A DNA stretch of 64,000 nucleotides, taken from contig NC_088790.1 in NCBI RefSeq assembly GCF_949628265.1, positions 18,728,545 to 18,792,544 on the forward strand. The letters are read 5' to 3'. Shown here piece by piece: positions 1 to 64,000 of the stretch. Position numbers and translations under genes: made by a program. The stretch is from Cloeon dipterum (taxonomy: Eukaryota > Arthropoda > Insecta > Ephemeroptera > Baetidae). Position 1 is the first letter of the stretch, and every line of letters starts with the position of its first letter. The notes beneath the pieces are model-generated. The model was not told where the DNA came from. It ran no database searches and saw only the letters and a program-made list of their open reading frames with translations.

Positions 1-42
1 AAGCCTTAGAAAAGGGAAAGAATACAAAATTGGCGGACTCAC

Positions 43-3000
43 TGCTGGAGCCACAGCTGCTGGTGTCCAATAATAGATCCAGGCCGGCAGATTCGAATCC
101 AAGCAATCGCCTCTAAGGCAGTGAACTCGTAGTGCTTCATAAGGTAGCAGCCAATCAAGGAACCAGTCCTTCCAAGTCCAGCTGTGAATTGGAATAAGTT
201 AGCTTCAATTTGGTTTCGTTTCTATTTCTTGGTATCATATAAATGGTTGAGAAAATAATAAAAATTATATTTGAACTTTTGTGAGATCCTTTATATTAAA
301 ATTACCAAGTTCTTTTTTTTAATTGATTCGCTCCAAAATTTTAAAAGATGTCACTGCCCTAAACATGTTTCTTTAAAATTCATCAATCTAATTTTAGGAT
401 TAAGTTGAACAAATTTATACATGGAATGATGCAACAGACGTAATATTTATTTTTTCCTTTGAAAGTTGTAAGCTTTCATGATGCCATAAAAATGCATTTA
501 ATTTGAAGTGACATAGAGTGTGATTGGTGTGATACCTTTGCAGTGAACGGCTATGGCTCCGGGAGCAGACTCGCAGACACTGAGGAAGTGTTCCATGATG
601 ATGTCGCTGGGCGTGCTGCCGTCCACGAAAAAGAGGTCCACGTGCTGGAAGCCGCCGGCCACAAAACGTGCCTTGTCGTACAGCTTTTTGTTCAGCCTTA
701 CGACCGTGGATACGTTTCGTGCCTTAAAGTACTCAAAGTACGATTCAGGAGAGTGCAGCGGGTAGCCTTAAAGTAAAAATATTTAAATATAAGCGAGTCA
801 AGTCAGAAACATCTGGAATTCGCAATGTCACGTTTGAAAAAGCAAAAACAATTTTCTTGAATCTTTAAAATTTAAATAATGTTCATCATTTAAAAATGAC
901 CTAGTTAGGATTCTTAAAGAAAGCTTGCTTAAATTTTGACATTTTAAGTTTTATCTAGGGTATTCTGAACCAGTGGTCGCGTAGAAATTAATTAAAGAAA
1001 ATTCAGAACATTTGAAAGCTGTAAACAGAAAATCAACTTATTTTGGTCTAATTTAAAGGCGGGAAAATTACCATTGTCGATTTCGCTCCTGGGATGCGGC
1101 CCGCAAAAGGCAAGGAACTTTTCAGGCACAATCCAGTTCAAGTCGCCACTCTCCACCCTCTGTGGAATAATCAACGTTTTCCGGCTCGTTCATTGATTAA
1201 GCTGATAACAAAGAAATACCGACCTCAAAGTGCTCGTACTCCTCGACGTTGAAGTCATCAAAGTCGAACAGTTTTCTGCGCACGTACGCCTTGTGGATGG
1301 CGTGCAGACAGTCGTCCAGGGAGATGTGGTAGTTGGACGTGCCGTAAGAGGCATCCCTGGAGGGGCGTAAAGCTCTCATTAAGCAAGGTGTGTTATCGTG
1401 TAATGGAACCCAAAGCGTACCTGAAGTTTGCGAACGCGTGTGAATTCGGACCAGAGAGCAGCTTGACCACTTGGCTCGGTGTGAAGTGCAAGTACATTAC
1501 CTGCAACATGGTCGGAAACATCTATAGTTTAATCGCTGCTCAGGAAATTAGCTGGATATTAAGTGCTAAGTGAAATTTAATGTTTTTGAGAAGCAAGTAA
1601 AATTTTCAAATTTAAATGCTGCTTTATTTACGGCAGTTTTATTCCCATAAAATGTATCCTGTAAATCGAAATATTTTTTATTTGCTCATTGAACCCATAA
1701 AAATGAAGCAAAAATCAAGACACTTTATTAGGCTATAATGCTATAAAACGCAGATAATATCATTTTTTTATTTTTATGGAAACAAGCAACAAATTGAAAG
1801 CAGTCTTCACGAATATTTCCTCTCCAAAAAATTAACTGTTATTTTGTAAAAATTAAAATTATTTTAGCACATAACACGACGTATCAATTACTTTTTCAAC
1901 TCTCCATGGTTAAATTATATGGACAAAAATTAAGAATCAACTAAACAATAGGTGCTTTCAGTTTATAGGTATCATTTACTGCGAATTGACCAATTATTAA
2001 AATATGTTTCCTTGGAAAAGTAATTAACCGATAATTAATATCAAGTTACAAATAAAACCCGTGGGAATTTTCCCTTGATATCACGTAATCATTTGTAGCT
2101 GTGAAAAATCTGCTGAACAGCCGCTCATATCGCTTTCGTAATGAACTCGGGAGCCGCAACCGCGTGTAGCATGAAAATCCAGGGGCGCATCAATTAAACC
2201 GCAGCGGACGTCACTTTCGTCTAGCCACCGAAAAAGCATGCTGCGCGCACTAGATCGGCAGCTGTGTTGTGTGTGCGTAACCGAAAACCACGGTGGAAAG
2301 GCGACCTGGCTGAGCCGAGCCGCGAGACTGGACGAGATCGAATTAAATCTGCATCGCTGGGTGAACGACCGACCTGAAAGGGCGACAAAACAACACACGT
2401 ACGCTGCAGTCAGTCGGGTCGTGCCGACTGGAAAAAGGTGAAAGCCGACCTGAGCTGGCGCGGATGCATTTTTAAAAGGGCACTCATTTCCAATTACCTC
2501 ACGCCGGTGAGCGATTATTGAACTCGGATGCTGCGCGCTGACGTAACCTGCGCGAACCTTTCGAACACGACGAATTTCTGCCGTGAGAAATACCAAAAGG
2601 GCCACGAGGCCTTGTTGGCCAAAATGTGTCGAGTTAAAAAAATATTTGTTCACATTCACACTCGCATGAATTTTAATATCCCAAAGTGTGCTCACTTTCT
2701 ATTTGAACAAATTTGGCTTTAGCTAATAACAAATAAACGACTGAGTACTCAAATCGTATGGTTTTTTTAAATATACACAAATATATTGATTGGTCTCTGC
2801 TTTGCGATGATTTTAATGGCACGTTCGTTTGTTTTAAGTCCCTAGCCATTTTCACGCCGTAATTATTTTTCCAATTTTATTATTGTGGATTAGTTCATCC
2901 GGGTGACGAGATTTTTCGCTAGTAAACATATCAATCACTCATTAATGAGTCTGCTCTGCATTCAAGCAGAAAGTGAACGCTTTTCAAACAAAGCGCGCAG

Positions 3001-6000
3001 TTCCTACTCACTTTTCCTTTCGCGACACTCAGAGAAATCTCTCAATTAAAGTGGAAACTCTCTTGCTAGCCCCGACAATTTTCCGATCGTCTGCTTCCAT
3101 ATAAACTAATTACTGGCTTGACCGGCGCTGTGATTGAAAAGGGGGAAAGAAAAACTTTTCTCGTCTCTCGCTTGAGTGCGGAGTGGAGTGCATACATGCA
3201 ATTTATATCAATTTCATAGTCGGTTGCCTCGACGCCAATATTAGACGCGGCGCGGTGGAATCAAATAAAAAGCCACACCGCACCGACCGCAAACCACTTT
3301 TTGTTGTTCGACTGCGTGTTTGTGTACACGTCGTTAGGTCAATAAATTATAATCCATTTCGTCCGACATTTTTCCATCCCAGACGTCAATTAATTTGGGC
3401 CGCCAAGTCGGTCATGCAACATTAACTTTTCTATAACTCTCGTTAATTAAAGACTAAAGGCAGCTGGTTGTTATAGACACAAGGCTGCCTATTAGAAGTG
3501 TTTGATGCTTGTTTTGAGAGAGTTGATAGCTGCTAAATATTTTATATTGAAATAGGCCGCTCAAGCTGAGTGACGCCCGCGCGTATTGCATTGTGATGCA
3601 AAATAACAGGTTGTTGGACATCCCGGCCAGAATGTAAATTCAAACGCAGTTTATTCTTCCTGTGTGTCACGCTCGCACGGATCGAATAAAACAGAACAGG
3701 CCCGGCGTGTCGAACGACCAGAGGAGAAAGCCGTCCATTGTCTTTTGAGTATTTTTAAATTGCCAAAATACATTTTTTTCTCTAAATTTGCATGCCTATT
3801 ATGGTGGGATGGAAGTCTGGGAGAAAAAAGATAGTTGTAATTATTGTATTAGATACGGTTCAAGAGGGGGTTTATATTTATTTAAAAATTTACTCGCAGA
3901 TTCTTGTGTTAATCAAAGAGGTTTAAATAGATATGAGTAATAATTGTAATATTTTCAAATTTTCCTACGCATTCAATTTCAATTCTGAACTTCTAATTCA
4001 TTTAATTCATCAGGATTTTGGCACAAACTTTCCAAATGGAAAGAACTTTCAAATAGGACACAAAGCAGAGCGAATAGTCATCAATTATTCATTGAAAATG
4101 TTCAGGGGAGAAAATGAAGCGGAGCGCCCGACATATGGAGACCCCTATGAAGCACGCAGCTCTCGTTTCCAGCGTGTGTTTGCGGTCATTCGTTCATTAT
4201 TCACGCACGTGATGCCATTATCAAAAAGTCCGCTTCGGAATGTAGCCGGCTGCTGTCTAACGTGCAGCAATAAGAAGTAGAAAGAGGAATCGCGCCGTAA
4301 ATATTGCCATTGACATTTCCAGACCCGCCGCGATTATTGATCCAAGAACTAGGAAAGCGAGAGTAGAGTGCCGACCACGTCTAGATTCAGAGCTGGCGCG
4401 CACAGTTCGCACTGGAGCAATTTTATTGAGATCCACGCAATCGCCTTTTTAAGAGAAGACCTTGTTTGATCGTCATATTGACACTCCTTTAATTGAATGA
4501 AAGCTTTCTTGATAGAGAGAAGTAGTGAACATTATCCATTTTTAGTCGCCGGCCCATTCCGCATTTATCATATCATCACAGAGAAGAGGCATCCACTAAT
4601 TGTTGGTCTTAATTTTAAATCCCAAGTATGTTGTGGGTAATTTTTCCTATTTTAATCATTTTAAATACTTGACCTAAATTAATTGCAAATTTTCCAAATG
4701 CTTGAAATTCAAAACTTTCAAAGAAATGTAGCATTGTGTTTTCGGTATCAAAAAATTCGATTACCTAACAGTAGTTAGTAAGTTGCAACATTGAGGAAAA
4801 ATCTTCAATTTCTTCTGACCCACGCTAGAGAAAATATGTGAGAAAAACACATTGTATAAAGAACTGGCTGGCACTCGCTTTGTCAATGCAATTAAGCGCT
4901 GAGAAATGAGAGATTACGCGAATAAGACGAGGACGTCAATGAGCACGGCAAACACAATAAAATAATTATTATCGCGGTGCAGCTCCCAGCCGCACCTCTC
5001 CGAACCCGACGGCAGCAAATGGCACGTTTTCCCACAGCGCGATAATTACCACCACACACACAGCGAGAACGAATTATAATGTATGCGATTGCCCCGTTAG
5101 GAGAACTGCGTGTGTCGTCGTCGTCGAAGAAGAAGAAGGCAGAAATTTTCTTTCTCGCGTGAAGCCCACGCGGACGGACGAATTTCTCCGCGTCATCGCC
5201 CACACGTCTCGTGAGCCGAGAAATTTGCGATGATGACCTCATCGTGCGGCTTTTAAAGGGCCTTTTGTCTACGACGCGAATCGATTCGCTCAAAACACAA
5301 ACCATCTGCGACACGCGACACTCGGATTTCGCGAAATACCAACGCAAAAATTAAAAATAATTCGATTTATTGCTTCTCCATCAGGGAATTGGAGAGGAAT
5401 CGAGCCGCCTATTTTCTGCACGGAAGAAGCCACGCGAGTGCTGATGCCGATGCTTGTATACAATGCTGCACACTTCACAGAGATAAACGTAATCCGGTTG
5501 TGCTATTCAAAGAACTATATTAATGGCTATTGACTGGCTCTGTTGACCGAGCAATTTTATTGCTTGTGTTCATAGATATTTTATGTGTCCTATTGAGGGA
5601 GTCACATTTTCTAACTTGTTTGACTAATTCAAAATCTGTTGAGCAATTTATAACGTTAAGTCAACACTTCAAGCTGTGAAAACTTGAAAGGAAGAGGCAT
5701 ACTCAATGATATGCAAAATAAAAGGGTCAAAAACGTTTGTAATGATTTTCAAGGGCTTCAATAAAGAGTAACAAATGACATGGTCCCAAGCATTGATGTA
5801 CAAGAATACAGGACTGCGGGTAGAAAATGAGCAGTGCAAACAGTTTTTCTTGATGTTTGGCACAGTCTGGGTGTTTGTATAATTCGATTTAATATTAAAA
5901 AAAACCTTTTAAACTTTCAAATATGACTTTTTTAGAACCTCTATGCACAGCACTTCCCGTGGGCTATGAGAATGAGCTCACTGGGTCCCAGGTCCCAGTA

Positions 6001-9000
6001 CCACCGCCGAGCGGATAATATGGAATAAGTGTCCCGAGTGGTTGCAGAGGAGCTTGGGCCCAATGTGGCCATCTTTTCGCCTCCCCGCACCGAGGTCTTT
6101 AATTGAAACGCCAGACATTTGTCCTTAAAGCCGCTGGAAAGGTGCGCAAGCCAGCAAGTGGTGAGTCGGCGCCGGTGCGCCTCCCAGCCCGTTGAGATAT
6201 TTGAGCATTTCGAGTCACTAAACTAACCACTTTTTGCCATCTCTGACATTGGGTTAGCCAGCATTAGATCCCCGAACTGCTCAAATATCTCCCATTGCTT
6301 TGAGATTATAAAATGAATATAATAATAATAACCTCATAGATTCGTTGATCAAGCGGAAGCAAAAAAAATGTAAAAATACTAAGACGATAGAATGAATAGA
6401 ACGTTCTCCAGTGAGGGAAATATTTTAAACGGAAGGAAAATCTTGCGGAGCAAGGCCACTTTGCCTTTATCTCCTTGTGGTTTTCTCACAGCTTACAGGA
6501 TTTCACAACACTAAGGCTGCATTTCGGCGCGGTGTTAGCGTCACGAGTTCGTGCGGGCGTCGCTTCACGCACGCACGAACTGCTGCAGCTCCCAATTCGC
6601 ACCCTTATCTCGAATGTGAGAAAAGCGTCACATGTGAGCTGCGAGAGCATAATGACTCTCTTCGCGCCATCGCGGAAATTACGCCGCCGATTTGTCAGCC
6701 TTTGACATTTATTATTCCGCTCAAGAGGGAGTGCGCGCAGAATGGAGCAAATAATAAATAACGCTCGCGCGCGCGGGTGAAAGGCTTGAAAAGTTAGTTA
6801 GCGGTCTCCGGGGGCGGTGCATTGTGCGTATTCCAAAGGCATTGTGTGCGTAATGCGAGGAAAACCGCGTGCGGTGAACAAAAGGTGCGGCCCTATGCAT
6901 GCCCACTATCCGATTCGCAACCGGCAGTGGTGTGTTGTATTGGGGGCCGAAAGCATTTGTGGAGAAGAACACACTTCGAAAACTTACAGCGTACGATCCG
7001 ATTAGGTAGGCGGCATTCACGCGTTTCTTCGGGTTCGTCGTTGTGTAATGCACGATTTTCTTTTTTGCCAGCGACGGAGCCTGAAATCAGAAATTATATA
7101 AATTAATTTTTAGGATTATCACCATTTTAGTCGTTGCAATAAAATTCAAATGTGTAAAATTCCCTAATTGATTTTCTCTATTTACCCGAAATTATGGGAA
7201 CGATGCAGCTATTTCCCCAACCTTTTCATGTTTTCTGCGTTGAATTACATTGCATAGCGTGATATTCATAATCCATACTTGTTGGTAAAAAATTTAGAAT
7301 AAATTATGGAATAGAAAATAAAATTTATGCAGTTTTGATGTTTTTGAGATTAATATTTCAAACTAATTATCTTGATCCTGTTCAGCATAGTCAGTTGTTG
7401 AGTTCTAACAGAGCTTTTAGAAAAATTTCTGGCCTACATGTAAAAGTATATTCTAATAACATTTTCGTCAAATTTAATATAAATTTTTCAGAGGAACTCT
7501 CTGGATTTGACCTTTAATTTATATTTTAGAGGGCAAACCATAAAAAATAATGCAAGTCATCTTATAGAATATCAGTCGAAAATTGCCCCTAAACGGAACC
7601 AAAATCGTCTTTTTCACCGTAAAACCTGTTTAAAATTCCCAACCCTTTTAAGGAAAACACCTTTACAACTTTTTTAATTTCCTGGTTACACTCAGTATAG
7701 TCCTGCTATCTAAACAGGAAACAGATTGTCCCTACAACAATGAGTCATGCATTTGTAAATAGATTTTTCTGTTACTCTTAAAGCGATTCCTTGTATACTG
7801 AGAAAAAACGGATTCAAGCGCGCATACAATCAATGGGCGTTGCTGATTTTGCTCACAAGTCTGATTTCCAAACAATTTTTAATCTCGATAAAAGGAAAAT
7901 GGACCACGCCTTCAACTCGAGCGTCTGTGCTTGGAATTGAGATCAATACGCCGAAAATAAGTGTCACGTCGCGATGCAAAAATGAAAGACAAAAATATTC
8001 TGCTCACGCGAAAGGAGATCAAGAAGAGGTGGACGGCATAATTTTCGCTATGAGCAATTTTTCAAGTAAGCAACCAAGTTGTAAATCACGTATTCAAAGC
8101 TGTGTAAGTGCAGACCATTAACTCTAATGTTGCCGGGATGCGTTGTGTATCTTGTTATCCCGTTATGCCCTCCTGCACACCGAGAGAAAGAAGTGGGTCT
8201 TTCGTTTTTTCTCGCCGAGCGAGCAGCTCGATAGTGCACATATTCATCATGCACTCGTCTGTAGACGTTGCTCCGGACGCAAGACTGCTGGGAAATTCAA
8301 AACTTTTCCGCTCAGAGAGTTGGTTAGTAGTTCCGACTCCACTCTTCCGGCTGTTTGGAGCTCGTGAATTTTTAAACTATCCGTGCGCTGCTCGTTTTTA
8401 TTTCTCTCCAACGCATCAATTATTAATGCGAATCGCCGGAGATAGAGTTGGTCTGTGTGGTACAGAAAATAGGGACAAGTTGGTAAAATAATTTTAATAT
8501 CATAATGGAGCGCTATTATCTGCAGAAACTTTAATTGAAATAGCTAGAGAACTATAATTAAGTTTTTTAAGGCCAACAAGCGCTCATAAAAATGTTTAAT
8601 TTTATATTCTCTTTGAACTGATCCACTTGAATGCAATAAATTTTATTTTTACCTTATTCTTAAAAGAAAAAATAGTCTCACGCATGGTGCCAGTTGGAGC
8701 CGAGAAACATGTCGGAAGACTTAGCAAAATTCCAACAACTTTTGATCAACGACGGCGAGTCTAAGTGTATCATTTAAGCAATGATCAAATAAATTTTTCA
8801 TATCAAATCTCTTTTATAAACAGAAGCGAAAATTACGCAGACGCTCAAACCTTTTGAAAAACGAGGAGAAAAAGAGCCATCCAACGTCAGTAAATCGACC
8901 CAATCAGCGCCCACTGGATGCACCATATATATCAAGTTTCGAATAGCCGTTTCCAAAGTTGTTCCTGGGCAAGAGGCGCCCATTTATTATCCGTCGTTTT

Positions 9001-12000
9001 TGCTCTTCTACTCTATAGTTGGGTTGATGCTCACAAAAAATAGGCGTGAGAGAGGATAAAAAGCGAGCGGCCTCGCCCAAACTCTTTGTTGTTCATCCTC
9101 CCGTTGCTGAAACTGATAGTGCATCTCTATGGAAACTGCCCGTCCGCGTCGCAGAGGTTATATCACTTCTCATCTGCCTGCGTTTGATAATGCGCTGAAT
9201 GTGTACTGCAGAGTCTGCGTGTGCAAGGTCAAAACGGCGGTGTGGGTCGGCCTCTCAGTATCCGCCTGATTTTGCGTCGAGGCGAAGGAGGGAAGCCGTG
9301 AAAATTGTAAAAGTCTGTGCATAAATCACAGGAGGAAGCGGCGGATATGTTGGAAAGGAAGGTTGCGATTCTATGCACGTATACTTAACACGCAAACTAC
9401 TATATGCGCCCGAAAAGAAATTTTCTCACACAATATGAGTTGTGGTGCGCCTTGAATCTCGAGTACGGCTTATTTTCTAATCAAAAAATACGATCAGCAT
9501 CTGAATTGAAAAATAGCCACAATTTGTGTTCTTTCGTCAACATTAATACCCAAAAATTTTCCCTTTTTAATTATCTAGCCTTGTTGCTTTTTCCAAAAAG
9601 TCGCGCTTAGAGGCGGAATAGTATTGAATGAGAGATGCCTTGCAATCTGCATTGACTCACCGCCGGCAGGTTTCCACCTTTCCTGCCAGGCATCCTGAGA
9701 TTCTCAGGCATGCGTTTCCAATAGATGACCTAAGTGACGAGCTATTTCCACAATTTAAAAGCAATGCCAAGGAAATTTTCGTTACTAACAGTAAAATAAT
9801 AACATTCAATAATTGCTCAATTTGGGATCACGATCTATAAATGGGATAAATGGTTTCTTTCAGAAAAAAGCATGCAATCGAACCTCATAATAGCTTGCAC
9901 AACCCATCCATGATCGAGCTTCGTCGTTTGATTTACTGTTGCTCAACTTGATACTTTGAAAAAGATTTTTTTCTCTCCTTCCTTGTAACTTTATTTTCCG
10001 TTTCTGCTCCGCTCGTTCGTAGCACAAATAGTCTCGAGTTGCTTTTCGGGCGCGCCGGTGTATGATGCGACTCTCTGAGCGGTTCCAATTGAATGCACGC
10101 ACACGTCCTTGGCGAACTAGTCACCCGTTGAGGCGACACATTTCTCACTTGTTTGTTTGCAATATTCTTAATTAGCCTGCTGCACATAAGTGTGCACAAT
10201 GTTCCATGTGTGCGGTTTTCACGCGGTTTCAATTGCCGTGGTGATTTTTATATATGCACCAACGGCACTGCGGCTAATGGAATATCATGATGTGCGTGGG
10301 ATATCTGTTTTAAAGTCGTGTGAGGAGCTTGACTTTGATTGATGGTGATGGTGGTTCGTTCATTGTTCAGTTAAATGACACGATATTTTTTGCACATCAC
10401 TCTTCTTGTCCGCTATTTTATTGGCACAGTGGGAAATAATTTTGGCAAAATTAAAGGTGGTAATGTAATAATTGTCAACCTTCATTTTCACAGAATAATT
10501 ATGACGAGTTAATTATATTAGATAATTTTTTATCATGTTGACGTTTGAAAAAACTGCCGCAGACAATGTTATCGCTTAGAAATACAAGCGCAGTAAAATA
10601 TAAATCAACCACTATATACTCAATTAAAATTTGATCCGATCTTTGTGTATTTTTCAGTTCATCATTATGCTGGAAATAATCGTTACGACCTTTAAAACAA
10701 TACATACTGCATCAGAAGTCTATATTCATTTCTTTCTGAGCGCACGGACATTGATCATGCACCACGCAATATTTAATAACGCCTTTCAGAAGTGATAATT
10801 TCATTGTGGCTTGTGGCAGTGCTATTTCTGTGTTGCTGATTATTTATGTCATTATGCAGACGAACACCACAAGTTCAAACGATAAGGTCGTCAGAATAAT
10901 GCATGAACTGTTATAAAATAAAATCTAACCCTAAGGTCAACGCTCAGCCACCCTATCGATGACGAAATATTCAAATATCGCAGCCGATCGATGGGATATT
11001 TATATATCATTCTCTTCTGTTCAAGGATACGCACGCAACCAAACAATCCGTTGATTTACAAAGTGCTCGTAAAAAATTTCCAGAGGATAGTGAGTGACGC
11101 TTCAAGCATGTAGGTACGTGTATATTCAAATAAATAAACAGACAAGGGGACGCAAGTCACGTGTCAAAACTGTTGTCAGAAATTGAAGAAGTTTGGCTAC
11201 TGGCGTGAGACGTGCTGAATGCTGCATCATGCGATCGACTCTAGCTTTTTACGATCGGAGTCACTTTAATGAATTATGCAGCTTTTTGAAGGCAAATCAA
11301 CCGTTTTTTTCCGACTAAAAGCGATGCATGCTGGCATTAAAGGTGTTGCGTGCAACCTTCCCCCTTGTCATCCCCTTGCCAGCGCCGTGACCCTCGTTTT
11401 AGCGCCTGCCTTGAACATCTCCCTGAATTTTTAGCTGTGCAAGCGAAGCAAAACACGACGTCCGTTTTTGTAGGGTTGCCACAGTCAAAATTTGTCTGTA
11501 TTACACAATAATCAATCCCTCTGCTGCATTCCTGTATGTTGTATCCCCTTTAGTTTGAAATTTTCTCAATAAGGGACGGTTCTTGACCTTCAGCAGCAAT
11601 GCAGAATAAGCCGAAGAGGCTCACACTTCAAAAACAATTCTTGAATAGGTTTAGGAATTTTTATAATAGTCATCTAGCCACAACACAATTATTTTATTGA
11701 ACGTACTAAATGTTTTCCCCTTGAGAAAGGTGGAAAACACTATTAAAGAGATTAAATAATTCAAGTAGTACATTTCTAGGTTACAATTGCTCCGTTTCAT
11801 CTCTTGAATTTAAATCTACAATTTTTATTGTTAAACCGGAAAAGAAGTCGACATCTTATTTTAAACATATGTTTATCTGTGGCCTTTACGAACATTAAAA
11901 TATTTGCCACTCCTTTTTTATACAGACGATGCAGGTTTTTTTATTTTGGCAACCCTAATGGCGGGTGAGTGAATTTTACGACTTTTATTGCATAAGGGTG

Positions 12001-15000
12001 TAGCTACAACCCTCGAAAAAATTGTGTGTTTCGCTGTCGAAATTGATGTTTCAACAAGTTGAATGCCGAGTGCGTGAGTTGCACGATCGCGTTATACTCG
12101 GTTGAAGTTCGTAATTTGATTTGTCTGCCTGCCTAGCAGTCGCGAGGAAGTGACGATCATAAGATTACGATTACATGTTGGTATATCAGCGGAAGAAACT
12201 AAGGGCTCGAGTATTTATTTCGTCACGGTCACATTTGTATGCATTTTGTAATAAAAAAATCAGAAAAAGGGTTGCGTGCACCAACACATGTTTTTGGAGA
12301 ATGTATGCAACTGATTCTTGCGGGAAACGGGAACAAATCTTGCATTCGTTAAGAACCGTTGCAACATTTGTCTCGGAATTTGAATGGGTCTAATGTATAA
12401 TATTCGTATGTATTGTGTGGCAATAAAAAGGTATATATCAACAAAATTGAATTTCTCGTGAGCACGATCCCATTTATCGCGGTGTAAAAAAATATATAGA
12501 ACACGCCATACGAAATTTGATTATTTGCTGCAGCATGTTTTTACGAATATATACACATGAATTTTTTTGCCTCTCTTTTCCCACGCCCGAAAACTAATTT
12601 TACAGAATGTGCAGAAAATCAACCTCGTAAATTTTGTTGTTGTGTGTGTTTATCCATTCCCATGGGCGGCCAAAAGTTTGAGGCATAGCGAGAAGCGCTT
12701 TCAAATGGTGTTCGTTTTCTACTGCGATTCTTATACTATAATAATGATAATGATATACGCAAGGACGGAATCATTGATATTATTCAGCGAGCGCGAGCTT
12801 GCGTGTGGCGGCCAAAAGATGAGGGGTTGCTTTGCTCGCAGAGCGGGGAAATTTGTTTTATCATTGACCTCGGGAATCTGCCTTTTCTTGGCCTACTTTC
12901 GGGGGTTGGTCGACCTTGGCGGGGAATTAATTTAGATGTAAATTGTGCACGAGCTGGAAATCAAACAAACGAAGCGTGCGGTATACGAGGAATGCCACCG
13001 AATGGAAATGCGAAGGATCTTGCTGCGGTCGTTTATGCAAATTCCGCTGCGTAATCCAAGCGAGGGTGGTCGGGCTATTTTCGTAATCTTGGACCCAGGC
13101 ATGGAAATTCCCCACTGACGATCTTATTAGTGGAGATAACAAACACATTGGCATCAACTAACAAGTGTTTGTTGAGCTGTGAAAATAATAGGCCTGCTCT
13201 TTTAAATTGAAATCCGATATCAATTACTACCATTTCTCCAATCCAATATTGCATTTATAATGTAAAGCATTATGGTTTTTGCAAAAATTGTCTTCTTTAA
13301 CCTTAGAGGAATATGTCATAATTTTATTATTAAATATTAATCCTTTTACAAGTTGTAAACATTTAAAAAGAATGATTCAAAATCAAATTTTGTAGCTCAC
13401 TATTAACTTAATTGCAGCTTTGTGCTTTGAATGTAAAAAATACGTAACAATCTCACGATTCAATAAAATTTTATTTTTGAAACTTAGACATCCAGCATTT
13501 TTTACTATTGTTATAAGCGATTTTAATCAATGAATAATTTGAAATCAGCATTATAATTTAAAACTAGTTCAAACAAAATAATGTGCTATTTTTCAATCAT
13601 TTACTGGAAATCAGTTCTCATCAATAAATTTGTTATTCTGGACAGCAAAAAGCTGTCGAAATTCGCTTCAAATCGTGCATAATCTCGGCCATTACACCCC
13701 ACTGAGGACAAAGTTTGGCTCGGTTTCAACCAACACAAAGAGCTCACAAGAGATAGCATCATTAATTTCAGCCGCAGCCGCTCAACGCCAAGATCTGATT
13801 CGCTCATGGTTTCACGTTCAAACACACCTGTTCGAAATGGAAAGCTGACTTAGTTTATTTGACTGGCAAAAACACATTTTGTACATGCGTACGGTTTATA
13901 AATTGAAAGCACAGTCGGTTTTTTTCCTTTCGCTCCAAACTCTATGCCTGCTGGTCTTTAGCCACCCAGCAGCATCGTATTTAAATATTGATTTACCACA
14001 ACATTCGCAAACAAAAGAGCCGCAGCGAGAAAAACTCATTTTGCAAAATGCAGATCACAAAAGATTCGCATAAATTTTCGTCTACCATATTCGTGGTTCT
14101 TAAAAGATTTTGTCAGAATTGAAACACAGGTATCAATTTAAATACGCATGCGATTTGGGCAAGAATATTCCCCAATCTTTTTAAACTTCTCTAAATGATA
14201 TCCATAACAGGCAGTTGGATTTGAAATTTATTTATAATATAGATAGCAAAATTAATTTTGATAGAAGTACACAGTTAACCTGTTTCTTATCTATCATACG
14301 ATATCGACTATTCAAGAAAAAATACAGTACACAACAACAATTGAAACAGGTTTTATGATTTCCCGGATTTCCCAAAGAATCGCATTCATTGTAACTATTT
14401 TCGTAATTTAACGTTTTTATGCCAACAATGATGATTTCTTGGTTTCCTGTGCGTAGTTATAATATTAAAAAATAATAAACCCGTTTCAATTTTCGTGAGT
14501 ATAGATTACGGTTGGCCATTTTCTTGTTTTATGGAATCACAAAAGTTTTACTACTGACATTTCCTGGAGCTGAGCGTTTTTTGCACAGCATGTGCGCCTT
14601 CCTTTCCGACGAAATTGGATTTCCTTGGGATAATTTCACTGTTTTCATGCGTGTATACGGAGCAGTGACGTGATCCTGTGGCCCGCAGTTTTATTTGAGC
14701 AGCGGGAGTTGTTTCTTGTTCGCTGATTCATTTAGTTGAGTGTCGCATTATGCTGGCGCGTCTCTCTGGTGAGTGACTTTTTTGATCCGTCTCTCGTCTG
14801 CAGTTCCTCTGCCGGTTTATCATTAGAACTCTGCGAAATACAGCCTAAGCGCTAAAAACGTCAGCAGAATGGCGACAAAGCCCAAAGCGGCTGTCAGAGA
14901 AGAAGATTAATTTTGATAATTGCCTGATTAAGATCGAACGCCAACTCGAGTCAGCAGAAACCGAAATGCGAGCTATATATCCTGATAAGCGCCACTAAAG

Positions 15001-18000
15001 AGATTTACTTTTGTTGAACAATCTTTTTTTAGTGTGTTAGAATGTGATTTTTTGAACAGATCTGCTCCAAAAATACGGATGACTGTAGTCATCGGATAAA
15101 CGAAAACGATTTTGTTGAAAAAAAAGAAAGAATATAAAAAAAGCAGTCTCCACTTTTAAAGCATCCGAGTTCCTGTTTAAACTCAAAATCTAAATTTAAG
15201 CAAAATGTACGGAGCAAAAACATTTTTCAGATAAAAGCATGAGGTTTTTGTAAAAATATAAATTTGACCGTCGAATTCTATGAATCGGATATATTTTTAA
15301 ATGAGCATCCTCAACTTATTTAAAAGGCTGAGCCTTCTGTGAAAGAGGCAATCCTTGCCGGTCCATAAATTAAACGCAAAGCAAGGTTCACGAGTGGCAC
15401 TTTACAGTAACTCGCACATTTTTACAGCCACGCGCACGAGCTCAGCGTAACTTTAATGAAAACTCGCTCGGCAAGCTCATATTTTAATAGTGTGAATCGG
15501 GAGTGAAAAAACTCTCTGTGGGTCGGAGCAGGAAGAGACACACTCTTTTTTCTCTTTCTTTGCCATTCTGAGAGAGCAGGTCATGTACCAGCTTTTTTCT
15601 TCGGTTCGAGTGCATAAACGAGGGCTGCCTTTCACTCATTCGTTAGGATTAGGCAAGTAGATCAGATGCAAATATTTGCTATGCTCTTGCTTTTTATCCA
15701 CCTCTCATTCGTGCTTCCTCACTGCCGCGTTGATGGGTTCTTAATAAACAACTTCAGCGAATTGCGGTCTCAAAACGGCCTCTCAGCCGCATTCATTCGT
15801 TCACCTGTGCATGTTCTGCGGCGCAGAGGTCACCGAGGATAATTATATTCAATCTGGGTCAGGTCGACTTTTAGCTCACAGCACTGATGAAGTGCGATTT
15901 TTGAGCCGAGCGAAAGTTGACTCTGGCTGTCAACAAATTCTTGTTTATCTGCAAAGGTCACAAGACTCGACCCGTAAACAAAATCAAAATGATATCTAGA
16001 TAGTGGTGGTAAAACTTAATTAAATTATTGATTATAGTTTGGTCTTAATTAGCAAGCTTGAGATATACTCATTGCTTTCCAAACAACTTTCTAAATACCG
16101 TTAAATCCTTTTTATTTAATAAAATCTCCATCATCACTCCCGCGCATTTTGCTTTTCTAACCTGCTGTAATGGATCATAGATTAAAATTTTGTGTGGTAA
16201 CCAGAAAATGTTTTTTTTATTGGAGCTCTTCTTTTTCTCTCGTCTGAAAAGGCATCAGAAACCAGAGTAATTGAAGCAACTGTCACAGTATATCATTCCA
16301 GGGTAGAAACGGGAGCGTGCGTCGCCGCGATAAAGTGCGATTATTTTCGAATGCACTTCTGACGTTCGGTTCGTTCACCTCATGACCCTATCTCCTGTTC
16401 AAACATAATGCTGTCTGCCTCTGACGCTCCACGAAATTAGCTTTTTGAGGCAGCTAGCGTGATCATTCGTCGTATGCATATTTTGCTGCACGCCCGAAAT
16501 AGCAGCAGATTCCTAGCTGCGACTTTTAACTGCTGGAGCAATTAGTCATAGTTTACAAGTGCCACCTTTTGAAGCAACACTGCACATCACAAGGCTTCAG
16601 CATATGTATTGCTACTCGCTTCTGTTGCACAATTGTGCTGCATATAAGATAGGTATACAAACGGGCAGGTGCATTATTTGCACAAAAGGCCTGGTCGGGT
16701 GATTCAAATGCATACTTGGCTCTCCGGAGCAGAGCTCAACATAGGCAAAAAAGGGACTGAATAAAACAGCAGCTTGAAAAGTGCTGCGTCAGTTGGCTCT
16801 TTGAGAATTAAGTGCAGCAAATAATGAGATCTAAGGATGCACGACACTACTTTTGTCCTCTAGAGAGGAGTTGAAAAGAAAGGATTTTTTCTATTATTGC
16901 AAAATGTGTTGATAGTTGAAACTGACAATGCATGGTATTCTTAATTTTCCTATCAATCAAAGGTGTAATTTTCAAATATCTACCAATGATTTAATTTCCC
17001 CGTGTAAAATGAAACCCAAGGAAAAAATTTTCATTTTGGTGTCTTCCCCTAAAAGCACTCATAATAATTGTGGCTGTGCTCTAGGAATTATGCAATGCAA
17101 CACCAACGAAGGAGGCATGTCTCGTCCATCAATCAATCAATCAATCGCAAATAATTACTGCAATCCCGGCACTCTCTTATCCAGCGGGCTATTCATCATT
17201 ACCTCACCGAAGTGATGCATAACATTGCCTTTCTCGGACAAATAAGCCACCAGGGGGCACGATCGAGCGTATTAAAAATAATATCAAAATCTCGTCACGT
17301 CCTCGGGACCTGTTTGCTTTATATTTTTGCGGAGAAGAGAAACACGCATGCGAGCGTGCAACCTTGCCTTATCATCACTAAGATAATTATTACCCGTGAA
17401 ATAAGCATCTTCTGCCGAGCACGGGAGGACAGCAGCTTCGCCTGAGGAAGGTGACTCACGGTCGGCCGAGTGGGCTCCTCGGAAGGGCCCCGCCTGCCCC
17501 TCAAGGCCCCTGACACCGCCCACCACCCCTGCCTGACTCGTCTTCCGCACGGACGAAGCGTAAGTGCCCACGCACCCACCGAAATGACTAATCACACCGC
17601 CTGGGCTCGGCTGTTTAGTTAACAGCGAGAACAAAATCTCCGGTCCAGACGTCTATAATTGATTCAGACGCCTGTTTCTGTTTTTGATGAGCTACGCGGC
17701 TTCCCACTAACCAAAATAAAATAAAATTTGAGCTGTTTGCTATCTGACCAAGCAAACATAGTCTATGGGAGAAATTTTAAAATTATGTGGTTTAAAATAC
17801 ATGTCACACAAAAATTCAGATAATAAACTGTTTGATTCAGAGCTCTTAGATGATGTTATTTTTTTATTTAGCTAAAACTTAAAGAAATATTCTACATTAT
17901 TTCATATTCTAATAAATTTCAAATGTCAAGAGAACAGAGAGAAAAGCAAACAATCATCAAGTTGGCAGGGAAAACAATGAATGGTGCACAACCCGGCAAT

Positions 18001-19588
18001 TTTCCACACTGCAGTGGTTGCGTCAATGTCTCTTTGACATTGACATACGTCCAGACTAAAATCCTCTTGCCTAACAATCAGCCGGCTCTATTACAAGTCA
18101 TGTTAATTAACTCTTCGTCTCCGATGCTCAAAAGCAGTTTTCGCATGAACAGGTGAGCTGTCGTAAATATAAAAAACGCTCACGCACGCCTCGCGCAAGG
18201 GGCTAAATTTATCGCCGGCTTCGCTTGCAAATGCGCAGTTTCACGCCGTGATTTGATTAGTTGGCACCAAGTTCAATGTGAAATTTTGTTTAAGAGCGTG
18301 CAAGGTTTGCATCGTGTTTAGCTGACAAAGTCAATTTTGAAATTTCATTGAGCACTTCGTCTATTAAACGTCTGGCAGGCTATATGCAGTTCATTTCAAT
18401 CAAGCTGAGCGTGTTAAGAGCTCAGCTCATGATATCAGAAATTCTGCTTTTTTTATGCATCGCACGAAGAGAGGAAAATGATGCTGCGCGCAACTGTCCA
18501 GAAAATTGGAAAAGAATAATTACTGCTCTGGATTTGTAACAGTAAAGTCTGCATTTTTATCTCATTAAAATTGATTCTTAATGAATTGCAATTATTATTT
18601 TTTAACTTGTATGTTGCAGTTTTGCCACCGAGGAGGATTTCCCTACCTTGAGTTTCTTCTTCAGCTTCATGCAGTACCTGTAGAGCATGGCCAGGTTGAG
18701 TGGGCCGAAGTCCTGGTAAAAGTTCTCGTACTCAAACTCATCGTCGATGGAAAAGTAGTGCGTCTTCGCCGTCGACCTGGGATGCACGGTCGTGCCCAAT
18801 GTGACAAAGTACAGCCTGTCTGTAAGCGATCATAATGGAAAATCAATGATCGTTCACTAAAAAGCATGCGGGCACGGCGCCAATATCGGCCAATATAATG
18901 GTTAATTGGCCTGGATGTCACACCCCTACACGTGACTGTGACTGGGCTGATATGCGAGTGTTTGCATTGGGTTTGCTAGCTGTGTGCGAACGCGTCTTTC
19001 CTCTTTTTTTTCTCCGTTCGTGCCGCTCGTGATAAGATGGAATTGAATTTGTGTGCAGGCTTCTGATTGCGAGAGAGAGAGAGAGAAACGGCGGATTGAA
19101 TTGCGGAGGTGATTGGGTTATCCATTAGGCACTGCGGAAACGGTACAGTTCGGAAGGTCAAGTTTATGGAATCGTGCGAAACAAATTATTTAAAGGTGAT
19201 AGAAAACTATCAAACGGCTTATAAATTCATCGGAAATTCAAAGAATTTCTTGAATTTAAAAATTAAGCTGAGTTTTTAGCTGAATGCTATGAACTTTCAT
19301 CATGTTTCTTGCTGAGGCTTAAAGTTCTACTGAGCAGAAAATTTTTAAATAGTAAAAGAACAAACAGAAAGCATGTAAAACTAATATCTTGAATGAAAGC
19401 CTCACAGAAGGAGTAACATTTCATAAAATATCCATTAAAATACAGTAAAAGTCCTTTTTAAAACTGTTATTTATCTGGTAAATACAAACATTTGAATGGG
19501 ACTAAGTTTTATCGCTGACTGGTTTAAATATAGTACAAATAAAGGTTTTTCAGTATTTAACAGGCGATACTTCGCCAAATAATATTAC

Positions 19589-19640
<52 letters not shown>

Positions 19641-20202
19641 TAAAAGTCGTTTGTTTCTGCATACAATGCAAAAGCGGCTGAACTGCGTTGCTTTTGTTTG
19701 AATGTAGGGCAAAGGTATGGAACATAATAAGAGATAAAAAACGACCTGCGGCAATCAATTCCCTATCTAAAGCCATTCAGCTCCCCTGCTGCGCCAAATG
19801 AGTAAATGAAAAAAAAGAAACACAACAAGAGACAAATTTCTATTAAGCATCGCTTGCTGCCATTGACAGCTCAGAAAAAAAAATCAGATCGGCCGGCCGT
19901 GAATTGATCGCGCTCGCCACCCAAAACAGCAGACAAGGTCGAGTTCATCCGTGTGTCAAAGCAGACAGCTGTGGCCTCGCTGCTACCCCAAATGGAATGG
20001 ATTTCGAGAGGGAGAGAGAGAGAGTGCGTGATTCCGTGTCGTATCGACACGAAGGGGTGAAAGGGTAGGTGGGTGCGGGTGGAAGACAATTTCTCTGCTT
20101 GATAATGTGCTGAAATAGCGACAAAATTGTCTCACCTTTTATGAACTCGGCAGCGCTGATCAAGGCATCCGAGTAGCGCTGTTTGCCCACGTCGTCAGAC
20201 AT
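43..20202 (-). CDS. Cdc14: CDC14 dual-specificity phosphatase, 5' eight coding exons (3' end outside window)
   Basis: CDC14 phosphatases remove phosphate from CDK-type phospho-Ser-Pro sites and act in mitotic exit, cytokinesis and cilia. Coding exons in order on the minus strand are 20202-20136, 18819-18647, 7080-6988, 1500-1421, 1356-1224, 1159-1072, 766-536 and 181-43, giving about 334 residues in one frame with GT-AG junctions. The N-terminal DSP-like domain is clear ([64 protein letters not shown]). The catalytic domain follows ([37 protein letters not shown]). The P-loop HCKAGLGRTG is intact and split between exons 7 and 8 just after the lysine codon, so Cys and Arg are both present. The sequence continues to [12 protein letters not shown], and a donor ends the last visible exon in phase 2. 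The start ATG at 20202 begins [14 protein letters not shown] 3' splice site seven bases upstream of it implies a non-coding first exon. Two introns are large (about 11.6 and 5.5 kb). The non-catalytic tail lies to the left of the window. Confidence 0.93.
1501..6987 (-). other. CDC14 intron 3 (5.5 kb)
   Basis: This is the intron between the exon ending in GSYA and the exon starting VMYLHFTP. It is AT-rich with GC-richer patches near 2.1-2.6, 4.9-5.3 and 6.5-7.0 kb. Those patches contain long open frames in several overlapping readings but no recognisable protein, so I call no nested gene. Confidence 0.7.
7081..18646 (-). other. CDC14 intron 2 (11.6 kb)
   Basis: This is a long intron between the exon ending MKLKKKLK and the exon starting [13 protein letters not shown] see no recognisable gene in it. 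A GC-rich segment at about 17,400-17,600 has an open minus-strand frame followed by a good donor (GTGAGT near 17,450). It could be an alternative 5' exon, but nothing identifies it. Confidence 0.65.
19592..19640. repeat. (CT)n microsatellite
   Basis: A run of about 24 CT dinucleotides with one interruption (CTAT) lies in CDC14 intron 1. A shorter GA run is at about 19,073-19,087. Ordinary simple-sequence repeat. Confidence 0.95.
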
Positions 20203-22580
20203 GTTGAATCTGGAACAAGTACAGCAAAGAGTAATTTAATTAAACTGCGAGTAAAATAATTTTGTTATCTTAAATCAATAATCTTTCAATATGAACTGGT
20301 TTGCGAATGGAGTCAGGGTCAGGATTTTGTTTCATATTTCTCAATGTTGTTTTAATATATCCAGAGGTTTAATTTTGTCAACCTTTTTAAGTTAATCAAG
20401 TTCTCCTTGCTAAGTTTTAATGTAAAAGTTTTCCGGCTCCATCCATAAAATTAACGGCAACACATTTTATCGCGTTGACGCAGGACGCCATTATCATCCA
20501 CTGGAATTTGTGTGACATTAGGGCCGCCGTGTGTTTAAAATGCAAATTTTGAAGCGAGCGTGCCGTGTGAAGGGAATAAAAGGTGCATATGTACGTTCGG
20601 GCGCGACGCGTGAGCTTTATTATTGCGCCTTTCATACCTGTCTGCATGCGAGGATATTTATTTTGTTATTTCTGAAAGTCAACAATGCAGATATTCTTTC
20701 GCACGGTATGCTAATTAACGAGTGGTCGCACTGATAATCTCATACACTTTGTTTTGCGAAATCCCTAAGCGTGTAAATGAAAATCTAGTTAATAGCTATT
20801 TTGCCGATGCATTTCCATAATTTTATCATCAATCTAGATTAGTTCACCTGTTATTATCGCTGTTTTACTGCTTTTTAACTATCATTGTAAAACATAGCAA
20901 AAACCATTAAAACATTCTGCAGTTAGAAGTCCTAAAAGTCCTAGCTTAATATAAATATTCTAATTAACTTGAAAACGACTGAAGCATTGTTTTGGTTGGA
21001 CTTCTCGTGGCGATAAAAACAGCGGAGAACGTGCGCCTAATCGCTATTTCGGTCCACTATTTTGTCTTGTTATTTAGAAGTGCGCCGTGGGACATGTGGC
21101 CAGCAGTCATTTGTAAAAATATCTCGCTGTTCCCCTTGCGCCCAATTTGGCAGCAACGAACAAAAACAATGAGGATGGTGCCTGGTGAGTACTTTCTGGC
21201 CAAAATAGCTGGATCACTCCCAGCCACCTAAAAAGGCAACGCCCGCAATCTGTGTCTACTGATTATAACAAAAACTGTATATTTGATGCTGCGCAAAATG
21301 TTACTAAGTTAAATGGAAAAAAGATTTGAATTTGTATAATCACATTCAAATAAAAAATCTGATTAGGCGTGAGAATGCTTTAATTTAGGAAAATAAAATT
21401 GATTTCAATATATGCGAATTCAAATTAAAAATATGTATTATTTGAGCTAAACAGAAGAGAATATGACGATGGATTGACTTAAATTTTTAATCACTTTGTT
21501 GTGTTGATTGTTTTTTTTATAATTGGTGCTCAAAATTAAACGTTAAAATTGGTAAACATAAACTAAATTTCAAGGTTAATACGATTTTAACGGTCCTATA
21601 TTTAAAAACCATAAGCTGTTATAATTAAAAATTTAAGCCTTTTTCTATACAAATTTCTCATACGAAAATCAATCGTTATTTATTGAGTATGTATCGTATA
21701 TATTAAAACTTGAAATGAATCACATTCAATTTAGAGTTATGTCATATTTATTGAAGATTAAATAAATTATTTACAACAACCAAGTTGAAGAGCACGAAAA
21801 GAGCAGGGTTCAATCGTCAATTAAAACAACACCGTGAAGGGTGACAAGAGACAAAAAGTGCGGATCAGTTCACGCGAGCAAGGAAAGGGCTCACCTGTGT
21901 GCCTCCCCGGCCGACTAGACGGTGGTGGTTGGTGTGCGAATTCTCTGTGCAACACGCACGTAGTAAAAGATCTAATATCCCGGCTGGTATATCGCACGCC
22001 GCCGTGTTTTGCAGGCAATCACGCAGACGAGTGAGCGAGTGTCGTTCGGAGAGTTGGGATCACGTTCTCATCGTGACCGCTCGCCTGCGTGAATCTTACT
22101 GACAAAGTCGGCCTCTGGCTCGGCTTTGTATTTTGAAAACACAATCGGTGTGATCTGGCTCGCAGGCTTCGTCCAATGGAAGTGGAGCCGTACACGAGAG
22201 GCGTGCGCAGCCCGGACGACGCAACGGCTACGGCACCTCTAACGATCAACCCACGGCTCCGGCAATCGATATTCGGCCTCCAGCTAAGCATTCGACCGAC
22301 ACACTCGGTCGAAAGCCGTCAAAGAGGCTGCATCTTTGGCAAGCTGGTTCATTGAGCCACCCTTTGCCAAAAGTCATTTCAAAATTAGGGTTTTTGCAGG
22401 GCCAGTGCTCGTGGGGCCGATTTTGACTCGGCACACCGTTTTCCCGCCGTACGTCTAAAGCCTCGTCATTGGACAGCAAGTTGGACCCTGACATAGTTTC
22501 CAAACCCAACGCAACGCTGCGCTTCAATGCAGCGATGGAATAATTCGCAGCATACTCCAAGGGTACCTGAAATTAGTTTA
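20203..22580 (-). promoter_or_regulatory. Inferred CDC14 5' UTR intron and GC-rich candidate promoter/first exon
   Basis: A 3' splice site (TTGTTCCAG) ends at 20,210, directly upstream of the CDC14 start codon, so the 5' UTR is spliced. The best upstream candidate is a GC-rich, CpG-containing block at about 21,850-22,580 with a minus-strand donor (ACACAG followed by GTGAGC) at 21,895/21,894. Its open minus-strand frame (22,246-22,560) resembles no family I know and is read here as UTR or promoter. The DNA between 20.2 and 21.8 kb is AT-rich with no gene seen. Confidence 0.4.
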
Positions 22581-24134
22581 TTGTTAAAAATGTTTGAGTT
22601 TTTCCTAGTTCAAATTACTCAAAACTAAAACACAACTTTTTATGATTTTTCTCGTCTTCATAATAAAAAATACTTAAAGAGTTTACTTCTATCGCTAAGC
22701 ATATAGAAATGTATGTCTTATATTGTATTTCTATTTTGGTTTAAAAGGTCAAAATGACGTTATATAATGATCGATTGAGGTTATAACTGTGTAATTATCT
22801 TTTAAAATATTTTAAATTAAAGTTAATACGTTTTGAATAAATCCTACAATGCAAGTGTAAATATGGCGAAATTTTTAAAAAGCATAAAAATGTTTTAAGT
22901 AAAAAAATGATTTGCCTAGTTGACATGTTTTTGCTATTAAAACAATTTCTTTTGTTGATAAGCTCGTCAATTTTATTTGGATGATTGTGCATTAAATCAC
23001 TCAATCATTTGAAAAAACAGTTTCTTACCTTAAACTGAACATTTAGATTTCTATTTGCAATAAATGTAATCCCTTATAATTATTTTAACTTTATAGGCAG
23101 CAAAATGTGTATCCAAAAAATCCACCCGTGTTTCCAAACTGCACAACGTTCAATGGGCTATTAGGATTTGTTAAATATTTTCTTACATCAGTTAATTATT
23201 GTTCTTATTAAAAATTAAACATAACGCGTAAAGTGAAAAATGTTGGTTCATTATATCAGCCAGCATACACGATTTAACAATATAAAGATACAATTATTTA
23301 TATAGCACAGTATTGAAGAAAAGTAAGCGTAATAGTAATAGTAATAAAAATGTTAAATTTTGATCATATCAGTTGCTTGGTGGTCTGACTTTTGTTTTTG
23401 TTAAGTTGAAAAATAGCAGTACACAGAAAAATATTACTAGCTGCTCAGACGAAATTTACTGAGAGAAAGAATTAATAGAAGCATATATGATCGTTTTAGG
23501 TTTTGATTTGAATGCATCACATAGTATACATTCAATTTTACATGCAAATTTTTGCGGCACTTACAAAATTTTAGCGGTTATTGATATGAGATCACATTAA
23601 TGTCATTTTATTCCCTGTAAATATGCCACTTCAAACGTTCTGTAAAAATATATACACACGTCGTTGACAAGAAAAGGGACTCGATTGGAAATAGGATATG
23701 CAGCATTCCAAAATTCATAAAGCGTAACGCATGTGTTTGTGTGGAGTCAACAAGGTTTTGCATTCAATGCAGATATTAACAAATTTGAGGAACTGTGCTC
23801 ATGGTTTCCAACCACCCACGCAAACCAGTGAAGAATTACACACTTGAGAATGAAACTATGATTTAGCTGAGGCTTATTGCGGCATGTGAACCATTCTCCA
23901 GCATTTTGCATTTCATTTGTTCCAGCGGCATGGCTTATAAAATAAGTGATGCTTGATGTGTAGCTGCCAAAATCACTCAAATTGCTTCAGTTTGCACAAA
24001 AACTGACAATATAAATGACTTGTGCCTTAATCGTGACTTTTGAGTTAAATGGGCAAATTAAAAACCAAAATAGTAAATTGGACTAGATTGAAATCATAAA
24101 AGTACCCACCAAACAATAGCCCTAAGGAAATATT
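22581..24134. other. AT-rich intergenic stretch; holds the likely GalNAc-transferase 3' UTR
   Basis: No coding sequence is recognised here. A minus-strand AATAAA at 23,612-23,607 lies about 0.5 kb beyond the transferase stop codon and is a plausible polyadenylation signal. Confidence 0.5.
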
Positions 24135-25243
24135 TCAAACATCTACCAAGTACCATGTGTATAATTTTCGGTACACCATCTGCTTGAGCTCATAATTCAA
24201 ACTGTTGAGCCCATCAGACTTAAAACGGTCTCCCCCAGAATTGAGTTTTTCGAGCCGAGACTGGCTTGGCACCTCCTTTTTGTGGCTCAACATGTAATAA
24301 CGGGCCACGGGAGGCTCAAAACGGTCAATTTGCATACCCTGTTCAACAATGCGGTTATGGAAGTCGTCATCTTCGCCACCCCAGCCGTAAAAAACATTGG
24401 AAAAACCATTCACAGACTCGAACTGCTCCTTCGTAATGGCGACAGCACCACCAAAGATACTTGAATAAGGCAAATTGTATCGAAACGTGTTCACGCTGAC
24501 CGTCATGTGTCTGGGATTGGTTGAGCAGGCGTAAATGTTGGACAGCTTCTGGGGCAGCAGGTCGACGTCGTGGAAGACGAAACACTCACTTTGGCGATCA
24601 GCCTTTAGAGACTCGGCGAATCCAACGTTAAACAGTTTGGCTCGGTTGAATGGGGTGTTGGCCACCTGCTCGACCACTACAATGTGGTAGTCGATCATTT
24701 GCCTCTGTAGGAACGCGTGCATGAAGTTTAGGAAGGTATCCAGGTGCTCGCGCCGGTCCCTGACAATGTTAAAAAAATATTTAGCATATTCCTCTATGAT
24801 GACAGGTTATCATTTACTAAGAAAAAACATATCTACAGCATAAATTAAGTCATCGTCTTGAGAAAACATGCTAAAAAGGCACCTATTTTCGTTAAAAATA
24901 GCTATTATTTTGTTCACCTGTATGGTATAATGATTGTTGTCTCGTATTGAGCCTTGCAGTCTTTTGGGGACCACTTCCCGTTCTCCACGGCCTCGAGGTC
25001 AGCTTCCTCCGCCCACGTTGGGTACAGCAAAACATCATCCTCGTCAGATATGCTAAAATTGCATAGATTCGGTCCAAATTGATGAGGGACTAGATTCTTC
25101 TTAATGTCTTCTTTGTAAATGCGTGGGTACGTCTCCGAAGCGAATCGGCCGGGATGAATCAAATAAACAAAGATGCCGATGACTGCCATCCATCGTAGTA
25201 GTTGGATGATTTTTCTCCAGAGATAGCTGCGACTCAGAGCCAT
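24135..25243 (-). CDS. beta-1,4-N-acetylgalactosaminyl/galactosyltransferase (GT7 family), 2 exons
   Basis: This Golgi type II enzyme adds a beta-1,4-linked GalNAc or Gal to a terminal GlcNAc. Exons 25243-24918 and 24759-24135 join in phase (316 residues). A short cytoplasmic tail and a signal anchor of about 20 residues (LLRWMAVIGIFVYLIHPG) lie near the N-terminus. The catalytic domain starts at ETTIIIPYRDRREHL. GT7 marks present are FNRAKLFNVGF, the metal-binding DVD in FVFHDVDLLP, GWGGEDDDFHNRI, and the SDGLNSLNYE segment near the C-terminus. In LPYSSIFGG the residue equivalent to bovine galactosyltransferase Tyr289 is Ile, which favours UDP-GalNAc, so an insect beta4GalNAcT-type enzyme is inferred. 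The start at 25,243 is the first in-frame ATG after an upstream in-frame stop. It is not B4GALT7-like, since it has WGGEDDD rather than WGREDDE. Confidence 0.93.
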
Positions 25244-25301
25244 GTTTTCTTGATTGCTCAATATCCTCGAGTGCCGATGATAACAACACTCCTTCACTCA
25301 T

Positions 25302-26239
25302 AGTAAATACAAAGTCTGTAAATGTATGAACATTTGATATGAATTAATAACATGATCAACATGAACAAACAAAATGACTTACAAACATTTTAATTCATAA
25401 CAGCATTCTTTCCTTGATTGGTACATCTTGGTTATGTATGAAAATATTTCGTTGTGACAATAAAATGTGTAAAATATATATTATAACCCTCAGATTTGAA
25501 ACACAGATAAATTATTGCTTCTCTTCAAATCGATTAATGCTTCCTGTGTCCCAAGCTGGTCCCAAGTCCAAATCGACCAAATCGTCTCTGGTTCTGCAAT
25601 CTTATCTCGGGTAATATTTGTTTACAAATGCAGCACATTCACAAAATATCATGCGCGATCATGCGTCAGCAGTCCAATTCATTAATATGTATTTTAGTCT
25701 TGTAGTATGGTGTGATCTTCTGGCTATTCCGCTCCTGCCTGCGCAGTACAAAAAAATAAATAATATTAACCGATTGTGGTATTTTTTGTTTGTATGTACA
25801 TAGCTAATTTAGTATTATGAGTAATATGAACTTTTATTGCTAATGACCACACTGTATGTATAAATTATTTATCATATCAAATTGAAAATTAATAGAGATC
25901 AAAAACTATGTACATACTTGTATGTAATGTATTTGATTGGAAATTTAATCAAAATTGTTTAGATTTACGACTTACAATTGGAGCGATTGTTGAACCGATC
26001 AATTAAACTAACCGCGGTTTCATTAGTAAACAAGGCATCAAAAAATCGTCTACATTCAAAGAATGTAAATCTTAAATTTCGCGCCATCGCGTTGAGTCAC
26101 ATGGTGCAGCCGTGTTTTGTCATTGAGTTTCACTCTCGGTGCCCCTTGGTGGCGCTGCTGCTGTTGCTGCTCTCCTCGTCGTCGGCCATTTCTAAACCGC
26201 ACACAGCAATCGGCGGCGTGTTTTTAGTTAAAATCGAAA
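25302..26239. promoter_or_regulatory. Divergent intergenic region between the glycosyltransferase and RpL18A
   Basis: About 0.9 kb separates two head-to-head genes. The left part is AT-rich and featureless. From about 26,080 the sequence is GC-richer with pyrimidine-rich stretches (for example CTCTCCTCGTCGTC near 26,170). This suits the promoter and 5' UTR of a ribosomal protein gene, but I could not fix a transcription start. Confidence 0.45.
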
Positions 26240-27407
26240 ATGAAGGCGAAAGGACAGGTATACCTTAATTTACTTAAACTAAATTTGCTACTTGTTTTTC
26301 GCTCGGTAAAATAAGCCTCAAATATTGTGGCCTGCGTCTGAATTGCACAGTGAAACGGCGGCCGAAATTGTTGACAATCCCATAACACGTGTACCGCACG
26401 ACTTACCCTATGCTGATGATGATGGGACTCAGCTAAAATAATCATTTGCTTGACTCTTTGTTCCTCAAATGTGATAAACTGACCCTATTTTTATTATTCC
26501 AGCTGAAGGAATACGAGGTGATCGGCAGGAAACTGCCCACCGCCAAGGAGACGACAACCCCTCTGTACAAAATGAGGATTTTCGCCCCTGATGCCATCGT
26601 GGCCAAATCGCGTTTCTGGTATTTCCTCCGCCAGCTCCGCAAGTTCAAGAGCTCCACTGGTGAAATCGTCAGCATCAAGGAGGTGAGATTTTTGCTCGAC
26701 CCTCACATTTACACCCTTTAAATTCCTCTCAACGCTTGGCTTGTCTGCTGAGGTCACTCCTAAGTACCCCAATCTACTTTTAACATTAAATATCATATTT
26801 TTACGTTTATCTTTAGATCCCTGAGAAGTCGCCGACCAAGATTAAGAACTTCGGCATCTGGCTGCGTTATGACTCTCGCTCAGGCACCCACAACATGTAC
26901 CGCGAGTACAGAGACCTTAGCGTCTCAGGAGCCGTCACCATGTGCTACCGTGACATGGGAGCTAGACATCGTGCTCGTGCCCATTCCATTCAGGTATATA
27001 TTTCCTAGCAAAGGAATGAACATTTCTCGCAAGAAATCATTTTGATTTTGGTCCACTATTACTCTGAAAAAGATTTGAGTCAATTTTGCGATAAATCTGG
27101 TTGATACAGTCGTCGCTGCAAAATCTTGTTGCTGACCTCCTTTTTATATTTTAATTTTTGTGCCCCCGAGATTGAATGTTCATACAAAATTACTCTCAAT
27201 TAACTTGGGCCTTGAAAAGGATTACTAATGTTTTGTTGGTTATTTCAGATCATCAAGGTCGAGCAGGTTATTTCGAAAGAAACCAGGCGTCCCCAGATCA
27301 AGCAGTTCCACGACTCAGGAATCCGCTTCCCTCTGCCCAAGAGAATCGGACAGAAGACCACCCTTCCCAGATTTTCCATCAGGCGTCCTCGCACTTATTT
27401 CTTGTAA
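26240..27407 (+). CDS. RpL18A: 60S ribosomal protein L18a (eL20), 4 exons
   Basis: This is a structural protein of the large cytoplasmic ribosomal subunit. Coding exons 26240-26257, 26503-26682, 26817-26993 and 27249-27407 are all GT-AG and phase 0, giving 177 residues against 176 in human. The first coding exon encodes only MKAKGQ, typical of ribosomal protein genes. Diagnostic segments are [56 protein letters not shown] and VKQFHDS-like [14 protein letters not shown]; the protein ends RPRTYFL. Codon use is biased toward C/G-ending codons, as expected for high expression. A polyadenylation signal follows at 27,437. No break or missing segment. Confidence 0.97.
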
Positions 27408-27436
27408 ATCTGAATTCTTTCTGGTTTATAGTAAGT

Positions 27437-27442
27437 AATAAA
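27437..27442 (+). terminator. AATAAA polyadenylation signal of RpL18A
   Basis: A canonical hexamer lies 30 bases after the RpL18A stop codon, so the 3' UTR is short, as usual for ribosomal protein mRNAs. Confidence 0.75.
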
Positions 27443-29058
27443 GTGCGCTGATTTTCTTTTGGGAAAATTATTTTTTGCTTTAAACTCACTGCCACCTCAA
27501 CACTTATAATTTAGGGTTATGAAATTCTGGCGTGTTTATGTAGAGTCCAACCCACCCGTTACCCATGGGTTTAACCGGCGTGTTTTTAAATCATGATTTT
27601 ATTACGTCCCAATGCTGACCAATCTAATATTAAATCTTCAAAAATCGCTAAATATTTTTAAGTTAATTTAGTTTATGCGTTCAGTATTAATATAAATTGG
27701 AAATGGAATATTTATATCTTTTCATTAATATTCTATTGTTTGGAATCTTGTAAAATTACATCTATCTGATAATTTATCTGAATTGAAATTTGGAACTCTG
27801 CTTTTACAATACGGTACCAAAATAGAAAGTTATAAATTAATCCAAATGCATTTGAGGTTTCATTAATGTAGTGCCTGATCTTATCTAGTGGTAACCTCTT
27901 CTAGAAGTTTTAACTTTTTATCGCATTTTTAAACAAAAGGCCTTTACTTGAACCAAATTTTCCTATAATCTAGACAAAAATGATTGAAAATGAAAGCACT
28001 AATGAATCTCGACCAAACTTTTTAAGAATCAAGTATATACTAGGCCCTACTTGAGTGTGGTATCTAAAGTTGAGAATAGGATTGCTAGATATCTGAAGTA
28101 AACTTCTGGCTGCCAATGCCTTATTTTCTAAAAATTTATTTAAAGGTAATGATTCTTAAATGAAATACATGTGTTACTTTTTCCCATTGATTTATATATT
28201 TTGCAGTTCTGACCTCTAAATACAAAAATGATAGTGGTGCTTTGGTTTGTTATGTCTACTAGTTTAACAAGTATTGCCATCAATGCATTTCAAAAATCAA
28301 TATAACACAACATAGTAAAGAGGATTATTTTCCGCAGCTAGTACGAAAAGAACGAACCAAAAATATAATTTAAAATGATAACAGCACAGCTCGCTTACGG
28401 TCAAATTAAGATGTGGGACAGCCGGACAGTTTGAGGGTTGTTATTTACTCTAATAACAGTTATTATAATAGAAGAGCCCATATACACAAACCTACTGAGA
28501 TTCTTAGATTGTTCACAGAGAGAAGGAGCAGATTTTTGCGGACTTGATAGTCTGATGTCTATAATTATATTTTTACCCTGCTGATTGAGGAAAGCAGAAG
28601 AGTGAAAGAGCAAGTTTGTCAAGGAGAAATCTTGATTTATAAGAGAAACTGAAATTGGTTCTCCAGATTTTGATGTGTAGATTTCCCCTTGAGGTGAAAA
28701 GTAGTGATCCGGGGTCTCTTGTAAATAATCATACAGCATGTATATATATCAAACAGTCGTATAGCAATGAGAATGATATGAGAATATTTTCCAAAGTGAT
28801 CATCTACAAAAATATGAGAGCTTTTTAGAAATTGCGCACGTGGTTCTCATTCATATAGAGTTTTATTTGTGAGAGTAAAAGTAGTAAACTCGCTTTTTGC
28901 ATCTTGACCAGACCAAGTAGCTCACGGTAATTTTGCAATTTTAAAAACGAGAATTTTTCCACGGCTCTTGGTCGGCCGTATTATTAAATTACGATCAATT
29001 GTCCTTCTGGAAAGAAATCGCGACCACCTGGCGAGGCGTTAATAAGAGGACAGGTGCC
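27443..29058. other. Convergent intergenic region between RpL18A and SRPK; includes the SRPK 3' UTR
   Basis: The stretch is AT-rich. A minus-strand AATAAA at 28,867-28,862 about 190 bases past the SRPK stop is a likely poly(A) signal. An ATG-initiated minus-strand open frame of 112 codons (28,739-28,401) lies beyond it. It matches no family I recognise and is not called as a gene. Confidence 0.5.
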
Positions 29059-32947
<3,889 letters not shown>

Positions 32948-35900
32948 CTATTTAAACATAAATACGACATTTGCCTCTGTTAAAATATGTTTTTAAACAA
33001 TTTTAAGTAATCAAAAATGCGCAAAATAAATTTTTACGTTTTAGAAATCTATTAAGAAGACATGCTGATATTGAGTTACTTTTAGCAAGCGTTTAAAGTG
33101 CATTGTGTCAGTTAAATACTTTGATAATTTTGATTTAGACTTTAAATCATTTTATTTCATATATTTATTTGAAATCAAATCCCAGTACTACGAATGCTAT
33201 TTTACTACGTGGCACAAATATCTTTATTAGTACATCAAATTAAATGTGGCATTTTTTGATAACAAAAAATGGTAATCCAGCTATGTGCAATTTCACTGGT
33301 GCACAGGGTGCAGTTCAAGCCCGGACTTCGATATGCTGGGGACAATTTCTCTACAGAAATGATTTTCTAAATTGATTGAAATTTCATCTTATTCTAATTA
33401 TTCGAAATTACTTTTTTATCGGCTAACAAACCGAGTTAATCGTCTGCATTTGAGCCCAGCGCACTTAAGCCTTAACTCCACCGATTCATTTGCTTTAATT
33501 GCACGTTTAATTAAATCCTAACTATTCAAAGTGAGTGGTGCTGAGAGCGCATTAACGAGGGCATACGGCGTGTTTCCATTAGTCACTCAGATGGGGTGCA
33601 AAGAATTTCGCGTCAACGACCAAAAAGCGCACGTCACATTAAATGCGTCTCACTCAAGTCGTCGTCTTTAGGCCTGCGAAATTGAAAAGGAGTGTGGTGC
33701 ACTCGCGGCTAGCGCGATCGCAAAGAACAAAAAGCCGGGGAGAAGCAGGCGCGCGCACACCCTTTCAGCGTCTTTAAATTTAGCGATCACATGTGCGCAA
33801 ACCGTTTAAAAAAAAGCAGCCGGAGAGATTTGGCAGGCGGCCAGCAATTGGTGCCTTAGCCGCTTTTGAATGCTCGGCGATACACACAAAGGGCCCGGAG
33901 GATGAGAGGAGCCCGTCCCGTCGGACCTCTCTCGCCCTATCTGCAAGGTGCACGCAAACACAGAGCAGCTTGCAAAGGGGCGCTTTGTCGGCCAAACGCT
34001 CTTGCTCTGCTGACATTGTGCTCGCGCGCTGGGCACACTGTGTGAGCGCGTCGCTGGTGAAAGGGGAGCATATTCATCTTCGAAGATATAATATACTCCC
34101 CCGAGCGTTGGAGATCATTAGTTTTTCCTTGGTGGTTCATTTTTTTCACCCCGCAGCTGGATGGACGAGAAAAATCTGTTTTGAAAAAACAGTTCCGTTT
34201 CGATGAAATTTTCCGGCTGGAATACAAATTGCGTTTTTAGATCGATGCAGTCTGACCTGATGTGAACTTACAATAAGTTCAACTGTCTAAATTGTTTAGT
34301 TCGTCAATATGACAATGCTCATTTATTTATAATGAGATTCTATTATATTGAGATTCTCACATTTATTTTTATCTCAACCCCCTAGCCCAATTACAAAATC
34401 TAGTGTCTTTCTGGATAGACGAAAATGGTACATCGATAAATTCGTCTCTTCAAGTAATCTAATATGTACATTTATCTAATCATCATGATTGAATAAAAAC
34501 AATCTTGAAATTTTGATTTCACCCCATGTTAAATTCAATTAGGATTTACTGCGTTGGAGCTCCTTTAACTCAGAATCACCGTCAAGTTAAATTTTTTCCC
34601 TGTTGTTAGTTTTCATAGCTATAGTGCATTAAAGTTCACCACGAACTAAAACATCGCATCCCTTATAAGAGTTTCCATGGTATTAAAATTCATTGTTTTG
34701 TTCGCCAAATATGGATTAAAAGAAGGATCTCTGCGATTTGCACGGGGGAAAATAACAATCTCCTGAAGAGAGGAAAAACACAAACGTGTGCTGGGGCGCA
34801 GCTGGCAGAGTTGTGACACTGTAGCGGTTCCCGCTTATTGGCGTTAACTTAGTTTGTAACCTTTAGATGTCACTTGTAACTGTATGATAAGCTTTTCTCA
34901 TTTACCCTGTATAATCCACCTTCACTGACCGCTCACCTACGCACGCATACGGTCATGTCGCATTTACCTCTCCGGCCGGGAGTATAATGTCGTGCGCATA
35001 TATGACGCTTGTAATAACTTATAGACCCGAAGATAATACCGGGGTAAGCATTGTATTTAACTGTGATAATAATTATTGTTATTCTCGACTCGCATATTGA
35101 TGCGTTAATTAATTGTTTATATATTGACTTTCCTTTGAGATTTTATTGTGAATATTTATTATGTAATATTTACAGTCTTAATTATGGATTAAATCTTCGT
35201 CTACAAAGGAACCAGATGCATTTCCTTTTGGCTCGAACCGAGTAACCCACAACACCAAAGAGAAGTGGAGCGGAAGCGGATCAACGGGAGCCAGATTTTG
35301 CATGACGTATGCAAAAAGGATAGAAAGAAAAGCGGCCCGGTTTCAGCATCAGCTGCAGAGCAACGCGCACGAGAGAGAAAGGCGAACGTATATCCATCTA
35401 TATACACACACAGAGAGAATCGCCAGCGCACGGCTGCATGGGAGGGAAAACGTGTGCGGCACAAGTGGAGCAATGCACCCTTTTCCACTGCTGGCCTAGT
35501 TCGTTCGCCCTTTTCCATGCAGCGCGGCGACAACTGCCACCGGTTTGTTTCATTTGATTGTGTGTCTCGTCCTTATTCCCTGCGCTCGGCAAATAATACA
35601 CTAGCTGATTGCCCCGGCGCTTGTCGCCGCCCGCCGATTGACTCGGTCGTGTGGCTTCTTCTCGCGGCTGACGCGGAAAATGATGTTGCGGACGAGTGCG
35701 AAAACCAACACTATCTGTCCACGTTTGCCTTGCCGCCGGCATGAAATAAAGACGAGCGAAACAGCTGACTCGAGGGAAAAGCCAGAGTGTCGGGCTCAGA
35801 AGGGATGTTTATTTTATAAATTGATTCGATTTTTGAAACTGTACAATATTAGTACCAATGTAACAGAATTTTGTAAATTATAAACCAATGATATTAACTC

Positions 35901-37179
35901 ATATTACTAGCATTTAAAAAGCCTCGTTTATTTGCTCAGATTAAAAGATAGCTGCTTAGTTTTTTAAATTTAAGTGCATGGTAAAAAAAGAGAATGGAAA
36001 AATAATTGTCAGAATGAAACAGAACGTGACGCACTATTTTTTGAAATACAGAATTTAACAAATATTTTGCAGTAGTAATTTGTTTTGCATATAAAATACT
36101 AAAAATATTATCTCTAAAAATTTAATCTTAGAATTGTATTGTGTGGTTAATTTGTATGAACAATCATAAATCTAATGTTTGTTATTTATTATCCACTAAA
36201 GGTTGCATCCTCCTGTTTGATTTCCAATAGTTTAACCTTGTGTTGCATTGTGCTGAAATCATCGTTTTGACGCTATCATTCGCCATTTTTCTCCGGCCAA
36301 GATATCTTAGAGAACAAAATAAAATTGCGAAAACTGTCTTCCATTCCCAGATTCCACTTTTGGTTAATCCTTTTCATCCTTATCTTGTTTGTTCCATCTC
36401 GAAATGCTAGGACAACTTGTCGCTAGCTGTTTGCGTTATTATTATTGAGCAAAAATCTGATTATCTTTTGTAGTGTGAGGCGAAAATCTCATTTCGCCAA
36501 GTATGTGGAGACAAACAAAAAGTGCCGAGTGCTGCTATGTGTGTATAATTTCTGTTTGGCAACAAGCGTTTCTTTTGTTTGTGTTTATCTTTTGTGCGGC
36601 CACCCACTCTCAGCAGCAATTCCGTTTGCATTTCAAAATGTGAAAATGAGCCGTTTTGTTTGCATTGAGTGTAGGCGAGTTCTGTTGTCGAGCTGCTGCT
36701 CCAACTTCTCCATTGTTTTAACTCATTCGTTTTCATTATGCACTCCACGGAGCGTGTTCAATTTGGAGCAACAAACCTACGCCGCAATCAAATTACAGCT
36801 GGAGAGAATGACTTTGAACTGACGGAAAACGTTAAAAATGATTAAAGCAGAGTTAAAGTAATTTGATGACTTTCATGTTTAATTAATATTAACTATTTAA
36901 TTAGAGGAATGAGCTTCCAAGAAAATTTTAAAAACTGTTAAAATTACCTATAAAATGAAACTAAATATGTAATTGTGTTCGTTTAAATTTAACTATCAGT
37001 TTTTTCTCAAATAATTTTTTTTTAAACAAAAATTCAAAACACTTCGAGGAAAATTGATCAGTTATTCATCACAATTAAAAAATTCCCACTTTTTTAGAAG
37101 TAATATCTTCTGTATCAGGAAGCTGAGCTATGTTAATAATTTTCAATAAGCAGTAAAAGTAATTAAAAAAATAATATGC
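32948..37179. other. No recognised gene; probable SRPK 5' intron and/or intergenic DNA
   Basis: The stretch is AT-rich with two GC-richer patches at about 33,650-34,060 and 35,260-35,760. These are candidate promoters, open in several frames, but none of the predicted peptides resembles a known protein or an SRPK N-terminus. Confidence 0.5.
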
Positions 37180-38340
37180 TCACAAGAAGGGGATGTTTGT
37201 AGGCGTTTCGTGCAAGCTGGCCTCGTCGCTGGAGGCGCTGGAGGAACTTCGGCTGCTAAAGCTGCTGTTGGTGGTGCTCGGCGCCGGACTGACGGACCGC
37301 CGCCTCCAGCACGTTTTTCCGCGTCTGCAACCGCCCCACGGCCGCCTCCGGGCCACCACGGCCCCCAGCACAACGCAAAAGAGCACCAATATGATGCCCA
37401 GCACGTGAGCTGCGTAAGGGGGTCCGTCGGAGCCCGCCGCGGCTCGATGCGTGGCGATGGACTCATCGAGGCACTGTGCGAAGGATGCCCCGCCGCCGAC
37501 CAGGTTCACCCTGAGGGAAGGATTGCCTTTGCCAGTGGTCTCATTCTCCCAAGAAAACGAGTCCAGTTGATTTTGACTCAATTTTTACAAATAAGGGAAA
37601 GTTGAAGGACGGGGATTAATTAGTATTCTTTGCATCGTCAGGCTTTCTGATGAATGACGAGGCAAGCAATTCATAATAAAAAATCATTCTACTTTTAATT
37701 TTCGAGTGTTGAAATTTTTAAGAATTTGTATATAAGTATTCAATAAAATTCCAGCCAATTCTGAACAAATATCAGCTGGTGCTTCTTGACTGCACAGGGC
37801 ATCTATGAAAGAATTGATAAATATTTGTTATATATGCAATTAAAAAACGGATTATTTGCGTGAAAACCGTAAGCCTGCTTTCATTAACCAATTTTTAAGC
37901 ACTTCAGGTCTCTGAATTCCCTTGGTAACAAATTACATTGCAATATATTACCAAGAGACTGATCTTCTTCGCGCAATTGATATCATTGTCTTTTTTTATT
38001 GCAATTAATAAAGAGCTTACAGCCGATAAGCACCAGCCAATAATTCTTCATAATTGGCTGGATTTGGAAGATTTTCAATAAACGATCAATCAACTAATAG
38101 GAGTCTATTTTTACCATATTTTTAATATTCACGTCCTTCACGTCCTTCTACTTAAATAATGATAAAATATGGCATATCGACGTACAAAAAAAATATTGAA
38201 TTTCATCCTCATCGAGTTCCAGGCAATCCTTACCTTAGGGTGTAGTTTAGGCAAGGGCTTCCATCCAAAGACAACCATTCGAAGCGCATGAAGAAGTGGT
38301 TGGCCGCCGGACGCGCCAAACACTCGCCGCCCGACGCCAT
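37180..38340 (-). CDS. Uncharacterised single-pass membrane protein, 2 exons, 167 aa
   Basis: I do not recognise this gene. Exon 38340-38234 begins with ATG in good context (AGAAAATGG) and ends at GTAAGG in phase 2. Exon 37576-37180 follows a weak acceptor (AAATTGAG) and ends in TGA; the joined frame is exactly 168 codons. The N-terminal region (residues 1 to about 88) has no signal peptide. It contains two N-glycosylation sequons (NYT, NET) and four cysteines. One hydrophobic segment, AAHVLGIILVLFCVVLGAVV, is followed by RRR and an Arg/Cys-rich stretch, then a Ser-rich tail ending in ETPTNIPFL. Positive charge after the segment suggests N-out, C-in topology. A further upstream exon with a signal peptide is possible. 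It lies on the same strand as SRPK and might sit within a long SRPK 5' intron. Confidence 0.6.
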
Positions 38341-41300
38341 TTTCTGGGTCCGATGTCAGTTTCGTAAAAAAAACCTCACACGGATTCTCGCATTTTTTCC
38401 TGCTGGCAGAACGTGCGCTGTGTCATTTCTCCGTATTTAATGATCAGACGCGTTTTCCGGCTAATTAGTTGAAGACTCTCGAACGTGGCCAGAAATTACC
38501 ATTTTTATCAGCAGGTTACTTATTCTCGAAGAGTCATTTGACTGCGAAGCAAGAGCCCATCAAGCGCTGGAAAGTGGCGTTTAGCGTGGCGTGTGCTCGC
38601 GATATAATGAAACGAAAATAGCAGGAAGTCGGCACCTGCTCCTCCGCTATCTATCTCTCCCGAATGTCCAAATAATGAGCTATAGCTATAGCGAGAGAGC
38701 ACCGCGCGCGTCATAATATTCCGACAGCCTGCAATCGATACGCGACACTCTGCTGTGTGTTGTTATTGAATAAGCCTCTCTTTTGCAAGTGCTCGTCTCT
38801 CTACATGCCTATACACTCTTTTTTCTTTTCGAGTACGCATTCAAAAAGCTGCTGCCACCAATGATAACACGAACGCTCTCAAGCTCTCCGCGGGGTTTCT
38901 TTCACCGGATCGGCCGCAGTCGAAAACGCCATCCCAGGAGAGCTGCTCGTATGGATTTTTCCGAGTGAAAAAAAAAACTTTGCATGCCAATACAATTGGT
39001 TTTAATTCCCGTTCGTCGTGCTTACGCCGCTCTCGCGAGAGCGGTCTAAATTTAGAGGAATTCAAGGTTAGGCAAGCCGCGTGTCACGCGTGTCGTGCCG
39101 GTTGCATAAGCGCTTTAGAGCCGGGAGATTTCTCCGCTGATACCGCGACTATGTTTTGAGTTCGCCACAAAAGCAGCAAGCTTGGTCTTTTAAAATAATC
39201 CCTTTTTATCGAAGAAACTGCGGAAAACAAACTTAGGAGCAAATATACTTTCGTGCATGAAAACTAGGTTTGTGATTTCGTGGAATTTAAGGTACATTTT
39301 CCAATTAACTAGAAGCATATTTTATTTAAAGATTGCTTCTGAAAATTTGTAAATTTAATTCTACATTTTTAACGAGTGTAAAGGATTCTAGTATTCGAGA
39401 TATTCTTCCATTACAACTGCTTTACTACTTCACACGCTTATTAAAACCCGCGTGAAATGGTCTATTCTGATTTTATAGCCTGCACGCGAAGTCATCGTCA
39501 TCTTCGTCAATAATTAAAAAAACGCCTCCCTGGCCCGCATCCAACTTTAGGCCATGTGCTGCGATTTTCGCGCGCATCATGCGCAATTCTACGTGTGACG
39601 CAGGACCATTTGTCGCGATCGGACAGATTTACGACGTGCTGACTGTAAAAAGATCTGTCAAGATCACAGAAAAATTTGCACAATTTTTGGAAAGCAACAA
39701 GCAAGCACAGTCTTTCTATTCAAACTCTACATTTTGATTAAGCTCAAAAAGAAAGAGCCGGGAAACGCGTCTGTTCGAATGGAGCCCTGGAGGGTGCGCG
39801 ATGTTAATTTACCGGGGGGGCGAGAGTGGTCGTTACCGCAGAGGCGTCCGCATTGTCCGCACTGCAGCCGTGGACACACCAACGCGCGATCGCTCGCACA
39901 CTGTTCTCACACGAAGCAGACACGGCAGCAAAATAGCGGGCGGCACTCTGCCAGCCCCTCCGCGCAACACGCAAAATTCGCCGGTGGTGCTCGTCGTCCG
40001 GCGACTGCAGACGATTAGTTTATTTCCGCGCCCTCTCGCCGCCGTCTACATTAAGCACCGCAAAACAGAGCTGAAACGCTCGAGATTTAAGTCTTCCTCT
40101 TTGACTCTCACTAATGGAACGACTTAGGTTTTTTTTACTTTTTCATGGCGTCATCGCAATAAAATTTAATTCAGACAGATTTGTTTGTCTGATAGGAAAA
40201 TCAAAATGTTTTGACAAATCGTTCAAAATGTGATCTAATGTGATATGCATTTCACCTTCAATCATCAAGAAATGATTAGGACTTCGGTGGACAGCCCAAA
40301 CTAGTCGGTAACACAAAACGCACCTTTTCCAATGAGGATTGTTCGTTTTTCGTAAATCGCGCGAATATATTGATATTGTATGAGTGGGCTTTGATTTAAA
40401 TTCTTTTTAATTTTTTCCCTCATTGGGAAAATTTGGTGATTATTGAGATTATTTCGGTTCATTCCCATTATTTACACCTCTGGAATTCGATGTTAAACAT
40501 AATTTATTATTTTTTCAGAACTCTTAGCTGAATCCTGATGATGGTGATGGCATTGAAAATTGAATCTTTTCGTGATTTGGAAGTTTGTTAACTTCTGACG
40601 GTTCATTCCCTTGAGTTTCACTCTTTATCGAATCATGGTCAAGCGGACTTATCATAGACAATCCGCAGGCACGCGAGAACGCGATAACAGTTTGGATTAG
40701 GGAAAACGAAATAAATCCTAGAAGGTCGGAATAGCGATGAGGAAGAGGAGAGTGGAAATTTTCCTCTTGGAATCACAACGGTGGAACAATTAAACGAGAC
40801 ATTGAGGAAAGGGGTTTAGAACACACAAAAACTTCCTCGTTCTGCTCTTGACACGCCAGCAGAGCGTGCGTTTTTAATTAGAGGCTTGCTTTTTTGTTAT
40901 TGCAGACAAAAAAAAATGTAGGTCTATATATATGCCTTTCTCTGGAGAGACGATTTCCTTTTGTCTGACAAAAAGATGGAAAATTGTAAAGCGGTTGTAA
41001 ACACTAGACATCAAATCCAATCCTAAAGGAACATAATTCTGAAAAATAGCGGGTATCAAATTCATCTCTAAAAATAGTTATTTTCTACACTGATCAAGAA
41101 TTTAAACAAAACTTGACATTCTTATTAAGCTCTTTATTCAGTTCTATTTTTTATGAAAAAAAAAGGAAACTTGAAACTTCACTTCAGAAATTAAGAGACG
41201 TGGATTAAAAGTTTACGAAGCGCGAAAGCAAATTCTGGATTGATTCCAGCGCCGCTCAGCTCAATCAACGCATCGACCGACCTGCCGACCTACTGCTGCT

Positions 41301-44300
41301 CAGATGAAAAGTTTAATTAGAAATGGATCCCTCTCCCCTTTCTCGTGGCCGAGACGTGAGCGATGCTAACTGCCGAGCCAGGTTTTCCACGCTCGCGTGG
41401 CCGGAAAGTCAGTAATGGAGTGGAAAATCAAGCTAAGAAGACGTTTTTCATTCACTATAATGTTAACTCGGCTTCCTGCGCGGTTGAGTGAATCTCGTTT
41501 CCTCCGCCGCGTTGCACAATGACGTGGAAATTCAAATTACGACGGCGGTCGGGAACGGCCAAATTAAGATGATTCATCCTTTCAAGCAGTATTTTGCTCA
41601 AAGGTCTGGTTATTTTTTACTGTTAAGGCAAAGTTGACCATTGATGGATAGTCGATCAATATATTAAAAGAGGAATGATATGTAGTGAAAACCCAGGAAA
41701 ATCATGCATGATTCTTGAGATCCTTGATAATTGAGCTCAAGCTAATGATGCACATCCATTTGAATTATTACTACTATCATTCATACGATTTTTAATCCAA
41801 AAACACTACTTCTGAAATGGAAGTTGTTTTTTATTTTCTTGAGAGAACTTAGAGTGCACGTGTTTTTAGTTAAAATATTTATTTCTCTAACCGTAATAAA
41901 TTGTGCACACATTATTGTATGACCCTGTACATTTTTCTCGTTAAATATTTCCGTGTTATTTTTACCCTCGAGTTTTCCCAGAAGCACTTATAATAAAATA
42001 AAAAAGGGTGCGGTGCAAGTCTTGTGTAAACTGAGTATACGGAGAATTTGCCAGTCGATTAGGCGTTGCAGCATCTTTGTTGGATTTGAAGCGAGGCAAG
42101 GTGGCGCGGGGCCTGACGGGCAAACAGGTTGCCATGTCAGAGGCAGGCTGAAACCCTTGGCGTGCATAACCAAAGGGCCGTGAGAGCGCGCAGAACCGAA
42201 AACGGGGCGATTGCGGCCTAATTGCAGCTGGTGTGGTGCGGCAGGCAAGTCGTGCATGTGCTGCCGCTCGCAGGTACATAAATTGTACGGTGTGTTTATA
42301 TGTACGTAGCTCGCGGTGTGTGTGATGACTGTGTGTATGTACGTGTGCATGCATGCACGCGCGATCAATATTACACGAGGCAGTGAGAGCAAGGCTGGCA
42401 TTAGCAAACGAGACCGACTGCAATATACCGGCTGACGTTTTTTTTTTTTATTATGCTGGACAAACCTAGCCTTTTTCTGTCTGTAATTGACGCACACACG
42501 GCAGTGGAATTTCAAAAACGAAGCTGAGAGCTGACTGGTTGCATAAAGGCTAGGACGAAAATATTGTTGCTTTATGTGCACGTGTTTAATTCAGATCGGC
42601 ATCAATAACAAATTTCAAATATTTTTTCCAATATTTATAAATGAAGTTATAATTTTAAATCTTTTTAGTCTAATTAAAACTAAGTTAAAATTTTTGCAGA
42701 ACGACTCCTTAATTTTATTTGGTTAACCTAGCAGACCACTGTAAATTATTATTATTAAAAAAGGGGGACAATTCCGTAGATAAATAACTAAATCATTCAG
42801 GAGCATAGTCAGAAAAAAGCAAACAGCGAACTATTTTGAAGTCAGTCTAGATTATACGTCGGTTGCCTGGGAGGTGCGAGGAATGACTTAGTTTTCCCAT
42901 GACATGAATATCAGTTAGTAGGTCCTGGGCACGTCAAATGTGCTCACAAAACGACCCAGCGCGCCCTTTCAAACCGCGCACCGTGGCCTCAATTCCCTCC
43001 TCTGCAACCGCGAGGCGGGCGCCTTTGTTTTTTACGAGACGACGAAAGAAAAGAGCACGCAGGGACCCACGCAACACACCAAATTGACCCTATATCCTGC
43101 ATTATGTACGTGCTGCGTACCCTGCTATCTGACAGAGAGGTTCTTGAGTGCCCTACGAGTCGAGTTTCCTGTGCGTGCGAGCTGTTCTGACAGACTTGAT
43201 TTTAAATCACGACCGTTTGAGTAAATTCACGATTTGCTCGAGATCTAAATTTCTTGTGTCTTGAATCAGTACAGCGAAACAGCTTAGTAAAATCTGTTGC
43301 CTTCTCATTTCTCATCGTTGTACTATCATTTTTAAAAACATGTTTTGGCTATGTATTCTACTGTATGGCAAAAACAATAATGCACTAGTTTATATTTTCA
43401 ACTAAGGCAGTGTAATAAATAGTTTCTCTAAATATGCAACATACCCTTTTTATTGCTCTAGTGCAGAGTTTTATTAAAGCAGACACAGAATTTCGTGAAA
43501 AATGTGACGATCTTCTGCAACAGCTCTGATGAGAAATTCTATGGCCTTAATTCTTATTCCAGAAAAATTTAGAACCTTTAAAGTCATTATTAAAATTTTA
43601 GAGAAAACTTTTAGTCCACGAGAAGATATAATTAGCATAAATGGTAAACCATGGGAAAATCAGAAAATATTAAAACAGTGCCACATTTAGTTCGCGTTTC
43701 ACTTTCACAGTTTGAGACAAATTTATATTAAAGTTATCGTTATCACTAGTTGGGGTAGTAGTGGAAAATCGATTTATTTATCTCAGTATTTTAAAATGCA
43801 GATTTAAAGGAATGCTAAAGGTCGCTTTTTCACAAATAAAGAAAACCTTGCATATTTTCCTGGATATTTATCCATTCCTATGCAATTTTAGCCAATGCAT
43901 CTGGATATGAAAAATACGTGGCATAAAAAAGTCCTTGGATCTTAAAGATTTAAAAAAAACTATTTAGCAAAGGCTCATCATCATAATATAATTGATATCT
44001 ATTTTTATCTACATATATCATTAGAATTGATCCGAAACGCAATTTAGGTAGAGAACGTACAATCTAAAAAGCTAGACAATTCGCTATAGATTCGATCTAA
44101 TCAATCATATTTGAATTAGGAAGCAAAAAAATCAGACTCAACTCCTCGTATCATTGACACAAAATCTGCAGCTCTTGAACGTATATACCGTGACGAGAAA
44201 GATTAACGTCAGAAGGGTTCTCACGCCTGCCTGCAAAAAGGCGCGTCTGAAAAAGGCAATCTGATTGCTTGCGCTCCCATTACACATTCGCGAGCCAATA

Positions 44301-46185
44301 TTTTCGCAGTGCCATAAATCTTTTCTGCCTAGCTTGCTCATTAGGCCAATACGAAAGAGAGAGAACATTTTTCGCCATATTTCCCTTTGGCAGCAGCTCT
44401 AAAAATAACCCCCTCTATGTAAATCTTGGCGTGCTCGCTGATATAAAAATTGCTGTTCCACGACGGGGATACGCTAATGGGTGAAAATTTCCTGGAAAGT
44501 GCGCAAATATAAGAGAGAGAATATTAAATTCGCTCCAGGCAGTTCTCTCGCTTCTGTGTGCGTATAGACTCTGCCATCACCAGTCTTCTACTCATTTTGC
44601 GAACAGACGAGGTTGACAGTTCCCTCATTCCGTAAGTGGAAGGAATTTAAGACCGTGTAAAATTTTCCCCATTAAAGATCTAAAGAGGATTTCCGCTGGG
44701 AATCAATTTTTACAAGTTTGTGTTTTTTACCTCTCAATAGAGAACTTTTCGATATCAGGGGGATGTTGCAGATTTATATAAATATTAGGGATGCAAGCAA
44801 AATATTTTTAGTATCCCAAATTGTCTGTGAATTATTTGTGTGTGCAAGTTAATAATTTCCAAAACAACTAATTTTTTAAAAACCCTTTACTTGTCAAGGA
44901 AATCAACAGTGGATTAATTTATTAAAAAGCTCTCTGATATTGAATTTAAACATATTGTGTCCTATTAATTTCACGCGTTCGACTTTGCAATGCACCCCAA
45001 TACGGAAACGTAAATTTTAACAGCATGCTTAATCGGTGCGCGAAATTTCTTTTTGCAGGGATTAAAAGCAGGCGTGAAATTGGCGTCATGAGGCCTGATG
45101 AATTATTCGCGCGGCTCCTTTGACGTCATTTTTGCATCATGATGAGCCAGCAGAGCCTCAGTCTGCCCAACTCGCGCTCTCATCTCTCTCTCTAGTCCCG
45201 CGAGAGTCTGATGAATATTTGATTGCGGGCCCCGCGTGACACACGTCAATTTTAATTTTCTACATCCATCAGTCTGGCAATGTTGTCGCGGCTCTAATTA
45301 ATAAATCACCTTTACCTGTGTCACACGCCCACGTCACGTTAATTTTGTACAGCCCAACGCACTAATTAGCCCATTGACGTGCCGGCTTAATTAGTTTTGA
45401 ATTAATATCCCGTGATTGGAGCCACAATTTGACTCTGTCATTTTAACTGGCGATTTGAAGCACAAATTAAATCATTTTAAATTTACAAAGGAATGTTTAA
45501 AACCGAATGATATAGAGAGAGGAAAACATATAATCGAATGAAAAGGTGACGTGAAGACAATTGGTTCTGTCTCCTGACAAGTTGACAAGGTGCAGTTAAG
45601 TAGTTTTTCTCGGGTAAAACAGACGACATAGTATATAAGGTGGAAGAACAAAAAGCATTCACCCCTCACACGACAAGACACAAGAGACACAAGAGACACA
45701 CACAGAAAACACTAAAAGCGAGTGAGGAAATAATAAAGAGTATATAGAGCCCTGCGTTGTTGCGAAGTAAAACACGAAAAATTCTATAAAACTCCTTTAA
45801 ATCATAAATACGACAAACAATCTCTAAATGTTATATTAATTCAACTCATTAATGGTTCGGGAATATTTTTAGCAGTAGACAAAAATAAGTTTCTAGTGGC
45901 ATAACGCGTTGAAAATATTTTAAGTCAAATTATTTTATTTCGTTATTTGGATGAAGGCTGAACAGATTACGATTTATTAAACGCTTTAGTTACTATTGGA
46001 AAAAGAAAATATATAGCTTTAAGAACAACGCAGGACTCGAAAAGTGAGAATGAGAGAGAAAAGTAGAAGCCTGGGCGAACCCTGGTGTCGGTGCGCGCGA
46101 GAGAGTGCGGGCTGGAGGCAGTGCAGAAGCCAAGAGGAAGCGGACATTGAGTGTGGCGCGAGCTTTGGCCGCTGCACGAGCTTAC
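38341..46185. other. 7.8 kb without a recognised gene
   Basis: This is AT-rich DNA with CpG-containing islands at about 38.5-39.1, 39.75-40.1, 41.2-41.6, 42.0-42.4 and 42.9-43.2 kb. They give overlapping open frames on both strands with low-complexity or unrecognisable translations. Promoter or enhancer sequence is possible but I can support none. A short ACACAAGAG tandem repeat lies near 45,676-45,705. Confidence 0.5.
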
Positions 46186-46457
46186 CGCTGGCCGCTGGCG
46201 ATGGCCCGGGAGACACGGGCCGCGCGGCCACGCGCGCCAGCCGCCCCCGCGGGGGCGGCGCCGGCCGTCGGGGGCGGATACGAGTGGCTCTTGACGTCCT
46301 TGAGCCAGGGACGCGGAGGCGGCTTCAGCAGGCTGGAGGCAGCCGGCGGCGGCGACAACCCCGGTGGCAGGCCGCGCACGGCTGGCAGCCGCCTCCGCGG
46401 CGGCCACTGGGGCCGGGGGAGGCGCGGCGAGCCGTCCGACCACCGCTCGCCCTCCAT
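46186..46457 (-). CDS. Candidate proline-rich first coding exon, possibly of SRPK
   Basis: This is a GC-rich open segment on the minus strand. It begins at ATG 46457 (MEGERWSDGSPRLPRPQ), or at 46625 in the same frame (MSGWCGARG). It ends at a good donor (CAGCG followed by GTAAGC) in phase 2. Phase 2 is what the first recognised SRPK exon, 32947, requires; joining them gives GQR then SEPWKSTEKTD. Vertebrate SRPK2 also starts with a proline-rich stretch. The assignment rests only on strand, phase and composition, and the intron would be 13 kb and would contain the membrane-protein gene at 37-38 kb. The opposite strand is open too (46,044-46,793), as GC-rich sequence often is. Confidence 0.3.
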
Positions 46458-47219
46458 CTGGCAGCTGTGTCCGCCACCCCGGCTGCTGCCGGGATTACTG
46501 ACACTGCTCGCCTGCCTGCCTGCCAGCCGCTCCGTGGTCGGAGGCGGGACCGCCTCCGAGCCCCGCGCATGCCCCAGTCCGCTGACCCTCGCACCACGAC
46601 CCCGCGCTCCACACCACCCGCTCATGTCTACATCGCGAGACCATTTTCCTGCCCAAAATATAAGCAATCTCTGCGGAAAATTCTATTTTTTCATACAAGG
46701 CCTACAATAAATAGCAATTTATTTAAAATAATTAGTTGGATATTTGCCCTTGACTCTGGCTGGAGTTATGGGCATATAGTCAAACAATTCTGATGAAGTT
46801 AATATAGCAGGGATAGCATTTATAAATTATGACTGTACAAAGCAGCAAAAAGTTCCAACTGCGACCTCTAATTTTGGATTTTTGCTACGAATTTTATCGT
46901 AAAATAAAATTATTTTAGTGATTTGGCTAGAAATTGGTAAAATTCGTCTGGTAAAAAAAAACATAAAATTCAAAGGTAGATTTTACGATGATATTCAACT
47001 AAATTAAGGAATGAGTGGCTACGAGTGAGAAGACTGCAGATAAAATTAAATCAAACGTTTTTGTGCTTTTCAGCGGACCCGCAAGCCTCCTCAGCAGTAT
47101 TCCACCTTCAAAACAAAATATTGACCACAGGACAAGCTTCAGAGCTTTAGAATTAAACTAATGTAGAAAAACCATGACAAAACAATTACGCTCACCCCCA
47201 ACAAGCATAAAAAGGAATT

Positions 47220-47294
47220 TTACCTTTCCTTCCGGAATAACGCACAGATCGCCAGGTAGACGAGCAGCGAGAGCATTAAATAGAACTGCAGCAT
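47220..47294 (-). CDS. Possible 24-residue transmembrane micropeptide or first exon
   Basis: A minus-strand ATG with a purine at -3 opens a 24-codon frame reading MLQFYLMLSLLVYLAICALF then RKER and a stop. It is almost entirely one hydrophobic helix followed by basic residues. The stop overlaps a possible donor (GAAAG followed by GTAAAA), so it could instead be the first exon of a larger gene. It lies in a small GC-rich island. No family match is claimed. Confidence 0.2.
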   Translation of the reverse strand: MLQFYLMLSLLVYLAICALFRKER

Positions 47295-47606
47295 GCTCTC
47301 CTAATCGACGATTGATCCCATTATCACAGTCACGAGCAAACAGACGCCTGGAGGAGTTTAGTTCCAAATTCAACTAAAGTCACGTCATCATTAAACTAAA
47401 TAAACACTAAGAGCAGAAATTATCAAGTCTCAACTGATTTTTCAAGGGCACGAAGAGATGCCCTCACTTCCCGCTGCCTTGACCCGACGACGAACTTGAA
47501 ATACTGACGCATACCGCGCGGCACCTGCGTTGCGCGGGTTGCAGAGCCACACAAATATTGGAAAACAAACAACAGAATGGTGTGCATTTTTAAACGAATC
47601 ATCTAC

Positions 47607-47612
47607 TTTATT
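47607..47612 (-). terminator. Candidate polyadenylation signal of porcupine
   Basis: A minus-strand AATAAA lies about 0.76 kb beyond the porcupine stop codon. No closer hexamer was noticed. Confidence 0.35.
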
Positions 47613-48367
47613 GATGAGCGCGTTCACATTATGATAACATGCTTTTCAAATAATCTGTTACAATGGCACTATAGAATAAAATAATACTAGTCTGGTAAAA
47701 TGCACAATATCTGGTCGGCAGTTTCCCGAACAATGATTAGTAGATAAATGCGACAAATCAGCACCACTTAATAGGCCTATTATTTTAAGTCTAGACCTAT
47801 GAAGATTACAGCAGGATAAGTCTGCGATTATTTGCACAAAACATACTGCTAATTTGAGGAAATGTTCAACGTTTTTACGTTAAAAAATAATATTAGTCCT
47901 AATTAAATCCTACCTCATGCAAAAACATGTAATAATTTTAGTGCTGGCACTCATAGAGAGCATGTTCATTATTTAGTAGTTAAAAGTTTTGGAGGATATT
48001 TTAATTCTACGCACTGACTACTCTTATTGCAATAAATGCATCGGTTCTGATCCTGATCTCAGAAAATGTCCAACATTCAATTCAATAGCTGTACAAATCC
48101 TTTCTATAAATGCTAGAAAAATGGATGGAAGTTCGTTAGGTCAGAAGTAGCTTCTACCGTTCATTCTCGCTGTCAAGATATGATTTTGTGCTTTGGCACT
48201 TTCCTGGGCAGTGCTACCCTCGACTAAATATTCGTCTAAAAAGGCTAAGTATGTATATCATCAAGTGTGCAAAATCCGCTTCAGTGGCGCGACGCGTGAT
48301 TTGGCTAGTTGGGTTTGCGCCTGGCCCTGCGCATAGGCACTGGGATGTTGTAGTACCAAACGTAGCA

Positions 48368-48848
48368 TCAAATCAGCAAGTGGAAGAGGAACGTGAAACC
48401 AGCCACCCAGTGGCTAGCATAGCTCAGGTGAGCCCACTTGGCAAGAGTGTGCTTGTAAGAGTATCCCTCCTCCTGAGACAAGCACGCAAAACCAACCAAA
48501 ATTAATGATATACTTCAGATGCTATTTGCCTGTAAGGTTGAATGGTTACAGTTTGCATAAAAAAATGGGAACCAAAATAATATGGAAACCCTTTCTTGAT
48601 TTTAAGTCTATATAATTAATGTATTTTAATGTATTTGACCAAAGCAAGAATTAAAAAAGAACGAAGAAAAAACTAGAACAATGCAGTTGTTTTAATTTAG
48701 CAAGCCAAAATTGATTAAATAAAGGATTTTCCATTTCAAAGTAGATCCCAACACACTGGAAATTTCGATCTTCTGAACTAAAGACCCATGACGCCCATGA
48801 CTGACAAAATGGATCAGCCAAATGTAAAAATATTTCAATTTTAGTTCT

Positions 48849-48894
<46 letters not shown>

Positions 48895-50806
48895 CTTATG
48901 AGTGATGCTAAGTTAAAATTAAAAACACATACCTGAATTTCTGTGGAATCAAACATGACTCCTAAGTAAATGAGGTGGAAGAAAGCAAGAATTCCAAATC
49001 CAATGTTTGCTAGCAGCACAATTAGTTTGGTCTCCTTGTGCGTGTGGGGGCAGTTGGCACGACACGGCTTCGAAAGGATGCAGGCATTGAAGACCGAGGC
49101 CAGCTTTTGCCGCAGCATGAATTCAACGTATGTGTACACGCCCAGAGAGAGCAGGACCGCCGCCAGCTGGAAGTTGATCCCGTGAAGCAGAGAGCTGACG
49201 GCGTATGTGCAAATGATGGCCACGAAGCTGCCAAACGGGCGCGTTGTTCGAAAAACGTCTGAAACGACAAATCAGAGGGAGTCAGAGAGAGTTGTAATTG
49301 GCATGTGCTTTTTAGTGGTATGATATTGATCTTTCAATTAATGAAACGTGAAAATCTTATCTGAGAAAAAACTGTAGAACTTGAAAGAGGTATAAGGATG
49401 AACTAAATCTCTAGTTTTCAAGAAAATCATTAAAGATTCATTTAAATCTAGAAATTTATCATAAATTCCTCATCCAACCAGTAAAATAACACTTACATTG
49501 TTTTAAAAATGTGTGCATTGGCATGCTCCAGTAGACGACGACCTGGACCAGAGACCTCGGGATTTCAATATGGTGCGGTCTGGAGACTGGCACGCTCCAG
49601 GTCAAGTCCTCTTGCAGTCCATAGCCTGCCATCAAAGCAGACGCTTCCGACACGAAAGATACAAAGTAGTGACTAGAGCGGAAGGAAACTGCGTCTCGAT
49701 AGGCGGTCCACCATCTGCAGTTGACGAGGGTAATTAATAATTGCAACCATGGGATATTCGGACCAGAGCTAAATGAGACAAAAAAATTCACCTCCAAGCA
49801 TCATCGGGAATCAGCCAGCTTATCCAGCACATTGAGACAGTCAAGAACAAAAATGCCATTGCTAAGCTCAATAAAATTCTCCACAGCCATTGCAAGTTCT
49901 ACAAAATCAAATCCATTGAAAGCGATTTTCTTGATATTTTCTGCAATTTTTTCTTAAAGTAACTTACAAATACGGGCTTTTTGTAAACTGCCAGGTAGTC
50001 CCTGAAAGGAACCCAGGGTCCGAAAATGCATGTGCCTACAGAGAAAATGTAGCCAGCGAATTCCACAGGAGATGGCAAGGTGCGTTGTGTGCCCATTTCC
50101 ATGTCAAACGCTAGTGAGATCACCTAAAATGATAATAAAACATGAACAAAACAGCTTGTACTTATTCCCCAGGTTCCATACCTTCATAACAACAATCATG
50201 TGGGCACCCCTGATTTTGTGCCACTCAGTCTTTTTCACAAGCAAAAACTCACTGCAATAGTTACAAAATTTATAAGTTTTAAACTACACACAATTTCCCC
50301 CTGAACTCTTACCAAAGGATGGAGATAACAATGCAAGAGACACTGGTAACAACACCAACCCACTTGTTGAGGGAGAAAGAAGTGAAGAAGAGGATCAGGT
50401 AGAAAATGATCCCTAGCACTAAGACATAATGGGCTGTGGATCCAAAAAAGAAATTGAGAACCAGCAGCCCACTCGCAGCTGAAATGGCATGGCACGCAAC
50501 CACTGGAAGTTTTACTGGAAATGCAATTATTGTGAAAATTTTACCACTCTAATGCTAATTAGTAATTAAAATTATACCTGTTTGTGTGGTGATTCTAAAG
50601 ATAAAGCACCAAAGGAGAAGATAAGCGACGTGAACAATGCCTTCGGACACACTGGGCAAAAGGCAAAGGCTGTACAATTCAGACAGGGACACTCCTGCAC
50701 CCTCCTCCTCGTCCGACCAGCCGTCTGAATGTGGATAGCCTTGCTCGTAGCTGCCGTAATAGTCTTCCTCAAAGTTTTCATTTTCATAATCAGAAAAGTC
50801 TTCCAT
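48368..50806 (-). CDS. por: Porcupine, Wnt O-palmitoleoyltransferase (MBOAT family), 8 exons
   Basis: Porcupine is an ER multi-pass acyltransferase that attaches palmitoleate to a conserved Wnt serine, which Wnt needs for secretion and receptor binding. Exons 50806-50578, 50514-50313, 50251-50182, 50123-49968, 49898-49792, 49714-49497, 49258-48933 and 48472-48368 join to 470 residues (human 461). The N-terminus is acidic (MEDFSDYENENFEEDYYG). Hallmark segments are MKVISLAFDMEMG, LPSPVEFAGYIFSVGTCIFGPW, FRSSHYFVSFVSEASALMAG, SRPHHIEIPRSLVQVV, and SSLLHGINFQLAAVLLSLG with the MBOAT catalytic His near residue 353. Next come LSKPCRANCPH, HLIYLGVMFD and the C-terminal KWAHLSYASHWV. Where human has WLNNYVF this protein has FLKQYVF. 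The gene diverges from NitFhit. No defect was seen. Confidence 0.95.
48850..48889 (+). repeat. A40 homopolymer in porcupine intron 7
   Basis: This is an uninterrupted run of 40 A. It could be the tail of a short retroelement, since TTAGTTCTC precedes it and GAGAACTTA follows it as an inverted match. It could equally be slippage. No element body was recognised. Confidence 0.85.
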
Positions 50807-51316
50807 CGCGATTTTATATTAGCAACCCTGCGAAAATTAACTCACTTTTATGAATGAAAACTTAAATTAAATTTAATAAATCTCCTCTCAGCACAATAAA
50901 AAAAATACAAATTTATCTACGGAACGGTCTTATTTACCTTTAATTTAGCTGTCAATATGTATGTTCAGAGGCCGGTTCTGGGAGCGACGCCCGATTTCAC
51001 GAAGCAGCTTTGCAGGTAAAACGAGTAAAACGACATAATTCCTGCTAGGGAAATCCCAATTTCTCTGTATAATTCGTATCAATTGCTTTCTTGCGTGTTG
51101 TATACACACGGATTACTAGTGTATTATTTGCAGGCGCAATGGATTACTGGCTCTGGGGCACTGCAGCAGCAGCAGCGAGCTTTTCGCCTGCTCTTCGCTG
51201 CAAGGGGGCGTGGCTTGATCTTCAGCTGGCAACCAAAACAAAGGCTTAGACTTCGACCGTTCCTGTTCGCCCTGCTTGTCACAAGAAGATTTCACCAAAT
51301 TATATTATCGCAATTA
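50807..51316. promoter_or_regulatory. Shared divergent promoter region of porcupine and NitFhit
   Basis: Only 510 bases separate the two start codons on opposite strands. The left half is AT-rich. The right half (about 51,140-51,260) is GC-richer with a CAG run. A bidirectional promoter is inferred from the spacing; transcription starts cannot be placed. Confidence 0.5.
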
Positions 51317-53747
51317 ATGAGTCGACCAGCTCAAATTCTACTGTCCGCTGTAAGAAAAATGTCACACAAAACAAGGATCGCTGTGTGTCAAATCAACGCG
51401 AAGGCTGACAAGGAGGAGAATTTCAATATTTGCAAGAGCTTGATTGAGGAGGCTGCCAACGCTAAAGCTCAGGTTTGTTTTTTATTATAATGGACTCACG
51501 CTATCCGCTCACTTAACACTTCTCGGTGTTTGATGGGAAGAATCAATGTTTTTGCCCGAGAAGTGTTAGTTTCTCGAAAAGTGTGAGAGTCCTCCATTAT
51601 ATGCACATTTCTCTATTTTTGACCTTTTGCATCAGAAACATTTTTGCAGATGGTGTTTCTTCCGGAGGCTTGCGACTACATTGCTGAAAGTAAGGAAGAA
51701 ACCTTGAAGCTGTCTGAACCTTTGAACGGCACCCTGATAGGACAGTACCAGACTCTTGCTAAAAAATTAGGAATCTGGCTCTCTCTGGGGGGTTTTCACG
51801 AGCGAACGGAAAATGACAAGATGCATGTGGCGCATGTCATTTTCAACAGCAAAGGAGAGATCGTTTCGGTTTACAGAAAAGCCCATCTCTTTGCTTTTGG
51901 TGCTCTTGATGAATCCAAATATATTGTACCAGGTAAAATTAAAATTGATAATTTCGTTACATATATTTTCAAACACTTATTGAGGGTTTCTATAATTTTC
52001 AATCAAATAATTTTTTGAAGGAAAATTTCAGAAAAATATAATTGTGGATTGTTCTCCTGTGTGATCAAATTTATTTTCCTCTTTGCTCTGAAAGAGTTGA
52101 TTCAGATAGTAAAATGCAGTACATAAAAAATCCAAAATCATTTGAAGCTGCTCTTGATTTGTCATTGCAAATTTAGTTCGAACATTTCAGAAATTTTATT
52201 TTATTTTTCTTGCTCTCGCAGGTTCAAAGGTGGAGGAGCCAGTTGAAACTCCTGTAGGCAAACTTGGCCTATTGATTTGCTATGACCTGCGGTTCCCGGA
52301 AATTAGTTTGCAGCTGCTATCAAAAGGAGCCGAGATTCTTACCTTTCCCTCGGCATTCACGGCAGCCACTGGACAATCACACTGGGAATCCCTGTTGCGG
52401 GCGAGGGCTATAGAGACTCAATCATACGTGGTGGCTGCTGCCCAGACAGGTTGTCACGGTGGCAATAGGAACTCCTATGGCCACGCCATGGTAGTTGACC
52501 CTTGGGGCGCTGTTGTGGCTCAGTGCTCTGAAGGAACGGGACTCGCCCTCGCGCAGGTGAGTTCCTTTTAATGTTTCATGAAAAATTGAAATTGGTTATA
52601 ATTTCCACGCTTTAATTGTTATCTCATAAATAAACTTTAGCTTTCGTTTCAAATTTTTAAGCGTGACATTATTTGATAACGTCCACACTTTTATTTTTTT
52701 TTCATCGATTTTCTTATTTATTATGGCATTTTGTTTGAGTCAAAATAATTATTTTTACCGAGGACCCCTATCCTCCATATGACCCAACAACATAAAATCA
52801 GGAAAATCGACGAACAAAAATTTTAAAATTCCAGATGATATCAGAAGAGACCCAACCATAAAAAGTTGATGAAAGAATATATTTGTTTTTTAAATTGTGC
52901 AAAAATGAATTATATAAAAAAAAATTAGAAAATAAAAATGTCAGCGAAAATTTGCAGTTTGAAGCGTAATTTTTCTACTTTTCATATTTTTTGTAGGTTT
53001 CGGTATTAGAGTGAGAGTTAGTGTTGTTATCTGGATTTCAGATTGATTTGGAATCCTTGAAGTCGATAAGAACCAGAATGCCAGTCGTTGAACACCGACG
53101 GCCGGATTTGTATCCCACCGACCTGCGAGGACCAGTGCACTCCCCAGCAAATGAGGAGATATTCACCTTTGGTCAGGTTAAGGTGCTAGGAGCGTCTGTT
53201 GTGGCAAAAACCGCCCTGACCATCGCATTCACCAACAAGAAATGTGTAGTTCCTGGCCGTATCCTTTGATTAAACTAAAGTTAGGCGTTAGGCCCACGTT
53301 GATGATTCATTTCCTTTACAAATACGCTCTGTAGATATGCTTTTGGCTCCAATCCGTGTGGCAGAGAGGCTCAATGACCTGACACCTGTTGAAATTGCAG
53401 ACCTGTTTCAGTTGGCTCGAAAAATACAGCACGTGATGGAAAAAATTCATGGAGCGTCTTCTTCGACTCTAGCCGTGCAAGATGGGCCAGAGGCTGGACG
53501 GACAATCAAGGTTTTAATTTCCACTGTCTTTGCAATCAAATTTTAACCAATACTTTCTCAGCACGTTCATGTTCATGTGATGCCAAGAAAAAAGGACGAC
53601 TTTAAATGGAATGATGAGGTTTATCGTGAACTGGCGAAGCATGACAAACCGGAAGACACAGGGAGATGGAGAACTGAAGAAGAAATGGCAGATGAAGCAA
53701 AAAGCATTAGATTGGTTTTCAGAGAATGTGGATTCTTTGATAGCTAA
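51317..53747 (+). CDS. NitFhit: NitFhit: nitrilase-Fhit fusion, 6 exons
   Basis: The protein fuses a nitrilase-family amidase (Nit1, which deaminates glutathione) to FHIT (diadenosine triphosphate hydrolase, tumour suppressor in mammals). Exons 51317-51472, 51650-51932, 52222-52556, 53042-53258, 53335-53510 and 53562-53747 give 450 residues, close to fly and worm NitFhit. The nitrilase triad is Glu58 (FLPEAC), Lys129 (YRKAHL) and Cys166 ([11 protein letters not shown]). The join is near [14 protein letters not shown], and FHIT then starts at [12 protein letters not shown]. The HIT motif HVHVHV is at about 389-394, preceded by [13 protein letters not shown]. The C-terminus [12 protein letters not shown] is complete. 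The start at 51,317 gives a short basic leader ([14 protein letters not shown]) that may target mitochondria. A second ATG at 51,359 (MSHKTR) has better context and gives a cytosolic form. The last intron is only 51 bases. Exons 5 and 6 are duplicated downstream. Confidence 0.96.
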
Positions 53748-53766
53748 CAGCTTATATTTTCTATAT

Positions 53767-53772
53767 AATAAA
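53767..53772 (+). terminator. AATAAA polyadenylation signal of NitFhit
   Basis: The hexamer lies 20 bases past the NitFhit stop. It is also present in the duplicated copy near 57,582. Confidence 0.65.
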
Positions 53773-54839
53773 CTGATCTATATTTTCACCTCTCGGTGTA
53801 ATTTCCAGCTAAACTTTGCCTTTCGGCTTGTACAAGCGTTGCGGTACTTTTACTTTATTTTTAAAATCGGTAGGAAGTCGAGTTGAACAGTGTGCTAAGT
53901 TAATTAGGACTACACATTCAAATTTTATTTACTTTCTAACATAAATCAAGTTTAATAATTTTATTGTGATTCTTGTGATTTTTAGTTAGTATTATAATGA
54001 CTTATTAAAACAACTTTTTAATGGACTAAATTTGACAATATTTTTTAACTCGGCAGCTTCAAAATATAAGATTGGGTGAATTTCCAAATTTCAGTGCCTT
54101 GCCTATAACACAGTTAAAAAGCATTTTTTTTTGTTTTGTTAAAACGCCCTTGAAGTGTACTTCTTATTGGAAACAATAAATAATAGCTCATCATAAAAGT
54201 AACAGGAAGAGTTTCACACCACGCTATTTTGGGCCATTGGCCCATTTTCACGCGGCGTTGCAGGAAGTCTGCCTGCATATATTTATATATGTGCAGTAAA
54301 CTAAACACATAATAGTGCAGCATTTTGATTTTAGGTGTAGTTTCAATAAGTTACGCATAAAAAAGAAAAATCCTTTTTTCACGCGTTTTCAAACAAACGT
54401 TAGGTATTTACAAAAGGCATACAAAAATAGGAAAAATACATAAAAATTATAAAAAATATTGAAATATTTATATTTAATATAATGTTCAATTAATCCTGTT
54501 ATTTAATTTTTAAAATGGTGGCACTTCATAGCATCAATATAATAGGATTCCCACACGTCGACCTGCGTTCTCATATTTAATGCCTTTGTATGCATCTTGC
54601 CTACCAGCAGTGGAAATGAGTGGAGAAAAGACGCGAGCAGGCGGCAGGCGAAAAGACCAAAAGGAGCGTTCTGAGAATGAAAAGAAAGGAGCAAGGCGAA
54701 GCGAATGGAATGAACGCGGTGGCGGCAACATCATCTATCCCGCCGCCTGTCACGTGACCAGGCAAGAGATACAAACAGTCAGAAGCAAGGTGGCTGCTAT
54801 CGAAGGTTGGCTACGCGTGGTATTTGTTGATCTTGCGAG

Positions 54840-55242
54840 ATGCAGCAGGAGAGCGCCGAATCTTCGGCCAAGGAGGCTTCGCCTAAGCAGGAAAATCCGT
54901 CTCCCGCCCGACAGCAGGAGAACGGCGGCGCCGACGAGCCTCCCCCGCCGCCGCCGCCACAGCAGCATCCGCCGCCAACGCAGCCCCCGGGGAGCGTCGA
55001 AGCGCCCGCCAACGGGGCACCGAGCCCCCGCGAGCCCGAGGAGGGACAACCTCTGCCGAGCAATGTGCTGCCTAAGCAGCAGCAGCAACAGCAGAACAAC
55101 GAGTTTCTGCAGCAGCAAAGCAAGATTTTTGTCTTTTCGACGTCGCTGGCCAACCAAGGTGCCGAGGCTGTAATCCAGAGGCAATTTCCGTCCATCATTT
55201 CCTTCCACTGCGCCCAACCAGGCACGAAGCAAGTATCTTGAG
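54840..55242 (+). pseudogene. Copy-A BCL9 first coding exon, frameshifted by one base
   Basis: This exon is nearly identical to the one at 58,894: MQQESAES start, proline run, polyQ, and the HD1 stretch KIFVFSTSLANQGAEAV. One extra A at about 55,231-55,232 changes GTKQYLE into GTKQVS followed by a stop, so the original donor (GAG, GTAATA) is no longer in frame. The insertion places a GT directly after CAA (CAA then GTATCT). If used as a donor this would keep frame with exon 60,610 and lose only YLE. It is therefore either dead or a rescued alternative first exon, and dead is more likely since copy B is intact and closer. Confidence 0.7.
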
Positions 55243-55350
55243 GTAATATTCAACATTTCGGTTGATTTTCGTATGTGATTTTTAAAAAATTAAATCGTCT
55301 TTGCAACATACTAGCATTAGTTAAATCATAATTTTGCGTCAAGTTTGACG

Positions 55351-56272
55351 TCGTCAACTGGTCTGAAATGCACGGCCTGAAACTCAATCCACGCAAAACA
55401 AAGGTGCTGTTAGTGGGCTCTGAGCGGCAACACTCCCGCGTACAGCTCGACTCAATCGGTAAAGTTAAAATTAAAGACAATGAAATTCAATTTAGCGATG
55501 AGATTGAGTTGCGAGAGGTTGAATTCGAGTTCAGCGAAAATGTGAAAAACCTAGGCATCGTTTTTGATAAAACCCTCTCCTGGCATGGCCAAGTTTCGCG
55601 AATTTTTCAAAGAGTTTACGGCACCTTAAAAAACTTACAAAAATTTTAGAAGCGTAACCCCAGAGAAAATAAGAGTGCAACTTGTTAAGAGTTTAATCCT
55701 GCCCCATTTTGACTATGGCGATATTGTGTGTTGTAATCTCAGTACCTGTCAATTAAATAAGCTACAAATACTGCAGAATAATGTAATTCGTTATATTTAT
55801 AATGTTAAACGTGGCCAAAAACTGTCTGATCTCTATAAAAAATGTCAAATATTAAATGTAGTCGATAGGAGAAATCTGCACTTGTTAGTGCAGACACACA
55901 AAATTCTGTACAAAAATTGTCCGCCTTATCTGTGCCATTTAGCAACCAAAATGTACGATGTAAATCTTTTTGGCAGGACAAGAGCGCATCAAATGAAACT
56001 ACTGGCCCCATTTGTAAGTGTTGAAGTGCCCGAAAACTGTTTTCAAGTGCAGAGCTACCGCCTCTGGAACAATCTTCCGCCGAATTTGTGTCTCAACGGA
56101 AACCAAAGTGCATTCAAGGAATTTTTAAAAGAACAGTACCTCAAGAAATATTGAATCACCTCTCTTTTATACATTTATACAATTATGTTCAAACTGATAT
56201 TATTTTGTCTGGATATGGCAATGTATGGGGAAAAATAGCCCTGCAGAACCATAATAAAGATTACTTTGAAAC
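55351..56272 (+). mobile_element. 5'-truncated non-LTR retrotransposon fragment (reverse transcriptase C-terminus)
   Basis: Translation gives the end of a LINE reverse transcriptase. It begins inside the palm/thumb part (HGLKLNPRKTKVLLVGS, VKNLGIVFDKTLSW), shifts frame near 55,645, then continues LVKSLILPHFDYGDIVCCNL, LQILQNNVIRYIYNVKRG and CFQVQSYRLWNNLPPNL to a stop at 56,154. The empty site in copy B near 59,405 (TTTGACGT then AAAGTGCCC) shows the boundaries. No clear target-site duplication. Jockey-like in style; the clade is not certain. Confidence 0.85.
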
Positions 56273-56411
56273 TAAAGTGCCCAGGTACTGGCAGTATAAA
56301 TTGGCGAAACCTTTCTGGAAAATTGATCAAAACAATCTAGCATTACCGCAATGGTGTGGGATTAATTTTTAATTGATTCGTTGGGAGCAATGAATAAGAA
56401 TGATTGGTCTT

Positions 56412-56956
56412 CAGATTCAGATTGTATTTTATTTTTGTTTAAGTCGATATTTACATTTGTGACTTATTAAAAACACGTCATACTAAGCCTAACTATACAA
56501 CAAAATATTGCTATACATAAGCTATTATTCTAATGCAAAATCACAGACATAATATTCAGAAAGATTATAGAATTGGTGTTGCATGACAATTCTCTTAATA
56601 GATTTAAGAAATAGTTGATCGTCCAACATCATTTTGAATTCAACTGGTAAAGCATTAAAAAGTCGTGGGATCATGATTGTTGGGCTTTGATTAGATATGG
56701 AGAGAGAACACGGCGCTACATAGAGATCATTGGGACTAACATTTTTGCCTACAAAACGCGTATTGGGTCTATCAACTGGCTTGTCCTGCGCTAATGCAAA
56801 TTTACTCCTATTTTTTATCAGGTATTTCATACATTCGAAAATATACAATGAGTACACAGTCATAATTTCATATTTTTTGAACAGTGGCCGGCAAGAGTCG
56901 AGGGCACGGTTTTTCCTCCAGTATCTCATACCAGCCATAGCTCTAACAACTCTCTT
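56412..56956 (-). mobile_element. Second non-LTR retrotransposon fragment, inverted
   Basis: On the minus strand an open frame (56,938-56,525) reads CRPLFKKYEIMTVYSLYIFE and IMIPRLFNALPVEFK, the extreme C-terminus typical of insect LINE reverse transcriptases. It differs from the neighbouring fragment. The element is absent from copy B at about 59,541. TCTT flanks it on both sides (56,408-56,411 and 56,953-56,956), a likely short target-site duplication. The 3' end carries a doubled AATCTG. Confidence 0.8.
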
Positions 56957-57148
56957 GTTAATCTATAATAATTTTCAGTTCGCTCCTCACTTTTTCATTT
57001 GAAAAGAGAAAGCTGATTAAGGAACATAGCAAAAAAAAACTCCAGGAGAACTAAAAACTTTGAATCTAAAAATTAAAATATTTGTCTCAAACTCTAAACT
57101 CTCTCTTGATTGATCATATTAAATCCAGATTTAAAAATTTCTCTGTAG

Positions 57149-57562
57149 ATATGCTTTTGGTTCCAATCCGTGTGGCAGAGAGGCTCAATGACTTGACACC
57201 TGTTGAAATTGCAGACCTGTTTCAGTTGGCTCGAAAAATACAGCACGTGATGGAAAAAATTCATGGAGCGTCTTCTTCGACTCTATCCGTGCAAGATGGG
57301 CCAGAGGCTGGACGGACAATCAAGGTTTTAATTTCCACTGTCTTTGCAATTAAATTTTAATCAATATTTTCTCAGCACGTTCATGTTTATGTGATGCCAA
57401 GAAAAAAAGGACGACTTTAAATGGAATGATGAGGTTTATCGTGAACTTGAGAAGCATGACAAACCGGAAAACACAGGGAGATGGAGAACTGAAGAAGAAA
57501 TGGCAGATGAAGCAAAAAGCATTAGATTGGTTTTCAGAGAATGTGGATTCTTTGATAGCTAA
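57149..57562 (+). pseudogene. Broken duplicate of NitFhit exons 5 and 6
   Basis: Exon 5 copy 57149-57324 is intact in frame, with two substitutions (LLVPIRV, LSVQDG). The exon 6 copy 57376-57562 reads HVHVYV, so the third histidine of the HIT motif is Tyr. It also has seven A instead of six in MPRKK, shifting the frame and creating an early stop. There is no nitrilase part, no first exons and no obvious promoter. It is a relic of the tandem duplication. Confidence 0.88.
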
Positions 57563-57670
57563 CAGCTTATATTTTCTATATAATAAACTGATGTATATTT
57601 TCACCTCTCGGTGTAATTTCCGGCTTAACTTTGCCTTTTGGCTTGTACAAAGCGGTGCGGTACTTTTAAT

Positions 57671-57722
57671 TTATTATTAAAATTATTAATTTATTATTAA
57701 AATTATTAATTTATTATTAAAA
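57671..57722 (+). repeat. 20-bp minisatellite, about 2.6 units
   Basis: The unit TTATTATTAAAATTATTAAT occurs twice in full plus 12 bases. Copy A has only a single related sequence at the equivalent place, so the expansion is specific to copy B. Confidence 0.8.
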
Positions 57723-58664
57723 TCGGTAGGAAGTTGAGTTGAACAGTGTGCTAAGTTAATTAGGACGAGGCACGTTCAAATTTTATTTACTTTCTAACAT
57801 TAATCAAGTTAAATAATTTTACTGTGGTTCTTATGATTTTTAGTTAATATAATGACTTATTAAGACAACTTTTTAATTGACTAAATTTGACAAAATTTTT
57901 TAACACTGCAGCTTCAAAATACAAGATTGGGTAAATTTCCAAATTTCAGTGCCTTGCCAATAACAAAGTTAAAAAGCATTTTTTGTTTTGTTGAAACGCC
58001 CTTGAAGTGTACTACTTATTGGAAAGAATAAATAATAGACCGTCATAAAAGTTACAGGAAGAGTTTCACACCACGATATTTTGGGCCATTGGCCCATTTT
58101 CACGCGGCGTTGCAGGAAGTCTGCCTGCATATATTTAAATGTTTGCATTAAACTAAACACAAATAGTGCAGTATTTTGATTTTAGGTATAATAATATATT
58201 TGTGTTTCAATAAGTTACGCTTAAAAAAGAAAAATCCTTTTTTCACGCGTTTTCAAACAAACGTTAAGTATTTACAAAAGGCATACAAAAATAGGAAAAA
58301 TACATGAAAATTATATGAAATATTGAAATATTTAATATAATGTTCAATTAATCCTGTTATTTAATTTTTAAAATTGTGGCACTTCATAGCATCAATATAA
58401 TAGGATTCCCACACGTCGACCTGCTCTCTCATAATTAATGCCTTTGTATGCATCTTGCCTACCAGCAGTGGAAATGAGTAGAGAAAAGACGCGAGCAGGC
58501 GGCAGGCGAAAAGACCAAAAGGAGCGTTTTGAGAATGAAAAGAAAGGAGCAAGGCGAAGCGAATGGAATGAACGCGGTGGCGGCAACATCATCTATCCCG
58601 CCGCCTGTCACGTGACCAGGCAAGAGATACAAACAGTCAGAAGCAAGATGGCTGCTATCGAAGG

Positions 58665-58893
58665 AACTCGCGCTAGCTGTAGGTGATTAAGCGTGCTAGC
58701 GCCGGAAAATGATCACATGCGCCGCCTGTCCAGGTGAGTGAGTCCTCAGCAGGGTCGGCCAGACCCTTGCGGGTCGGCGCCGGTTCGGCCGCGAGTGCGG
58801 TCTGCTTGAAAAACGGAGTCTAACCCGAGCGTGCCCATAGCATCCGAGGTGACATTGGTGCGGGCGACGCGTGGTATTTGTTGATCTTGCGAG
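58665..58893 (+). promoter_or_regulatory. Candidate core promoter/5' UTR of BCL9, retained only in copy B
   Basis: This CpG-rich stretch sits directly upstream of the BCL9 ATG. 202 bases of it are missing from copy A. It contains a donor-like CAG followed by GTGAGT near 58,733. Retention next to the intact coding exon, and loss next to the frameshifted one, suggest it matters for expression. Confidence 0.35.
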
Positions 58894-61800
58894 ATGCAGC
58901 AGGAGAGCGCCGAATCTTCGGCCAAGGAGGCTTCGCCTAAGCAGGAAAATCCGTCTCCCGCCCGACAGCAGGAGAACGGCGGCGCCGACGAGCCTCCCCC
59001 GCCGCCGCCGCCACAGCAGCAGCCGCCGCCAACGCAGCCCCCGGGGAGCGTCGAAGCGCCCGCCAACGGGGCACCGAGCCCCCGCGAGCCCGAGGAGGGA
59101 CAACCTCTGCCGAGCAATGTGCTGCCTAAGCAGCAGCAGCAACAGCAGAACAACGAGTTTCTACAGCAGCAAAGCCAGATTTTTGTCTTTTCGACGGCGC
59201 TGGCCAACCAAGGTGCCGAGGCTGTAATCCAGAGGCAATTTCCGTCCATCATTTCCTTCCACTGCGCCCAACCAGGCACGAAGCAGTATCTTGAGGTAAT
59301 ATTCAACATTTCGGTTGATTTTCGTATGTGATTTATAAAAAAATAAATCGTCTTTGCAACATACTAGCATAAGTAAAATCATAATTTTGCGTCAAGTTTG
59401 ACGTAAAGTGCCCAGGTACTGGCAGTATAAATTGGCGAAACTATTCTGGAAAATTAATCAAAACAATCTAGCATTACCGCAATGGTGTGGGATTAATTTT
59501 TTAATTAATTCGTAGGGAGCAATGAATAAGAATGATTGGTCTTGTTAATCTAAAATAACTGTCAGTACGCTCCTCACTTTTTCAATTGAAAAGAGAAAGC
59601 TGATTAAAGAACATAGCTAAAAAAACTCCAGGAGCACTAAAAATTAAAATATTTGTCTCAAACTCCAAACTCTCTCTTGATTGATCATATTAAATCCAGA
59701 TTTAAAAATTTCTCAAATGAAAGCTAAATTCAATTTGTTAAATTATCTATCTTGATGCAAGTACTCTGTTGCTAAGTGATTAGATTGCTCTTTGAGTGGC
59801 GTCCGCCGGTTTTGATTTATAATCCTAAATTTTTTTTCTAATGATGTGTTTTGCCTCTCAGGCAGTTTAAACTAAGACTTTTTAATCATTTCCACGTTAT
59901 TATCTTAATATTATGCACTTCATTCTTATCTATTTACCTCCATCTTTATCAGCAAACTTAAAATTATTTTTAAAAAATTCTGCAACCAAATATCGATTCA
60001 AATCAAGAGGTTTAAGATGAAAATTATGTTACTATCAAATAAATACTTATCGCTTAGGCCAAATACGTCGGTTTAAATATAAAATCTTCTCTAGGACTTC
60101 CTTTTCTATTATCTTCAAATATTATTTTTTATTTTTACATGAGAAATTATAAGCGAGTAGTGTAGTCAAACTGCTCTTTCAACGTCAATTTTTTGGCCTA
60201 GTTAATCATTATTGAGCTGTATAGGTTTAGGTCTATTGATCAAATAAATTTTTGATGCACTGATTTATAAGTTATATTGGAGACTTGAGGTCAATATTAA
60301 GGTGATTAACGTAGCTATTAATTCACTTATTTATGTATTAGACTGAAATCTATTTTATTGTAGGTCCCTTTCCTTCAGACCTGGATATTATGTCTGTTAT
60401 TTGAATTATTTCTAAATTTTCAAATACTCACATGAATTATCATTCCATCCCCAGAAATGCACAACTGATTCTTATTATGTCAAGCAAAGGAATTATATTG
60501 ATATATTTATTTTGCAACCCTAAATACCATCAAAAACAAAAAGTTTCCCAAAAAATTATAATCAAGGAATAATAATTATGTCACTTAATAATTAATATTT
60601 CATTTGCAGAAAAACCCACTACGCACATCACAATTTACCCGGCAGCCATGGATGTCAAAACGATCGTCTCTCGCCGGCGTACAGGTACCTGATGAAAACC
60701 TCACACCCCAGCAGCGCCAACACCGAGAGGAGCAACTGGCCACCCTTCGGAAGATGCAACAAATGTTGTTTCCTGAGCGGCCGCCCCCCTTCCGCTCCGC
60801 CTCAGCCCCAATTGCCTCGCCTGGGGCACCAGCCTCCCCGGCGGGCCACTCATTGCCGGCGGCCAGCCCAAGTACGCCACTGGCAGGCGCGTCACCCTCC
60901 CCTGGCATTAAAAAGGAGCCGAGCCTGATGCCAGTGCCGTCTCCTCAGCAGATTCAGTATTTGGCCTCCTTTGAGGGCCATGAGCTCACAATACAGCGGC
61001 AGCCAAACACGGGAATCACTGATCCCCATCTTTTATCACCGTGAGTGGCTTTCCTTTTTCGCTTGTTTTCATAATATTAGTATGCTCAACAGTCTGATAT
61101 ATTTTCAAGAGTAAAATCGTTTGCCAGATGATCAAAATGCCAAAAGCAATGAAAGTATTGGAGATGTTGAAGATAAGGCTCTAAAATATATTATTTCTGA
61201 GTTTCCAATTTCCATGGGAACACCAAATGAGTAGAAATCTTTTAATTCTTAGCATAACTTATTTTAAACCATTCAATTCAATTCATTTATTTGACTTTTA
61301 GCATGGTAATACATTTTTGTAAGATTGACTTGTGGTTTGAATTTCTTATCTAAAAAGTATTTCTGTTCAGTTTTCCAAGCTATATTTAATGTCTCTAAAA
61401 AGCTGTTTCTCATTGGATTAAATGACTAGTTAATTCTATTTTTATTCCTATTCATTTTTGCAATGTCTTTCCTGGGTTTCAAGTAAAATCGGAAGTTACA
61501 GTTGTTGGTGAGGAGGCATCATTGGACTTCGCACATCCGCATTATTTGGTCACTATTATTGTTGGGCACGAGCATTGATGGCTTTACAAAGGGTTCTTTC
61601 TGAGAGAAATGAATCACCCCAGGAAAGAAATCAAAGCATTTAGTTTGAGATGACGATGACTTAAGCTAATAACCCTTCAATTCAATGGCTGAAATTACTG
61701 CACACATTCTTGTCTAGTAGTATCCAGTTATTTGGTTAAATTTCCCATTAGATGAATTGTGATTTTTATCAAGTAAATGGCTAAGTTCTCCATTTTTTTT

Positions 61801-63430
61801 TTGTTTCAGTATGCAGCCTTCTGGGATGGACGATCCAAATCGGCCGATGGCACCGTCCTACCCCTCAACTCCCAACTTTGGCAGTCCGTCGGACGTGAAG
61901 AAGCAGCCGCAGAGTCCGTCAGACGTGAAGCCGCGTTTTGGCACTGACATCAAGCCCAACTTCACAACAGACGTGAAACCGTGCTTCCCGCAAGGCCCCG
62001 GATCTCAAGCACCGCCCATGTCCCCGTCGTCCTTCCAGAAGAACTCTCCCGCCTTCCCTCCTGAGATGCCTTCACCGCCCAAACTGTCTCCCCCGCCTGA
62101 CATACCTCTGAACCCAGTGGGTCCGCAGGGCGGCACCAAGGGCCGCTTTGACCCCATCACCTCTATGGAAGCGATGAGCCAGCAGTTGGCCTCGCCAGGC
62201 CCCAACATGATGCCCCCCATGATGTATGGCAGTCCGCAGGAGGCCATGTGCGGCGGCGGTGGAGGCCAGCAGCCCCCTCCTCAAGGGCCCCCGCAGCAGC
62301 AACAGCAACAGCAGCAGCAGCAGCCCCCACAGCAAATGGGCCCGCAGCAGGGCTTCCCTTCGAACGTGGCCATGATGCAGAACCAGCCAACATCGCCGAT
62401 GATGCAGCAGCCGAGGGGCTCTCCGCCAGTGAACTTCAACCCGATGGGCCCCCAGATGGGTCAGAGGCCCTTGATGGGCCCCCAGCAGTGCCGGCCTCCG
62501 TACAACGGGGCCAATATTCAGGTGAAGGCGAGTGCGCCGAACACTATACAGTACCACCCACCGACGCGGCCGCAGACGCAGCAGCCACAGGGGCCTCCGG
62601 CGCGACCCAGTTTGGAATTTTTACACCGATTCGCGAATCCACAAGGGGGTCCACCAGACTCTAACAAGATGGGCTACTACCCGAATGGTGGGCCGATGAA
62701 CGGGGCGGGCCCAATGGGCAGTCCGGGAGTGCCGATGGGTGGGCCCATGGGCAGTCCCATGGGGGTTCCGATGTCGGGGCCCATGGGACCGGGGGGTCAC
62801 GGTGGACCCATGAACCATGGCAACCAAATGGGCCCGATGGGTCCGTCAGGACCAATAGGTCCTGGCGGCATGGGGCCTGGAATGATGGGCTCCGGGCCTA
62901 TGGGTTCTGGGCCCATGGGGCCCGGCCCGATGGGTCAGATGGGGCCAGGACCCATGGGGCAAATGGGGCCAGGGCCGATGGGACCCATGGGGCAAATGGG
63001 GCCAGGTCCCATGTGCGGCAGCAATCCGATGGGCCCCGGTGGGCCGATGGGTCCAATGGGCCAAAATATGGGGCCCGGTGGGCCGATGGGCGGGCCCATG
63101 GGACCTGGGAGTCAGATGATGGGCCCAATGGGTCCGGGACAAATGGGTGGCGGCGGGCCGATGGGCCCGATGGGAGTGCGAAGCCGGCAGCCGATGCCGA
63201 TGCGACCACAGCAAATGTTCCCGCCGCAAATGGACTATCAGGACTCAGTGAGCCAGCCGCTGCCACCGTCGATGGGCGCGCCGTTCGGCAAAGGTGGTTA
63301 CGTGGGCCCGTCGGCCACCGCGGACCCCAACTACGCGCAGCAATTTCACAACTTCCAGCAGCAGCTTTACGCGACCAACACTCGTGGTCAAAGTGGGGCG
63401 CCTGGACCACCGCAGCCATTTTTCAAGTGA
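58894..63430 (+). CDS. lgs: BCL9/legless, beta-catenin coactivator, 3 exons
   Basis: BCL9/Legless is a nuclear adaptor that links beta-catenin/Armadillo to Pygopus in Wnt target activation. Exons 58894-59295, 60610-61040 and 61810-63430 join to 817 residues, shorter than fly Lgs or human BCL9 (about 1,400), so extra exons or isoforms are possible. HD1 (Pygo PHD binding) is at about 95-125: QIFVFSTALANQGAEAVIQ. HD2 (beta-catenin binding helix) is at about 165-189: LTPQQRQHREEQLATLRKMQ then QMLFPE. Only about 40 residues separate HD1 and HD2. The rest is disordered: SPSDVK repeats, a Q10 tract near 62,300, and a Met/Gly/Pro-rich stretch (MGPGPMGQ repeats, about 62,690-63,180). The protein ends QPFFK. 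The first exon is also present as a frameshifted copy upstream. A poly(A) signal follows at 63,515. Confidence 0.92.
59715..60609 (+). other. Remainder of BCL9 intron 1
   Basis: AT-rich unique sequence after the end of the duplication. It ends in the acceptor TTTGCAG at 60,609. Nothing else recognised. Confidence 0.7.
62690..63180 (+). repeat. Degenerate GGNCCNATG-type coding repeat (Met-Gly-Pro rich)
   Basis: Within the last BCL9 exon, short units coding MGP, GPMG and MGQMGPGP repeat irregularly for about 490 bases. The tract is kept in frame on the coding strand. The opposite strand also appears open because of composition. Confidence 0.85.
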
Positions 63431-63514
63431 CCCCCACAGTGCCATGTTTAGTGCAATCACAGACTTGTTGTTCTTATTGACTTGACATTTGTAAGCAAAA
63501 ATTTATCTTTTATT

Positions 63515-63520
63515 AATAAA
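63515..63520 (+). terminator. AATAAA polyadenylation signal of BCL9
   Basis: The hexamer lies 85 bases after the BCL9 stop codon. Confidence 0.6.
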
Positions 63521-64000
63521 AACGACTCGATCGTAAAGATAAATTTAACGCCAGTTTGTTGCCCAGACACTTTTTTGCGTTTCAAAAGGTTTCCGTACGG
63601 CAAATAAGGACACGGAGTCTTAATTTAATTAACATCTTTATTAGCGCTCTTCAGCTAACAGAAAATGTCGCTTGCAAGCAAGCGGGCCTCAACTCATTTG
63701 AAGCGGTGGAAATAATTAAAAGTATCAGTGCTCTGCAAATCCCCTCGTTTTTAAAACTTTCAGTAAATGCGGCATTTAGAGGTACCCAATTGAATTATTG
63801 TGATCAAATTAAACAGCAGCAATTGCGACCACATTCCTGAGGCAAATATCATGGCAGGTACTCGCGAGATAAAACATAAAATCTGTTTTAGATACGTGTA
63901 GCGTATAATGATTGTTGTAATGTGTATTTAAGAGTGATTGAAAGGGGATTTGACTAAACTAAACTAGACACTAAGGTGATCAGCGTCGAAACTAAGAAGG
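63521..64000. other. Right-end stretch, no gene recognised
   Basis: No known coding sequence. A minus-strand AATAAA near 63,630 could end a gene transcribed leftward from beyond the window, but this is only a possibility. Confidence 0.4.

Follow-up and report, generated by a model that had tools for sequence, protein, structure and literature searches.

The window analyzed here, a stretch of 64,000 nucleotides (64 kb) of the Cloeon dipterum genome, carries two neighboring genes on the same strand, NitFhit followed by BCL9. The first encodes a nitrilase domain and then a HIT domain with its HxHxH motif: Pfam places PF00795 in two of its exons and HIT in exon 5 (the exon numbering is our own), exon 6 alone gives no Pfam family, and the gene matches both FHIT and NitFhit chains. 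(The nitrilase exon also matched five loci in records of a viral collection.) The second gene is recognized by its exon 2, found at one place in the genome, in which the Pfam BCL9 domain is matched with E=6.7e-17 over profile positions 1–27 of 39. The exon upstream of it we take to be the N-terminal exon of BCL9, from the fit of the reading phases and from similarity.

Where the two genes adjoin, a segment is present twice. Self-alignment of the 64 kb window at a threshold of E<1e-10 gives a single pair of copies, here called A and B, which lie head to tail in the same orientation, have the same end points and align in five collinear pieces (Table 1). Copy A is the longer by 1.24 kb: it has two inserted repeats but lacks about 196 bp from the 5' flank of BCL9. 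The initial annotation had described a duplicated segment made up of the NitFhit end and the BCL9 start, and the alignment returns the same ends and the same CTC overlap to the base. The FHIT stop codon is now 5,146 bp away from the BCL9 start codon, and the same distance measured within a single copy is 1,092 bp (A) or 1,331 bp (B). This amounts to a shift of about 3.8 kb, close to the 4 kb by which the genes had been proposed to have moved apart. The window contains no N. In a DNA search of the 190 Mb assembly, the FHIT exons and the intergenic DNA matched two places, both at this locus, and BCL9 exon 1 matched the two places at the locus plus a weak 51-bp stretch elsewhere. The flanks that were tested are single copy: 53042–53326, the 285 bp adjoining the segment, matches once in the genome, as does 59715–61100. 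A duplication across the gene boundary, with each gene retaining the copy contiguous with the rest of it, is thus well supported.

Table 1. Features of the NitFhit–BCL9 locus (positions in the window; paired positions are copy A / copy B)
Feature	Position	Strand	Remarks
Upstream nitrilase-domain exons of NitFhit	51317..53258	+	start codon uncertain
Copy A of the segment	53327..57143	+	self-alignment
Copy B of the segment	57141..59714	+	self-alignment
CTC, 3-bp microhomology common to both segment ends	57141..57143	.	junction
NitFhit exon 5, copy A	53335..53510	+	first of the last two exons; kept
NitFhit exon 6, copy A	53562..53747	+	intact HVHVHV and stop
NitFhit exon 5, copy B	57149..57324	+	splice acceptor kept; differs from copy A at 2 amino acids
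NitFhit exon 6, copy B	57376..57562	+	His to Tyr in HIT motif; extra A, frameshift
BCL9 exon 1, coding part, copy A	54840..55242	+	one extra A near 3' end; stop at codon 134
BCL9 5' flank/5'UTR stretch, copy B only	58665..58862	+	once in genome; about 196 bp net absent from copy A
BCL9 exon 1, coding part, copy B	58894..59295	+	open, in phase with exon 2
BCL9 exon 2	60610..61041	+	single copy; Pfam BCL9 domain
5'-truncated LINE-like insertion, copy A	55352..56272	+	family match 55347-56276; copy B has the empty site, near 59404
Second LINE-like insertion, copy A	56412..56952	-	flanked by 4-bp repeat, TCTT; copy B has the empty site, 59540-59543
Putative dead hybrid: BCL9 promoter-side DNA and exon 1 (copy A), then NitFhit exons 5-6 (copy B)	54470..57562	+	from the layout
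Aligned piece 1	53327-53867 / 57141-57683		96.5%
Aligned piece 2	53850-54806 / 57706-58664		92.5%
Aligned piece 3	54809-55351 / 58863-59404		98.2%
Aligned piece 4	56273-56411 / 59404-59543		95.7%
Aligned piece 5	56953-57143 / 59540-59714		87.4%

The damage that the initial annotation had assigned to each copy is there. In copy A, the FHIT exons are open to the normal stop and retain HVHVHV; in copy B, the motif reads HVHVYV, after which the frame is shifted within a run of A, and a reading of the copy B exons as alternative NitFhit last exons ends early. Conversely, BCL9 exon 1 is open in copy B and joins exon 2 in phase, and in copy A has the one-base insertion previously noted, although this extra A lies only about 10 bases before the exon end and leaves 133 codons open. 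(A cryptic donor after position 55232 was tried as a splice alternative in this exon.) Not every difference between the copies is a sign of decay in copy B: of the two versions of exon 5, that of copy B has the slightly higher score against Pfam HIT and the FHIT chain 1fhi, and the lower one against the NitFhit chain 1ems.

The extra stretches in copy A are not explained by deletions from copy B. Both belong to dispersed families, and their shared 3' ends coincide with the points where A and B differ. We call them LINE-like because of the 5' truncation, the shared 3' ends and our own reading of the frames; three of these frames, when compared to Pfam, gave one weak match, to an unrelated family and below its cut-off. 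The first insertion (921 bp) differs from its family consensus at 8 of 921 positions, well below the approximately 2.8% per copy that is half the non-coding divergence, and so arrived after the duplication. The 5' stretch found only in copy B, on the other hand, is neither an inserted repeat, since it occurs once in the genome, nor an rRNA fragment, since no Rfam family reaches E<=1 over 58600–58920. All three differences between A and B of more than 100 bp, and both frameshifts, fall between the promoter side of BCL9 in copy A and the end of NitFhit exon 6 in copy B. The largest of the smaller differences, 40 extra bases in copy B at about 57666–57705, is intergenic and lies outside this unit.

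Why would one copy of each gene part have been lost? The pattern had been read as reciprocal decay, and it is true that each part is broken in one copy. Two independent, complementary losses are not needed, however: the two broken parts are the two halves of a single hybrid formed at the junction, and the layout is more simply explained by the decay of that one unit. Most probably, then, the segment was duplicated in tandem, and the middle BCL9–NitFhit hybrid is nonfunctional and decaying. An end-joining or replication-template error would have copied about 2.6 kb, beginning barely within the last-but-one NitFhit intron and reaching into intron 1 of BCL9. The 3-bp CTC overlap stands as an observation, but it says little about the joining mechanism, since by a hand estimate chance alone would give microhomology of at least 3 bp in about 6% of joins made at random in DNA of such composition. 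Because NitFhit and BCL9 are on the same strand, neither gene would have been broken: NitFhit continues to terminate in the exons and poly(A) signal next to it, those of copy A, and BCL9 continues to begin with the 5' flank and first exon next to it, those of copy B. What the event would have created is one extra unit in the middle, with the BCL9 5' flank and exon 1 placed ahead of NitFhit exons 5–6.

This hybrid has the topology of a chimeric gene, with breakpoints inside two same-strand genes and the BCL9 5' end before the NitFhit 3' end. It retains splice sites and is followed by a poly(A) signal at 57582, features that would be compatible with a working chimera, and in Drosophila yakuba such chimeras often alter expression (PMC5460883). 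The frames do not match, however: the junction joins phase 0 to phase 1, and even with intact pieces, translation ends 15 codons past it, which rules out an in-frame BCL9–FHIT fusion. As it stands, copy A stops ahead of the junction, and about 196 bp of 5' flank are missing. That the middle unit works as a gene is therefore scarcely credible. Being out of frame at the new splice junction, the unit was probably never needed. A deletion in copy A would later have removed the missing 5' flank, two LINE-like elements would have inserted into its intron, and the two frameshifts and the His-to-Tyr change would have accumulated.

Divergence between the copies is consistent with such a history, if not in every detail. 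Non-coding DNA differs at 65 of 1179 positions (5.5%). Coding DNA shows eight amino-acid-changing and three silent differences, a ratio of 0.75; with the two copies each constrained to a coding ratio of 0.3, this split is not unusual (P=0.14), but with a ratio of 0.1 it would be (P=0.0017). The coding changes would thus fit relaxed selection better than two healthy alleles. BCL9 exon 1, on the other hand, differs at only 4 of 400 positions (1.0%; three amino-acid-changing, one silent), fewer than expected even when drift since the duplication is assigned to copy A alone (P=0.021), or to copy A together with silent change in copy B (P=0.0044); the substitutions as a whole can be assigned to one copy or the other only presumptively. 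Silent sites are low overall (3/167, compared to the non-coding 65/1179; P=0.037), as is the promoter-side DNA of BCL9 (10/372, P=0.026). Why BCL9 exon 1 has diverged so little is only partly accounted for: past constraint on copy A, slower mutation in GC-rich coding DNA, or conversion could be responsible.

Could the copies be two diverged haplotypes of a single-copy locus, joined head to tail by the assembler? False copies of neighboring gene parts are known, such as ALDH2 exons placed in ACAD10, and most such pairs are separated by gaps, though some are joined by sequence without read support (PMC9516828). The present locus resembles these false heterotype duplications in having near-identical copies of gene parts side by side, and differs from them in the lack of a gap, the greater divergence and the relaxed coding change, most of the coding differences being amino-acid-changing. 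The tested flanks match once, and a haplotype origin would imply one broken gene per haplotype. A non-coding divergence of 5.5% would, moreover, be extreme for alleles. An uncollapsed haplotype is unlikely, and we put little weight on an artefact of this kind.

A staggered decay, in which the copy A exon 1 served for a while as a second, distal first exon of BCL9 and was lost recently, the FHIT part of copy B having gone early, would account for the gradient from BCL9 exon 1 (1.0%) to the FHIT exons (1.9%) and non-coding DNA. It would also fit an exon less diverged than a copy neutral since birth, the donor site and open codons that remain in it and the less diverged promoter side. The contrast between BCL9 and FHIT is not significant, however (P=0.37), the few changes in exon 1 are mostly amino-acid-changing, and its transcripts would presumably be caught by the FHIT acceptor and poly(A) signal that lie downstream. 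We consider this history doubtful. Gene conversion that partly homogenized the exons and promoter is rather improbable: 54470–55242 is less diverged than the remaining segment (14/772), and binned differences over all sites show some unevenness (a variance as high as the one observed arises in 142 of 2000 shuffles), but non-coding bins are as even as shuffles (936/2000, or 1692/2000 without 54470–54839), and the frameshifts are not common to both copies. Highly improbable, finally, is that the hybrid is still transcribed from the copy A flank, yielding a short BCL9 N-terminal fragment from its 133 open codons or a hybrid BCL9–FHIT RNA that tunes Wnt signaling or NitFhit; if true, it would explain why exon 1 has diverged by 1.0% and non-coding DNA by 5.5%.

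A single tandem duplication with a decaying hybrid makes the locus a clear case of a known kind, ordinary genome evolution caught partway. The chimeras of D. yakuba (2017, PMC5460883) likewise arise from within-gene breakpoints that join the 5' end of one gene to the 3' end of its neighbor; those, however, are polymorphic and often changed in expression, whereas the present hybrid is 5.5% diverged in its non-coding DNA, out of frame and damaged. It also resembles the partial and chimeric duplicates reviewed by Katju (2012, PMC3449122), which are incomplete gene copies, many of which may be evolutionary dead ends; in natural D. melanogaster isolates, 10% are given as chimeric duplicates, lying across two adjacent genes (cited in PMC3449122). 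What differs here is that two neighboring partial duplicates trace to a single event and are readable together, with insertions as time marks. In mitochondrial duplication-random loss (PMC5745709), a tandem copy likewise includes neighboring genes and one copy of each loses function. Here, too, the frame is broken in one copy of each gene part, from which loss of function may be read, but the locus is nuclear, the genes are partial, gene order is unchanged (NitFhit, then BCL9) and only the spacer grew. The copy that was lost also looks predictable, since the remaining parts of both genes are absent from the middle unit. Among the titles listed in a search of the open-access literature, none was on this locus, and among viral contigs there were no relatives of BCL9 exon 1 or of the first LINE piece.

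The locus thus offers a compact example, with insertions as time marks, of the fate of a tandem copy that spans the boundary between two genes on one strand: the frames of the outer genes stay intact, the middle hybrid would decay, and the trace left behind is a wider spacer with pseudogene pieces. There may be an asymmetry in this process, in that a copied first exon brings its own 5' flank and may linger, while a copied last exon, being downstream of a poly(A) site, may be dead from the outset. Such an order of decay, first exon later than last, is hinted at by the data but not established. The 5' flanks also differ in a short word, AAGATGGC at 58645 in copy B, which corresponds to AAGGTGGC at 54787 in copy A. 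The former, a YY1-like word, occurs twice in the window with both strands counted, and the difference between the copies is suggestive only.

As the initial annotation had claimed, the sequence does contain the tandem duplication: aligned against itself, the 64-kb window yields a single pair of regions, as five collinear pieces, with CTC common to both copies at their junction. The lesions are also as it described. In the downstream copy (B), the HIT motif of FHIT has TAT instead of CAT, and there is an extra A within a run of A; in the upstream copy (A), BCL9 has an extra A about 10 bases before the exon end, leading to a stop at codon 134. The window (18728545-18792544 of C5, the 33,197,927-base contig NC_088790.1, in an assembly of 190,111,064 bases and 10 contigs) contains no assembly gap (0 N). 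Both flanks and a control stretch gave one genome match each, and the duplicated exons and intergenic DNA had no matches outside the locus except a weak 51-bp one to BCL9 exon 1.

Upstream of the duplication, two NitFhit exons match PF00795 (nitrilase family), and the last two match solved structures of FHIT and of the Nit-FHIT fusion (chain 1ems). Downstream, BCL9 exon 2 matches PF11502 (E=6.7e-17) and is the one such place in the genome search listing. Exon 1, which we take to be the N-terminal exon of BCL9, was assigned to this gene because its phase matches that of exon 2 and because it resembles the BCL9 N-terminus. A minus-strand gene, presumably encoding a YIPF-type membrane protein from the reading of its first exon, seems to start about 0.5 kb upstream of NitFhit, in head-to-head orientation.

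Is this reciprocal decay? Duplication across two same-strand genes would leave both outer genes whole, and one new unit would arise between them, with the head of the downstream gene and the tail of the upstream gene. All three differences larger than 100 bp (the 5' gap in copy A and two insertions) fall inside this hybrid unit, as do both frameshifts and the His-to-Tyr change. The next largest difference, 40 extra bases of repeated TTAATTTATTATTAAAAT-like units in the intergenic DNA of copy B, lies outside. Splice sites are retained in the hybrid, but the phases at its junction mismatch, so that even intact pieces end 15 codons beyond it; reading from copy A now stops before the junction. Since lesions and large differences are grouped in an out-of-phase hybrid, two independent complementary losses are unnecessary, and the decay is probably that of a single, presumably dispensable unit. 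The initial interpretation was thus mostly right: one copy of each gene does carry lesions, but calling them reciprocal was an over-reading. The locus belongs to a known class and is well preserved; its interest is as an intermediate stage that carries time marks. A comparable chimera is known from Drosophila yakuba, and such structures often alter expression there (PMC5460883).

Coordinates of features at the duplicated locus and of stretches used in genome searches
Feature	Position	Remark
Duplicated regions	53327-57143 and 57141-59714	copies A and B
Predicted hybrid unit		copy A BCL9 5' flank to copy B FHIT exons; poly(A) signal at 57582
First insertion	55352-56272	copy A; LINE-like, 5'-truncated
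Second insertion	56412-56952	copy A; LINE-like, between TCTT repeats (4 bp)
40 extra bases	57666-57705	copy B
Candidate splice donor	58731-58742	copy B-only stretch
Minus-strand gene start	~50500-50806	
Flanks	53042-53326 and 59715-61100	
Control stretch	24000-25400	

On sequence scores, the changes in FHIT exon 5 do not show which copy moved. Copies B and A score 29.0 and 28.1 bits against HIT, 51.0 and 50.1 against FHIT chain 1fhi, and 48.6 and 50.2 against NitFhit chain 1ems. The genome HIT search listed exon 5 of copy B and not that of copy A, despite these near-equal direct scores; other HIT-domain places are C1:16134004-16134341 and C5:14850821-14851078.

The copies differ at 65/1179 non-coding positions (5.5%, promoter-side region excluded), 10/372 promoter-side, 7/365 in FHIT coding sequence (five amino-acid-changing, two silent) and 4/400 in BCL9 (three and one). 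The pooled coding ratio is 0.75. With the same ratio in both copies, the probability of at least 8 of 11 changes being amino-acid-changing is 0.0017 at a ratio of 0.1, 0.038 at 0.2 and 0.14 at 0.3; two healthy alleles under strong constraint are a poor fit. One neutral and one constrained copy give a good fit (P=0.46). BCL9 exon 1 diverges less than expected had copy A been neutral since birth (P=0.021, or 0.0044 allowing silent change in copy B); FHIT shows no clear departure (P=0.23 or 0.089), and silent-site differences are also low (P=0.037). Exon 1 of copy A was possibly lost late, or GC-rich DNA may mutate more slowly. Conversion is also possible: with all sites, 142/2000 shuffles reach the observed unevenness, but non-coding unevenness gives no support (936/2000).

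The two insertions, their empty sites in copy B and the 5' difference are absent from the initial annotation. Both empty sites are kept (a single TCTT at the second), so the insertions are later than the duplication. Genome searches gave at least 42 matched rows for the first (best 40 of 402 first-look candidates scored) and at least 40 for the second (best 40 of 55), own copies counted. Among 14 of 29 fetched first-family relatives, 13 end at CTAAA before unrelated flanks and one stops two bases earlier. Of seven compared relatives that extend 5' of the copy A start, six have all 60 of the upstream bases compared in common and the seventh about the last 20, none of which copy A has. The first insertion is therefore 5'-truncated. 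It differs from the consensus of 12 relatives at 8/921 positions and so, if rates are comparable, perhaps entered within the final third of the interval that followed the duplication. Two of these relatives are 2/921 from that consensus and another two about 3/920, and such near-identical copies suggest recent activity of the family. Pfam gave no significant match on the LINE-like pieces read. In the second family, several of 12 copies compared end in TTCAGA repeats (window plus strand). Matches listed in the genome searches (exons, insertions, 5' stretch, flanks, HIT, control) all lie on C1-C5, five of the ten contigs; the mayfly Cloeon dipterum has 2n=10 (PMC6446309).

Copy B is longer than copy A by about 196 bp directly 5' of the BCL9 ATG. 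Because this extra stretch has a single genome match and is GC-rich (61%), deletion from copy A appears likelier than insertion into copy B. It contains CAG/GTGAGTGAG, which is near the splice-donor consensus, and BCL9 may thus have a non-coding first exon whose predicted donor was lost from copy A.
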